Position numbers and translations under genes: made by a program
Notes under the pieces: model-generated
Databases searched by the model: none
What the model saw: the letters and a program-made list of their open reading frames with translations, nothing else
Told to the model about the DNA's origin: nothing
From: Pteria penguin
Lineage: Eukaryota; Mollusca; Bivalvia; Pterioida; Pteriidae
Direction of reading: 5' to 3'
Length of the DNA: 64,000 nucleotides
Assembly (NCBI GenBank): GCA_035048485.1
Contig: CM068587.1
Location: forward strand, 33,713,001-33,777,000
Shown here: in pieces, positions 1-64,000 of the stretch
Numbering within the stretch: position 1 is the first letter of the stretch
How the letters are laid out: each line of letters begins with the position of its first letter

Positions 1-2435
1 TGTTTTTTCGCTTTATGAAAGGGGATATGATATATTAAGTTTATTTCATAAATCGATTTGGGAAATTTTCATTCTGTAGCAAAGACTGTATCCAATTCAT
101 CTGTAAATTAAACGAAATATCAAATTTTCATTTCACTGTATCGTTGAATGTTCTCTGCGGTTTTTTTTTTCATAGAATCTTCCCATATACATGTACACAT
201 CTTCGGAATGTCTCTGGATCCACCCTTGCTTTGGTATTTGGCTGTATATTTTAGACACGGGTCGTTGTATTTCACAATTGACTTCTAGTCCAGGGTTGTC
301 ATGTAGCTCTATAGCTTTCTTCAGGGTCTCTCTACAAGTTCTTCAGTTCTCTTTCAAGTATACTGAATGTGTTTCAAAAGTACATAGATAACGATTGATA
401 AATCGATTTTATAGCTGCATTTTACCAACTTCACATCAATAGGCTTGGAATATAGATATGTAGTAGATAATGAATCTATTATGCTTCTGCATTGCCAAAG
501 AGCAGATTTCAAATATGTAAAATAGCAAATGATAAATTGGGCTTCCCGTCATCATTTTACATATTTCAAAGGATTTTATTCAGGCAGATGATAAGTTGAT
601 GTTGAGATGAGCTTCAGCATTTTACCACATTAGCAAAGCCCAAAATATTACATACTGATATAGATAGCATCCATGTCTGCATTAACCAAAAATTACATAG
701 AATATCGACAAAACTCCTTGATTACATAATATATATATATAAATTACTAGAATGTACCACAGTGTCAAGATTATCAAGGTGAAGTCAAATGGTAGGACTT
801 GTGGAAATCTTGGCAAAGACTCGCGCTTACGTTACCTGGCACCTGCACAGGTAACTCCGAGGCACTTTAAAACAGGCAGGTCGAAGCATGCTGGTTAAAT
901 GGAGGGGTTTTATGCGATCTTGATACTTAAATATGAAAGTCAATGAAATCATTGGAAATCAATGAACGAGCTTCAACAATAGCTTTAATAAGGGGAGAAG
1001 TGTGTTCAGCTCTTGTGATTTTGACCTCCGGATTTTGGTCTTGGTTTTTTCGCGGAGGTATACTTGATAGATTTTGAGGTGGCGGATGGATGTATGCACC
1101 GGTAATTAGATGTAAGTATCACCCCTTTATTCTCGAAACTCTCAGCAAAATTTTGATTTTCTTGAAGAATGAACAGGTGTAACTTGGATTTCAATATCTG
1201 AATGTAGCCGGTTTTCTCTTCTGCATTTTGTACCCTCTACTGTGTGTTATACCCCTCTTCTATCCTATATAACCCTCCTCTTTATACCTAATTTGCATGA
1301 ATGGTTGGTGCTCCTGCATGTTTCTATCCCCAGAATTTCTGTAGAATATTCACGCACCTGTGTATTGTTAACATCGTAGACTCTACTTGTATTTCCATTT
1401 GATTCCCAGCACACAGTTTTACTAACACATGAATGGCAGTAGGATCAATACTTGCTGAGTGCACACATTTGAGGTGTCTATTTAAACGGCTTTAATAGTG
1501 TTGGCGCGGATATTTACAGTTAATTCAAATCAAGCCAATGCATGTCATCAAAAGCAGCTTTATATTTGCCTATAGCCCCAGACAAACTCTCCTTTATTTC
1601 CCTTTCCTTGCTTGACTAGCTTTAAACTATTCTCTTGTTTCCTACACATTGATCTGCAGATCATTATATGTATTGTAATCACTTGCATTACGGGTCATTT
1701 CTTACCGAAGCCTTTTCACTCCTTTCACTTTCCTGCTGGTGATTTGGATAAAATTATACTGGCGACTACGTGTTCATGCTTCTTCTTGCTTCTCACCCTG
1801 CCGCTTCATCACATTTGCTTATGCTGCCTGCATTATTCACATAGGTATGGAACTCTTTTTATTATTGAAATTCGATCTCAGATATAAGCACATGTATACT
1901 CAAGAATGGTCTACGATAACTCCCCCTTTCATACCATGCAAAGCAAGTATGCAACTCGTATACATTGTATTCACTCCTTGTCGTTTACACGTGCATTCTT
2001 GTCGTTTACACGTGCATCCATCGCTGCTTGATTTGAATGTGCTGATGTTAATCATAAAATTTTAAATAGATATTTAATATGTGATTCGTTTGTGATGAAT
2101 AAAATCTTCAGAACTTTTTGCACTGGAATGTTGTTACTGCATTGTGTGCTTTGTGTTATGCCAGATAACATCATGTAACCGTCGTTGTTATGTTAGATAA
2201 CACTTTATAAACTCTGGTGTTATTCTAGATAACACTAACCTTGTATGACGTAGTAGTGTGAACTTAGGCTAATTTTGGTGGTGGTCTAGCAGTAATTTAC
2301 ACCTGCTCTTCTTGATCATGACAGTAACCTTTTAAAATTAACGCCTTAAAACTTTAATAATAATTTGATGAAAAATAGATCTTGCATAGTATGTTATTAT
2401 GTATAAATAACTGCATCCTCCTTTGTTCTATACAG
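1..2435. other. Non-coding DNA, probably intron of the gene ending at 4094
   Basis: No exon with convincing splice sites and coding character is seen on either strand. The sequence is AT-rich, with many short ORFs full of rare-residue runs, which I read as chance. It ends in the acceptor tract CCTTTGTTCTATACAG before the exon at 2436. Around 2153-2246 three imperfect copies of a GTTATGTTAGATAACAC-like palindromic motif occur. Confidence 0.6.
1978..2019. repeat. 21-bp direct tandem repeat, 2 copies
   Basis: The unit starting TTGTCGTTTACACGTGCAT is present twice in a row with one difference near the end. It contains ACACGTG, an E-box-like core, but no function is implied. Confidence 0.7.
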
Positions 2436-4094
2436 AGGCGGAAGTGCCGTTCTACGCAGACTCCGAATGGCTCAGCCCGGTTCTCCAGCCGAGGTACCTT
2501 GTTAGGGTCAGATGATAGTGACGATGATGATGACGATGACGATGTATTTAGATTACCCACAACTCCCCGCAGTCGACCTCCGTCTAGGTACCCTAGCAAA
2601 TCTTCCCTGAAGCATACAGGCCGACAGTTACCGACCCCTACCAGAAGGCGTGGTGCTAGACCACATGATCGATCACATGATAGTCTAAAGAAAGGTGGCG
2701 CCACTGCTGGTTTAGAGTCGGAAAGCGAAGAATCCGGATATGGTGAAACTTACTATACCATGCACGCTTCGAGTTTTGACAATGATGCATTTGATTCTGT
2801 GATAGAAACAACAATGAGAGGTACACCGTTAGGACTTGTAGATAATAATTATTCGGACAATGACTCCACGGTGAGTTACATTACCGGTGATTTCCCACAA
2901 GCAGACCCCAACGATCTCAGAGATGCCACATCTCAGACTTTGGGTCATGCTCGAACACAGACGAACCCCGATATGTGGAATGGCAGCTCTCGTGACATTA
3001 GTACCCAGATGCCACGTGGCATGACCACGCAGACCGATGATATGCCTCGGCAGATTTCAAGGTCTACGCAGTCCTTGCAGTCCATTGGTGCACAGACCAG
3101 ACGCTCTCATGGATCAAGGGCAGACCTGTTGAAAAGTATCTTAAGCGAGGTGAAGACCATGAAGGAACAGAGAGGAATAAATAGTCCAAACCTGAGTGAA
3201 GATTCTCAGTCTGTTCGCTCGGACACGACTCTGAAGAAAGGGATGTTGCGAAATCTACTGACGGACGTAACAATGCTAAAGGAACACGGAGCGCATGGCG
3301 AAGCTATGACGCAGACACAGGAAGAACAGGGAACCCAAACTGGTCATAGGTTGTTTCCGGAAGGTGACCCCGTCCGTAATGCGCGACATGGACGAATCCA
3401 TGGTCTTATGGATGAAATTAGGGACCTTAAAGGAGGAAGAGTGAGCAGGCATACGAACTCACCGAACTCTAATGTGTCTCAGATTGGAACTCCGACGCCT
3501 ATGGAACGTAGCAGACCGCATTCGAGCTTGAGCGCTGCAAATCGTAATTCCCCCGTACGATTTGCGGTGTCTCCACGCCCGGTATATGCACAAAATGGTG
3601 ACGTACCACAACAGAATGGGCTTGGCGGTTATGGTCCTGGATACGTTCCTGTTCATCAATATCCTCCCGGACCGCCGCCTGGAATGACCTACCCAGGTAG
3701 AGGCGTCACCCAGAACGACATTGCCGCTATCAGTGATAGGATACAGCGGCTAGAAAACTACCAACTCCCTCCACGCCGCACATTGCCTCCTCCCCCACCA
3801 CCCCCTCCACCTCCACAGTATATAGTGCCAGTATACTCAGCCAACCCTCGTCGTGTTCATTTCAGGGACGCCCCTCAATCCTATGATGATGAACTCGACG
3901 GGTTTCTCTCGGATGAGAGCGAATACGAGGGAGCGACCGCGCCTCGGAGGGGGCGAAGGAGGAGACGAAACCACGACCTCGACCGTCTGGGAATTGAGGA
4001 CGCGCTTGACCAAGCATGTGGTACAGCCAAACAGCTACGGCGCATGTCCAAAAAGATGAAAGACTCGCTTATTGACGATTTTGCGGAACTTTGA
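2436..4094 (+). CDS. Terminal coding exon: TQT-motif, low-complexity, probably cytoskeletal protein (3' part)
   Basis: This is a long last exon, 552 codons plus TGA, entered through the acceptor CTATACAG at phase 0. The reading frame runs open 54 nt further upstream, but that part is intronic. The N-terminal part has SR/TP-rich basic sequence and an eight-Asp run (about residues 29-36 of the exon). The middle carries five strict TQT motifs and four variants (SQT, TQM, TQS, AQT). Between and after them are three copies of a 17-residue amphipathic helix ending in a Lys. The C-terminal half has a Pro/Gly/Tyr-rich segment, a run of ten prolines (about 3784-3816), an acidic patch, a run of seven basic residues and a closing helix with basic residues. 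The mix of disorder, TQT (dynein light chain LC8-type) sites and a basic helical tail suggests a cytoskeletal or centrosomal scaffold. I do not recognise the family; the tail recalls AKNA-type proteins only weakly. It may be an alternative 3' end of the spectrin-repeat gene downstream. Confidence 0.8.
   Translation, partial: RRKCRSTQTPNGSARFSSRGTLLGSDDSDDDDDDDDVFRLPTTPRSRPPSRYPSKSSLKHTGRQLPTPTRRRGARPHDRSHDSLKKGGATAGLESESEESGYGETYYTMHASSFDNDAFDSVIETTMRGTPLGLVDNNYSDNDSTVSYITGDFPQADPNDLRDATSQTLGHARTQTNPDMWNGSSRDISTQMPRGMTTQTDDMPRQISRSTQSLQSIGAQTRRSHGSRADLLKSILSEVKTMKEQRGINSPNLSEDSQSVRSDTTLKKGMLRNLLTDVTMLKEHGAHGEAMTQTQEEQGTQTGHRLFPEGDPVRNARHGRIHGLMDEIRDLKGGRVSRHTNSPNSNVSQIGTPTPMERSRPHSSLSAANRNSPVRFAVSPRPVYAQNGDVPQQNGLGGYGPGYVPVHQYPPGPPPGMTYPGRGVTQNDIAAISDRIQRLENYQLPPRRTLPPPPPPPPPPQYIVPVYSANPRRVHFRDAPQSYDDELDGFLSDESEYEGATAPRRGRRRRRNHDLDRLGIEDALDQACGTAKQLRRMSKKMKDSLIDDFAEL
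2955..3341 (+). other. Cluster of TQT motifs (putative LC8-binding ladder)
   Basis: Within the coding exon, TQT codon triplets lie at 2955-2963, 3027-3035, 3309-3317 and 3333-3341, with an earlier one at 2454-2462. Variants lie at 2931-2939 (SQT), about 3003-3011 (TQM), 3066-3074 (TQS) and about 3090-3098 (AQT). Dynein light chain LC8 recognises motifs anchored on TQT. Repeated weak sites in disordered chains are known from multivalent LC8 partners. Binding here is inference. Confidence 0.6.
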
Positions 4095-4205
4095 AAAGGG
4101 TAAACCGAAGATATAGCTCGTTACAAACTATGTGTGTATCCCCCTACCCCTCTTATAATGAAGATGTAATTGGTGTATTTTTATCTTTAATTTTCTTGGT
4201 AATTA

Positions 4206-4211
4206 AATAAA
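4206..4211 (+). promoter_or_regulatory. Proximal polyadenylation signal AATAAA
   Basis: Canonical hexamer 112 nt after the stop codon, in an AT-rich setting. It would give the shortest plausible mRNA end. Confidence 0.45.
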
Positions 4212-5837
4212 TGTTAATTGAATCAAGATTATTCACTTATGCCGTCTAGTTGAAAAGCACGAATCTGTGATATACGTCGAAGCCATCCATATTAGTGTAC
4301 GCAAATTATTTTTAGATGTTTATATACAGTCGTTAAAATTCATTTTACATCTAGCCTTGTTTAATCACGTTTCATCATATTTTGTTTGTTTACTTAGTTA
4401 ATTTATAAATCCTTTATTTATATATAGATACATGTGTGTATATTTTTCAAGTTTGTGAATTTGAGGAATATATGTGAAAAATTTATTGGTACGTAAGAAA
4501 GTAGGTGTATGTATATAAAATGCGGAGAAGAAATATTTACGTGTAGCTATAGTAGGAATTTATTATTTTATATACAAGTGATACCAAAATCAAATGAAGA
4601 GTTTTTATTCTCATTTTCAGTATTTTCGACCCGTGTCTCGTTTATTTATCTTTTTGAACCAAATACTTTTTGCCTATTGATCATGGAAGAAGTCAGGGTC
4701 TGATCGTATTAAGTTATTTCGTTATTTATTAATCATGTTTATTTCGTTATTGGGTATACCATATTACGTATAGCCGGAGACATCCATGTAACAGGTTGTA
4801 TTTTACATATGGGTGCCTCGTGAGCAAATATGAGTATGACGTCATCATGTAAAATGGCGACAGATAATCTCTTGCTCAAATCACATGTTAAACGTTGCTT
4901 TATCAACATTTTTTCAATTTAAATCTTATATTCGCGATCGTTGTATGATGAAATACAAAGCTTTTTATATATTGTGAAATAGTCTTTACAGATTACGTTT
5001 AAAGTATTTACCGGTTGAACTTTCTGATACATTCCTACCTGTTAGTTTTATTTTCATTTATTGTTAGCATACTGCGATCTTGGGTTGTGATTCATTTCTT
5101 TTTTTTTTTTTTTTCTTTTTTTTTTTTTTAATGAGAGAGTTTATGTTTGTATTTCGATTGTTTGTTTAAAAGTTACTGAAGAATGAAAGTTTAAAAGTAT
5201 TGACTGAAAATTTTATGACAATGTAAACACTGATCTTTCACACTTACGTGTAATTAAATTCCAGCAAGTCGGCAGCATTGGTAATATTTTAATTAAAAGT
5301 TTATGTAACCAACCATTTTACATCGTTCGTTGATTTCCAAAACCTGAAAACTAAACCAGCTTTATTTATTTATTTATTCACCAGAATTTTTTCCGCGCCT
5401 TCTTTATAAGAACAAGTTCTTGCTTCATACATACCACAACCCTCTTACGTAACCGTTAGATAATTATTCACCAGATTATTACAAGGTAGAATGTACCTAG
5501 TCAACTTTATTGTTAATTATATTTTATTTTGTGATACAGTTATAGTATTGTATACTTTGTGAAGTATTTTATTCACATATTAAAGGTTTTGTAGGTAAAG
5601 GTAGACATTTTTCATATGTACAACATATCTACAGAATTCCATTGAAATCCGTCCAGGTGGATTAACCTTGTTTAATCTCGGATTAATTCTGTGTGCCTTT
5701 TCTGTTAACTCTTTATTATTTTATTATATCTTGTTGATATATTACGATAACTCCATACGTGTATAGTTTTCGAAAGTTTACATTGTGTAGGAGGAAAACT
5801 CCAGAGCATACCTCCATTGTAAGCTTTGCTGTTTGGA

Positions 5838-5843
5838 AATAAA
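5838..5843 (+). promoter_or_regulatory. Distal polyadenylation signal AATAAA
   Basis: Canonical hexamer in GGAAATAAAGTATATT, followed by AT-rich sequence. It fits the end of a long 3' UTR. Confidence 0.4.
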
Positions 5844-5865
5844 GTATATTCAAATATATAAACTT

Positions 5866-6144
5866 TACATAATTTGTGTTATTTATCTATCAGATCATGT
5901 TTTTATATTTCATTTTTGGAATTTTGCTTCGATTGAATTTGGGAATTCCAAGAATGTTACGTATGCATTAATTTTTTTTCTTCTTTGGCAAGTATTTGAA
6001 GGATAAATACTAATATATACTGTTCCGGTAGTCCGGAATATCCTTTAATACGAAAAAAGTGGCCAGGAACAAACGTTTCCGGATTAACGGAGCATCACTG
6101 TAATTGAGACATATATACTTAATTTTGAAATATACAATAAACAA
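5866..6144. other. Intergenic or intronic DNA, nothing recognised
   Basis: AT-rich, without ORF, repeat or RNA gene that I can support. Confidence 0.5.
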
Positions 6145-6237
6145 TAAAAGAAACAACACAAACACTCTTTGCCGCAAATTTTCGGCCTCCTGGCCTTTAT
6201 CAAGCAATTGTTAGAAAAGTACAGAAGAACTATGTAA
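6145..6237 (-). repeat. Left arm of a large inverted repeat
   Basis: About 90 bp nearly identical, in reverse complement, to 14477-14567. The shared core contains TTTGCCGCAAATTTTCGGCC and CTTTATCAAGCAATTGTTAG. Inside it, 6243-6296 is a hairpin-ended insert (TAACATCCATCTTTA... ...TAAAGATGGATGTTA) absent from the right arm. Homology then resumes with ACAGTACAGCCTACGCGGAT. The pair could be the ends of one 8.4-kb element or two inverted copies of a smaller repeat. Confidence 0.75.
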
Positions 6238-6324
6238 CATCCATCTTTACATGTCTAATAAAAACAAGCTTCTAAATTCATATAAAGATGGATGTTACAG
6301 TACAGCCTACGCGGATTCCTCACT

Positions 6325-6535
6325 TTCCACCCATCACCGCAACCGATTTTTGGGTGGGAAATCACCGCAACCCACCGCAAAATAAGATTGCGGTGGACGT
6401 TCAAATCCATCGCAACCCACCGCAATTTTTACTGTCGTGACAGGAGATTGATTTGTCCATCGCGGGTCACCGCAGTTGGTCATATCGCCGCAGGCACTTG
6501 AAGACAAAAACGCGGCGGGCCACCGCAATCGTTAT
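6325..6535 (+). repeat. Subterminal array of CACCGCAACC-like motifs (left)
   Basis: At least seven copies or near copies of (C)ACCGCAA(CC) occur in about 200 bp, for example ATCACCGCAACCCACCGCAA. The same motif is arrayed in opposite orientation beside the right arm. Short arrays just inside inverted ends resemble transposase-binding subterminal repeats, which is inference. Confidence 0.65.
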
Positions 6536-7071
6536 CATCGTTGCAGAATCTTGTATTGGGATACCTGCGATACATTGTAATGTTTCAATAGCCATACTTT
6601 AAAATTCGTCCAGGTCCTATTTATATTCCACTTACGGGAGCTAAGGGTCTATTGAATTTAATGTACTTTGACATAAGTATCTTATATTTTGATGTGAAAT
6701 GCTCTCTATCAACAATACATTTAAAATCTATTCGTTAGTAAAATAGAATATTATAAGCAATTGTATTAACTTTAAAAGGGTAATGTGTTACAACGGTTCG
6801 AACACTGTCGCTCTTAATAAATGTTACTTGTATATAAATTAATGAACATATCTTTTATTTTATTGTGATTAATTTGGAAATGCTATCTTAGCAAAAAACG
6901 AAAGCTGAAATCGTATCTCGCATAGCGGGTATGTCTTATGAATAATGTACAAAAGTAGTGGTCATTAATTCGACAAGTAATGTATAGAATAGGTCATTTC
7001 CGATTTTCCTTTATTTATAATAAAATCTTAGAATTTATGTAGAAGTATACTGTCGAAGGACCAGTCCCCGA

Positions 7072-7222
7072 CTAAGACCAGTTTCCGGCTACTACGTTAT
7101 CAAGGGTATTCAAACCATGAATTCATATGTATTCTGTGTATTGCAGACAATCACGTGAAAAAAAATCTCATAAAATCACGTTTCAGAAGACAAAAAAAGT
7201 AGTAGCCGGTAACTGGTCTTAG
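7072..7222. repeat. Foldback element with 24-bp inverted arms
   Basis: The arm at 7072-7095 (CTAAGACCAGTTTCCGGCTA...) matches the reverse complement of 7199-7222 with one mismatch, around a spacer of about 103 bp. It fits a small MITE-like element. No clear target duplication was found. Confidence 0.6.
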
Positions 7223-7410
7223 CCGATAACTACTACCAGTAAGTCCGTAGGCACGCGATATGAAAGAAATTCTTTAGAATTGAATTAAACAAATTGATTT
7301 CAAGGAAAAAAGAAAAACAAGGACCTATCTTGTTTATACGTTCTTTACAAAAAAAAAAAAAAAATCAGTAATTGAAACGTGATTGTCTTATTTGTTTACA
7401 TGGTTGAAAC

Positions 7411-7440
7411 CAGAGACATACATGTGTATGTATGTCTCTG
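7411..7440. mobile_element. Ultra-short palindromic element, 30 bp, 8-bp TSD
   Basis: Begins CAGAGACATACATG and ends TATGTCTCTG, almost perfectly self-complementary. It is flanked on both sides by GTTGAAAC (7403-7410 and 7441-7448). Member of the CAGAGAC...GTCTCTG family clustered in this region. Confidence 0.7.
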
Positions 7441-7894
7441 GTTGAAACCGACCTGTATGAATCTGAATTATTGTCGCAAACAACTTGATCAATCGTGATC
7501 GCTTTATATAACTTTTCTTATCTATCTCTTGAATTCGTGCTTTTAAAGTTTACCTTAAATATAGACCATTCCTACGCGTAATACACGTACGCGGCCATCT
7601 TCTGATCACGTTACTATTACGGTAGCTATCATCAGCCTAGTCTCATATCATCAACCAAAGACTTTTCAACAAATTTATAAGTCCTTCCATCAGATTACAC
7701 TATCTACTGGTATCTCTTTTTTCATCATTTGTATATTTAATAAGTTGTTATGCATTTTTGCGGTCTTGACTGTAATTATGACTGAAATACAGACTATTTG
7801 CCATTTGCCTTGATAACATTACTTTACAAAACCTAACGCAAACGGAGATATATCTAATCTTACCGCTAATAATGCGAGTTTTTTTATGAATAAT

Positions 7895-7912
7895 CAGGGA
7901 CGCATGTTCCTG
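7895..7912. mobile_element. Ultra-short palindromic element, 18 bp, 7-bp TSD
   Basis: CAGGGACGCATGTTCCTG, flanked by GAATAAT at 7888-7894 and 7913-7919. Its ends vary slightly from the family consensus (GGG for GAG). It forms the left half of a larger inverted structure with the element at 7958. Confidence 0.6.
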
Positions 7913-7957
7913 GAATAATTGACTGTTTAGTACTGATCTATTAAAATTAAATTATTC

Positions 7958-7975
7958 CAGAGACGTAAGTCTCTG
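7958..7975. mobile_element. Ultra-short palindromic element, 18 bp, 7-bp TSD
   Basis: CAGAGACGTAAGTCTCTG, flanked by ATTATTC at 7951-7957 and 7976-7982. The flank is the reverse complement of the flank of the 7895 element, so 7888-7982 is itself an inverted repeat. Confidence 0.65.
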
Positions 7976-8017
7976 ATTATTCCCATGATTCGAGTTTAAA
8001 GGGGAAACTTTTTGACC

Positions 8018-8078
8018 GTACGGTTGAAGTCACGTGATTGAGCTGGGGGCGTGGTTTAACTGGTCGCCGAAATCACCG
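8018..8078 (+). repeat. Dispersed repeat, copy 1 of 2
   Basis: About 60 bp sharing GTACGGT, CACGTGATT/CATGTGATT, GGGG(G)ACGTG/GCGTG and TGGTCGCCGAAATCAC/TGATCGCCGAAGTCAC with 11995-12052 in the same order. After it, 8092-8162 carries a diverged direct repeat of CGGGGTAT...GGTAATCGG. Confidence 0.5.
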
Positions 8079-8399
8079 CTTGTCTCTAGCTCGGGGTATT
8101 TGCCTAGAGGCGCTTGGTAATCGGGGTATTGGGTATGCCTGGAAGCGCATGGTAATCGGGAGGTGTGAACATGCTATAGTTTGGTGTAAATAATGTGTGG
8201 GATTTGAATTGATAATAGAAAGTACATTCTTTAGTGCAGTAATGAAGATTCTAGTTGTATTTCATTTTTTCATTTTAATTGGTTTTATTACATTTTAGGG
8301 GGTGGGGTGTTTGATGTATTTGTTTGTTTTGATCTCTGTTTGGAGAGTTTTATTTTGAAGGAGTTTGAGGACATAAGCCGATATTTCTGCCGTACTTTA

Positions 8400-8900
8400 C
8401 GAAATACACAATTGGGCATAATTCCCTCCCAATATCAATAGGACTGCCAATCAAATCTGTTTCGCCTTCTGTTCAGACTTACTTTCCGAGTCTTTCTATC
8501 TAAATATTGAGAATCATCCCACACAACACGATGGCATAGCATTGTCCAGCACTTCTTGTATAGGTCCTCTCTCTTTCTATGCCGGATTACGATGGTGCGG
8601 AGGGACGTCTGATTCTGGTCACCACATCTGTCGGTTTCGATCATCTATCACGCAGGGTCATGAAAAGCAGTCTGGGCATTCGTGTTCCCCTTCAAATTGT
8701 GGACTGAGAGGCTTCATTGCCAGGCGACTCGGTGTCCACAAGGTCCTCTGTCAAAGTACTGTCCAGTCCCAGTCACTGTGTGCAAAAAATGCCTGTTACG
8801 CTTGAAGCTTATCAGGTGATAGATTCAAAGTTACGGTGTCCATTGTTGGGTTTTAGAAGCAGAATGATGATATGTAGAAGAGATTCAGATATATTAAAAC
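8400..8900. other. Unassigned sequence with more balanced base composition
   Basis: This block is less AT-rich than its surroundings and has overlapping short ORFs on both strands (8542-8805 plus, 8435-8644 minus). Codons do not form a recognisable domain and frames are broken on either side. It may be a decayed transposable element; no family is recognised. Confidence 0.3.
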
Positions 8901-9188
8901 ACTTTCCTTTAAGCTTGTACTGACAGAAAATGGATTGTGTAATAGGTGTAAAACCAGGTTGTCACCTGTGGTCAATAATATCTCCAGGTATCCTTGGCAA
9001 AAGTGAAAGCGACTTTCCAGAAACTGTCGTCCGTATTACGCAATAAACTTACAGGATTTATGTCAGCTGTTTAACCCCATCATCCGTAAGACTATAATTG
9101 ATACACGTGTATGTTGATTGGAGCAAATCAATTAACATTGCATACACGAGGGAAGTAAAGCATAGTGAATTGATCTTCGTTCTTTCTC

Positions 9189-9349
9189 CAGTGGCGGATC
9201 CATCACTCCCTTTGCCGAGGGATCAAGGGACGAATTTTGTCAAATTTAGCCGAAAATGGACTAAATTACAGGGTATTGGTAGAATTCGGGTCACTGTCAA
9301 GGGGGGGGGGGGAGGAGCACCCCCTCCGCTCCTCCTAAATCCGCCATTG
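9189..9349. mobile_element. Small DNA-transposon remnant with TGGCGGAT ends
   Basis: It starts CAGTGGCGGATCCA and ends TAAATCCGCCATTG, an imperfect inverted repeat. The interior has a 13-G run followed by a GGAGGAGCACCCCCTCC block. It belongs to the same loose family as 12778-13770, 38184-38335 and 60148-60289. No matching target duplication is visible. Confidence 0.6.
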
Positions 9350-9967
9350 TTTAATTAAGTTATTTTTGACAAGTTGATTTCGGTTACGAAGTAGAGTTGT
9401 ATTCAAGTTCCACAGGCCTAATACTGCAGTTTATTACCTTAGAGATCATATGCGAAATTGTTAAAGGGTTTTCTGAAACTTTCAACTCCAGGTTTTGCAT
9501 AATAGGGTAGTCTCAATTTGGAAATAACAAAGTAGATGATGATGTTTCTCATCCCCGAAAACAACAATTCATCTGCATACTGAAATTTAAAGTCATATTC
9601 CATCTGAGTAACAGTTACAAAAAATCCTCGTTTGTGATATGGTGTACTGGTTTCTGTCATGGTCATTCTAAGTCTTATACCTATATATAATATATATATG
9701 AAATACTTTGTTGAATATTTAACGTAAGTATTAAAGATTTAATTGATTTGCAAAGATATGCACCATTTCGACTTAGAGTCGAATCGAGAATCTGATATGG
9801 ATAACAAGAATATATTATTGATATTGATATTTGCCGAAACATAGACTAGGTTTTGATAGTAGTCTATGTCTCTGATCCTTTTTATCTGATTAATCTGTAA
9901 TACATAAATACATAATTCATTACTTAGCTTGGGTGACCAAGTTAGGAAAATTCCTTTTCTGTTTTTC

Positions 9968-10013
9968 CAGAGACATATGTATGTCTGGTTTTTCCAGTGT
10001 ATATATGTCTCTG
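9968..10013. mobile_element. Double ultra-short palindrome with three GTTTTTC direct repeats
   Basis: Two units, 9968-9987 (CAGAGACATATGTATGTCTG) and 9995-10013 (CAGTGTATATATGTCTCTG), are separated and flanked by GTTTTTC at 9961-9967, 9988-9994 and 10014-10020. Either two insertions used the same site, or one larger insertion lost or copied internal sequence. Confidence 0.65.
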
Positions 10014-10269
10014 GTTTTTCATATCTTAATTTAAAACTGAAATTCATGATAGACTATAAAACAAACACGTTTATTAATTTTCAATCACAGCCACCGATCA
10101 GATCATTTAACTAAACATTAATAAAAGCAAATATTGTTTTAAACACTACGCTCATAGGTCATTTTTCTATCTCGATAACTTTTTTTCAGTACCGTAATGG
10201 CGGATACGACCGCGACACCTATCGGTAAAGGGCAGATAACTATTAAGTAACTACCCAATCGAATGGTGA

Positions 10270-10313
10270 CAGAGACACAGACTACTTTACTTTGAAAGTA
10301 GTCTATCTTTCTG
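10270..10313. mobile_element. Palindromic element of the CAGAGAC family, 44 bp
   Basis: Begins CAGAGACACAGACTACTTT and ends AAAGTAGTCTATCTTTCTG. The arms are the same as in 10383-10421 with a few changes. No intact direct repeat flanks it, so it is older or rearranged. Confidence 0.5.
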
Positions 10314-10382
10314 GTAATACGCGATGGTCTATCAAGCGCGTTGTGTTACCTAGAAATTAAGTTGTCGTGTTTGATATGTCAT

Positions 10383-10421
10383 CAGAGACATAGACTACTT
10401 TGAAAGTAGTCTATGTCTCTG
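10383..10421. mobile_element. Perfect 39-bp palindrome with 7-bp TSD
   Basis: Arms of 19 bp (CAGAGACATAGACTACTTT) and their exact complement surround a single G. ATGTCAT is repeated at 10376-10382 and 10422-10428. It is the cleanest copy of the family and suggests that at least 19 bp of terminal inverted repeat are conserved. Confidence 0.75.
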
Positions 10422-10492
10422 ATGTCATGCATCGACATAGTGTCACTCGTTATTTCAGTCGTGTAACAGACCGTGGTAATACCCGACCGTGG

Positions 10493-10640
10493 TAATATGC
10501 GTGTTCTAAATTTTTAATTTACTTGGGGGTGGAGGATGGTAAATACAAAAATTAAAACATGAAAACTAGTTGTCATGCTTTAATTTTTGTATTTACCACC
10601 TCCAAGTAAATTAAAAAATTGGAACATGGCAGTAATACCT
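10493..10640. repeat. Foldback (long inverted repeat) element
   Basis: Arms of roughly 60 bp face each other around AAAACTAGTTGT. They include TTTAATTTACTTGGGGGTGG on the left and CCACCTCCAAGTAAATTAAA on the right. A shorter relative lies at 24044-24105 and 31842-31903. Probably a MITE-like element able to form a hairpin. Confidence 0.65.
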
Positions 10641-10727
10641 GATGGCCTATCATGTACGTAGTGTTTCCTAGATATTTAGTTCTTTTGTTCATTTTGATCA
10701 GGGTCTTATATTAGATATTGTATAAGT

Positions 10728-11003
10728 CCGAAGCCGGCGTGGCCTAGTGGTATCGCGCTCGCCTCCTGGTGGTCGGGAGGCCGGGGTTCGAATCCCGGTC
10801 ATGTCGGTGTCCTGTCTTTCGGATAAGACAGTAAAACCGAGGCCCCATGTCGTAGTATGCATGGCACGTTAAAGATCCCTCACTGCTTCGGGTGGGTCCG
10901 TTGCAAATGTCAAAATTTGTATGCCTTGCATCAGGCAGATGCCGTCACCATATACTTGAAATATTTATGGTATGACGTTAAACAAAAATCAATCAATCAA
11001 TCA
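10728..11003 (+). mobile_element. Full-length tRNA-derived SINE (family 1) with 9-bp TSD
   Basis: The tRNA-like head has a box A-like GTGGCCTAGTGG and box B GGTTCGAATCC. A conserved body follows (AGATCCCTCACTGCTTCGG, CATCAGGCAGATGCCGTCAC), ending in an AATCAATCAATC tail. TGTATAAGT flanks it at 10719-10727 and 11004-11012. This is the reference copy for the other family-1 copies here. The head is not a functional tRNA gene. Confidence 0.85.
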
Positions 11004-11258
11004 TGTATAAGTTCCTGATTATATTTTCAGCCGGGAAAATGTAGTAGAGATGGATTTTGATACAAGAAAATCCTATACAGACTTGAGGGTGCTTGATGCT
11101 GTCCTGGGAATAACTCCCGTTTTCCTGGCGGAAATTGAATACCCTGTTAATTCAGTATGATTAAATATGACAATGCCCTGTTCACTATTTAGCGCCCGAG
11201 GTGGTATATTTAAACCGAAGGGGTCCTGATCTAGTGGTAAAACACTAGATAGTCTAGC

Positions 11259-11280
11259 CAGAGACATATATATGTCTCTG
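11259..11280. mobile_element. Perfect 22-bp palindrome with 7-bp TSD
   Basis: Begins CAGAGACATA and ends TATGTCTCTG with no spacer. GTCTAGC flanks it at 11252-11258 and 11281-11287. Confidence 0.7.
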
Positions 11281-11794
11281 GTCTAGCACGCTACCAATTT
11301 TCTTTTTTATTCTCGAAGTCGGCGTGACATCACACTAAGATCTAAATGAAGATAATCCCCGAAACATTCCGAGGATGACCTGGGGGATAAACTCGGTGTT
11401 TATCATAGACCGTAATGCAACTTTGATGAACTATATGATGACTCTCTTTCATTCTTCGAATTTTATATGACCGCGCTTTGCAAAAATGAGATTCAAAATA
11501 TCGGATTCTTCGTAGACAGCGGTGATAAATCCCGAGACTTATCCCCCAACAAATATGATGCAAATTAGGTCATTTAACCAGTCCGACATCAAGAATAGGG
11601 GAACATAAGATGAAAAATATAGAAAACAGTGGCAACGGTCGGCAGACGCCAACTAGCAGATTCAGGGCCATCTCTTCCTGAAAATACATAGATAGTATTT
11701 ACGTATAGGTTCTCAACTTTTTATAATATTAACAAGTTCATTATTAAATATGCATATGTTAAGAGACATATATACTTTATGTAGAACGTATACC

Positions 11795-11831
11795 CAGAGA
11801 CATATATACTTTCAAAGCATATATGTCTCTG
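11795..11831. mobile_element. Palindromic element of the CAGAGAC family, 37 bp, decayed TSD
   Basis: Begins CAGAGACATATATACTTT and ends ATATATGTCTCTG. Flanks GTATACC (11788-11794) and GTATATC (11832-11838) agree at six of seven bases. A half copy, AGAGACATATATACTTTAT, precedes it at 11762. Confidence 0.6.
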
Positions 11832-11994
11832 GTATATCTGACAATTTGTATAAAAATTCCAAGTTTTAAGGATGAGAATCACAGCTCAATGACATAACCT
11901 GCATCTAACTATTAAACTCAAAACTGAAATTGATGCCGTAGACCGGGAGTGAATCGTTACAACTCTTGAATAAAGATTACCACACTTTTTGGCA

Positions 11995-12052
11995 GTACGG
12001 TCAGGTCATGTGATTACACTTGGGGACGTGCTACCTGATCGCCGAAGTCACT
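11995..12052 (+). repeat. Dispersed repeat, copy 2 of 2
   Basis: Diverged direct copy of 8018-8078, keeping TGATCGCCGAAGTCAC. ORFs reading through it are not supported as genes. Confidence 0.45.
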
Positions 12053-12777
12053 GCATGTTGGAGAATACCCGGATACCCGCAGCGAGACGAATGTACCTCG
12101 AGTCATTGCGAAGCGGAAAGGTTGTTGACAGGGGAAGCGAAACCCTTGGGGGTTTTTACACACAGGTATTGGGTGGTAGTTACCATTGGCAACATAAGGA
12201 AAGGGGTCGGACACTTCAAAGTTTTAAAAGATAAAGAGCGAGATATTACAATTGGGGGAGAGGAATAATAAAATTTCTAACTGTCCTCGACGTTAAATAC
12301 TTGCATCCGAAACATTGCTATTATTTTCATGATTCTAAATTTATCCCCAACAGGGTATTAGCAGTTTGTCGTAAGTAAAGATATGAACTGCATTACAATA
12401 GAAATGTGAGTCTCATATCTCACTTATGATGGATTGGATAAGAGTCTAGATTCAGTGCTATAATGCGAGCTAAACTGAAAATAAGGGAAAGTTATACACG
12501 TAAGAAATACATGAACAGAATCTTTATATCATATCAACAGTGCCACCATTATATTTGAGTAAATTACAGTTGATGTATGCCGATTTATAAAACTTTAGTA
12601 TATGTCCTTCTTGGGAAAATATTTTGAAATTAAAGATAGTGTAACAAAAAACGTAATGAATATGACACATAAAATGTTAATTTTGACGAATATCCGTTTA
12701 TTGAAATTTTACTCCTTTGGATGAATTTTGACTCGTTGCTCAGAGAAACAGTACGTATACGATTTGCCCAGGAGTCT

Positions 12778-13770
12778 CAGGGGCGGATCCAGAACTGGGG
12801 GGACCTCACAATTGAGGCCCGAAGGGCCGAATGGGGAGGGGTCCGCCCCTTCCATAGGTGGTGGTTCGGGGGGCTTCCCCGAGAAAATTTTGCAAAAATG
12901 AGGCGAAATGGTGCAATCTGGCGTTCTTTTTTGCATTATTCATCAACATTTTCTTGACTTCAAATATTCCGCAAAAACTCTGAAATCGGAAGAAAACGGT
13001 CATAATATTTTCGATAAAAAATATCATGTTCACCCCTCCCTCTCTCCCATAGGTGGGGATGGGGTTTTCCTGAGAAGATATGACAAAAATCTTGCAAAAT
13101 CGTGTGTGCCATATTAGGCCCCTTTTGTTCTAATTCACGGAAATTTTATCAGGCATGGACCCAGATTTTTAGTAGGAGGAGGCGTAAAACTCGGCACAGG
13201 GTCTAGGAACTGCCTATAGGTCCCCGGTGGATGTAGGGTAGATCCTTGGTAGGGGGAACAAGGTGCAAAGTCCCCCTCCACGAGAGCTCCTGTATTTGAG
13301 ACTTTTGGAGATACAAAATACGTTGTGAAAATAAACTATTCTAGAAATGGCTATAAGTGAAAACCATCCTGTACATCGCGTAGCTTCAGTACAAGCGTTT
13401 CAAAAATTTGTACTGAAGCTACACGATGTACAAGACGTATTTAAGTAAAATAGTATGGATAAGTAAAATCCATCTTGTACAGCTCGTAGCTTCAAACATT
13501 TGTAACATTTGCTACACGATGTACAAGTAGCCATACGGTTTCACTCGCCTGAGGCCAAGTGACCGAACATTTGTGCGCTGGATATTAATTTGGATTGCAC
13601 ATATATTTCGCTTCCCTCTGGAAAATATTATGGATCATAAACGGGGATCAGGGGAGATTTATCATGAAATTGATCGCGAGTGAAGCGAGTCAACGATTTT
13701 TTAGACAGAAATGCAGTAAAATAGGTCCTTAAACAGACTATGGTGCCCCCTTCGGCTGGATCCGCCCCTG
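12778..13770. mobile_element. 993-bp non-autonomous DNA element, 15-bp perfect TIR, 5-bp TSD
   Basis: The ends CAGGGGCGGATCCAG and CTGGATCCGCCCCTG are exact inverted repeats. AGTCT lies directly outside both (12773-12777 and 13771-13775). The interior has no transposase; it holds GC-rich ends, gggg/cccc runs and the tandem hairpins at 13349-13530. CAGGG(G)-type ends are usual for hAT-like MITEs, but those make 8-bp duplications, so the superfamily is open. Confidence 0.75.
13349..13530. repeat. Two tandem hairpin units inside the 993-bp element
   Basis: Hairpin 1 pairs 13369-13394 with 13408-13434 (GTACATCG...AGCTTCAGTACAA). Hairpin 2 pairs 13474-13495 with 13507-13527 (CTTGTACAGCTCGTAGC...). 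Both are preceded by a similar TAAGTGAAAACCATC/TAAGTAAAATCCATC stretch, so the unit of about 105 bp has been tandemly duplicated. Confidence 0.65.
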
Positions 13771-13788
13771 AGTCTATCAAAGTGTTAT

Positions 13789-13916
13789 CAGAGACCTATA
13801 TAAAGGTATATAGAGGCACGGGGAAGATTGTATATGTACTGGCATGGGGGAGATTGTACTGGGACTGGCACTGGGACATCTTATATAATGGTGTATACAG
13901 GGACTCTATGTCTCTG
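13789..13916. mobile_element. 128-bp member of the CAGAGAC family with 7-bp TSD
   Basis: It begins CAGAGACCTATATAAAGG and ends CTCTATGTCTCTG. GTGTTAT flanks it exactly at 13782-13788 and 13917-13923. It is the longest copy here, with a G-rich unique centre, and shows that the palindromes are the ends of a once longer element. Confidence 0.75.
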
Positions 13917-14235
13917 GTGTTATAAGGCGGGGCCTTCTGTGCAACATGTGGTCTCCGCTAACAATAAATATATATATTTAAAAGCAAGCTTCCCTGATAA
14001 AAAGTGCTCTTATTTATGTGCTTCTGTAAGAAAATGCAAATGAGGGCATTGCTATACATGCAATTTCCATGATATACGGCGATAAAAAGGCATGACGATA
14101 TCGCATATCAATACAATGTTAAATTGAAAGTTTAAAATATTTATTTTTGCAAACTATGTTATAAATAAGTTTACAATAATCAATGTCTAAATTTTCAAAT
14201 TAATACAAAGCCTAATAATTGCATTGAGTAGCGAT

Positions 14236-14412
14236 GATTTTAATACCAGACTCGACGATTGCGATGGGTCGCGGTGGGTTGCGGCGATTGCGATGGGTCA
14301 CGATGGTTAAGTACGGGTCAGAGCATTTGCCACGGCTCTCGGATATGGAAAGAGAGATAGATTGCGGTGGTTCGCCGCGAAAAATCACCGCAACGGCTGC
14401 GGTGATTTTCCA
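14236..14412 (-). repeat. Subterminal array of CACCGCAACC-like motifs (right)
   Basis: In reverse complement this repeats the motif of 6325-6535 at least six times (GCGATGGGTCGCGGTGGGTT on the plus strand). It lies just inside the right inverted arm. Confidence 0.65.
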
Positions 14413-14476
14413 CTATAAACTTAAACTGTCCGCGGCGGCAGAGCGGAAAATGTGTAATCCGCGTAGGCTGTACTGT

Positions 14477-14567
14477 ACATAGTTCTTCTGTACTTTACTA
14501 ACAATTGCTTGATAAAGGCCAGGAGGCCGAAAATTTGCGGCAAAGAGTGTTTGTGTTGTTTCTTTTA
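14477..14567 (+). repeat. Right arm of the large inverted repeat
   Basis: Near-identical reverse complement of 6145-6237. It is preceded at 14455-14476 by the complement of the left arm's inner homology (AATCCGCGTAGGCTGTACTG). Homology ends near TTTCTTTTA. Confidence 0.75.
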
Positions 14568-15385
14568 GTGTATTTTACTTCCCTTTGGAGGACTACTTAT
14601 TCTATCCAATAAACAATAGAAAAAATGTATTTTATGTCGAAATGGACACACACTCCATCATAGGCATAAATAATTATACCGAATTTCCGGCAATTTTAAA
14701 TAAGCAGATTCCATCATGCAGAAATGTATTTGTTTGACTAACACGCAGAATATACATGTAGTTGTCATTTTCTCCGTGCAGGACTAGTACATTGTAATAT
14801 GAAAAAAAGGTCTAAGTTCGATATATATCTAAGGGAATATTGGCATAATTTAGGGAAAATCTCTTATTGTGTTTTCCGTATGCATGCTTTCCTCTTGACC
14901 ATGGCGTCTAAAGTAAACTTACAGTTTGGATTTGGAGGAATACATGTATAGTAACAAAGTATATAATGTGCTTACTCTGGTAATAACCGTGTCCTTTGTA
15001 ACGTTCATACTGAAACTCTATCTGTTACCCACAATAATTATAAAATACAGGCATTTATTTGCAAATTCATATAATTGAAGTGGCGTCTACTGACCTTGGT
15101 TTGATAGATAGATAACCGCCAACGGGAGGTAACTCCCATCAATTCTGGCCTATTGTAAACTATCTATACTTGGAATATTTACGTCTCAGACACCAATCTT
15201 TACGTTTATACATGATAGATTGATGTAAACAATGTTCCTATGCGTGACCCTGTAAATGAACTAGCAGAGAAATTTAAGTGTTTCACATATATCTAAATTC
15301 TTCCTTGCCGGTGTTGATATTTTTGCTTGTTTTTGTTTTTATGGGGGAGTTTTGTTTGGGATTTTTTAACTTTACCTAACTACCG
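14568..15385. other. AT-rich non-coding DNA, nothing recognised
   Basis: No gene, RNA or clear repeat seen before the tetranucleotide microsatellite. Confidence 0.5.
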
Positions 15386-15386
15386 G

Positions 15387-15426
<40 letters not shown>

Positions 15427-15562
15427 CATCTAGATAGTACGTACGTACCTACGTACCTACCTACCTACATACATACATACATACATACATACATACATAC
15501 ATACATACATACATACATACATACATACATACATACACACATACACATACACACACACACGT
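15386..15562. repeat. Compound microsatellite (TATC)n (TACC)n (ATAC)n (CA)n
   Basis: Tetranucleotide runs change from TATC to TACGTACC/TACC, then to CATA, and end in a CA run. It is likely length-polymorphic. Confidence 0.9.
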
Positions 15563-15781
15563 TTTGATCGGGAATTAATAATCATACGACCACCTGGGTT
15601 ATCTCTGCTGTTAGACGTTCTCAGTGATTATAGCTTAATTAGTCCCAAATTTCAACAATTCTAAATTTGACACTCTAGTATTGGCCTTTCTGTATTAAAA
15701 ATATATATTTTGAGATGTCCGTTCTGGGCTATTTAAAACTACATGTATATGATCTTGTTGGCAAATCTAAGGTCAAAGAAC

Positions 15782-16031
15782 AAGACGGTGTGGTTCAGTG
15801 GAGGAGGTGTTCGGCTCATGACGTTCGACTCCCGACGTATGCACATCGGTGTCCTGATGAGACAGTAAAAACCGAGGTCCCATGTTACGGTAGGCGTGGC
15901 AAGTAAAAGATACCTCGGTGCTTCAGTTGGGTCCGTTTAAAGGTATAAATTTCTCTGTGATGCATCAGGCAAATGCCGTCACCATATACGTGAAATAATC
16001 GTGGATTGACGTAAAACAGTAATCAATCAGT
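15782..16031 (+). mobile_element. SINE family 1 copy with 12-bp TSD
   Basis: Diverged tRNA-like head (GTGTGGTTCAGTGG and ACGTTCGACTCCC), the family body (AAAACCGAGGTCCCATG, GCATCAGGCAAATGCCGTCA) and a GTAATCAATCAG tail. AGGTCAAAGAAC lies at 15770-15781 and 16032-16043. Confidence 0.8.
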
Positions 16032-16043
16032 AGGTCAAAGAAC

Positions 16044-16285
16044 TGAATTGGAATACATATATCGATTAGGTGATTGGCTAATGACCGAGAGGTCCCGGAT
16101 TCGACTTCCGCCAATATTTCATATGAGTTCATTCTTTCGGAAACCGAGGTCCAATGGTGCGTATAATTTTAATGTCACTCACTGCTTCAGACAGGTCCAT
16201 TGCAAAGGTTTCAGTTTCTGTGCATTCCATCAGGCACATGCCATCACCATATAATGCAGTAATTTTGAAGTGACATAAAAACGAA
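16044..16285 (+). mobile_element. Older, degraded SINE family 1 copy
   Basis: It directly follows the previous SINE. The body is recognisable (AAACCGAGGTCCAATGG, CACTGCTTCAGACAGGTCCA, CATCAGGCACATGCCATCAC), but the head and tail are worn. The younger SINE inserted just upstream of it. Confidence 0.6.
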
Positions 16286-17849
16286 AATTAAACAAAAGTA
16301 TAAATTATAGGGGGTGTTTTTTCATGAAATTAAATCGAACAAGAATTGTCTCCTCCTTTGAAGTTTAATATTGCATTTTTCTACGAGTTATCCTTCTTTT
16401 TACTTATAATTTCTATTTTCTTGAATTGTCTCCCCCTGGGCATATTGTTTTTACAGGTTGTAACAGTTGTCTTTCTTAGATCATAAATCTCTTTCTCGCA
16501 TGAGATCTTGATTAGCTATTGGTTCGTTGTACTTTTATATGGATATATCAATATTAGATCTTGAAGTGTATTACACAATCATAAACTTATCGAGGACTTT
16601 TTGTTTGCTCGAAAAGTTCAATAAAGACTTAAAGAACACGTACACGAAATATATAATTCTTCATTGGCTGTATGGCGGCTAAATTGATTTGACGATTATC
16701 GCATTAAATGTCACATAAGGGTTAGAATTGTGTAATCACCGTCATATACTTCTCATGAGTTAGATCCTTGCCAAAAATTCTCATGGTGCTGAATTGATAC
16801 ATGTACACTTACCGAAAAATCTCACAACTTAACTATATAACACAGCTTATACCTTTTAAAATAATTTACTTTTATAGATTACGAAAATAGTTGTCCTACT
16901 TCGAGTATTATTAAAGTTCCCCATAGTACGTGAGGTGTTGGCATTGATTTCGTTTTTGTCAGTGGGTAAAGTACATGTACTAACGATCAGTGGACACGGG
17001 AAATAGGCAAGAAGCCAGATCTTGTTTCAATTACAAATACTCGATAACAAAGTCATGTAAATAATCAACAATTGCCTCATTGCAGCTCATATTCTGTAGT
17101 TTTCGATTTCATATAGGCATAAGGTGAATATACGTTGTGTGTTGACAATCAGAACGAACGCACAGGTGGAAATCTTGTCCGTTTCCGATGTCTATTTTCG
17201 TGACACACCCCCTTATTTGAAAATGGATTAGCCTTGCACGGATGAACAGAAGAATTAAAACAATATGTAATCTGTTTAAATATGGAGTGATTGGAAGTTA
17301 GAAGGGCAACTTTTCGAATTATAATTTTTCGTGAAAATGGAGGTTACATAGAGGTGCAAAAATGGGAGGGAGTGTATCCCACTGCAGCGGAAAAAAGGCC
17401 AAAAATAAACATAAAAAGGTACGTGTTCAATATATCGAGAGACAGTTCTACTTTCTCTTTCGTCGTTGAGTATTGGAATGCATATACATGTCAGTAAAAT
17501 ATTTTGCAATCTACCAAAGGTATATCATACATTTTTATGTGCACAAGATAAATCAACTATCTTTCCTGGGGTCTATTTGAACTCGCTGTTTGTCTCTCTG
17601 CAAGTTCAAATAATCACATAACGGTGAAAATGACGCTTACGAGTATGAAGTGACGGTATTTCATTGAAGAACCCAAGAGCCCCACCCCCTTTCCGAAATT
17701 TCATATATGTAATGTTTTTAGGTTTTATTTTGAGTGCTCAACCGTACCGGTAGGTAATGGCGGCGGCAGCCAACTAATCGCCAGTTTTCGACCACTATTA
17801 CATGCTACAGTCACATTGTTTATCAAGCCTCGACTTTTTGAGAGGATAG
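16286..17849. other. AT-rich non-coding DNA, nothing recognised
   Basis: Short ORFs on both strands near 17276-17509 overlap each other and have no recognisable domain. No exon or RNA gene is supported. Confidence 0.5.
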
Positions 17850-18000
17850 ACTTGCTTTAATGAAGCTTGGCTCGCGGTGCAAGCGTTCAGTGTTCGATTC
17901 TTGGATTGCGCCAACATGTTTAAGAAGTTGGTCACCTGCTACTTCCAAGTTGCGATATTGCGGAAATTATTGAGCAGCGAAATTCCCCTATCAACCACCT
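17850..18000 (+). mobile_element. Degraded SINE family 2 copy
   Basis: Matches the full copy at 38465-38646 in order: GGCTCGCGGTGCAAGCG, GTGTTCGATTCTTGGATTG, GCGCCAACATGTTTAAGAAG, TTGGTCACCTGCTACTTCC, GTTGCGATAT. Confidence 0.6.
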
Positions 18001-18082
18001 AGAGAGAATACATAGAGAACTTACGGTTTATACAGGTTCCCAAGGGATATGTTAGTTTAAGTTTTGACTGCGTTTAGATTTT

Positions 18083-18300
18083 CATTTATGTCTAAAGGAC
18101 TAGAATCAATGCATTTCTTCACTTTGTATAGAAGACCACAAACCAATGTTTATGCTCCTTGATTTATATTTACAAACACTTGCCCATTTATGTCTAAAGG
18201 ACTTTCACAATAAAAACGACAACATAGAATTAATGCACTTCTTCTATTTGTATAGAAGACCACAAGACAATGTTAATGCTCCTTGATTTATATTTACAAA
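18083..18300. repeat. Diverged tandem duplication, about 100-116 bp unit
   Basis: Copy 1 18083-18184 and copy 2 18185-18300 share CATTTATGTCTAAAGGAC, TTGTATAGAAGACCACAA and ATGCTCCTTGATTTATATTT in the same order, with a small insertion in copy 2. Confidence 0.75.
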
Positions 18301-19201
18301 AGCTTACCCTGTATGTGTAACAAAATATTAGAACCCTCAGGATAGGAAAGTTCTTCAATATAATTATGCTAGCAGTGCAATTAACATACAATGTAACATA
18401 TATATATTACCATTGATTATAGTACAGTAATTGGCAGGTAGGAATCGGATAACACCCAAGACATTGTCTCGTCTCATTTTAATGAGCCTAGACATTTTGT
18501 CCGGAAACGTATTATCACACTCTGTATAGTAAGTACCATTGTCAGTGACAAGTTTTCCCTTTCGGAAGGAGCTCGCCCTTCGTCCAGAGTAGGTAAACGG
18601 AGAGGTATTCCGACTGAACTTTGCTTAAACATAACAGCTTTCATTTCTATTTAGTGCCCCCCCCCCCCCATTTTACATTACAAAAATAAAAAAAAAATAA
18701 GAAATGTAAAATGCATTTTCCCGTACTTCTTTCTCATTAATCTGCATTTTTTAACCTGGAAGTATATGTGTTTACATGTGAAAACAGAAAGGTTGGGAAG
18801 GGGGGGGGGGGGATACACTAACACTTCAACATTTAGTGAGTGGAGCTACATGTATGGCCTCAAGGAAATGCAGATGAAATGATACATGTGTCCTTCACCA
18901 AAAATATTGACCGCCATCGTGCAAACCATTGAAATAATCCCTAGTCTGACACCAAGCATTATGATTGCAATTCAACCGGGTTAAGGTCTCTGGCCCCTTT
19001 TGTTAACCCTTATATATTATAGCATTAAATTGAAGTGCGCATTAAAAGATTTTTAATTAAAACTTGTATTAATATGTAAACATATGCATGTACTTTGAAT
19101 ATCACAATCGTTCATTTACATGCATGTACCTTTGCATTAATATACATACGAGTACTCGACTGATATCGTCATGTATATTTTTGTATAAATATATCATTAT
19201 T

Positions 19202-19586
19202 GACCGGATTGCAAAGCATTTCCGGTTTATGAATTGGCGAAATCCCTCTGTCTGTCCGTCCTTCCGCACGGCGTCAACAATTTGCGTATAGCATTTGCGT
19301 TTAGCATGGTTTCTTTCATACCCTAAAGGGTACTTATGTCAAAGTTGGTAGGTTTGTAGATACTTGAATGTTCTATCCAACCAATACAAAAATTTAGTGA
19401 CCTTGACCTTGACTTTACGCTTCAGTGAACACTCTGTTTTTTGCCTTTAGGGTGACCGCTTGCATACATGTATTGTTAATGTTAATGCAAAGCAATTCCG
19501 GTCGATAAATTGTCTGTCTGTCTGTCTGTCCATCCGTCTGTCCGTCCGGCGGTCAACATTTTGCGTTTAGCATTTGCAATCCGGTC
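19202..19586. repeat. Repeat with GACCGGATTGCAAA inverted ends
   Basis: GACCGGATTGCAAA (19202-19215) and TTTGCAATCCGGTC (19573-19586) are exact inverted repeats. Inside are two diverged units, each with GCAAAGCA(A/T)TTCCGGT, GTCTGTCCGTCC and GCGTTTAGCAT, and a TGACCTTGACCTTGAC stretch at 19398. Confidence 0.6.
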
Positions 19587-21667
19587 ATACCGTCCTTGAC
19601 GGTTTCTTGTTATATATGAGGTAATGAAAAATATAAGAACATAAATCATTTGATCATGAAAAGCACACTAATTAACGAATTGAACGAAAAATAGGAGCCA
19701 AGTCCATCGAAGGACGGCGCTTTGTACGAGGAAGATAAATCAGTAAATTTTAAAGTATATATATCAGGTCAGTAAATGGTATCATTTTAAATTGAGACGT
19801 TAACATCACACCTAGGTGTACGTGTTACTTATCAGTAACAGCTAGACATACTTTTTTATGTTGCGCCAAGATTTAAATTTATTTCACCTATATTGTGGCG
19901 GTTGACAAAATTTGTATGAGTTATAAAATGGTCCACCATATTCAAACACTCTGTATTGATTACCAATGTGATGATTTAAAGAGAAGTACGCAAGCAATTA
20001 TATAATACCCAGCTACTCTCCGGTGCGATCGATCAAAGTACTGAAGGCGCTGTTAGAAATGTTCAATCAGTCTAAATCTTCATCACCCCAATCGACCTGG
20101 CATTGTGTTGCTGGAAATACATTCTACAAATCATATTTTACCTTGCGGTTTGTGCCAAGAGTTTGTTTTACCGTAGGATTTTATATATGGCTATTAATTA
20201 CTAATCTACCTTTGTTGTTTGTGTTAATTTGCACTAAGAAATGAAACAAGAAGTATTGTTGCCATAATAGTTCATATAGATGTGGCTTTCGATCAGTACG
20301 TTACCAAACAGTCGGGGTATCAGTGTTTCACAATCATTTTTTTTTCTTGATTATATTTTATGAAAATTTAACATCTAAAAGCATATACTTTTGTTAGTAT
20401 TGCATGTTTTGAGTCCGAAATCTTTTTCTTTCTCCAACACTTTATTGAGAGAATGGTGCTAGTTACGCAGTTCCTAATACTGATTACGGTGCATTGTCGT
20501 ATGATTTTTATTCAGATTTTATTGGCTAGATTGCATAGCAACTTCTGTCTATATTAGGATGTTCGTCTGTCTCTCTGTCAAAGCTTTGATTAAATTTCAG
20601 ATTTACGCAAAATATCACCATTGTTAAGGGGTTCCAGTTTTTGCTTGCAGGAAAAAAATGATTAAGTGCTTTTGATTTCAGGGAAAGTAAGGCTTGTGTT
20701 ACTTACACTTCATGCATGAAATTTAAATTTTTGTACCGCATATGTGATCTTGCATCGTGCTAAGAATACAATTACAAATATACAATTATATTCTATGCAA
20801 TTCTTTTATATAATGATACATGCAAAATACATGTCACCTATTTTCTAAATGTGAAAAGGGTTAAAAGTTCAAGGATTTTATATAAATATTTACCAAAGAT
20901 GTTTGTCCACAACATTACCGTTTAATATCGTGTTTCAATTTCGATATTGATTTACTTACCCTAAAGTTTCTCGTCGAACAAATTTCTCCATAAATAAAAT
21001 ATACATACCATTCACGTATACTGGCTAATGTCACGATTGATACGGGAATGTACGCGATGACACTAGTAATGGAACTCCTGTCTGCATAAAACATGACTGG
21101 GGTCCTGAATCTGAATAATTCGGAAAATATGACTACGAAACACACAAAACAATCAAGCAAAACCGATAGCATAAAGTATTAATATCGAAATAGATAGGCC
21201 GCTGCAGTTCTTTGTCAATTTTTTTTATGAATATGTATTCATGTGTTTATATCATTTTACTTTCAATTTTCTTTCTTTCTTTCAAGAGATTGAATGATAT
21301 TTTTTTGGTACGATATAAATCCTAATGACTGAAACCTATATCATATGCTTATCAGATATACATTTTCCTCCTAGTTTCTTGGAAAAAAATAAGTTGACCT
21401 AATTTTTTTTGTTTTCACTCGTACTAAATTATTAAATTATGATATGCTTAATGAAAAAGACAGGTTTATGCCCAGGAATGAAAATAGAAATGTTCATAAT
21501 TTGTAAACGTTGCATTTAAAATGAACTTTAATGTCAGTGTCGATTTCATTTTACATGTATACGTCCATTCTAGCTCTGCAAGACGACATCATAGCGTAAA
21601 TTTCCGTGTTCAGGTGGAGTTACAGACTCCATGTGTAATTTATCCAAGTATGTACTCTATGCATTCA

Positions 21668-21868
21668 GTGGTGTAACTGGGCGTGTTAAAGCACATGTCA
21701 CAAACCAAATGTAGACTAAAACCTGGCGAAATCAATCGTACTTCGATTCCCTGTTTGCACCACTATGTTTCAGGTGTTAGTCACCTCCTGATTCCGTGCC
21801 GCGATGTGGCGGAAAATATTACCAAAAACGACGTAAAACACCAGTCCATCTACCAACCATACTGGTTA
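21668..21868 (+). mobile_element. Degraded SINE family 2 in duplication copy 1
   Basis: Contains GCACCACTATGTTTCAGGTG, GTTAGTCACCTCCTGATTCC, GCGATGTGGCGG and an ACGACGTAAAACACCAGTCC tail, matching 38465-38646. The tRNA-like head is worn. Confidence 0.6.
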
Positions 21869-24043
21869 CTTTGTTCTTTATGCTTTCAAGACATTTATGC
21901 ACATGCTAGCTTGAGTATACGGTCTATACAATGGCATCGAATCTGAATTTGAGAAAGAAACAACTACAATGTAAATTAAAGATTATAATTTCTACTTCCG
22001 TTTTCAATCTGACCCTCTTATGGTGAACTCTGCAGCTGATGCATTGAACTCTCGTCCCTGAAAGTTTCATGATTATCAGGGTAAATTGTTTATGCTTGTT
22101 GTATTCACGTAACAACTCATTCAGTTTTATTATCTGTGTATATTTTAATGCCGATAAGCGCAAAGCTTTAATTTGATACACAATTTACAAAACAACCTTG
22201 TTGCAGTATCGCAGTTTCATACATGCTGATGCGTGGTTTTGGTTCTACAGACCGTATAAGGAAATTATCGAATTGAGATCGACATATATGTTGTAATTGT
22301 TTTGATGGAAAAGTTTTATTTTACTATTGAAGTTGAATGTTTATTTATTTATACAATATATTTCAAGTGTGATCAACCCCGTCCGTCTTTTTTACATATT
22401 TTATTATCAATTCATAGCCAGCTGCTTGTAAACCGGGGTGGAAGGGGGATGGTCGTCGAAGGTGTACAAATTTATATCTTAAACGTTGTTTTTATCTATT
22501 GTAAAGAAAAGCAACACTAATTCGGTTGGATAAACATTCCACTTTCCAATTAGTAGTGCCCTTATGTACACAAAATTAAAAATGCCACACACTTGTATAT
22601 GTAATAACCTTTCTACTTAAGTACCCTTAAAGCCAATAACACTTACCCTACCACGCCCACCCATTCAAATTGTCCGAACATTTATCCATAGGAATGGCCA
22701 TAGTGGACATCATTCAATTCATTTACACTTACAGTATGTAGTTATATGGTTCGTGAAATGATTCAGCTTATTTAAATTCTCTGAAGCAACTCGCATCGTG
22801 GTAAATAGCTGAGAGAGAAAGTGAAATGTGGAAAATTATAAAAAGGGGGAAGGGGGGTTGAAAATAAATCGTTTCACAATAATCTTACTATTCAAACGAA
22901 TAAATCTCCTATTAGTTTTCAAAATATTGAAGCAATAATGAAAGGGAAACATAGATGTTTTATAATATTTGTTTTTAATTTGTTCTGAGTACATGCATTA
23001 GGATTTAAAGAGAAGGATGTAAGATTTTGTTTGAGCAACTTAATTGGAGCAATAGGTGTACAGTGAGGATACATGCATTGTCCTTCCGGTCGTAACACAA
23101 AGGTTTCCGGGATCCCACCCTAACCTAACTCTTATAAATATGTTTTAGATAAAGAGGTTTCCCTTCTGGTTGAATATAGAGAGAAATCATACCTTTTCTT
23201 GCATACTTACTGTATGGGGATGTATGATATACAACTATAATTGTTTGAAGTATTAATTAGAGATTTACTTTCAGTCGAATACAGACACAATTACGAAATC
23301 TTAGACGGGGACAATGATAACATTTGGGTGAAAAAGTGGGCGTAACCTCTTCCCTTATAAACATATTTTGTATAGCAGTATAATATAATACATGTATTAT
23401 AGAACAACTTTGTATCAAACGTACAAAACTTCAAAACCATGTTACCAATGAAATGGGCAGGTAGGGGATATTGAATGTGTTAGATCTTGCAAAATATACA
23501 ATAATAATGAAATGACTTTGTTAATCTTTCACATTTGGAAATTGTCATTTCTAGAGTAAGTGAAAAGCCTGATGTCACTTTTACGACTTTATATAGTCGT
23601 GTTGTCGGGTTTCCGTCGGCGTAAAGTAAACTCTTTTAGTTCACGTAGGTAGAGACTGGTGATAGAACGTAAATACACATAAAATACCTATATATCCACG
23701 AGATTACCTTTGCCTACGTTGTAATATATATACATGTAGAAATTAATTTTGATTTGTACATTCTAGAGGTCATCATAGGTCCGTTGTCGCAATCTTTCTC
23801 TGTTTACTAAACCCCCAGATTCTTGTACTTTCGCAGTTACCGTTTTTGACTTCAATGCATTTACTACCGTGTGGCGCTCATCGATATGGAATATTTAAGT
23901 AGCGGAAAAATCTTTTTGGTACTTCAAAACAGTGATGTGAAAACCAGAAGCGCAAATTAAAAATGCGAAAAGTTTGTTGATCAAATATTTTGCTATCAGG
24001 TATGGGGATTGGCTGAATATTCCATCTCCTGAATTTGCTATAA

Positions 24044-24105
24044 TGTCATGTTTTAATTTTTGAATTTACTTGGGGTGTGGTAAATCTAAAAATTAAAATA
24101 TGACA
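24044..24105. repeat. Short foldback element in duplication copy 1
   Basis: Arms TGTCATGTTTTAATTTTTG... and ...CTAAAAATTAAAATATGACA surround CTTGGGGTG. It is related to 10493-10640. Confidence 0.6.
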
Positions 24106-24722
24106 ATTATTATTCTAAGTTTAGATTTGCTATAGCTATTTATTGAGCTTTGGTCACCTAACAACAAACATGTAGGCTGATTCTGAGTATTTCATCAACT
24201 TTTAGTCATGCAAATACACGAATTATCATCTGTCATTGAGCTGTATACAATATTGGAAAATTGGGTATTTGATCAATGGACAATTCCTAGAAGACCACGT
24301 TAGTGTCAGGATGTTTCTAAAAAGATTTAAAAAATGATAATAATGATAACATCAGCAAAATCTTAATAGCAACAGGCCTTAACATATGTGTAAAATGGTG
24401 TAGAATCGAAGCCCCCCCCCCTTTTTTTTCTTACTGAGAAACGTTTTAAATCATATATGTAGCTTGAACTCTTCAACACTGGAAATGGCTTGGATATAGT
24501 TGTATATACCTCTGTAATTGGCAAATAATGTACTGAGTTCATGTTGATATTCATTTAGGGTTTAAGAATTAAATCAATGATGTCGTTACCTGCATAGATC
24601 TTATCTCGGCTTTATACCAAGGCTATTCCCACCGACTGGTCGTGTCTTTTAGACTCGATCTAATTCATGTAGTTTTTTTCAGGAAGAATGTGTATTGAAA
24701 AAAAAATTATTGGACATTTTAA

Positions 24723-24960
24723 GGATCCAGGTCCCGGGTTCGAGCCCCGCTCTGAGCGCACCGGTGTTCTGTCTTACGGATGAGACCGTAAAAACCGAGG
24801 TCCCGTGTCACGGTAGGCGTGAAACGTAAAAGATCCCTCACTGCTTCGGTTGGGTCCGTTGCAAAGGTCTAAATTTCTATGCAATGCATCAGGCAGATGC
24901 CGTCACCATATGAATAAAATAATCGTGGAGTGACGTAAAACAATATTCAATCAATCAATC
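24723..24960 (+). mobile_element. 5'-truncated SINE family 1 in duplication copy 1
   Basis: It starts near box B (GGGTTCGAGCCCC) and keeps the full body and the CAATCAATCAATCG tail. The missing box A means it cannot be transcribed from its own promoter. Confidence 0.75.
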
Positions 24961-25515
24961 GAAAGAAGGGGATGAAACCAACCCTTGTAAATAAAAAAGT
25001 ATCTGACAGAAAAACTAGAAGCAAGACATCAATAATTTAAAAATAAATAAGTATATAAAATTACAATAAACAATGAGAACGCAAACAGACACAAGCGTTT
25101 AAAAACATGAAAAATTATAAACACAATTGAACATGCTTGTTTCAAATCAATGAAAAATAAAACCCCTTCATAATTTTGTGCGAATGCACTCCTCTGCTTA
25201 TGAAAATAAAATGCAAGTTGAAATGAGTATTTCAATGTAGGGGCCAGAATATGGACGCATTAATATACATGTAGTGCATACAAAAAAGGGGGAAACAGAC
25301 TCCCTCTAGAAAGGTAATTTGAAAATGTTGATAAGGTACTGCGATCTGATAAAGTTAAAATTCTTGGCTTAATGACATACATTTCTTATGTAATAATAAC
25401 ATGCTTTATTACTCCGTATTAAATAAAATAATATCACAGATATTGATGTCATCATAAAAATATTATTGCAGTTATCCCATTGCAAAACAATTTGTGATGA
25501 GGATAGAAAACAAAG

Positions 25516-25665
25516 ATCTTATACAGTCAAATCTGCTTTAAAACAACTTCTATGAAGCAACCACCTGTCTGAAACAACCACTTTTTCTGTCCTTATTACT
25601 AATTCACTACATAAAATAAACCTGTATCAAAAGACCACCTGCACTGAGAGGCCACTTTTCCTATT
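25516..25665. repeat. Dispersed CAACCACCTGTCTGAAACAAC-type repeat, copy 1
   Basis: It has repeated AACAACC/GACCACCTG(T/C)-type units (AAGCAACCACCTGTCTGAAA, AAGACCACCTGCACTGAGAG). I recall this pattern from many invertebrate genomes. No gene. Confidence 0.45.
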
Positions 25666-26999
25666 AAAGCTGTATTAATAATTTGATTATACATTACACA
25701 TGCACAGAATTTAATACAAGTACATGTAAATACTGACATTTCTATAAAATTAAAAAGGAAACTGTTAAAAACCTCACTTTTAATCAGCTACAATGGAACG
25801 TGCAAACACATAAGGAAATATGAAAACCCCTACAGTCTGAGTCCAGCAATGGGCAATATGAAATCTAGTGTGCCAGAATATCAACACAGAGATTCCTGAA
25901 GTACATGTACCGGTATTGGCATTCCTCAACATGGATAAGTCCCTCCTAACAAAAGCAGGTAGTTTAAGAATAATTCAAAATGTCAACAATCTAGCAAATC
26001 ATAACTTTGAAAGGGTATTGATTGTGGAAATAAAGGCATTGAGTTATATCGGAACCGCATGAAGTATATTGATATCTTGGTTAAGTGGACGATTGGTAGA
26101 TAATGACATATCTTTATAGGTATAAAGGCAAGGTCGCAAACCATGTAATTTAGAACAATAACAATGAAGTTGACACATATACACATGTAAGCATTTCCAA
26201 TACACTATGGTAAAACTGTGTCGTCTGACCATTTAAATCTTTGTAGAGCATGCTGTGTTGAGATTTTAGACAAATATGGAACCTTATGTTTTGGGTAAAG
26301 ATAAATGTAATTGTTTATTTTTACCATTCATTTGCAAAATCCTTGATGCGAAGAATTCAGTTTTGCATTTTTATATTGTTGTATCGTTTGACCGCTTTTT
26401 GCACTCGGATGGCTCATCTGTTGGTGAGCTTTTTGTTTGCAACATTGTATGAAAAATACTGGCTCTGTATTTTTACATTACAAAAATAAAAAAAAAATAA
26501 GAAATGTAAAATGCATTTTCCCGTACTTCTTTCTCATTAATCTGCATTTTTTAACCTGGAAGTATATGTGTTTACATGTGAAAACAGAAAGGTTGGGAAG
26601 GGGGGGGGGGCTACACTAACACTTCAACATTTAGTGAGTGGAGCTACATGTATGGCCTCAAGGAAATGCAGATGAAATGATACATGTGTCCTTCACCAAA
26701 AATATTGACCGCCATCGTGCAAACCATTGAAATAATCCCTAGTCTGACACCAAGCATTATGATTGCAATTCAACCGGGTTAAGGTCTCTGGCCCCTTTTG
26801 TTAACCCTTATATATTATAGCATTAAATTGAAGTGCGCATTAAAAGATTTTTAATTAAAACTTGTATTAATATGTAAACATATGCATGTACTTTGAATAT
26901 CACAATCGTTCATTTACATGCATGTACCTTTGCATTAATATACATACGAGTACTCGACTGATATCGTCATGTATATTTTTGTATAAATATATCATTATT

Positions 27000-27384
27000 G
27001 ACCGGATTGCAAAGCATTTCCGGTTTATGAATTGGCGAAATCCCTCTGTCTGTCCGTCCTTCCGCACGGCGTCAACAATTTGCGTATAGCATTTGCGTTT
27101 AGCATGGTTTCTTTCATACCCTAAAGGGTACTTATGTCAAAGTTGGTAGGTTTGTAGATACTTGAATGTTCTATCCAACCAATACAAAAATTTAGTGACC
27201 TTGACCTTGACTTTACGCTTCAGTGAACACTCTGTTTTTTGCCTTTAGGGTGACCGCTTGCATACATGTATTGTTAATGTTAATGCAAAGCAATTCCGGT
27301 CGATAAATTGTCTGTCTGTCTGTCTGTCCATCCGTCTGTCCGTCCGGCGGTCAACATTTTGCGTTTAGCATTTGCAATCCGGTC
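27000..27384. repeat. Repeat with GACCGGATTGCAAA inverted ends, copy 2
   Basis: Duplicate of 19202-19586, unchanged as far as I can see. Confidence 0.6.
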
Positions 27385-29465
27385 ATACCGTCCTTGACGG
27401 TTTCTTGTTATATATGAGGTAATGAAAAATATAAGAACATAAATCATTTGATCATGAAAAGCACACTAATTAACGAATTGAACGAAAAATAGGAGCCAAG
27501 TCCATCGAAGGACGGCGCTTTGTACGAGGAAGATAAATCAGTAAATTTTAAAGTATATATATCAGGTCAGTAAATGGTATCATTTTAAATTGAGACGTTA
27601 ACATCACACCTAGGTGTACGTGTTACTTATCAGTAACAGCTAGACATACTTTTTTATGTTGCGCCAAGATTTAAATTTATTTCACCTATATTGTGGCGGT
27701 TGACAAAATTTGTATGAGTTATAAAATGGTCCACCATATTCAAACACTCTGTATTGATTACCAATGTGATGATTTAAAGAGAAGTACGCAAGCAATTATA
27801 TAATACCCAGCTACTCTCCGGTGCGATCGATCAAAGTACTGAAGGCGCTGTTAGAAATGTTCAATCAGTCTAAATCTTCATCACCCCAATCGACCTGGCA
27901 TTGTGTTGCTGGAAATACATTCTACAAATCATATTTTACCTTGCGGTTTGTGCCAAGAGTTTGTTTTACCGTAGGATTTTATATATGGCTATTAATTACT
28001 AATCTACCTTTGTTGTTTGTGTTAATTTGCACTAAGAAATGAAACAAGAAGTATTGTTGCCATAATAGTTCATATAGATGTGGCTTTCGATCAGTACGTT
28101 ACCAAACAGTCGGGGTATCAGTGTTTCACAATCATTTTTTTTTCTTGATTATATTTTATGAAAATTTAACATCTAAAAGCATATACTTTTGTTAGTATTG
28201 CATGTTTTGAGTCCGAAATCTTTTTCTTTCTCCAACACTTTATTGAGAGAATGGTGCTAGTTACGCAGTTCCTAATACTGATTACGGTGCATTGTCGTAT
28301 GATTTTTATTCAGATTTTATTGGCTAGATTGCATAGCAACTTCTGTCTATATTAGGATGTTCGTCTGTCTCTCTGTCAAAGCTTTGATTAAATTTCAGAT
28401 TTACGCAAAATATCACCATTGTTAAGGGGTTCCAGTTTTTGCTTGCAGGAAAAAAATGATTAAGTGCTTTTGATTTCAGGGAAAGTAAGGCTTGTGTTAC
28501 TTACACTTCATGCATGAAATTTAAATTTTTGTACCGCATATGTGATCTTGCATCGTGCTAAGAATACAATTACAAATATACAATTATATTCTATGCAATT
28601 CTTTTATATAATGATACATGCAAAATACATGTCACCTATTTTCTAAATGTGAAAAGGGTTAAAAGTTCAAGGATTTTATATAAATATTTACCAAAGATGT
28701 TTGTCCACAACATTACCGTTTAATATCGTGTTTCAATTTCGATATTGATTTACTTACCCTAAAGTTTCTCGTCGAACAAATTTCTCCATAAATAAAATAT
28801 ACATACCATTCACGTATACTGGCTAATGTCACGATTGATACGGGAATGTACGCGATGACACTAGTAATGGAACTCCTGTCTGCATAAAACATGACTGGGG
28901 TCCTGAATCTGAATAATTCGGAAAATATGACTACGAAACACACAAAACAATCAAGCAAAACCGATAGCATAAAGTATTAATATCGAAATAGATAGGCCGC
29001 TGCAGTTCTTTGTCAATTTTTTTTATGAATATGTATTCATGTGTTTATATCATTTTACTTTCAATTTTCTTTCTTTCTTTCAAGAGATTGAATGATATTT
29101 TTTTGGTACGATATAAATTCTAATGACTGAAACCTATATCATATGCTTATCAGATATACATTTTCCTCCTAGTTTCTTGGAAAAAAATAAGTTGACCTAA
29201 TTTTTTTTGTTTTCACTCGTACTAAATTATTAAATTATGATATGCTTAATGAAAAAGACAGGTTTATGCCCAGGAATGAAAATAGAAATGTTCATAATTT
29301 GTAAACGTTGCATTTAAAATGAACTTTAATGTCAGTGTCGATTTCATTTTACATGTATACGTCCATTCTAGCTCTGCAAGACGACATCATAGCGTAAATT
29401 TCCGTGTTCAGGTGGAGTTACAGACTCCATGTGTAATTTATCCAAGTATGTACTCTATGCATTCA

Positions 29466-29666
29466 GTGGTGTAACTGGGCGTGTTAAAGCACATGTCACA
29501 AACCAAATGTAGACTAAAACCTGGCGAAATCAATCGTACTTCGATTCCCTGTTTGCACCACTATGTTTCAGGTGTTAGTCACCTCCTGATTCCGTGCCGC
29601 GATGTGGCGGAAAATATTACCAAAAACGACGTAAAACACCAGTCCATCTACCAACCATACTGGTTA
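29466..29666 (+). mobile_element. Degraded SINE family 2 in duplication copy 2
   Basis: Duplicate of 21668-21868. Confidence 0.6.
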
Positions 29667-31841
29667 CTTTGTTCTTTATGCTTTCAAGACATTTATGCAC
29701 ATGCTAGCTTGAGTATACGGTCTATACAATGGCATCGAATCTGAATTTGAGAAAGAAACAACTACAATGTAAATTAAAGATTATAATTTCTACTTCCGTT
29801 TTCAATCTGACCCTCTTATGGTGAACTCTGCAGCTGATGCATTGAACTCTCGTCCCTGAAAGTTTCATGATTATCAGGGTAAATTGTTTATGCTTGTTGT
29901 ATTCACGTAACAACTCATTCAGTTTTATTATCTGTGTATATTTTAATGCCGATAAGCGCAAAGCTTTAATTTGATACACAATTTACAAAACAACCTTGTT
30001 GCAGTATCGCAGTTTCATACATGCTGATGCGTGGTTTTAGTTCTACAGACCGTATAAGGAAATTATCGAATTGAGATCGACATATATGTTGTAATTGTTT
30101 TGATGGAAAAGTTTTATTTTACTATTGAAGTTGAATGTTTATTTATTTATACAATATATTTCAAGTGTGATCAACCCCGTCCGTCTTTTTTACATATTTT
30201 ATTATCAATTCATAGCCAGCTGCTTGTAAACCGGGGTGGAAGGGGGATGGTCGTCGAAGGTGTACAAATTTATATCTTAAACGTTGTTTTTATCTATTGT
30301 AAAGAAAAGCAACACTAATTCGGTTGGATAAACATTCCACTTTCCAATTAGTAGTGCCCTTATGTACACAAAATTAAAAATGCCACACACTTGTATATGT
30401 AATAACCTTTCTACTTAAGTACCCTTAAAGCCAATAACACTTACCCTACCACGCCCACCCATTCAAATTGTCCGAACATTTATCCATAGGAATGGCCATA
30501 GTGGACATCATTCAATTCATTTACACTTACAGTATGTAGTTATATGGTTCGTGAAATGATTCAGCTTATTTAAATTCTCTGAAGCAACTCGCATCGTGGT
30601 AAATAGCTGAGAGAGAAAGTGAAATGTGGAAAATTATAAAAAGGGGGAAGGGGGGTTGAAAATAAATCGTTTCACAATAATCTTACTATTCAAACGAATA
30701 AATCTCCTATTAGTTTTCAAAATATTGAAGCAATAATGAAAGGGAAACATAGATGTTTTATAATATTTGTTTTTAATTTGTTCTGAGTACATGCATTAGG
30801 ATTTAAAGAGAAGGATGTAAGATTTTGTTTGAGCAACTTAATTGGAGCAATAGGTGTACAGTGAGGATACATGCATTGTCCTTCCGGTCGTAACACAAAG
30901 GTTTCCGGGATCCCACCCTAACCTAACTCTTATAAATATGTTTTAGATAAAGAGGTTTCCCTTCTGGTTGAATATAGAGAGAAATCATACCTTTTCTTGC
31001 ATACTTACTGTATGGGGATGTATGATATACAACTATAATTGTTTGAAGTATTAATTAGAGATTTACTTTCAGTCGAATACAGACACAATTACGAAATCTT
31101 AGACGGGGACAAGGATAACATTTGGGTGAAAAAGTGGGCGTAACCTCTTCCCTTATAAACATATTTTGTATAGCAGTATAATATAATACATGTATTATAG
31201 AACAACTTTGTATCAAACGTACAAAACTTCAAAACCATGTTACCAATGAAATGGGCAGGTAGGGGATATTGAATGTGTTAGATCTTGCAAAATATACAAT
31301 AATAATGAAATGACTTTGTTAATCTTTCACATTTGGAAATTGTCATTTCTAGAGTAAGTGAAAAGCCTGATGTCACTTTTACGACTTTATATAGTCGTGT
31401 TGTCGGGTTTCCGTCGGCGTAAAGTAAACTCTTTTAGTTCACGTAGGTAGAGACTGGTGATAGAACGTAAATACACATAAAATACCTATATATCCACGAG
31501 ATTACCTTTGCCTACGTTGTAATATATATACATGTAGAAATTAATTTTGATTTGTACATTCTAGAGGTCATCATAGGTCCGTTGTCGCAATCTTTCTCTG
31601 TTTACTAAACCCCCAGATTCTTGTACTTTCGCAGTTACCGTTTTTGACTTCAATGCATTTACTACCGTGTGGCGCTCATCGATATGGAATATTTAAGTAG
31701 CGGAAAAATCTTTTTGGTACTTCAAAACAGTGATGTGAAAACCAGAAGCGCAAATTAAAAATGCGAAAAGTTTGTTGATCAAATATTTTGCTATCAGGTA
31801 TGGGGATTGGCTGAATATTCCATCTCCTGAATTTGCTATAA

Positions 31842-31903
31842 TGTCATGTTTTAATTTTTGAATTTACTTGGGGTGTGGTAAATCTAAAAATTAAAATATG
31901 ACA
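31842..31903. repeat. Short foldback element in duplication copy 2
   Basis: Duplicate of 24044-24105. Confidence 0.6.
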
Positions 31904-32521
31904 ATTATTATTCTAAGTTTAGATTTGCTATAGCTATTTATTGAGCTTTGGTCACCTAACAACAAACATGTAGGCTGATTCTGAGTATTTCATCAACTTT
32001 TAGTCATGCAAATACACGAATTATCATCTGTCATTGAGCTGTATACAATATTGGAAAATTGGGTATTTGATCAATGGACAATTCCTAGAAGACCACGTTA
32101 GTGTCAGGATGTTTCTAAAAAGATTTAAAAAATGATAATAATGATAACATCAGCAAAATCTTAATAGCAACAGGCCTTAACATATGTGTAAAATGGTGTA
32201 GAATCGAAGCCCCCCCCCCCTTTTTTTTCTTACTGAGAAACGTTTTAAATCATATATGTAGCTTGAACTCTTCAACACTGGAAATGGCTTGGATATAGTT
32301 GTATATACCTCTGTAATTGGCAAATAATGTACTGAGTTCATGTTGATATTCATTTAGGGTTTAAGAATTAAATCAATGATGTCGTTACCTGCATAGATCT
32401 TATCTCGGCTTTATACCAAGGCTATTCCCACCGACTGGTCGTGTCTTTTAGACTCGATCTAATTCATGTAGTTTTTTTCAGGAAGAATGTGTATTGAAAA
32501 AAAAATTATTGGACATTTTAA

Positions 32522-32759
32522 GGATCCAGGTCCCGGGTTCGAGCCCCGCTCTGAGCGCACCGGTGTTCTGTCTTACGGATGAGACCGTAAAAACCGAGGT
32601 CCCGTGTCACGGTAGGCGTGAAACGTAAAAGATCCCTCACTGCTTCGGTTGGGTCCGTTGCAAAGGTCTAAATTTCTATGCAATGCATCAGGCAGATGCC
32701 GTCACCATATGAATAAAATAATCGTGGAGTGACGTAAAACAATATTCAATCAATCAATC
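32522..32759 (+). mobile_element. 5'-truncated SINE family 1 in duplication copy 2
   Basis: Duplicate of 24723-24960. Confidence 0.75.
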
Positions 32760-33314
32760 GAAAGAAGGGGATGAAACCAACCCTTGTAAATAAAAAAGTA
32801 TCTGACAGAAAAACTAGAAGCAAGACATCAATAATTTAAAAATAAATAAGTATATAAAATTACAATAAACAATGAGAACGCAAACAGACACAAGCGTTTA
32901 AAAACATGAAAAATTATAAACACAATTGAACATGCTTGTTTCAAATCAATGAAAAATAAAACCCCTTCATAATTTTGTGCGAATGCACTCCTCTGCTTAT
33001 GAAAATAAAATGCAAGTTGAAATGAGTATTTCAATGTAGGGGCCAGAATATGGACGCATTAATATACATGTAGTGCATACAAAAAAGGGGGAAACAGACT
33101 CCCTCTAGAAAGGTAATTTGAAAATGTTGATAAGGTACTGCGATCTGATAAAGTTAAAATTCTTGGCTTAATGACATACATTTCTTATGTAATAATAACA
33201 TGCTTTATTACTCCGTATTAAATAAAATAATATCACAGATATTGATGTCATCATAAAAATATTATTGCAGTTATCCCATTGCAAAACAATTTGTGATGAG
33301 GATAGAAAACAAAG

Positions 33315-33464
33315 ATCTTATACAGTCAAATCTGCTTTAAAACAACTTCTATGAAGCAACCACCTGTCTGAAACAACCACTTTTTCTGTCCTTATTACTA
33401 ATTCACTACATAAAATAAACCTGTATCAAAAGACCACCTGCACTGAGAGGCCACTTTTCCTATT
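33315..33464. repeat. Dispersed CAACCACCTGTCTGAAACAAC-type repeat, copy 2
   Basis: Duplicate of 25516-25665. Confidence 0.45.
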
Positions 33465-34271
33465 AAAGCTGTATTAATAATTTGATTATACATTACACAT
33501 GCACAGAATTTAATACAAGTACATGTAAATACTGACATTTCTATAAAATTAAAAAGGAAACTGTTAAAAACCTCACTTTTAATCAGCTACAATGGAACGT
33601 GCAAACACATAAGGAAATATGAAAACCCCTACAGTCTGAGTCCAGCAATGGGCAATATGAAATCTAGTGTGCCAGAATATCAACACAGAGATTCCTGAAG
33701 TACATGTACCGGTATTGGCATTCCTCAACATGGATAAGTCCCTCCTAACAAAAGCAGGTAGTTTAAGAATAATTCAAAATGTCAACAATCTAGCAAATCA
33801 TAACTTTGAAAGGGTATTGATTGTGGAAATAAAGGCATTGAGTTATATCGGAACCGCATGAAGTATATTGATATCTTGGTTAAGTGGACGATTGGTAGAT
33901 AATGACATATCTTTATAGGTATAAAGGCAAGGTCGCAAACCATGTAATTTAGAACAATAACAATGAAGTTGACACATATACACATGTAAGCATTTCCAAT
34001 ACACTATGGTAAAACTGTGTCGTCTGACCATTTAAATCTTTGTAGAGCATGCTGTGTTGAGATTTTAGACAAATATGGAACCTTATGTTTTGGGTAAAGA
34101 TAAATGTAATTGTTTATTTTTACCATTCATTTGCAAAATCCTTGATGCGAAGAATTCAGTTTTGCATTTTTATATTGTTGTATCGTTTGACCGCTTTTTG
34201 CACTCGGATGGCTCATCTGTTGGTGAGCTTTTTGTTTGCAACATTGTATGAAAAATACTGGCTCTGTATTT

Positions 34272-37200
34272 GGAGAATTGTTTTACATGAAAGCTCATGC
34301 TGCGATGTGTTATGTCTGTGCAGTGGTCTAAGCGTGTGGTTCTTACTGCACTTAAGTCGTGCAGTTCCATAATACAGTGTAGTTGTAATGTTGTGCATTT
34401 AAACAATAGAACTTCCAATTCCAAAAAGTGATATATTTCACAAGTTAAAACTATCGTGTCAATGCCTCTTAGTTCTCCACATGCAGGGGGTAACCATATG
34501 AAATCAAATATACTTGGTTTTCTGTCATATATAAAGAAAGATTATACCATCTTATCCGCAGGGGAGAAAACCTCGTTTGTGGATATGAAATTTAGACCAA
34601 CTGGCCTGAAGTTGAATTCATCACAGCTAAACTCTGGTTCTAATTCAATTGTTAATTACACAAACTAATTAAAAATAACTTATTGATTACTTTTAGGGAT
34701 GTCTACGTGTATGTAAATTCGCGGTACTTCATAGCAACTCTTTTCATGTAATATTTATCTATATGTATTAAGAACTTGTATTGAAAGATCTACCTTGATA
34801 TAAAGGACACAACAGACCTTTCTTTATGTCACTTTGTAGATTGATACAGTGTATCTAGCAATTTTCAGCTGAAACGTACATTAATTATTTGCGACTCTCC
34901 GATCGAACAGATAGTCATTTGAATGATTATTGACATTCGCTCTCCAACACTTGTCGAACAACGAGCAATATTCCTCTCTGATTTGACCGGTATGACTTCT
35001 TTTATCTTTGACAACAAAGCGTGTTGTAGCGAACCTGACTTTGCATTGATAGCAGAGGAATCTCGAACTTTACACACACCCCAAAATTACAATCCCATCT
35101 CTTGATGACATTCGCATGTCACTTTAACAACGTGATCAAGATCTAGAATGCCATTATTCAACACCGACGATGTATATTTCAGTTTAATTACATCTTATTG
35201 CCTTTGCATATATTCTGCTCAAACAATCCGTCTTAACTCTATTCAGCAGTATTTCATGTTATATTGTCTCGACGCCTTCCACGTGTTGATCTATTGTTAA
35301 GGACCCCCTGCCCCGAAACATGGAGAGTATCACAGGTTATTGGGTTATAATTAATGTATTGAGGACCAATCACTTCGATTTGCAGTGGAATTCGTACCCG
35401 TTGTCTTCGATTCTCTTGTCTAAAGCTTTACAATTAAACTCTGCGTCATTCATTTAAATCTATAAACTAAAACATTTTCTCTCATATTGGCGCCTCTGTT
35501 TTGCAAGCACCGAATTAAACTAAAAAATCTCTTGGCCGTCAACTACAGGTGCCCGTTAATACAGGTTTCAACGTATTTTTGGGAATCCTCAGGCTGAAAA
35601 TATGATACCATATAAATCTTTGCCGTTGTTTGCTATGGAATTAGTCCAACCTTACGGTACTACACGAAATAAGACTAGTTCAATACATCGGGCATGAGGG
35701 ACGTAAGGTCATGCTCTGAGCATACATACTGAACACTGTAGCATTGCTTGTAGAGCTTTCGGTATTATGGCTTGCTAATATAGTCAAAGATTTTAAATCC
35801 CATAAATAAAGATCAAAGAGAGGGGTCCTGGAATAACATGGCGATAAGAGGATTATGCCGACTTAGTTCTGTAAAGTAAACCCTCTCGGAATGATAGTAA
35901 ACATTGTAAGAAGTAACGACATTATACGTGTACTATACATATATGAAAGATGTATTGTTTATTTCCCAGTATCAGCATTTTTTCATGTTTGTAACGTGCA
36001 AAGTGTATGTTCAGTAATACAGATGCACACCTCCCTGTGTCGTGTCCAATGACTTGTCCACTAGATCTACCACAAGAACGTCACGCTGAGATAGTGCTCC
36101 AAAAATATCACTGTCACTATCTATGTGTTACACGTTCTCAGGGGATGGATCTAGCCATTTTTGAAAAGAAGATTGCGCCCATCGATGTAAATATTTTGTT
36201 AAAATATCTATAGAAAAAGGAAAAATTTGTCCCAGAATTTGGTGGTGAAATGTTGCATGGTGGTGAAATGTTGCAAGGAAAGTGAGGAGTTATTCCATCA
36301 TCTAAAATCAAAAGTTTTTGTATTTTTCCTTTGTATTTATTAATTATTATGGAGTTTTTGCTTTAAAATAACGGCAAAAAGGCAGGGGTGTGTCCAATCA
36401 GTGAACCCCCCCCCCCTCCCTTGATCAACGCATCCGCCGTCTCTTTTTCAAAGCGTTACTCATCGTCCCAGTATATCTCGATCCCCGAGATTCTAAGTTT
36501 AAATACTGTGACGTTTTTTTAATGATTTATCAATTCGACAACACTGAAGACACAAAATCAGCACATTGAACTTGTTTTATACATTTCATTTTGTTGTTCA
36601 TGTGATAATTGAGAATACATGAATAATACATGCATCTGTTAGAACTCAACATACAATTTAAAAATCTTCGTTTCCGGATCAAGTTTCATTTTGTCAAAGT
36701 GAAATTAAACATACATACTCAACTGATTAGAGTTCTTACAGAAGTAATATATCTTTTGCTGACAATGTTTGCAAGTCTTACACTTTATTTCTAATTTCCA
36801 CAGCACCATGTGGTCTTTGTAAGCAGGTAGAATTCTCTGCTTATCGTTCGTTCTTTATGAATGACTGATAAGAATTCTTTTTCTGTATATATTGATCATT
36901 TTGCGTTTAGCATACCTCGTGTAGTAAATATCAATTAGTTAAATTGATTTGATAATTATTCTCCGCAGATATATGATGACGTCGCCTAGTTGACAAAGTA
37001 CTTGCATGCTGTGTCCCAGCTAAACCTCTCCATTATAGTTCTATCTTGACACACACGCAATAATTACAAGGGGTTGAATTCGTCTTTTAATTGGATCGAT
37101 GCATTTGCCACTTCAGAGATGCAAACCTATATTTCTGTCAGTGCCATCTTCTTTAATGTCTTTTTTGTGCCTTTTAGTAAGATTTTGCAGAAAGGCTAAA

Positions 37201-37663
37201 GGTGTAATCCCCCTTTTCCCATAATTCATCTGTTCATATATATCTTTTTTGAAACATAACTGCGGTGACTGAATGGATAGTTTTGCCAGTTTCGCCCACT
37301 ATATAGTCGAAAATGAAGGAACTTTCGCTAATCTCAAGTTCTTCACCGCACCAGAAAAATGTCCTATGTTTTTTGATATATAAGCATGACGTTTTGTTGG
37401 TGTTATTTCCCAATCCTAATGGCATGAGGCTAGTAAACTTGCAACAGGGTTCGAACATAGGACCCACTGACTGGAAGATGAAACTGCCTTCTTTGCGTCA
37501 TCAGAACATCATAAAAAAAGTAATGTTTACAAGATATATTCTATTTTTATCGCTGGACGCAAAGAGATGTATGTTTATGTGTTTTGAGCGGTTGCCAAGG
37601 TGAATAAATTTTGGGGAAAACCAAGGTCATTACTGCAACCTGTTTGTCTTCTTTTTTTCTCAG
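34272..37663. other. Non-coding DNA before the first spectrin-repeat exon
   Basis: AT-rich, with no exon that has coding character plus splice sites. It holds an 18-bp tandem repeat at 36241-36276 and a C run at about 36407. It ends in a strong polypyrimidine tract (TTGTCTTCTTTTTTTCTCAG). Confidence 0.55.
36241..36276. repeat. 18-bp tandem repeat, 2 copies
   Basis: GGTGGTGAAATGTTGCAT followed by the same unit with a final A. Confidence 0.8.
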
Positions 37664-37782
37664 AAACTATCAGATGATATTAATAGCTATGGTGATGCAG
37701 TGGACGGATTACGGACAAAGGCTTCTAGATTGACCCCTAGGATCAGCCAGAATGATAAAGGACTGGTGGATGACAAAATAAA
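37664..37782 (+). CDS. Spectrin-repeat gene, exon 1 in window
   Basis: Acceptor TTTTTTTCTCAG, donor AA|GTGAGT, 119 nt, enters at phase 0 and leaves at phase 2. It encodes the first 39 residues of a repeat (KLSDDINSYGDAVDGL...). Only this frame is open. Together with exon 2 it makes one 327-nt repeat module. Confidence 0.8.
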
Positions 37783-38183
37783 GTGAGTATCAGTCAATTC
37801 GCTGTTATATTTCTTTCTAAGTTTGTTTATAATTGGGGATGCTATGGAATTTCTTTGATTGATAACTTCAAGAGAAATTTACAGGTTTGTTATTGTTATT
37901 TATAGAAATTGAAAATGATGTAAGTGTTGGAAATGAAGAGTAATAGGTTGGGTAGGAATGATTTGTCATTATTTTAAGCTGTATTTATAATATGTATGTG
38001 GCGATTTGGATTTGAGAAAAGGATTCTGACAACTATAAGAACTTGGAACTGAGGTTTGAAAAATGGAAAAAGAGATCCGAAAATTTTGATGTAGTACTTC
38101 GATATAATTTTTGTGAACAGGGGAACAAACCTTCTTGAATTCCTTGTAATTTCACCACTGTACGGTACTAGTATATATATTGG

Positions 38184-38335
38184 ATGGCGGATTTAGAGGG
38201 GAAGGGGCCGCCCCCCCCCCCCCCCCTCTTTCGCTACATACTTATAAGTAAAAATTCAGATTTGGCATCAAAAATGGCCAAGTAGTTTGGCTAATACACT
38301 TGTGGCCCCCCTTTTCGGAAATCCTGGATCCGCAA
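38184..38335. mobile_element. Small DNA-transposon remnant with TGGCGGAT/GGATCCGC ends
   Basis: Starts ATGGCGGATTTAGAGGGG and ends CCTGGATCCGCAACT, with a long C run inside. Same family as 9189-9349. It lies in intron 1. Confidence 0.55.
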
Positions 38336-38464
38336 CTAATATTCTGACATAATGATGCATGTACGAGCGTACATGCTCAGGATAATAGTTATGAATAACC
38401 AGACATAGACACTTCGCTGTATCACGATGGACTATCTAGAATATTGCTTTGCCTATTTAAAACA

Positions 38465-38646
38465 AGGGCCAGGCTTGGTGTAGTGGTTAAGGGCTTTGCT
38501 TGCGGTGCCGACGATCCGGGTTCGATTCCCGGGTTGCGCCACTATGTTTAAGAGGTTGGTTACCTCCTGCTTCCATGTCGCGATATAACTAAAAAATTGT
38601 TGAAAGCGACGTAAAACACCAATTAACCAACCAACCAACCAACCAA
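38465..38646 (+). mobile_element. Full-length tRNA-derived SINE (family 2) with 13-bp TSD
   Basis: Head with box A-like TGGTGTAGTGGTTAAGGG and box B GGTTCGATTCC, then GCGCCACTATGTTTAAGAGG, TGCTTCCATGTCGCGATATA and a run of CCAA units. CCTATTTAAAACA lies at 38452-38464 and 38647-38659. The intact TSD indicates recent insertion into intron 1. Confidence 0.85.
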
Positions 38647-39268
38647 CCTATTTAAAACATCTTCTGTCTCTAACATTTGTACGTTGAGAGCGTCGTATTT
38701 TTACAAGCATTTGAGAGAAAGAATATCCAAGGTGAAGAGGTTTCTTCCAGAAAAATGATACTGAATCAATAGAAAGACCGGAGAGGTCCAGTGATATGAA
38801 GTGCCAAATAAAACAGAATCGTCAGCTGTTGTTTATATTAATTTCGGGTGCCGAGGGAGGAGACCGAAAAACCATCGACTTCATTAACACTTATTACGCA
38901 CATGCATGCATTATTTTCTTGTAGATTTTTTTTTATGAATGAACACATATATGTACATAACATATTCAGTACCGGGAAACGGAGGGAAAGATCATTGCAA
39001 TGCCAAAACCAGGTATTGAATATTTTATGTACAGTAAAAGACATCGACATGTAAATACTGTACATGTAATTTGAACCTACGATTTTCCGATTGCTAATCG
39101 AACACTCTGCCCATGGATCTTCTCCAGTGTAGAATTATCTCCGTTTGGCTCTAAATACGTATGTGTATACTATGTTGTACATATACTTGTCTGATGCGAT
39201 TTTCCCATTATTAAGTGATATTTTTTATATTGCTTGGAACGTCATCTGTCATTCTCGATTTTATACAG

Positions 39269-39476
39269 AGCGTCTGAAAGAAGGTACAATGACCTTCAGA
39301 ACCGGTCGGACAAGGCACAAAAACAACAGATTGTCTTGGCAGGGACCCTGGATGACATCAAGTCCGAGGTGGACAAATATCTAGAGTGGTTGACCGAGAA
39401 AGAAAAGATTATGGCCGAGGAAATACCCCTCGGTTACAGCGTGAAGGATGCAGAGACACGTCTCCAAGAACACAAT
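39269..39476 (+). CDS. Spectrin-repeat gene, exon 2
   Basis: Acceptor TTTTATACAG, donor AAT|GTAAGT, 208 nt. The first base completes the codon split by intron 1; any other acceptor choice nearby gives a stop. It contains the helix-B motif YLEWLTEKEK and ends in RLQEHN, the typical repeat border. Confidence 0.9.
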
Positions 39477-41562
39477 GTAAGTAACATATAGTCGATAAAT
39501 TTATACCTGAAGACAGTATTAGGATATGTATTAGGACAGGAAGGAAGGAGAAGGGAACAAAGTTTAATGTTGACTTTCCCATTATACTTGTCATTCGTGT
39601 CAATATTTAGGCCCAATGCCATTTTGTCATCATGTAATTCTTATTAATTTAAGCTGAGTCTTTGTATATACATGTGTGTTTGGTTTTGATATTTTAAATG
39701 ATTAGAAACAATTTCGTATATGGATAATTACAATAGCAAATTAAGATGTAAAAAGGGAACCTATCTTGTCATGAATTCTTGAATTCAATGTTTCAGGAGT
39801 TTTCTTTCATTTTTTTTTTTGCATCCTGATGTTGGATGAAAAACAAAAATAAATATAAAGAGTACAGAGGATAAAAATCCTTTTAAAAAACTACAAGAAA
39901 GTTCAGACTTACAAGACATGGTCAAAATATCTAGTAGTAATTTATAAAAGTTAGGCCTCATAAACAGCTTTATTAAGGCTTAAAGTGTTGCATTACACAG
40001 GAACAGCAATATCAGGAATGTGAAGTGAGTACTTGTTATGCCAGAGTACATATGTACCGACTCTGCATCCGAGTTATCTAAGCATGACATCTCTTTGCAA
40101 TATTCAGCCGAATGTTATAGCGTAAATTTTGAACATATTTGGTGGTTGTTAATGCCATGTGTACCATATGACAACTCTGTTAGGACCTCAGCATGCATTT
40201 ATCAGTATATAAAAAGTACCATTGTCATTGCTTCATTATGATAAATACATGTATATTAACTTTGTGGATAATAGTATTTATTATTGTTGAGGTATCAAAA
40301 TAAAAAACTACTACTCACTATTGCTTCTGATAAATGTATAGGTGTATAATTCATTAATAATATGTTAAAAGCGATATCTTACTTGGTGATTGACCCTTCC
40401 ATTTATGCTTGAAAAATTGTTATATCAGATGATGTCACAATACTTTACACCTCGGTCATACCTCGGACAAACATTGAAAATGTATTGTGATGTCACGAAG
40501 TTCAAAAAGTATTCCGCAAAAGCAGTGAGTCTATTGCTGTGTGTACATGAAACAAATGGGTTCAATATAGGAACATAATATTCACATATATCTATGAAAT
40601 TTCTTACTGAAATTCTTGACCAGTATTTTGATATGACTATAAAATAATCAGTCTTTTTTTAATCATAAAATGCCTTAAAATGTACATATTTGTGATAAAT
40701 TATACTGCATTTTTATTTTATGAAAAAAAAATTGACACATATTGTGAAACATTTCTAATGACTTTTCATTCCTACTTTATAATTTTTTCAGAAAGTTATT
40801 TTTTTCTGTTCGTTTCTCGTGTTCATATACATGTTAACATGTAATAAAACACAAGTAATATAGCTTTCTTCTTACATCAGTATGTCTTTATGCCTACAAA
40901 TAATGTTGTTGACCTTAAGCATTGAGTGCATTAGTGCATGAAATTATAAAATAGAACAAAAACATCAAGTTAGTCTTTAGTCTTTCAGGAGATATTGATA
41001 TGTTATGTTTGTTATTTAAACTAAAACAGCATCTTGACATCTTCATTTAGTTAAAACTATGATATCACGTTCCGTTTTCATGTACATGTAAATAGTGAGA
41101 TATTGATCGTGAAGGTCAGAAAATGTCTTTTACCCTAAGGTCTGTGAATGTTCTTTGACCTCAAGGTCAGTGATTGTTTCATTGAACTTAATAATGTTTG
41201 AAATGCATGAGTATGTATCAGATTTTTTCTACTACATATGTAAATTTGAAAATTAATCGGTGATTTCACTTGCTTCGAAACATATTTATTTTAGAAAGGT
41301 CAGTGTCTTGTGACAGAAAATTAATTTTGAATAATTTGGCATGTACATGTATGAAGATAAAAAAAATGTGAAAAAGCATGAATTTAAAATTTATGAAAGA
41401 AATGAGAAGACAATTGAAAATAAATGATTTGTCTTCATTATTTTATGAATAAAACTTGTCTTTTGTTTTCGCGATAAAAGTGTGTTATTCCTTATATTTT
41501 GTGATGGGTGGTACAAATATTCTATGAAGTCAGCAGATTTATGTTTGTCATAAATATTTCAG
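39477..41562 (+). other. Intron 2, about 2.1 kb
   Basis: AT-rich. It contains an everted AGGTCA pair, TGACCTCAAGGTCA, at 41156-41169. No exon or mobile element is recognised. Confidence 0.6.
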
Positions 41563-41889
41563 GCAATATATCGAGAACTTGAGGTCAAGCAAGCCACAGT
41601 GGATGCCGTTAAAGAAAAGGTGAAAGGGCTCATTGATGACCTTCCTAGGGAAGAAAGAGAAGCCGTCGACAAATGGTTGACAGACCTGTCTGATCGTCAT
41701 TATGACGTATACCGACAAGCAGACGATAAACGGAAGCAGCTCACCAAGAGTGTTAGCCAGCGTGAACTGTTCCAGGGGGCTCTGGAGAAAGTGTACAAAT
41801 GGCTCCAGGTCAAGGAAAGAGACGCTAAAAAGCTTCAGACTATCAGACTATCTTCACATGATGTTGAAAAACAAGTGGAAAAATGCAAG
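41563..41889 (+). CDS. Spectrin-repeat gene, exon 3
   Basis: Acceptor ATATTTCAG, donor AAG|GTATGA, 327 nt, phase 0-0: exactly one 109-residue module. It contains YKWLQVKERDAKK in helix B and ends in EKQVEKCK. Being symmetric, it could be skipped without a frameshift. Confidence 0.92.
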
Positions 41890-43206
41890 GTATGATAAAA
41901 TTTATGGGACACACAGGTTTAGTCCAGTTTCTTTTTTAAATAATTTGATTGAAAAAAAAAAACCCAGAGACATTGACAACTTTCAGTAAAGTAGCCTATG
42001 TCTCTGATAAATCTGATGGATTGGCATCATCTACAGGCCTATACATATATTGATATTGCAATGAATGTCCTTCAAAGGACTGGACTAAAATCATCAAATT
42101 TGGTTCGAAGATAGATAGTGATAAGCATCTGTCTTATCTGATACACGTATATTCATGTACATTTGACCCTGAACTTGTTTATCTAATGTAGTTCATTGTA
42201 ATCACCTAGAAAGTTCCTTTGTACATGTAATCACCTAGAATTAGCAAAAAAAAAAAAAAGGAAGAGTCAACCTTATTCAAGTTTTTAAACATCAAAAACT
42301 ATATCTATGACATGGTTAAAAAAATACTGACTGTATTGCTTTACAAGAATATACATTTAGTTCAAATCTCATAGAACAAATTAAAAAAAATAGAAGTCAC
42401 AAAACCCATTGGCAAAATGGCTGCCCAGATGTCTTTGGCAACATTAGGAGATGTAAATTGTTAGCGAGGGATTGTATTGTTATAGTCAGCAGAATAGGAA
42501 AAAAGAAAAGGTTTTGAATTAATCATACCTTACTATATCAACTATTGTCATAGTTAGCAGAATGGGGAAAAGTTTTGAATTCATGATTATGTACTGTGTC
42601 AGCAATTGATAATAGATTATTGATAAAGAAGTTTATGCTGACACTGTAATTGATTTGCTGGAGTGCTTTACATATTGCTAGTAAATATTTCATTGATTAT
42701 TCTCTACTGATTATTTAGTGTCAAATAAATATGCCATTATATCAATGACAGCTAGTGACACAATTAATGTTTGAAATTTTAATTTACAATTTTTCAGTAT
42801 CTTATTTGCAAGATTAAATGTACATTATTTCTGATTGTATGGATTTTGATCAAACATGATCAATTTGTAGCCACTATTGATAACATCTGAATCATACATG
42901 TATAGATAATACTTTGTTTTATTTGTCTTCTCCTTTATGTGTCTCTTTAACATTGAAATACTACATTTAATTCCTCCATTCATCAAGGTTTTATCCTTTT
43001 AAAATGAAGATACCATCCAATTTATGCTAATACGTTTTTGATTAGACAAACATTTTGTATTAACTTTTCTCTTCATGAGAATTCACATGTATATATTAAG
43101 CTAAACAAACATTTACTGTTGGTATTTACTAGTACATGTAATATCAGTATTTGTTTCACAGCATAAGCATGTAGTTTTTAATAAGTTTTTAAAATTTATT
43201 TTCTAG
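41890..43206 (+). other. Intron 3, about 1.3 kb
   Basis: Holds the decayed palindromic element at 41965-42006 and otherwise AT-rich sequence. Confidence 0.6.
41965..42006. mobile_element. Decayed CAGAGAC-family palindrome in intron 3
   Basis: Begins CAGAGACATTGACAACTTTC and ends CCTATGTCTCTG. Flanks AAAAACC and ATAAATC agree at five of seven bases. It is the only clear copy found outside the 7.4-14 kb cluster. Confidence 0.55.
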
Positions 43207-43327
43207 GCTCTACAACTAGAGGTCAGCACCTATCAGCCTCAAATAGAAGACATTCTCAAACGTGGTCAGATGTTACATGTAGACTGTACCCCAGAGGAGA
43301 AGGCAGAAATTGACCATAAAATTTCTG
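43207..43327 (+). CDS. Spectrin-repeat gene, exon 4
   Basis: Acceptor ATTTTCTAG, donor TG|GTATGA, 121 nt, leaving at phase 1. It encodes ALQLEVSTYQPQIEDILKRG and the start of the next helix. With exon 5 it makes 327 nt. Confidence 0.85.
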
Positions 43328-43787
43328 GTATGATTCCACAAAACCTGAAGTGTTTGATTTCCAATTACTTATGTAGCTATATTCACTATCCATTGATCAG
43401 TGTATTTGATAATTTAGGTGTAGACCTTAATTTCTCTTTTATCATCAGCCTCAAGTATAGAAAATTATGGGAAATTCAATAATGAACTATGAACTACTTT
43501 GAAAAAAAATATGTCTATTAGATAAGGAAGTGTATGTCCCAGGTTTTGTACATTTAGTTACGTCTTATCAATTTCTCTGAGAACCGAAGATTCACAGGGC
43601 TAGAGCTTGTACCAGATTTCTTTTGTGCAAAGTGCATAAGGGTCAGACCTCTGGTGGACCTGACATCAACTCATCACATGTTAACTTCCCAGCCATTAAC
43701 CGTACCAATTTATAGCTGGGTAGACTCACACAAAGTGAATAAAATGCCTCTTCTAAAGACACAATACAAAACTCTGGTGGCCACAAT

Positions 43788-43889
43788 GAGGCCCTGGCCT
43801 TGTCCAAGGACAAAACTTGATAATTCAGTGGTCTTTATGAGGTCCTAGTCTTGTCCAAGGACAAAACATGATAATTCATTGGTCCATAC
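43788..43889. repeat. 51-bp tandem repeat in intron 4, 2 copies
   Basis: Both units contain CTTGTCCAAGGACAAAAC and GATAATTCA(G/T)TGGTC. CTTGTCC/GGACAAA within each unit is itself a short palindrome. Confidence 0.75.
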
Positions 43890-44289
43890 TGATGATCTTA
43901 CATTTGCAAGTGTGATACATTAACCACTGTATTATGTGCTCCAAGTAGGACATGTTTGAGATGAAATAAAATGTGCTGCACACATATTATTACCATTCAG
44001 AGGATATCTTTACTATGTGTATAACAAAGTATATGTACATGTATAGAGATATATACAAAGTATATACAAAAAGTTGCTGACTGGAAATAATTAAATTCTT
44101 GATGATATTTTCATTCCAAAATACAAAAAAAAAAACTCGTTCTCTGCACACTGAAGTTTAAAACCATATTCTATATAAAAGAGTTACGAAAAATCAGTGA
44201 ATTTTTTCATAAAGTCTTTTGTGAAGTGGTCTTCTGGTAGCTAGTTATAAGATGTAGGATTCCTCTATATATTTCATTTTTTAATATAG

Positions 44290-44495
44290 ACATCCATGCA
44301 CGTTACGAGGCTCTAGCGGGATGTCTGGCAGAGCAGAACAGCCACCTGAGAGATTGTGTGGCTGCAAGAAAAGTCTTTGAGGCTGATCAACAGAAAAATG
44401 ACAAATGGTGCAAAGATACAGAAATGAAGTGTGCGACTGAAATCAATCTGGATTGCGCTGTCGAAGTGTTGGAAGAACAGCTCAGACAATATAGG
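44290..44495 (+). CDS. Spectrin-repeat gene, exon 5
   Basis: Acceptor TTAATATAG, donor AGG|GTATGC, 206 nt. The first two bases complete the codon split after exon 4. It has NDKWCKDTEMKC in helix B (unusually Cys-rich) and ends in LEEQLRQYR. Confidence 0.9.
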
Positions 44496-44831
44496 GTATG
44501 CTCTTTACATGTTGGAATGAAATATTTTTACCGTTTTCAGTCCTGCTTTAGCGAAGCTTCATTTGACAAGTTGTTTGAGACATTGTACTTGTACTCACTG
44601 TAACTTTTGACCTATGTAAATTTTTGGTATGTTCTTTTGTCAAGGCAGGTGGGAGGGTCTATACATGTACTTGCTTCAGACTATATAGCTAATGGTTTTC
44701 TCAGTGAAATTGTCTTTCCTTTATGGCTTTAATAGTAACAAATAAACAAACAGAACTACTGTACAAACGTATAGTTTATATATTACTAAAGAAACAAAAA
44801 TGGTTAATTTTAAAATGAAAAATATTTTCAG

Positions 44832-45161
44832 ATTCTTTCGAACACTTCACAAATGTTCGGCTCTCTAGTTAAAGTCATGAACGAGACAGGAAACTCCTTC
44901 CTACCGCATCTCTATGAAACAGACACTCCTAAACTTCAACAACAACTCAAATCTGCTACAGAAAAGTATGAAAGAGTTGATGCCCTTATCAAAGAAAGAT
45001 TAGCTGCCCTAGAGGGAGCTCTGAGCAGCAGATGTCAAATTGCAGAAAATATAACCGAGGCTGGGGATTGGCTGAAATCTGCTCAAGAGGACTTAAGACA
45101 GATCAGCAAATCACTGGGACCTCAGACTTTAGAGGCAGAAGTGGCTCTCAAACAATATGAG
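44832..45161 (+). CDS. Spectrin-repeat gene, exon 6
   Basis: Acceptor ATATTTTCAG, donor GAG|GTAAAT, 330 nt, phase 0-0: one 110-residue repeat. Helix-B motif GDWLKSAQEDLRQ; ends in ALKQYE. Confidence 0.92.
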
Positions 45162-45918
45162 GTAAATTTAATTCAAACCCAATGCAATATAATCCTTTTG
45201 ACAAGTTATGATGGTGCATGAAAAGAAAATATATACATAACTTCTATCAATTACCGGTATGTAATAAATGAAGAACATTCTTTTCCTGGTTTTTTTCTTT
45301 TGTGAAAAGAATGGGGTTTTCTGTTATTATTATTTTTAATTTATTAAACAACAATTTCCTTGTGGAAGGGTTAACTTGATTTTGCTATCAGTTTAATTCC
45401 AACACAAAAGTACAAGTCTTTTTGAGGTCATTTGAGCTTAAGCACTTTGACTTGTGGTTATGTCTCATTTCTGTCTAATTTTACTGTGATCCATGCTATT
45501 TGCAAGTGATAAGGTGTCTAATGAAATTTTTGATAGTCTGTGATTTTAGAGAGTACTGATACTATGGTTCTACCCATCAACACAAACTTATCACCTCCGT
45601 ATGCTTGAAATCATCCTCTTATGGCTTTAAACAGGAAGCAAAAGTGAGAAAAAAATATCGCTAATTGATACTGATTTGGCATTGAATAATTTCACTATTC
45701 AATCCTGATATTGACCTGTACGTGTAGCATCATTATGTGTAATTTATGTTTCAGTACATGTAATTGTAAAATGTGCACTTGTATTTTTTAAAAAAGAAAA
45801 TGAAGTCGAATGTTTAAAGTTACTTTATTCGTAGAATTATAATAAATGATACAGGATTATCCAAAACTGAAATAAAAATTCCGAAGAATCAGTGATTGAA
45901 TAAAGCAATTCTTTTCAG

Positions 45919-46224
45919 GCTGTAGGTGACAAATTGATGACGTACCATCCATCTATAGCTCAGCTTAACCAATCAGTAGAAAGCTTACGAAACAATGGTC
46001 AAAACATGGAAGCAGAGGAAATTCTGCGTATTACCTCCCAGTTTGAACTGCTTCAGGACCAGGTAAAACAGCAGACCATGAAATGTCAGCAGGGTGTGTC
46101 ACTACGACAACAGTATCAAGCACAGAAATCAGAACTAGAATCGTCACTCCAAGCTTGTGAAGACGAGATGAACACCGTCTCAGAACTAGGGCTTACCATT
46201 CCAGTCCGCATTGAGAAACTTGAG
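45919..46224 (+). CDS. Spectrin-repeat gene, exon 7
   Basis: Acceptor TTCTTTTCAG, donor GAG|GTAAGG, 306 nt, phase 0-0: a 102-residue repeat. It lacks the helix-B Trp (SSLQACEDEM instead) but keeps the heptad pattern. Ends in IPVRIEKLE. Confidence 0.92.
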
Positions 46225-46710
46225 GTAAGGTCTTTGTGATATGAAGTGGTGGGTATGTTGGAATTGTCAGGTAAACAAATAAGTATATCCTATTTTTCAT
46301 ATTAGGATGTTATGTCACCATTGCTTATTTCTCTAAACTCCAGTAATAGATAATAATAGTATAAATGTTTGTTTTCAAATCATGTCAGACAGATCAGACT
46401 TTTGATTAAGATATCACAGGCATAACAATTAAACATTTAAAGCATCTTTCTCGGTAGAAAATTAGATTCATGTTTTCTTTTCTTATTACTGGTTTCCTTT
46501 TTTTCAAGAATTTCAGTAGCATACGTTTTTCAGAAAGTATAGCTTTTGCACTCAATGATTTTATATATTTTACATGAAGACTTTGTGAGTGCAATTTCTT
46601 CCAGCTGTTTCAACATGTAGTAAAAAATTGCAAAATTTGACGATTTAATGTTAATGACTTTCCAGTTGCTACAATATACCATATAATAATGGCGTAATTA
46701 AATTTTTCAG

Positions 46711-47037
46711 GCCATAACCACAAAACTACGAACTGCAGACCCTCTGTCACAGAGACTAAACAACACCGCTCAGAACCTGTGTATGGACAGTTCACCAGAG
46801 GACGCTAAGACCATAACAGACGAAGTCCAAGCATTACAGCAGTATCTCAACACGCTCAAGAAAACGGGAGAACGGAAAACTAAACAGTGCGAGACTATTC
46901 AGAAGAATCGAGAAGAGTTTGAATCATCGATTGATGATGCTATTAACTGGTTGGAACAAAAGGAGGATATACTGGCTCAATGTGGCCCTCAAGATCTTGA
47001 TATGGATAAAGTGGGAACGGCCCTGGTCAAGCATAAT
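46711..47037 (+). CDS. Spectrin-repeat gene, exon 8
   Basis: Acceptor AATTTTTCAG, donor AAT|GTAAGT, 327 nt, phase 0-0. Helix-B motif INWLEQKEDILAQ; ends in ALVKHN. Confidence 0.92.
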
Positions 47038-47219
47038 GTAAGTACTATCACCGTGTTGTATGCTGTTGAACTGTATTAATAATATTATTGGACTTTATTT
47101 TCATATTGTATGATATTAACGATAAATCAATTTTCCTTCAGCTCATATTGTGAAGGTCATATTCAGGGCCTTTGTTCAATAAAGCTCTTTGTCAGATAAT
47201 ATGCAAAATGATTGTTCAT

Positions 47220-47290
47220 AAAATTTCACTCCAAACGAAGTGTTTCAGATCTTTAAAATTTCACTCCAAAACGAAGTGTTTCAGATCTTT
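47220..47290. repeat. 35-36-bp tandem repeat in intron 8
   Basis: AAAATTTCACTCCAAA(A)CGAAGTG...ATCTTT occurs twice in a row with a one-base length difference. Confidence 0.8.
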
Positions 47291-47519
47291 AACTTCCAGT
47301 CTTATTTTAGGTCATGATCATTTTAATAAGATGTGTTATGTTAGATATGTGTACACTTATAATCATTATCTTTAAAAGAAATATAATGTGGGTGTGCAAA
47401 ATACAAAAAAATGCTATGCAGTGCTTTGATATTACAAGACTACATTCACTAAAAAAAAACGAAAAACATGAAGAACTTATTGTAGCAACAAAAAAGGTAC
47501 CGATTCATTTCTTTTCTAG

Positions 47520-47669
47520 GTTTTGGCCAAGGAGGCTTTGGAGAAGTTAGACATGTTAAAAGATAAGGCACAGTTAGTACGAGCTCACTATGAGAAGCTT
47601 GAGGAACCACTACCTGCCTCCTTAGCAGAAAAACTGGACCAGATCAACTCTCTGGAAGACTCCATTAAG
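47520..47669 (+). CDS. Spectrin-repeat gene, exon 9
   Basis: Acceptor TTCTTTTCTAG, donor AAG|GTAAAT, 150 nt, phase 0-0. It encodes VLAKEALEKLDMLKDKAQ and the following helix. With exon 10 it totals 327 nt, so one ancestral module has been split by an intron. Confidence 0.88.
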
Positions 47670-48199
47670 GTAAATTGCTACATACCAAGCTTTTCCTGCT
47701 GTTATGCTAAAAATCATCATGATCTTTTCTCATAATTATGATTGGCACTGACGATGGCATTTTGATAAAAACATTTTATAGAATGTAGATGGATTGAGAT
47801 GCATTTAAGATTTTTTAAGTATAGCAGAATATTGTTAATATTGAGGAAATAAGTTTACTACTAAGATTAATACATAATATTTTTCTGTAAAAAATACAAA
47901 GCAGAGCTTAGATTTGATTCAGAATATGTGTAAATTTAGCTTCTGACTGAAAAAGAAATGCCATTGTGTGAGTCAAAGATTAGTTATTTAAATTAGTCTT
48001 AGACACCGGTCCATCTTTTGAATTACAGTCCACTGTTATTAGGTGTTAGAGACTTGAGCACCAAAAACATATGCATAATAAATTTGTTATAAATATGTTT
48101 TGAAATAAACAGTAAACAGTCGTATATATATTTAGTACTTCAGGAATATTGCCCTCTGAAAAATTTGAAGTTATTTATCACTATCAATGTCTTCTGTAG

Positions 48200-48376
48200 A
48201 ACGCTATTACTAAGAAGGAACAATACCTGGAAGAAGCGAGGTCTGATCGACTACAGCTGGAGAACTCTATGAAGCAGATCAATGATTGGCTGTCAGGGGC
48301 CGAGGACATGCTGCAGGAGTCAGGCTACGATACACTGGATTACGACACTCTCAATGATACATTGTCAGAACATAAA
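48200..48376 (+). CDS. Spectrin-repeat gene, exon 10
   Basis: Acceptor TGTCTTCTGTAG, donor AAA|GTAAGT, 177 nt, phase 0-0. Helix-B motif INDWLSGAEDMLQ; ends in DTLSEHK. Confidence 0.9.
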
Positions 48377-48394
48377 GTAAGTTCAAACACCATA

Positions 48395-48790
48395 AAGCCC
48401 ACTATCTCAATTGATAGAGTGCTTGGTTTGAGACTGAGAGGACATAGGTTCAAGTCTGACTGAAGACTTATTCTGTCCATTGCATCAGATAGTGTATACT
48501 GAGTACCCATTTTATGGTAGACATTGGCATGACAGATCACAAACTGCTTTGAGTGGGTATGTTGCATAGGTTAGAAATATTATTGCAATGTGTCAGGTAG
48601 GTGCATCTGCCATTTATAAGAGAAATATCTAGGGATGAAGTAAAACTGCAAATAGAAAAAAATTAAACAAAAGAGGTCCCATGTCACAGTAACTGTTTGG
48701 AATTAAAAAATCCCAAATTGCATCAGATGGGTCTGTTGCATAGGTTGAAATTTCTGTGCAATGTATCAGGCTGTATATTACTGAAAAAAT
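48395..48790 (+). mobile_element. Two old, degraded SINE family 1 copies in intron 10
   Basis: The first copy (to about 48620) has a tRNA-like head (TAGAGTGCTTGG, TAGGTTCAAGTC) and a worn body. The second (about 48674-48775) keeps GAGGTCCCATGTCACAGTA, GGTCTGTTGCATAGG and GTGCAATGTATCAGG. Confidence 0.5.
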
Positions 48791-49023
48791 ATCATCGTTA
48801 TGTGAAAACAAGAAGCAAGAAGCAAGCCACTTGAATCAAATGTTTGTAATAATCGTGATAATTCATTTGAACAAAGTATTCCTCAGTTTTTAACATTTTT
48901 TAATATGGGAAATTGTAGATACTGAGCTTGAATATAATTCCAACACAACTTACAGGAGAAGATTACCCTCTCAACACATTATCGATGGAGACATATAATA
49001 ATGTGTAGTACATGTATTTTCAG

Positions 49024-49236
49024 GATTACTTTGATGAAGCAAGTATGTGTCAAGATGAGATGGAACAGGTCATGGAGCTCTCAGAGCGCCTGATGCCCAC
49101 ACTCGACCAGAACGACAAAGAAACGCTACGACAAATGCTGAACAATACAAACCAGAGGCTAAATGAAGTCGTCACTAGCTCTAATAGGAAGCAACATCTC
49201 ATGGAAAACAAGGCTGTAGAATGGAAAGATTACCAG
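49024..49236 (+). CDS. Spectrin-repeat gene, exon 11
   Basis: Acceptor GTATTTTCAG, donor CAG|GTACTT, 213 nt, phase 0-0. It encodes DYFDEASMCQDEMEQVMEL and a second helix. Exons 11-15 together total 984 nt, three repeats with shifted borders. Confidence 0.9.
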
Positions 49237-49598
49237 GTACTTGCTTTACTGAAATGTTCTTTTTATGTCGTGTAAATGATAACTACTCATTTATCAGCAT
49301 GCCACAGCTCTTCAGGTGTTTTGCAGTGTAGGAACCAATGTCTTTACACGCCGCTGAGATGCTTTTTTATATGGTAATTTTATTCTACTTCTGTTTCTGA
49401 CGTTTATTTTCTTAGTGATTTTTTAGAAAAACAAGGACTCTGCAGTATTGTGAATAAAGTGTTTGGTAGGAATTGAACCTACAACCATTGAATTACAAAT
49501 TCCTTGTTAACCATAACTTTATCAGTGCTAAATGTTTTTGGATTTCCTATCTACAGAATTAATTCACTTTGTAACCTGCTTTCTTCTCTACCATACAG

Positions 49599-49898
49599 GA
49601 AACAGTTTACCATATAGCAGAACAGCTACATGACCTGGACGAGCAATGGGCCCAGATAGAACATGTACCCGTTGTCAACCAAGAAACTCTGTCCAAACAA
49701 CTGACCGAGGCAAAGAACTTCCAAACCAAGGTCGAACAGATCCGACCAGCAATCTTTGAATTGAATGATAAGTCTCGTGAACTTGAAAAAGTTGGCAGTA
49801 AGGCCAGTCGAGCACTGATTGAGAAATTAGCAGGGAATATAAATGACAAGATGTCAGAGATGGCCAGTACATCTGAGAATAAACAGCTAGCTCTTCAG
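49599..49898 (+). CDS. Spectrin-repeat gene, exon 12
   Basis: Acceptor CTACCATACAG, donor CAG|GTAAGA, 300 nt, phase 0-0. It has a helix-A Trp (LDEQWAQIEH) and long amphipathic helices; ends in ENKQLALQ. Confidence 0.92.
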
Positions 49899-50456
49899 GT
49901 AAGATATCATTTAAAAACACTGCGTTTACAGACCAGTTAAATTCTAATACATCCTACAAAGCCAATGCAATGCAATAGAACTAATAAATACACTGTGATT
50001 GGAGGTGATACTCCCACTGATAAATTTGTTTTTTTATCTTGTCTTAAAAGGATGTAGATATCTAGAATTCATTGTACTGTTTGTAAAAGTTTCATTTTCT
50101 GTAATGATTATTGCTTTATGTCTCATTCTGTAACATTTTACCTATAAGGGGGCTAGTTGAACATCACTTATTTGTCGTTTGAAGTGAAAACCACTGAAGT
50201 TTGTCTTTTATTTATGATATAACAACTTCTTTGTGGAAGATTTTACTTGATCTGTATGCACTTATTTGCACTTTAAACACTGGAAACCTTCTGATATTCC
50301 TAGATTATGATGAGACTCCAAGTACAGTGGAGTTCAGAGGATTTCACTTTCAATGTAGACTATTTTAACTATACACTGATACCTCATGTGGAATATAGTT
50401 ATTGTAAATGAAAAAAGTATAGTAATAACGATATATTTTATGATAACTATGAACAG

Positions 50457-50600
50457 GATATAGGTAATCAATGGGAGGAATACACTAATTTGGTGGATGG
50501 ACTGGAATCAATGCTGACTTCGGTGGAAGAAAACATTCCTTCGGTGGAGTTGGAGAAAGCCACTGTGAATGAGCTATCCACTCAGCTGAGTGACACAAAG
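50457..50600 (+). CDS. Spectrin-repeat gene, exon 13
   Basis: Acceptor CTATGAACAG (weak pyrimidine tract), donor AAG|GTACAA, 144 nt, phase 0-0. It encodes DIGNQWEEYTNLVDGLESML and ends in LSTQLSDTK. Confidence 0.85.
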
Positions 50601-50965
50601 GTACAACTACAATTGATAACAAATGTGTACCAAGTCAACAATTGATTTGTAAATTTTATTCTTTTAGATTCACTTCATATTTGAGTTTATTTATGTATAC
50701 CCATGCCTTGAATCCTTGAATAAAATTTATGCAGTGTAATGGAAGACTTTACCTGTAAATAAAATTGTCAAATTTGCCATTTCCTGCATATTTCACAAAA
50801 GTTAACAAAATCGATTAAATCCCATCCACATTTGTTTTGCCTTCATTTTGAAATGCTAATTAATGCTAGTGTTGATGATGTTTTGTATCCGAGGTATGCC
50901 TCCTATTTTGGGATGGTGAAATTTAAGGCTTAGACTTTGATATTCATTAATTTCGTTGATTACAG

Positions 50966-51111
50966 CAATTATGTAGTACTCTGGAAGTCTCTGAACCTAA
51001 GGTTACTTCAATGAAGAAATGCGCTCAGGCCTTATTACGTACTTTGCCGACAGCTGAGGCCAAAGTCCATACGCAGGAGAAACTGATGGGAGTTTTAGAG
51101 AGACTTGAAAG
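50966..51111 (+). CDS. Spectrin-repeat gene, exon 14 (probable GC donor)
   Basis: Acceptor GTTGATTACAG, 146 nt, leaving at phase 2. The exon runs to ERLER. The frame continues correctly into exon 15 only if the donor is AAAG|GCTAGT. The nearby GT (CTA|GTATCT, after 51115) would put exon 15 in a frame with an immediate stop unless a poorer acceptor were used. Confidence 0.75.
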
Positions 51112-51477
51112 GCTAGTATCTCACAATCATATTAAAGCATTTATTTATTTCATGTTACTTTGAGTTTTACACATAACAAATAACTTGTGGTTTACCTTTT
51201 TAGTACAGAAATTTACAGGAGTATAAGTGCATTTTGATTTACTATGGTCGGATATTTTATTACTGATGATAATTTCATATTGCCTTAAATTAACATTGGA
51301 TTTGTCATTCGGGGATAATACATGCCATACATTCAAATTTCTTCTTTTTTTCACAAAAAAGTATGTATTTCTGTTTAAGTGCTGATTTCTATGTTGGACT
51401 TAAAAATAAATGTAGTTTGCTACAAATTGTAATATATCTTTGTGGTTAAAATAAATTATATATTTTTTTGTATCTAG

Positions 51478-51658
51478 GACACATGAGAAAACCAAAGAAC
51501 AAGAGATGGCTCTGCAAGAAGAGATTGATGACCGTGATACCTTCAACAAGGAAATGTACCAGACGGTTACCTGCCTTGCCAATGCTAAGAATGACCTTGT
51601 AAATCTCGGCCCGGGCAAGGAGGTTTCTGATGTGATGGAGAGACTAGAGAAGCAAAAG
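51478..51658 (+). CDS. Spectrin-repeat gene, exon 15
   Basis: Acceptor TTTTTTTGTATCTAG, donor AAG|GTAAAA, 181 nt. The first base completes a split Arg codon. It encodes THEKTKEQEMALQEEIDDRD and ends in MERLEKQK. Confidence 0.88.
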
Positions 51659-51964
51659 GTAAAAATACTGCATTTTGCACTGTATTCAGTTTGTGTTGGA
51701 AATTTATGTTGCAAGTTTGTGTGACAGAGAGGTGAACAAATTTTGCTTGTATTGAAAGGTAGCAGGTTCAAACTTTGTAAAGTACAAAAAAGTAAAAAAA
51801 AAAAACCAGTTGTTTGCATATTTTTGTGCACTTTCAAACATAAATTCATGCTTGTTTCAAGTGTATCATTACAAAGCAGTAGTTCATTGACTTGAAAATT
51901 TCTCAAGTTTCCTACATTTGTGAAACACTATGATACTGACTCGATATCCTCTCCTCAACAACAG

Positions 51965-52273
51965 GTGATGGAACAAGAAATATCAGTGCGCTTGGGTCAG
52001 TTGAAAAATTTGGGCCAGCAACAAGAAACTAAATATGCTACCATGAACAAGCAACTTCCACAAGAGATACAGCTGCAGATGGCTGCGGTGCAGCAACAAG
52101 CTGTGGAGGTCTCGGAGCTGATGAAGGTCAAGGAGAATGAGCTCCAACACATCAAGGTCGATCGAGAGGAGTTGACTGGTGCACTGAAGGATGTCCAGGC
52201 ATGGCTGAATGATGCCGACCTACGACTTCAAGAGAGGGTTGTCAATATACCAAACAGTCAACAACAACATCAG
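51965..52273 (+). CDS. Spectrin-repeat gene, exon 16
   Basis: Acceptor CCTCTCCTCAACAACAG, donor CAG|GTAAAT, 309 nt, phase 0-0. It is Gln-rich and has the helix-B motif VQAWLNDADLRLQ. Ends in NSQQQHQ. Confidence 0.92.
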
Positions 52274-53299
52274 GTAAATGTTTGATTATTTTATTGCAAC
52301 ATAGAGTATCTCATAATCCTTTCTCAACTACTATGATGGATGTTTTTCCTATCTCGTATTGAGATAGCAGTCTAAAATATTACTCAGTAATTCAATTTGA
52401 ATGTATCAATATTCAGCATCTCATAATCTTATCTCGAGTCAAGACAACAAAGGCTCCAATTTTACTTTGAATCATTTACATATATGTGTCTTTATTTTCA
52501 TGTTGATCTTGCTTTGGATATATTTTGGAGATATTATTTTTCGTGAGAAACCATGTAATCGTTACATTTAGTATAAAAAAAGCAAGAGTTGCAAGGACTT
52601 TCATTTCTAAGTGGACTGATACTCGCAAAATTAGGTTAAAATAAAGCCTTTGGGAATAAAAAGGTATTTTTCAATATTCAGTGAGCCATAACCTTGGGTT
52701 AAGAGAAAATGACCTTGATAATTGCTTCATAGTTCATTGTAATATAATAGCTTCTACCTTTATAGATCTTATTGTCCTACAGTATGGCTTTCTATCATAA
52801 ATTTTTGCACCATACATGTGTTTATACATTAAATTTCCTGCAGTAGTGTAGTAGAGACTTTCTCTGATCTCTGCAGCAAACTGACAAAAACAATCATAAT
52901 CACATATTTTTCTATACTATTACTACATTTTATGAAACAAACCATGCTGGTGAGAACCTTGGCTTTTAGTAAATGACCATTTTTATTGGGAATATAATTG
53001 TTGTGATCACCATTCTATTTAATGAACCAAGATTTGCAGTACACTGCACTGATGAATTTAATTAGATTCCTGTATGAAGTGGATTGGAGTTGATCGTTTA
53101 TAGAAGATGATTAGAGATTTCTATTGTTTGCTAATCCCATTGTGTCTGGTCTGCTTTTATGTGGTTTCTGAACACTTATATACCAGGGTGTCAAGTAAAG
53201 GTCAGAGCTCACATATTAATCAAGTACAGTACGTTGGTTGGATTAACTCTGAAAAGAAAGAGGAAGGGATGGGTAATGTTAGTCCAATAGTATCACACT

Positions 53300-53520
53300 A
53301 GATTTTAATGTGATGGCCCAAGATTCATTCCAGATGTGAGAAAGGATTTTGTGAGGTGTAAATCATTTTGCTCCACCCTATCTGTTTTTGAGATGAGACT
53401 ATATAAACTGGAGTACCATGTCTTTATATATGTTGACTTGTGCCAAGATCTCATATTGCTTAGGGTGGGTCTGTTGTGTTAAAGAATGCTGAAGCCATGC
53501 ACCTGACTGATGTTACCACT
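53300..53520 (+). mobile_element. Very degraded SINE family 1 copy
   Basis: Collinear weak matches to the family body: GAGATGAGACTATATAAAC, GGAGTACCATGTC, GATCTCATATTGCTTAGGG, TGGGTCTGTTG, CACCTGACTGATG. Confidence 0.4.
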
Positions 53521-53729
53521 ATTTAAGCAAAATATCTGTAGAATTTCAGTGGTATAAAGCAAACAAAATCTTGTCTTTTGATCCACATTTTTCCATTGTT
53601 ATCCTTTGTAAATGCCCTTTGTAGCACCTGCTACTTTTTAAATTTAAACTTTATTTATTTTACAACGATTAAGAAACAAGTGAACAATTTGTATAAATCT
53701 TGCTTGTTGGCACGGAACTTGGCGTAAGG

Positions 53730-53885
53730 GTGTTGTTTGTGTGGGACAAAACCAGAGTTATCAGAGAAAACCCACGAAGCCAGGTTGGTGACAGCCTCAG
53801 CATCTCACGTATCACATCAGGAATCAGACCCGAGTCTTATTGATGAGAAGCCAGTGCGCTACTGACCGTGCTACCTGACCCCTAA
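53730..53885 (-). mobile_element. tRNA-headed repeat, minus strand
   Basis: The minus strand has a tRNA-like head (GGTAGCACGGTCAGTAGCGC and GGTCTGATTCC) followed by GTGGGTTTTCTCTGATAACT. That second part is the common molluscan 'GGTTTTCTCCGGGTACTCCGG' repeat. Related to 59090-59215. Confidence 0.5.
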
Positions 53886-56800
53886 CTGCTACTTCATGTA
53901 TTCTATGTATATTTATTTTATGAAGTTGAAATTATGCAATGAAAATTCATAGTAATTAATAGAGAGCACAAAAAGTTTCTTTTTAACCATAAAGACTGCT
54001 TCTTTGTTCAATTTTAATATAAGCGTTTCTGTTGTAAAACTCTCTATTCATAAACTAGATATCACCTCCCTTTACTTATTAGTTGTATTAAATAGTGAAA
54101 TATTGTTTTCCTACATTTAATAGTCATACATGTTGAACAACCAAGCCAGAGATGAAATATTCATGAACTAAGTCTATGTACATTGTTTCTAAGTTTTACG
54201 TAAAAAGAATTCAATTAAAATGTAAGAAACATGATGTCATATCAAATATACCATAGGATTGTCTTTTCAATTGCTTCACACAGAGTGTCGTAATTAGCAA
54301 TCAGGTCGTGATGCATGGGTAATTGAAATTTTATCCTTGTATCAAAATGATTGTAAACCGACTGATAGTGTGTTTACTGAAGGAATAAATATCACGGATT
54401 TAATACCTTTGCAGAATAAATTCAGACCATTTTACTGGGAAGGAATTTGTAGGAATTCATTGAACTCAAGTGCCTAAAGTTACATATAGGATAATTTATA
54501 AATGAAATAATGAAAGGGGACATTTATTGAAGCATATCAACTTTCATTCATGCACAAGCTTTCACCAACACCTTTTCCACATGCATGTGAATTTCTAAAG
54601 CAAATCTGAAGGCAAGTGGTGATAAACAAAAAAATCAAATCTTGGTATTTATCCAGTGGTTTGATAGCCATTCATACCGTTCAATACACAGACTCCTGAA
54701 CTGAAGGTGATATGGCATTATAATTTATCTTTTACCAAGAGCGCTGGATAGATTACCATATTTGTGTAAGGGTTTAGGGAATCAAAGATGAAATGAGTAT
54801 ATCTGCAAGCTTTTGCATAGTTACTTTTGGAATATAGATTTCACGTTGGTAACAGACTCTGTCTGGCTAAAGGTGAAGAGGTTAGGATATTCTGTCAAAT
54901 TCTGCCAGAGTGTATCAAAATCAGAATTTTCACTAGAGTGCAGGATATTTTTCACTGTAGTTGACTAATTACAGTATGTTCTGGCTTGTCTATTGGTGAA
55001 TTATAGGTAAGGAATTGATAATATATATGTTCAATACTTTTGATAAATATGATTATGCATTTCAATAAATAATCAGTAATCCATGTATAATTGGACTTGG
55101 GTAAAATGAGTAGGATTACACATTTAAATAGATATTTACTTTTTCATGTAAAATTGGATATTTATGTGCTATTTATGCTTACTATAATACGAGTATGAAT
55201 AAAATACCTTTAGAATATACTTGTAGTAAAAGGAACAAACATAAAGTCTTTTAGATTATAAATGTATGAAGGCACAGAGGTAAAAAGTCCCCCAAATATA
55301 TTCTTTACAAAATACAGTATATATAAAATGCTCTAGATTTATATCTCTGTTAAAAGGGGTAGGTGATCAAATCATTTCAATTATGCTTTCTTAACAAAAG
55401 GTGTAGAGGGTAAATCCTTTAAATATCTTAAATCGTGTTTTCTTATGTAACTAATCCGTAAATGTGTTAGACATGCAATGTTATGGCAGACTTGTAAATG
55501 TAGTTCATGAAGCTCAAATTCACATCAAAGAAATAAACATCAGCGTAATACATTTGAAGAGTTTAACTTATATCACAAGTATGCATGTTTCAAGTACATG
55601 GGCTGAAGGTGGAATGCATAAATGCTGTAGGTCAAAAAGTTAAAATCTTTAAAATGTTCAAGTATACATCACCTGTGTTAATCCAGAAATTGGTTTCTTT
55701 TTCTTTTGAATTCTGTTTGTGTTCAATACTCTTATCTGTCACAAGTAATGGCACTGACTTTCAATACCTAGGATGTAAATAGTTGGGTATACTTTTAAAC
55801 ATAGTTAAAGAAATTGGAGAGTTTAGTAAATTGTGTAGGAAAGCAGGTAAGTGCACTTGGAGTATATGTAATGACCTTGAGGAAAATATACTTTTCCTTT
55901 TTTGTTAAAATACCTCTGGTTAGTTAAGTAATTACTGTCGGGGCATGAGAGTTTTTTTTAAAAGGATTCAATCCACCAAATTAATTAGTAGAGGTAGTGT
56001 GGTAGGAAATGAAAAGTGAACATGTGTAGGAACCATTCTGTGGGCTTTGATCTAAACAAATCTTACAAGGACTTCTGCGAGTGAAGTTTATACAAGAAAA
56101 GGAGATCTCATGTACTAGGCTTATTGCATGGACATGTATTTATTGACCTTGACGTAAAATGCATTTGGGCATTTTGGCATAGCAAGAATCTTTATCAATG
56201 AGACCTCTTTAGGAGTAAAGAAATGCATCGGCTTCAGTAATTTAAGGACTTTGAGATACGTGCATATAGAGTGGTGGTACAGCATGAATTAGAGATATTT
56301 TTTGTTGACTTTTGTGATAACGAGATATATTTATAGAAGTGGGTCATTGATTTGTAGTGTTTGGATTACCAATTTGTATGGTGTAGAAACTTTCCAATGA
56401 ACTTAGTTTACCCTGACAATACCAACTTTAGATCCTGAAAAATTGTAACAAATTATCACAGCATTTGAGCAAACATAGTTACTTTTGAGACATTCAGAGA
56501 CTGATTAATTTTCTTTACAAAAATCATTTTCTGGACTTTGATGTACGTGTATATTGATTTGCATCCCAGAAAATTATTTCATGAAAGGGTGAGAACGAAA
56601 GAACTCATTTCTAATATGTTTGTGATGTGTATAGTAACCAACGTTAATAATATATCTGCTTACCTGAACAAAATTATTGGAAAAAATTTAGCATTTCACA
56701 TGTATGATGTCTAATCTTTAGGACTCTTAAAAAAATCTGTGTGTTAAGGATAAAATTTGTAAATAAAATAGGTTAGTAAAATCAGAGATTTTTTCGGAAG

Positions 56801-57238
56801 TTGTTGCACATATCAAATGATACGCAATGAGGATCACACTATCATGGAGGGGCCAGCTTTTTACAGCATGTTTTTAGCTAAAAGAAAAAAATCAGTTATA
56901 CTGAAATTAGTATTAAATTAAACATTTTTTATAAAGCATTGTATACAGGATGTAAATTTACTTATTAGAATAACATGAAATTAAAAATAATTTTGTATGT
57001 AATGGTAAATCTTTACAAAACTTTTCTTCATCAAAATGTTTCACATCTTACACTTACAGAAAATGCCCTTATAAATTAAACTAAGGTCCTTGAATTGAAA
57101 ATGATCAAGTGCATTCTTGTTCTCCATGCATTTTAATTTAAGCAAAAGGGGTTTTTTTTGCATTTCTTATTTTAACTAATTTTTACATGTAACAGGACAT
57201 GGACATAAAGGCTGATTTTCATGGTATTTCTATTTCAG

Positions 57239-57565
57239 CAATTGTTGTCAGAGTTTGATGAATATAAACCCCTTTTAGACAAACTACGTGCCAAGGGAAG
57301 TGATCTTATACAGCACACCCCTGACTCTCTAGAGAAACAATTGGTGCAGCGTCTGATAGCAGATACAAACAGACAGTGGCTAGCCTTACAGGGAAAATCA
57401 GTGGACAAAACCCGAAAACTCAATGAAGCAGAGGAACTTCAAGCTAAATTTAATGAGATTGCAGCTGCACTGTCAACATGGGCAAGTGGTGCCGAGTCAG
57501 TGATAGCTAAAGATCCTGAGAAAACAGATTTCACTAAAGTGAAAGAGCAGCTCAAACAACATAGG
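57239..57565 (+). CDS. Spectrin-repeat gene, exon 17
   Basis: Acceptor TTTCTATTTCAG, donor AGG|GTAAGA, 327 nt, phase 0-0. Helix-B motif LSTWASGAESVI; ends in KEQLKQHR. Confidence 0.92.
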
Positions 57566-58670
57566 GTAAGAGAGTATCAATAATAAAAATATTTACTTTT
57601 CATTTCAACCATATTCCATGTAAGGGTCATGATTTTTTTTTCTAGTTAATTGATATTTAATAAAAAAAATTTTTAAGTTTGTACTTAAAACTTTCTTTTT
57701 TAATTTTGTTCTTTAAAAAAGTTTAGACCATCACCAAAAATGTGTGACCTTTATGAATACCTTTCGATATTAGAATAAGTGCTGATCTGGACATAGTGGT
57801 CTTGTTTCATTGTTAGCATAGGGTATTCAGAGTCATTTAAATCACAGTAATATGAAAGTTTTGACTTTAAATATCTAACTTTTCATATTAAATGTGTTTG
57901 TGTTGAAAGTGGAAGTTTTAAATGCTAAGCATTCAAGAGATAAGTTTTATCAAAAGAAATCAATGTTGGTATGAAATGAAGAAATTGAAGTAAACTGGGC
58001 CTTTTAACACACAAGTAGGCATGCTACCCTGAAAAATGTGGAATATGGACTCATTGATGACAGTCTTTATTGGCAATGGATGACAAACAAAGTCTCATTT
58101 TAAATTTTTTTTTTTTCATCTTTTCTCATGTTGCATTTATTTTATTTATTTATTTATTTATTCATTACAATATACATGTACCTCACCAAAAATGCATTAG
58201 GAATGATATACCATTAATTAACATGAAAAAAAAGAAAATCTGCAATTTTAGAAGTGATAATACATGTACACAAATATACAAAGTAGATATAATTCATGGT
58301 CAGTGATAAGTTGACTTAGTTGACTAAGGGCTTTAGTGTAACAACATAAAATATAATTTATGCCATTTGCAGTATGAAGCTAGAAAGCACACAAATTTTA
58401 TATCTAGTTTGAAAATATTTGCTAATGTTAAGTTACCATTACTGTTTTCAAAATACTGAAAGAATTTGAATAACAATAGGACTGAAGTTTTACATGATGC
58501 ATCAGGGAATAAAGCATCTACTGATAGAAATGGACATAGTATTTGATATATACATAATATAAATGATGAATTGATACTGTTTAAATGAAAAAAGAATAAA
58601 TGAAAAATGTTGTTGGAAAAATGGATTGGCATATGACCTGTTGATTTTAATACTAAATGTAATCTTGCAG
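57566..58670 (+). other. Intron 17, about 1.1 kb
   Basis: AT-rich, with a T run and a TTTA-rich stretch at about 58137-58160. Nothing else recognised. Confidence 0.6.
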
Positions 58671-58976
58671 AGATTAGCGAAAGAAGTTGACCAACAACAA
58701 GGTAAAGTTGCTCACCTGAACGAATTGGTCAAACGAATGGAGCAAACAGTAGAAACTGGTCAGCCTCGGGACAAACTTGCTCAGCTGAATCAGAGAATGT
58801 TCAAAATTCAGTCAGATGTGTCCAGTCGACTCAATACACTGGAAGAGACCAATGACCAGATAGAGGATTATGAGCAAGAGCTGCAGGATTTGAGGAGATG
58901 GATGGATGACACTAGAGCAAATCTCACAATGAAAGAATCATCTGTGAATTTGAAGGACCAACTTGCTTTCCATGAG
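58671..58976 (+). CDS. Spectrin-repeat gene, exon 18
   Basis: Acceptor GTAATCTTGCAG, donor GAG|GTTAGT, 306 nt, phase 0-0. Helix-B motif LRRWMDDTRANL; ends in DQLAFHE. Confidence 0.92.
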
Positions 58977-59089
58977 GTTAGTTATTCAAATTCATCTTTG
59001 GACAAGAAATGATTTTTGAAATCTTTGTATTTAATACTTCTTCTCTGTATGTTTTTATTATGCTGTAAAGCACTGTAGTCTCTCATGTC

Positions 59090-59215
59090 TGTTATATCAG
59101 AGTTGGAATCCTGGTCACAGCAAATACGAAGGTCTACCAATGTACCTACCAAAGGTTGGTGGCTTTCTTTTGGTACTCTGGTATCAGCACTAAACACTTG
59201 CCACCACCACATGAA
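59090..59215 (+). repeat. Common molluscan GGTGG(C/T)TTTCT-type repeat in intron 18
   Basis: GGAATCCTGGTCACAGC is followed by AAGGTTGGTGGCTTTCTTTT, GGTACTCTGG and CACTTGCCACCACC. It matches in layout the repeat on the other strand at 53730-53885. Confidence 0.45.
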
Positions 59216-59438
59216 TTATACTTGAAGGAGAATGTATAATAATTTAAAAAAACAAGCAATATTTGTCTGTGTGTTCATTAAACTTAATTTCATTTTTATA
59301 TAAATTTCTTTGTAAACAAGAAATATTGTTTGAATATTAATACACATATATGTATAGGTCATTCAGAATTCAAAATAAAATTGGTTAGGTATGAGAATTA
59401 TGAGTGCAATAAATGAATATGTAAATTTCATATTTTAG

Positions 59439-59741
59439 AGATTGCTAGAAGACATTGAAAGTCGAAAAGGTAAAGCCTTACTTGTTGCTGAGAAGCAAAA
59501 AGAATTGCAGAAGTCTTCAAAACATCCTAGCATCAAATTAGCAACGGAAATAACGGATCTTCAACAACTGGCTAGAGAACAGTGTGAGACCTTGAGGGAA
59601 GCTGTTGCCCAGCAACAGAGTTACGAGTCTGAAATCAAGGAACTAACAGAGGCTATAGTCCAAGCCCAGGATAAATTACTTGTATCCCCTGTAGAGGCTT
59701 CAGATGTTGGATCTCTGAAAAAACAGATTGAGGAACATAAT
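59439..59741 (+). CDS. Spectrin-repeat gene, exon 19
   Basis: Acceptor CATATTTTAG, donor AAT|GTAAGT, 303 nt, phase 0-0. No helix-B Trp; KELTEAIVQAQDKL stands in its place. Ends in KKQIEEHN. Confidence 0.92.
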
Positions 59742-60147
59742 GTAAGTTCTATATACAGATATTGTAAAATTTTATACAATACATATATATTAACGGAAAA
59801 TCAGTTTTACTTGGCCGTTAATAGTAAATATGAATATTACGGTAAAATGGCATCGTGGACTATATAATTACATGAATAATGTTTAATTTCATGAGAAAAT
59901 GGGGCATATGTGTATCACAAACACACCTGGATTAGATATGCCACTCTATGCATGTCTCAAGTTGGAGATGAAAAGTTATGCATGGACTTGATTGCATAGA
60001 ATGCATGATGCTTTAGTAGCATGGATTAGAATGTTGTTAATAAATGGATTCTGATAGTCTTTGTCCTCCTGAGATTTTCTATATGTTACACACATTTACT
60101 TGTGATTCATATGTATAGGTATATGATTTATTATATATATACTTCAG

Positions 60148-60289
60148 CATTGGCAGATCCTGAGAGGGGGGGGGGTTGCAACAAAAGCTCATTTTGAAAA
60201 GTGAACTCTGCATTTCCTCAACAAAATTATACAGCCAAAGATTAGAACATTCTCCCCCCTTTTTTCGAAAAAATCTGTATCTGCCACTG
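60148..60289. mobile_element. Small DNA-transposon remnant 54 bp before exon 20
   Basis: Starts CATTGGCAGATCCTGAG and ends GTATCTGCCACTG, with G and C runs inside. Same loose family as 9189-9349 and 38184-38335. Its right end lies close to the polypyrimidine tract of the next exon. Confidence 0.6.
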
Positions 60290-60343
60290 TTTAGTTCTCT
60301 GTTGTTCTTGAGTTTGCATGCGCCTCTTCCTGCTTGTTTTCAG

Positions 60344-61081
60344 GCATTAGCCATGCAAATTAAGTCCTATCAAGCCAGAGTGAATGATATCAACGAAAAG
60401 AGCAGAGACCTATCACGTAAAACTGCCAAACTAGGACCTACGATGTCTGACAAGCTTGCAGATCTGGGATATTACCCATCCTCTCTCTCTTCCCTCCGTC
60501 TACCCCTTCAGTCTGACTCTGAAAGATCTGGACATGATAGTGGAATTTATGCTTCACCAAGAAGTTCTTTAAATACAACCCAGCCTACTAGCTCTGAGGA
60601 TTTGATCACAGCTTCCACAGCGCCATCTACTCGGACATCTAATGCACCAAGATGGCAGAGCACTCCCAGCGTCTCTGGTCTAAGTCCAAGGAGTATGAGG
60701 TCAGCTCGGTCCACCGATACCACTCATGGTCTCAGCTCTAGTGATATTTTCGACCAATCAAAACCACATGGATCAAGAGATATGAACATTAATCTGAACT
60801 GGTCACACCCATCAGAGAAACTCTTAGCATCTCTTCGCAGAGGAGATGTGACAGATGCCAGTGATACAGCGGGTAGTGTATCATCGGTGAAATTTACCCC
60901 ACATTTCCGAAGCCGTTCGCCATCACCTACAGCTCTTCTTGATGAGAGACAAGTACCGAGACATTACGTACCTCCCCAGATGCAGTCGTTGGCGCCGAAA
61001 ACTTCAGCATCACCTCGACATGCGACCACTCCCCGTAGAACGACACCATTGAAAGCCTTGCAGTCTTTTGATCCACTCATG
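60344..61081 (+). CDS. Spectrin-repeat gene, exon 20: Ser/Pro/Arg-rich linker
   Basis: Acceptor CTTGTTTTCAG, donor ATG|GTAATT, 738 nt (246 codons), phase 0-0. The frame is open 168 nt further upstream, but that stretch is the transposon remnant and intron. About 40 residues finish the preceding repeat (ALAMQIKSYQARVNDINEKS ... MSDKLADLG). About 200 residues rich in Ser, Thr, Pro and Arg follow, with SP/TP sites (SPRSSL, LSPRSMR, RSRSPSPTA, TTPRRTTPLK). They are probably disordered and phosphorylated. The exon is more than twice the size of its neighbours and symmetric, so it could be a regulated cassette. Confidence 0.9.
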
Positions 61082-62569
61082 GTAATTTCAATATTTTTAA
61101 CAGCCCGCGATGTTTAGCATGGTATGGTTTTGTTTTAGCTTGCAAATTACTTATGACATCATGCGTCTATCATGAAAATTTGGAAACATCTATCTGTCAT
61201 GTAACTGTGTAATTTCATTTACATTAGATCTTTTGCAAGAACTGAATTTCCAATAAGTCATCTATAAAGTACAATGTATAATCTTGGCAACGTTATTTGT
61301 GGAAATGCCGGTGACAGTCAATCTGGACGGAGGTCGATTGAAGACAAATATTCAGATATGGTCTTTTCGGTGCCATCATATAGACATGTCAGTGAAAAGA
61401 AAGCTGTTATCAAGTTTTCTGAAAGGTCGCGAAGAGAAAAAGAAAAGAAACATTTATTATGATTGGAAAAAAGTTAATTGACTAAAATTTCTGCCATGCT
61501 TAGGATAACCTTAAGATATTGTCATTACCTCTGAAATTTTATTAACGTTTGAAGGCTTTGCGGAAGTTTACTTATTTAAGCAACCAGATTTTAGCGGTAA
61601 AATTAGCAGTCTTGAATTGACATGCCCTGATCCGTTCTTGTGTAATTATGCCTATAATAGATTTTTGTTAGTGTGCATGCAGTCGTGAATTAGCACGGGA
61701 AGTACATTGCTTAATTGCTGCATCATGTAAAACCCACAGTTTGTGAGGTACAGTCTACCCCATCGGTTTCACACGATGAAACTGTTGAAATATGAATTAT
61801 TCTGAAATTGAAAAAAAAAAATCATGAAAAATAAAATTTTACCTTCTTAATCCTGTATAAAACCAAATGGAAAAGGTATTAAGTTGAGGATATGTGACCT
61901 TTTAATTTTAAAAGAGTTACAAAAGGCCATTTCATAGCTTTTTCCTTCCAAGATGGCTACGACTGTAAAAATGCATTATACCCCTATGTTCTTGCAAGAG
62001 ATCATATTTTCGTATCTAATAATAAATAAAAGGATATGGTGTATGGCCTGTATAGTTTTACATTTTTTAATTCACTATTCATTATCATTTGCAAGCTTGC
62101 TTCGTAAAAGAATTTTGAGATTAGTTTCATTTTCATTTTTTGATATATATATACATAGATATATTTGCCTATTTGGGAAATCCTTGACTAAGTCCTTTTT
62201 ATACAAAGAAAAAACAAAACAAACCAATGAAGAACAAAACAAAAATTCAAAAAGTTTTACACTGAAAAGTAGAATTTTGCTCAAATGATTAGTAAATGTT
62301 ACAGATTTTAAGGAATGTGAATATTAACATGAAATGTATTCCTCGGTATATTTAAGGAAAGAGGATAGTAACCTTATTAAACCAACAAATATATCAGATT
62401 TTATGCCTATTTTTAGAAATGATTCAGTGTTAAAATTTGAATAATTTAGAGATATATTTCTGAATAGTTATTCAAGTCCTAATATGGCAAATATGTTTGT
62501 ATGTTTTTGTTTTGGTGTATGCTTTTATTTTGCTGTGAGTATGACATCATCTGTGTTATGCCCAATCAG
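61082..62569 (+). other. Intron 20, about 1.5 kb
   Basis: AT-rich, no exon or repeat recognised. Confidence 0.6.
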
Positions 62570-62743
62570 GAAGCGTCTACCAGTGTGCCCAACTTACTGT
62601 CCGCTAATCTTGAAGTACCAGATAATAGACAGAGAAGTGCATCATTTGGTAGTAAAGGGGGTATGTCTAAGTCCCGCCCTCTTGGACAAGTCGATCCCCG
62701 ATTGGCTCATTTGAATGCCTCATGGAATACACTTCAACAACAG
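62570..62743 (+). CDS. Spectrin-repeat gene, exon 21 (last in window)
   Basis: Acceptor ATGCCCAATCAG, donor CAG|GTATGG, 174 nt, phase 0-0. It continues the Ser-rich linker (STSVPNLL, RQRSASFGSKGG) and ends in DPRLAHLNASWNTLQQQ, the Trp-containing helix A of a new spectrin repeat. The gene therefore continues beyond the window. Confidence 0.88.
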
Positions 62744-63179
62744 GTATGGTTGCTTGCACTACGTTTTAAATTCATTTGACACTTTGTTTTTCTTTGGATT
62801 ATGGATGTTTTGTTAGTAGCTTAGAACTAAACCATATTTGCATCATGGTTATGTGAAGGGATCTGAATGAAAATGCTACATGTAAATTCCTCACAAGTAT
62901 CTTAACACACTTTCGTAAAGTTATGGTCTAAAGTACTTGAGTAGATACATAAATATGTGGCCCTAGCTTAAGCCCTAAGGAAATACACTTTGAGTAGTAC
63001 CTCATTCATCAAGTATAAAACCTTCTTCACCTGACCTCATACATAAACTTACTGTGAAGAGGTTTCATGTATACTTGAGATTATTGTCTGTTTTCACAAA
63101 CAAAAAATTACATAAATATGTATGCATTCTGTTCATTATTTTAACCTTGTTTGCTAGTATTGAAAAGGTTCAGTGTATA

Positions 63180-63650
63180 TTGATTTAGTCTGTCTGTTTG
63201 TCTGTGTGTCAGTCTATCTGTCAGTCCACGACTTTATATTTTTTGTCTAATGTTGAAATGTATAATTACATTTCGAAGCGTTTTAATGATTCTATGGACA
63301 ATATTCCTATTGAGAATATATAATTAGGAGGCATTGTGACGATCTGTTTTCATTCTGACCAAAATGCCTTGCTGCCTATAGTAAAAGGCATATTGAGTAT
63401 TGCTGAAGCAGTTTTCATAAATTTACCAAGTCCAACGGTCGTAACTTTTCCAAAAATAGATCAGTCATGACCAAACTCGAACTTGATCTGTAACTCATTA
63501 ATACAAAGCTACACACCAAATTTCAGGTAAATATCTTTAATGGTTGCAAAGAAGTTCGGAAAACCGAAATGTCTCAGACTAACAGACAGACGTATAGACG
63601 GAATGGAAGCCTATAGTCCCCTCCGATTTTACCGGTGGGGGACTAAAAAT
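63180..63650. repeat. Dispersed repeat with GTCTGTCTG start and GGGGGACTAAAAA end
   Basis: It begins with TCTGTCTGTTTGTCTG and contains CCAAACTCGAACTTGATCTG and ACACCAAATTTCAGGTAAAT. It ends in AGTCCCCTCCGATTTTACCG and GGTGGGGGACTAAAAA. This layout is common in molluscan genomes. Confidence 0.6.
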
Positions 63651-63794
63651 GTGCCCCACAGCTAATCACACATTGGCAACACGCACCACAATTCCGTCTT
63701 ATGTCGGTACTACACTATATAGTAAAACGAAGAAAGAATAATGCTAACGTATATTGTTGTTGATTTGAACAAGTGTGTGTTTTCAGTATATACA

Positions 63795-63930
63795 CAATTG
63801 GGGATTTGTTTGTTGTTTTATGTCACTTTTGATAATATTACTGTTATATCGCAACATGAAAGTAGTAGATCACGAACCTCGGAAGCATAGTGGCGCAATC
63901 CGTGAGTCGAACTCAGAACGCCGGCGCGAC
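63795..63930 (-). mobile_element. SINE family 2 copy, minus strand
   Basis: In reverse complement it reads GAGTTCGACTCACGGATTGC, GCGCCACTATGCTTCCGAGG, ATGTTGCGATATAAC and GTGACATAAAACAACAAAC, collinear with 38465-38646. Confidence 0.65.
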
Positions 63931-64000
63931 AAGAACAAGGGGGAGGAAATACATGTACGACAGAGGGGGTATATTAGAAATATGAAAATAAAGGGGGCTC

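Follow-up and report, generated by a model that had tools for sequence, protein, structure and literature searches.

The short palindromes crowded into one part of the window (the whole 64,000-nucleotide stretch analysed here) are most probably excision scars of a P-superfamily cut-and-paste transposon, a reading to which we give a probability of about 0.88. Excision footprints were one of two interpretations offered in an earlier note on this DNA, and they are supported by direct observations: target duplications around the palindromes, unexcised elements with the same ends, one of which has P-transposase domains and an exact 7-bp duplication, a sharp and fixed limit to arm length, and empty sites in paralogous sequence.

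A scan of the window returned 12 palindromes of the form CAGAGAC...GTCTCTG, 18-128 bp long, with exact flanking repeats of 7-8 bp at eight of them, and 11 of the 12 are packed into one stretch of about 6.4-6.5 kb. The units, coordinates and flanking repeats quoted in the earlier note are all present, including GTTGAAAC at 7411, as are the decayed copies that it placed at 9834, 10270 and 11795. This cluster is far beyond chance. Pairs of CAGRGAC...GTYYCTG no more than 150 bp apart occur 11 times (mean 0.1 and maximum 2 in 200 dinucleotide shuffles), and six of these pairs also have an exact 7-bp flanking repeat, a combination that 200 dinucleotide shuffles never produced. A motif-blind scan for exact 7-bp direct repeats around exact 7-bp inverted ends, spaced 14-130 bp apart, found seven sites against a mean of 0.15 and a maximum of 2 in 100 shuffles; five belong to the CAGRGAC palindrome family, one spans two family copies and one (514-563) is unrelated. 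The shuffles rule out chance inverted repeats as the source of the palindromes. A grouping of 11 out of 12 within about 6.4 kb was reached in none of 200,000 random placements, a test that assumes independent copies, which these are not fully. The features are as follows, where a scar is a probable excision scar and types 1 and 2 are two terminal inverted repeat (TIR) subfamilies of one P-type family.

6141-14571, unstranded: host stretch, a copy of a large dispersed repeat holding 11 of the 12 scars; outer limits approximate, bounded by inverted repeats at 6141-6328 and 14445-14571
7411-7440, unstranded: scar A, 30 bp; exact 8-bp duplication GTTGAAAC
7895-7912, unstranded: scar B, 18 bp; duplication GAATAAT
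7958-7975, unstranded: scar C, 18 bp; duplication ATTATTC
8282-8288, plus strand: empty target site GTTTTAT, element-free counterpart of the insertion site in paralog L087
9834-9874, unstranded: scar H, decayed, type-1 arms; best flank identity 4/7
9961-10020, unstranded: tandem scars D1 (9968-9987) and D2 (9995-10013); three copies of GTTTTTC
10270-10313, unstranded: scar I, 44 bp, decayed, type-1 arms; flank identity low
10383-10421, unstranded: scar E, 39 bp; duplication ATGTCAT
11259-11280, unstranded: scar F, 22-bp perfect palindrome; duplication GTCTAGC
11795-11831, unstranded: scar J, 37 bp, decayed; duplication GTATACC/GTATATC (6/7)
13789-13916, unstranded: G, scar or deletion remnant, 128 bp; exact 7-bp duplication GTGTTAT
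41965-42006, unstranded: scar K, 42 bp, decayed type-1 arms; flanks 5/7; outside the cluster

The description of most units as two ends joined back to back stands, except for G, which contains about 100 bp of non-TIR sequence, and the units at 9968 and 9995 are better described as a tandem pair. In scar A, an 18-nt type-2-like tail (two mismatches) is joined to a shorter tail; the right arm of D2 is 17 nt of type 2, the type-1 arms of E are exact to 19 and 21 nt, and F is the join expected from two scar-J-like tails pairing at TATATA. Scar I has GTAATAC as its right flank and no clear left partner.

The pattern extends well beyond the window. A genome search of the kind that the earlier note had recommended gave 2,873 matches to the palindrome pattern, not all of them independent, since copying of the host repeat also multiplied the scars inside it. 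Among 50 listed palindromes, the duplication is exact in 27 (7 bp in 22, 8 bp in 5) and near-exact in 16; none is recognisable in seven, which counts against the scar reading, as does the lack of a duplication at two of eight full-length pairs. As a control, flanks cross-paired among the 50 gave two exact matches in 2,450. The centres vary, with 37 distinct sequences among the 50, the most recurrent of which accounts for up to five. Genome-wide, the type-1 20-mer has 538 exact occurrences compared with 173 full type-1 TIR ends (at most three mismatches). Of thirty loci of this 20-mer, 20 lie in palindromes, two in full TIRs and eight by themselves, under a permissive criterion that also admits decayed copies of scar H; two of the loci (L045 and L046) are the two arms of one scar, and the resulting scar-to-element ratio is a rough figure.

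Longer elements with these ends, the other search proposed at the outset, do exist. Two unexcised, non-autonomous elements (L070 and L071) have ends as in the scars and 34-bp inverted repeats, identical at both ends in L070 and with two differences in L071. Eight further facing TIR pairs have an exact duplication of 7 bp (three) or 8 bp (two), a partial one (6/8, one) or none (two). The most informative case is an element of 6,842 bp in L087 (2542-9383), a 97.5%-identical copy of the window region, where it is inserted exactly at the counterpart of window positions 8282-8288 with GTTTTAT intact on both flanks. It carries the domains TNP-like_RNaseH_N (3.8e-20), TNP-like_GBD (2.5e-20) and RNaseH_C (2e-10), and of its two frames the one of 283 aa has a match to the P transposase structure 6p5a (E 2.6e-14), to which the one of 628 aa gave none. 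Pfam reported no THAP domain in the two transposase frames of L087 or in four relatives, a point against the main reading, though eight Mytilus relatives are named THAP9. Membership in the P superfamily is indicated by an element that has scar-type ends and encodes RNase H and GTP-binding insertion domains of the P type, by target duplications of 7 or 8 bp at scars and full-length elements alike, and by TIRs of about 30 bp. The type-2 TIR is 31 bp long as known from one end of one element (L087), the other end of which diverges after nt 18. Around two weaker PF21788 matches (L088 and L089) no facing pair of scar-type ends was seen, and L089 has one TIR-like end. Within the window, no other elements of up to 4 kb with palindrome-type ends (tips with at most one mismatch) were found, and six ORFs searched against Pfam gave spectrin-type exons and no transposase. 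The 19-mer CAGAGACATAGACTACTTT had no match in viral contigs and one in prokaryote contigs, close to the chance expectation for 257 Gb and hence uninformative.

The scars keep only the outer 18 (type 2) or about 21 (type 1) nucleotides of the repeat. Among 84 type-2 arms, 31 reach precisely nt 18 and not one passes it, and the longest of 14 type-1 arms reach nt 21. In a type-1 sample of 20 palindromes, 13 match as far as nt 21, six for another 1-3 nt and one to nt 20, so that the cut would be placed with a precision of no better than about 1 nt. Because the arm counts come from a pattern that admits palindromes of up to 48 bp, it would miss a pair of arms that each exceed 24 nt, while a single long arm is still detectable. 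The inner motif GAGACTGGAAACT, allowing two mismatches, was found in none of the 12 window scars. These end points strongly suggest a long staggered cut inside the TIR.

How the strands are cut, which polarity the tails have and by what pathway they are joined is deduced here by analogy with Drosophila P. Insertion would duplicate a target nTnnnAn of 7 bp, less often 8 bp. At excision, one strand would be severed at the tip of the transposon and its partner within the inverted repeat, at a depth of 18 nt in one subfamily and 21 nt in the other, so that the donor DNA would end in long single-stranded tails. Since the two tails would be inverted copies of each other, end joining should yield back-to-back palindromes between the target copies, whether the tails are trimmed, paired through short self-complementary stretches such as TATATA, or joined with added filler. 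A further, joint proposal, to which we give somewhat less than even odds, is that the second cut is measured outward from the inner motif and not inward from the tip, and that scars outnumber elements through germline excisions sealed by end joining. The two subfamilies differ by 3 bp in the distance from tip to inner motif, and in both the scar ends about 13 bp from the end of that motif (18/31 and 21/34; 17/31 in Drosophila P). On this proposal, scars would be far more numerous than elements because germline excisions are mostly end-joined, not refilled from a sister copy, and the genome would amount to an extensive natural archive of transposon exits and of how the breaks were mended.

The crowding of scars arises largely because the stretch belongs to a large dispersed repeat that took many P insertions and was duplicated together with the scars they left. 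Scar A is found also in L087; C in L087, L011 and L062; H in L059, L044, L042, L062 and L011; and E (with GTGTCAT flanks on both sides), F, I and J in L059, so that these seven recur in at least one other copy of the host repeat. Empty sites are seen in older copies: B is missing from L062 and L011, each with a single GAATAAT, and the D site is empty in L062 and holds only D1 in L059. None of the compared paralogs was seen to cover G. It could instead be supposed that the cluster is the trail of one locally hopping element, with a scar for each stop, and no property of the host repeat. P does prefer nearby targets, though at some 50-150 kb (PMC7776569), and 6.5 kb do contain 11 of the 12 scars; we nevertheless consider this unlikely, given the recurrence of the same scars in other copies, the proximity of 11 of 79 sampled loci to host-repeat copies, and the mixture of scar ages and TIR subfamilies in the stretch.

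Much less likely still is the other reading in the earlier note, that of minimal elements that still move, here micro-MITEs of 18-46 bp mobilised by a P-type transposase. Their copy number would be high, many have exact duplications and some sequences occur at several places, but recurrence is equally predicted by end joining, one junction making up 14 of the 66 isolates in Table 1 of PMC2895639. The terminal sequences that Drosophila P requires measure no less than 138 and 216 bp, and those of Anopheles P-MITEs slightly less than 100 bp (PMC1562414). None of the 12 copies in the window contains the inner 13 bp of the repeat (at most two mismatches), so that they lack the complete ends of an autonomous element expected of a MITE, and their centres differ from copy to copy. 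A hAT transposon is the least credible source: the CAGAG tip resembles hAT ends and GTTGAAAC conforms to nTnnnnAn, but 22 of the 27 exact duplications are 7 bp and not 8 bp long, and the one coding element read with these ends has P-transposase domains. Furthermore, in hAT excision the hairpins form on donor DNA next to the element (PMC3878927), so that 18-21 nt of the element's own ends should not remain, and hobo makes an 8-bp duplication in 99.83% of insertions (PMC3276498, Table 3); of the two kinds of footprint named in the earlier note, that of P is the one supported.

P-type excision scars are already known from fly reporters, and here a natural genome offers 2,873 matches to the scar pattern. 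For a P-type transposase from a host that is neither fly nor fish, the assembly alone would yield an approximate position of the cut, the rule for its targets and the range of products that end joining makes, and the scars provide a test of how such an enzyme places its unusual second cut. They are also a warning to repeat annotators, as dense, duplication-flanked micro-palindromes may be marks of departure and not elements. Among the titles and abstract openings returned by searches of open-licence PMC full text, none describes a genome-wide set of natural P-type scars, although one may still be in print.

The closest parallel is Drosophila melanogaster P itself. Among the 66 isolates listed in Table 1 of PMC2895639, 44 junctions retain the two target copies together with TIR sequence on either side, with a median of 30 bp and 19 perfect palindromes; as here, outer TIR tails lie back to back, some as AT/TA-paired perfect palindromes and some with templated filler. 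Those junctions derive from reporters, whereas the present scars are natural, and Drosophila P has 17-nt tails, a 31-bp TIR and an 8-bp duplication (PMC2895639); in the present scars the tails measure about 18 or 21 nt and most duplications are of 7 bp. Two other members of the superfamily in Drosophila share the short duplication: Galileo, with 7 or 8 bp (mostly 7) and a palindromic target GTATTAC, differs in its very long inverted repeats, and the passages on it in PMC4168063 do not use the word 'footprint'; 1360/hoppel, with 7 bp and the target GTTNAAC, differs in host and ends, and the passages on it in PMC3276498 mention no scars. Zebrafish Pdre2/THAP9 is likewise a non-fly P-type transposase that excises its elements, but with a 13-bp TIR (CATACCTGTCAAC), an 8-bp duplication and assay excisions that left larger flanking deletions (PMC10983969). 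Finally, the P-MITEs of Anopheles gambiae are non-autonomous copies with P ends, as are L070 and L071, and differ from the palindromes in being genuine elements of greater length, not scars, with TIRs of 27-31 bp and a duplication of 8 bp (PMC1562414).

Eleven units with CAGAGAC/GTCTCTG tips lie at 7.4-13.9 kb of the window and one more at 41965-42006, a set that is far beyond chance by both motif-based and motif-blind shuffles. Eight units are flanked by exact duplications, 7 bp long except for one of 8 bp, the tandem pair at 9968-10013 being counted as two units with three GTTTTTC copies common to both. The window (G000:C8:33713001-33777000) holds exons of a SYNE1/nesprin-like gene; a 571-aa frame at 2379-4094 has Mytilus coruscus SYNE1 as its best named relative (54% identity; unnamed relatives reach 63%), which points to a bivalve as the probable source. 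We refer to the palindromes as scars:

7411-7440, scar A
7895-7912, scar B
7958-7975, scar C
9834-9874, scar H
9968-9987, scar D1
9995-10013, scar D2
10270-10313, scar I
10383-10421, scar E
11259-11280, scar F
11795-11831, scar J
13789-13916, G, a scar or deletion remnant
41965-42006, scar K

Across the 838-Mb assembly, the pattern CAGAGACATN{0,30}ATGTCTCTG has 2,873 matches and its reversed control 0; these are pattern matches and not a count of independent excisions, because some scars were copied along with their host repeat, a large dispersed repeat of which one copy spans approximately window 6141-14571. Of 79 loci sampled, 11 were inside such a copy or close to one. We examined flanks for the 50 matches listed, all within the first 16.5 Mb of contig 1, and found 22 exact 7-bp and 5 exact 8-bp duplications, 16 with one mismatch and 7 without any. 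The earlier note had reported the window's cluster with 7-8 bp duplications, which is confirmed, and its expectation of flanking direct repeats elsewhere is borne out by exact 7- or 8-bp repeats at 27/50 listed palindromes, versus 2/2,450 exact 7-bp matches when flanks from different places were cross-paired. Among the 22 exact 7-bp duplications, T occupies position 2 in 19 and A position 6 in 15. The 8-bp target rule of hAT elements is nTnnnnAn, and an nTnnnAn rule by itself does not tell P from hAT. As described in PMC4168063, Galileo duplications are likewise mainly 7 bp and sometimes 8, and 1360 makes a 7-bp duplication at GTTNAAC (PMC3276498, Tables 3 and 4), again like the mainly 7-bp duplications here.

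Elements that still carry both of these ends are present in the genome. The 20-nt end CAGAGACATAGACTACTTTC occurs at 538 places in the genome, and facing pairs of it delimit a 1,142-bp element (L070; duplication 7/8) with the same 34-bp terminal inverted repeat (TIR), CAGAGACATAGACTACTTTCAGAGACTGGAAACT, at both ends, and a 2,808-bp element (L071) with the exact duplication ATGTTAA. Eight more facing pairs, chosen among the matches listed for full ends of type 1, one of two TIR subfamilies, have 3 exact 7-bp, 2 exact 8-bp, 1 partial and 2 no duplications. A profile search independent of the end sequences found the Pfam GTP-binding domain of P transposase three times in this genome and in none of 14 control genomes. 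The best match sits in a 6,842-bp element (locus L087, 2542-9383) with CAGAGACATATATACACA at start and end and GTTTTAT on both sides, a longer element with these ends and P-transposase domains, of the kind that the earlier note proposed to look for. Its 628-aa frame has an RNase H N-terminal domain (Pfam) and no match among solved chains; its 283-aa frame has GTP-binding and RNase H C-terminal domains (Pfam) and matches the solved P transposase 6p5a (E 2.6e-14). Among 113 relatives are 8 Mytilus proteins named THAP9; Pfam found no THAP domain in the two frames or four relatives. In the L087 element the right TIR keeps 31 bp and the left diverges after nt 18, as if it had itself been cut there and then rejoined.

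The arms of the palindromes stop at a fixed place within the TIR, which is 34 bp long in type 1 and about 31 bp in type 2 (from one end only) and is closed in both by the inner motif GAGACTGGAAACT. Among the matches listed, 31 of 84 type-2 arms (42 palindromes) stop exactly at nt 18 and none beyond, and type-1 arms (n=14) reach 21 nt at most; the pattern limits the unit to 48 bp and would miss two very long arms. The 20-mer search has no such limit; it gave 20 loci classed as palindromic, with the last matching position at nt 21 in 13, at nt 20 in 1 and 1-3 nt past 21 in 6. Arms thus extend to about 13 bp short of the TIR inner end. In Drosophila, P transposase cleaves one strand 17 bp into a 31-bp TIR, which leaves 17-nt 3' extensions (PMC7776569). 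Table 1 of PMC2895639, which lists 66 isolates (the paper's own text says 68), gives both target copies with TIR on both sides in 44/66, a median of 30 bp and 19 perfect palindromes; these joined ends have the same make-up as the window's palindromes. Cut polarity and repair enzymes would, by analogy, be those of Drosophila. Scar F is CAGAGACATATATATGTCTCTG, the product expected when two scar-J-like tails pair at TATATA; scar A is joined from a tail of 18 nt (2 mismatches) and a shorter tail, and scar E from two nearly full type-1 tails.

The palindromes are very probably excision marks of a P-superfamily transposon. Of the two readings in the earlier note, footprints of the kind known for P and hAT stood, with P as the very probable source and hAT very unlikely in view of the P-transposase domains of the L087 element. 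Still-moving minimal elements are improbable, since arms stop short of the TIR inner end and centres vary (37 distinct sequences among the 50 matches listed), the pattern to be expected if each scar was joined on its own and not if a single mobile unit had been copied. Three things are new: the scale of the natural scar record, duplications that in this setting are mainly 7 bp, and the finding that scars of the two subfamilies end about 18 and 21 nt in and yet equally far from the inner motif.

Paralogous copies of the host repeat differ in which sites are filled. L087 is 97.5% identical to window 6296-8799 but is interrupted by the 6.8-kb element precisely at GTTTTAT, a site empty in the window (8282-8288). 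Scar B is missing from copies L062 and L011, each with a single GAATAAT. L062 is also empty at the D site, where L059 holds D1 alone and the window D1 with D2. Scar A is common to the window and L087, scars E, F, I and J to the window and L059, and C and H are also in older copies; no paralog spanning G was seen among the compared copies. The scars thus differ in age, and some were copied with the host repeat, which largely explains their crowding. L059 may have lost D2, and the three GTTTTTC may reflect an element inserting twice at one target, repair from a template, or a scar duplicated in tandem together with its target copy. Scars can seed tandem arrays, as at L072 (G000:C2:33084400-33085600), where four tandem 36-bp units each hold a scar and a CTTCCAGT-like 8-mer. 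Scar E is identical in the window and L059, with both target copies ATGTCAT in the former and GTGTCAT in the latter; the change may have occurred in parallel, have spread by gene conversion, or go back to independent events at a shared target. The targets of B and C, GAATAAT and ATTATTC, are reverse complements, making 7888-7982 a larger inverted repeat.

Inverted repeats at 6141-6328 and 14445-14571 enclose the scar-rich stretch (arms of 96 nt that are 97.9% alike, and a further 33 nt at 91%), the left arm being split by a palindromic insert of about 60 bp (~6236-6296). Within it lie a palindromic element at 10498-10631 (10502-10626 self-complementary, GTAATA on both sides), with relatives at ~24.04-24.13 kb and ~31.84-31.93 kb; an element at 12778-13770 with ends CAGGGGCGGATCCAG/CTGGATCCGCCCCTG and AGTCT on both sides; and a SINE-like repeat at 10727-11010, with a head that looks tRNA-like by eye and a TCAATCAATCAATC tail, whose relatives near 15856, 24762 and 32561 are 79-84% alike. 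A tandem duplication at ~18.67-34.2 kb, with a period of ~7.8 kb and 100% identity in sampled segments, is either recent or an assembly artefact.
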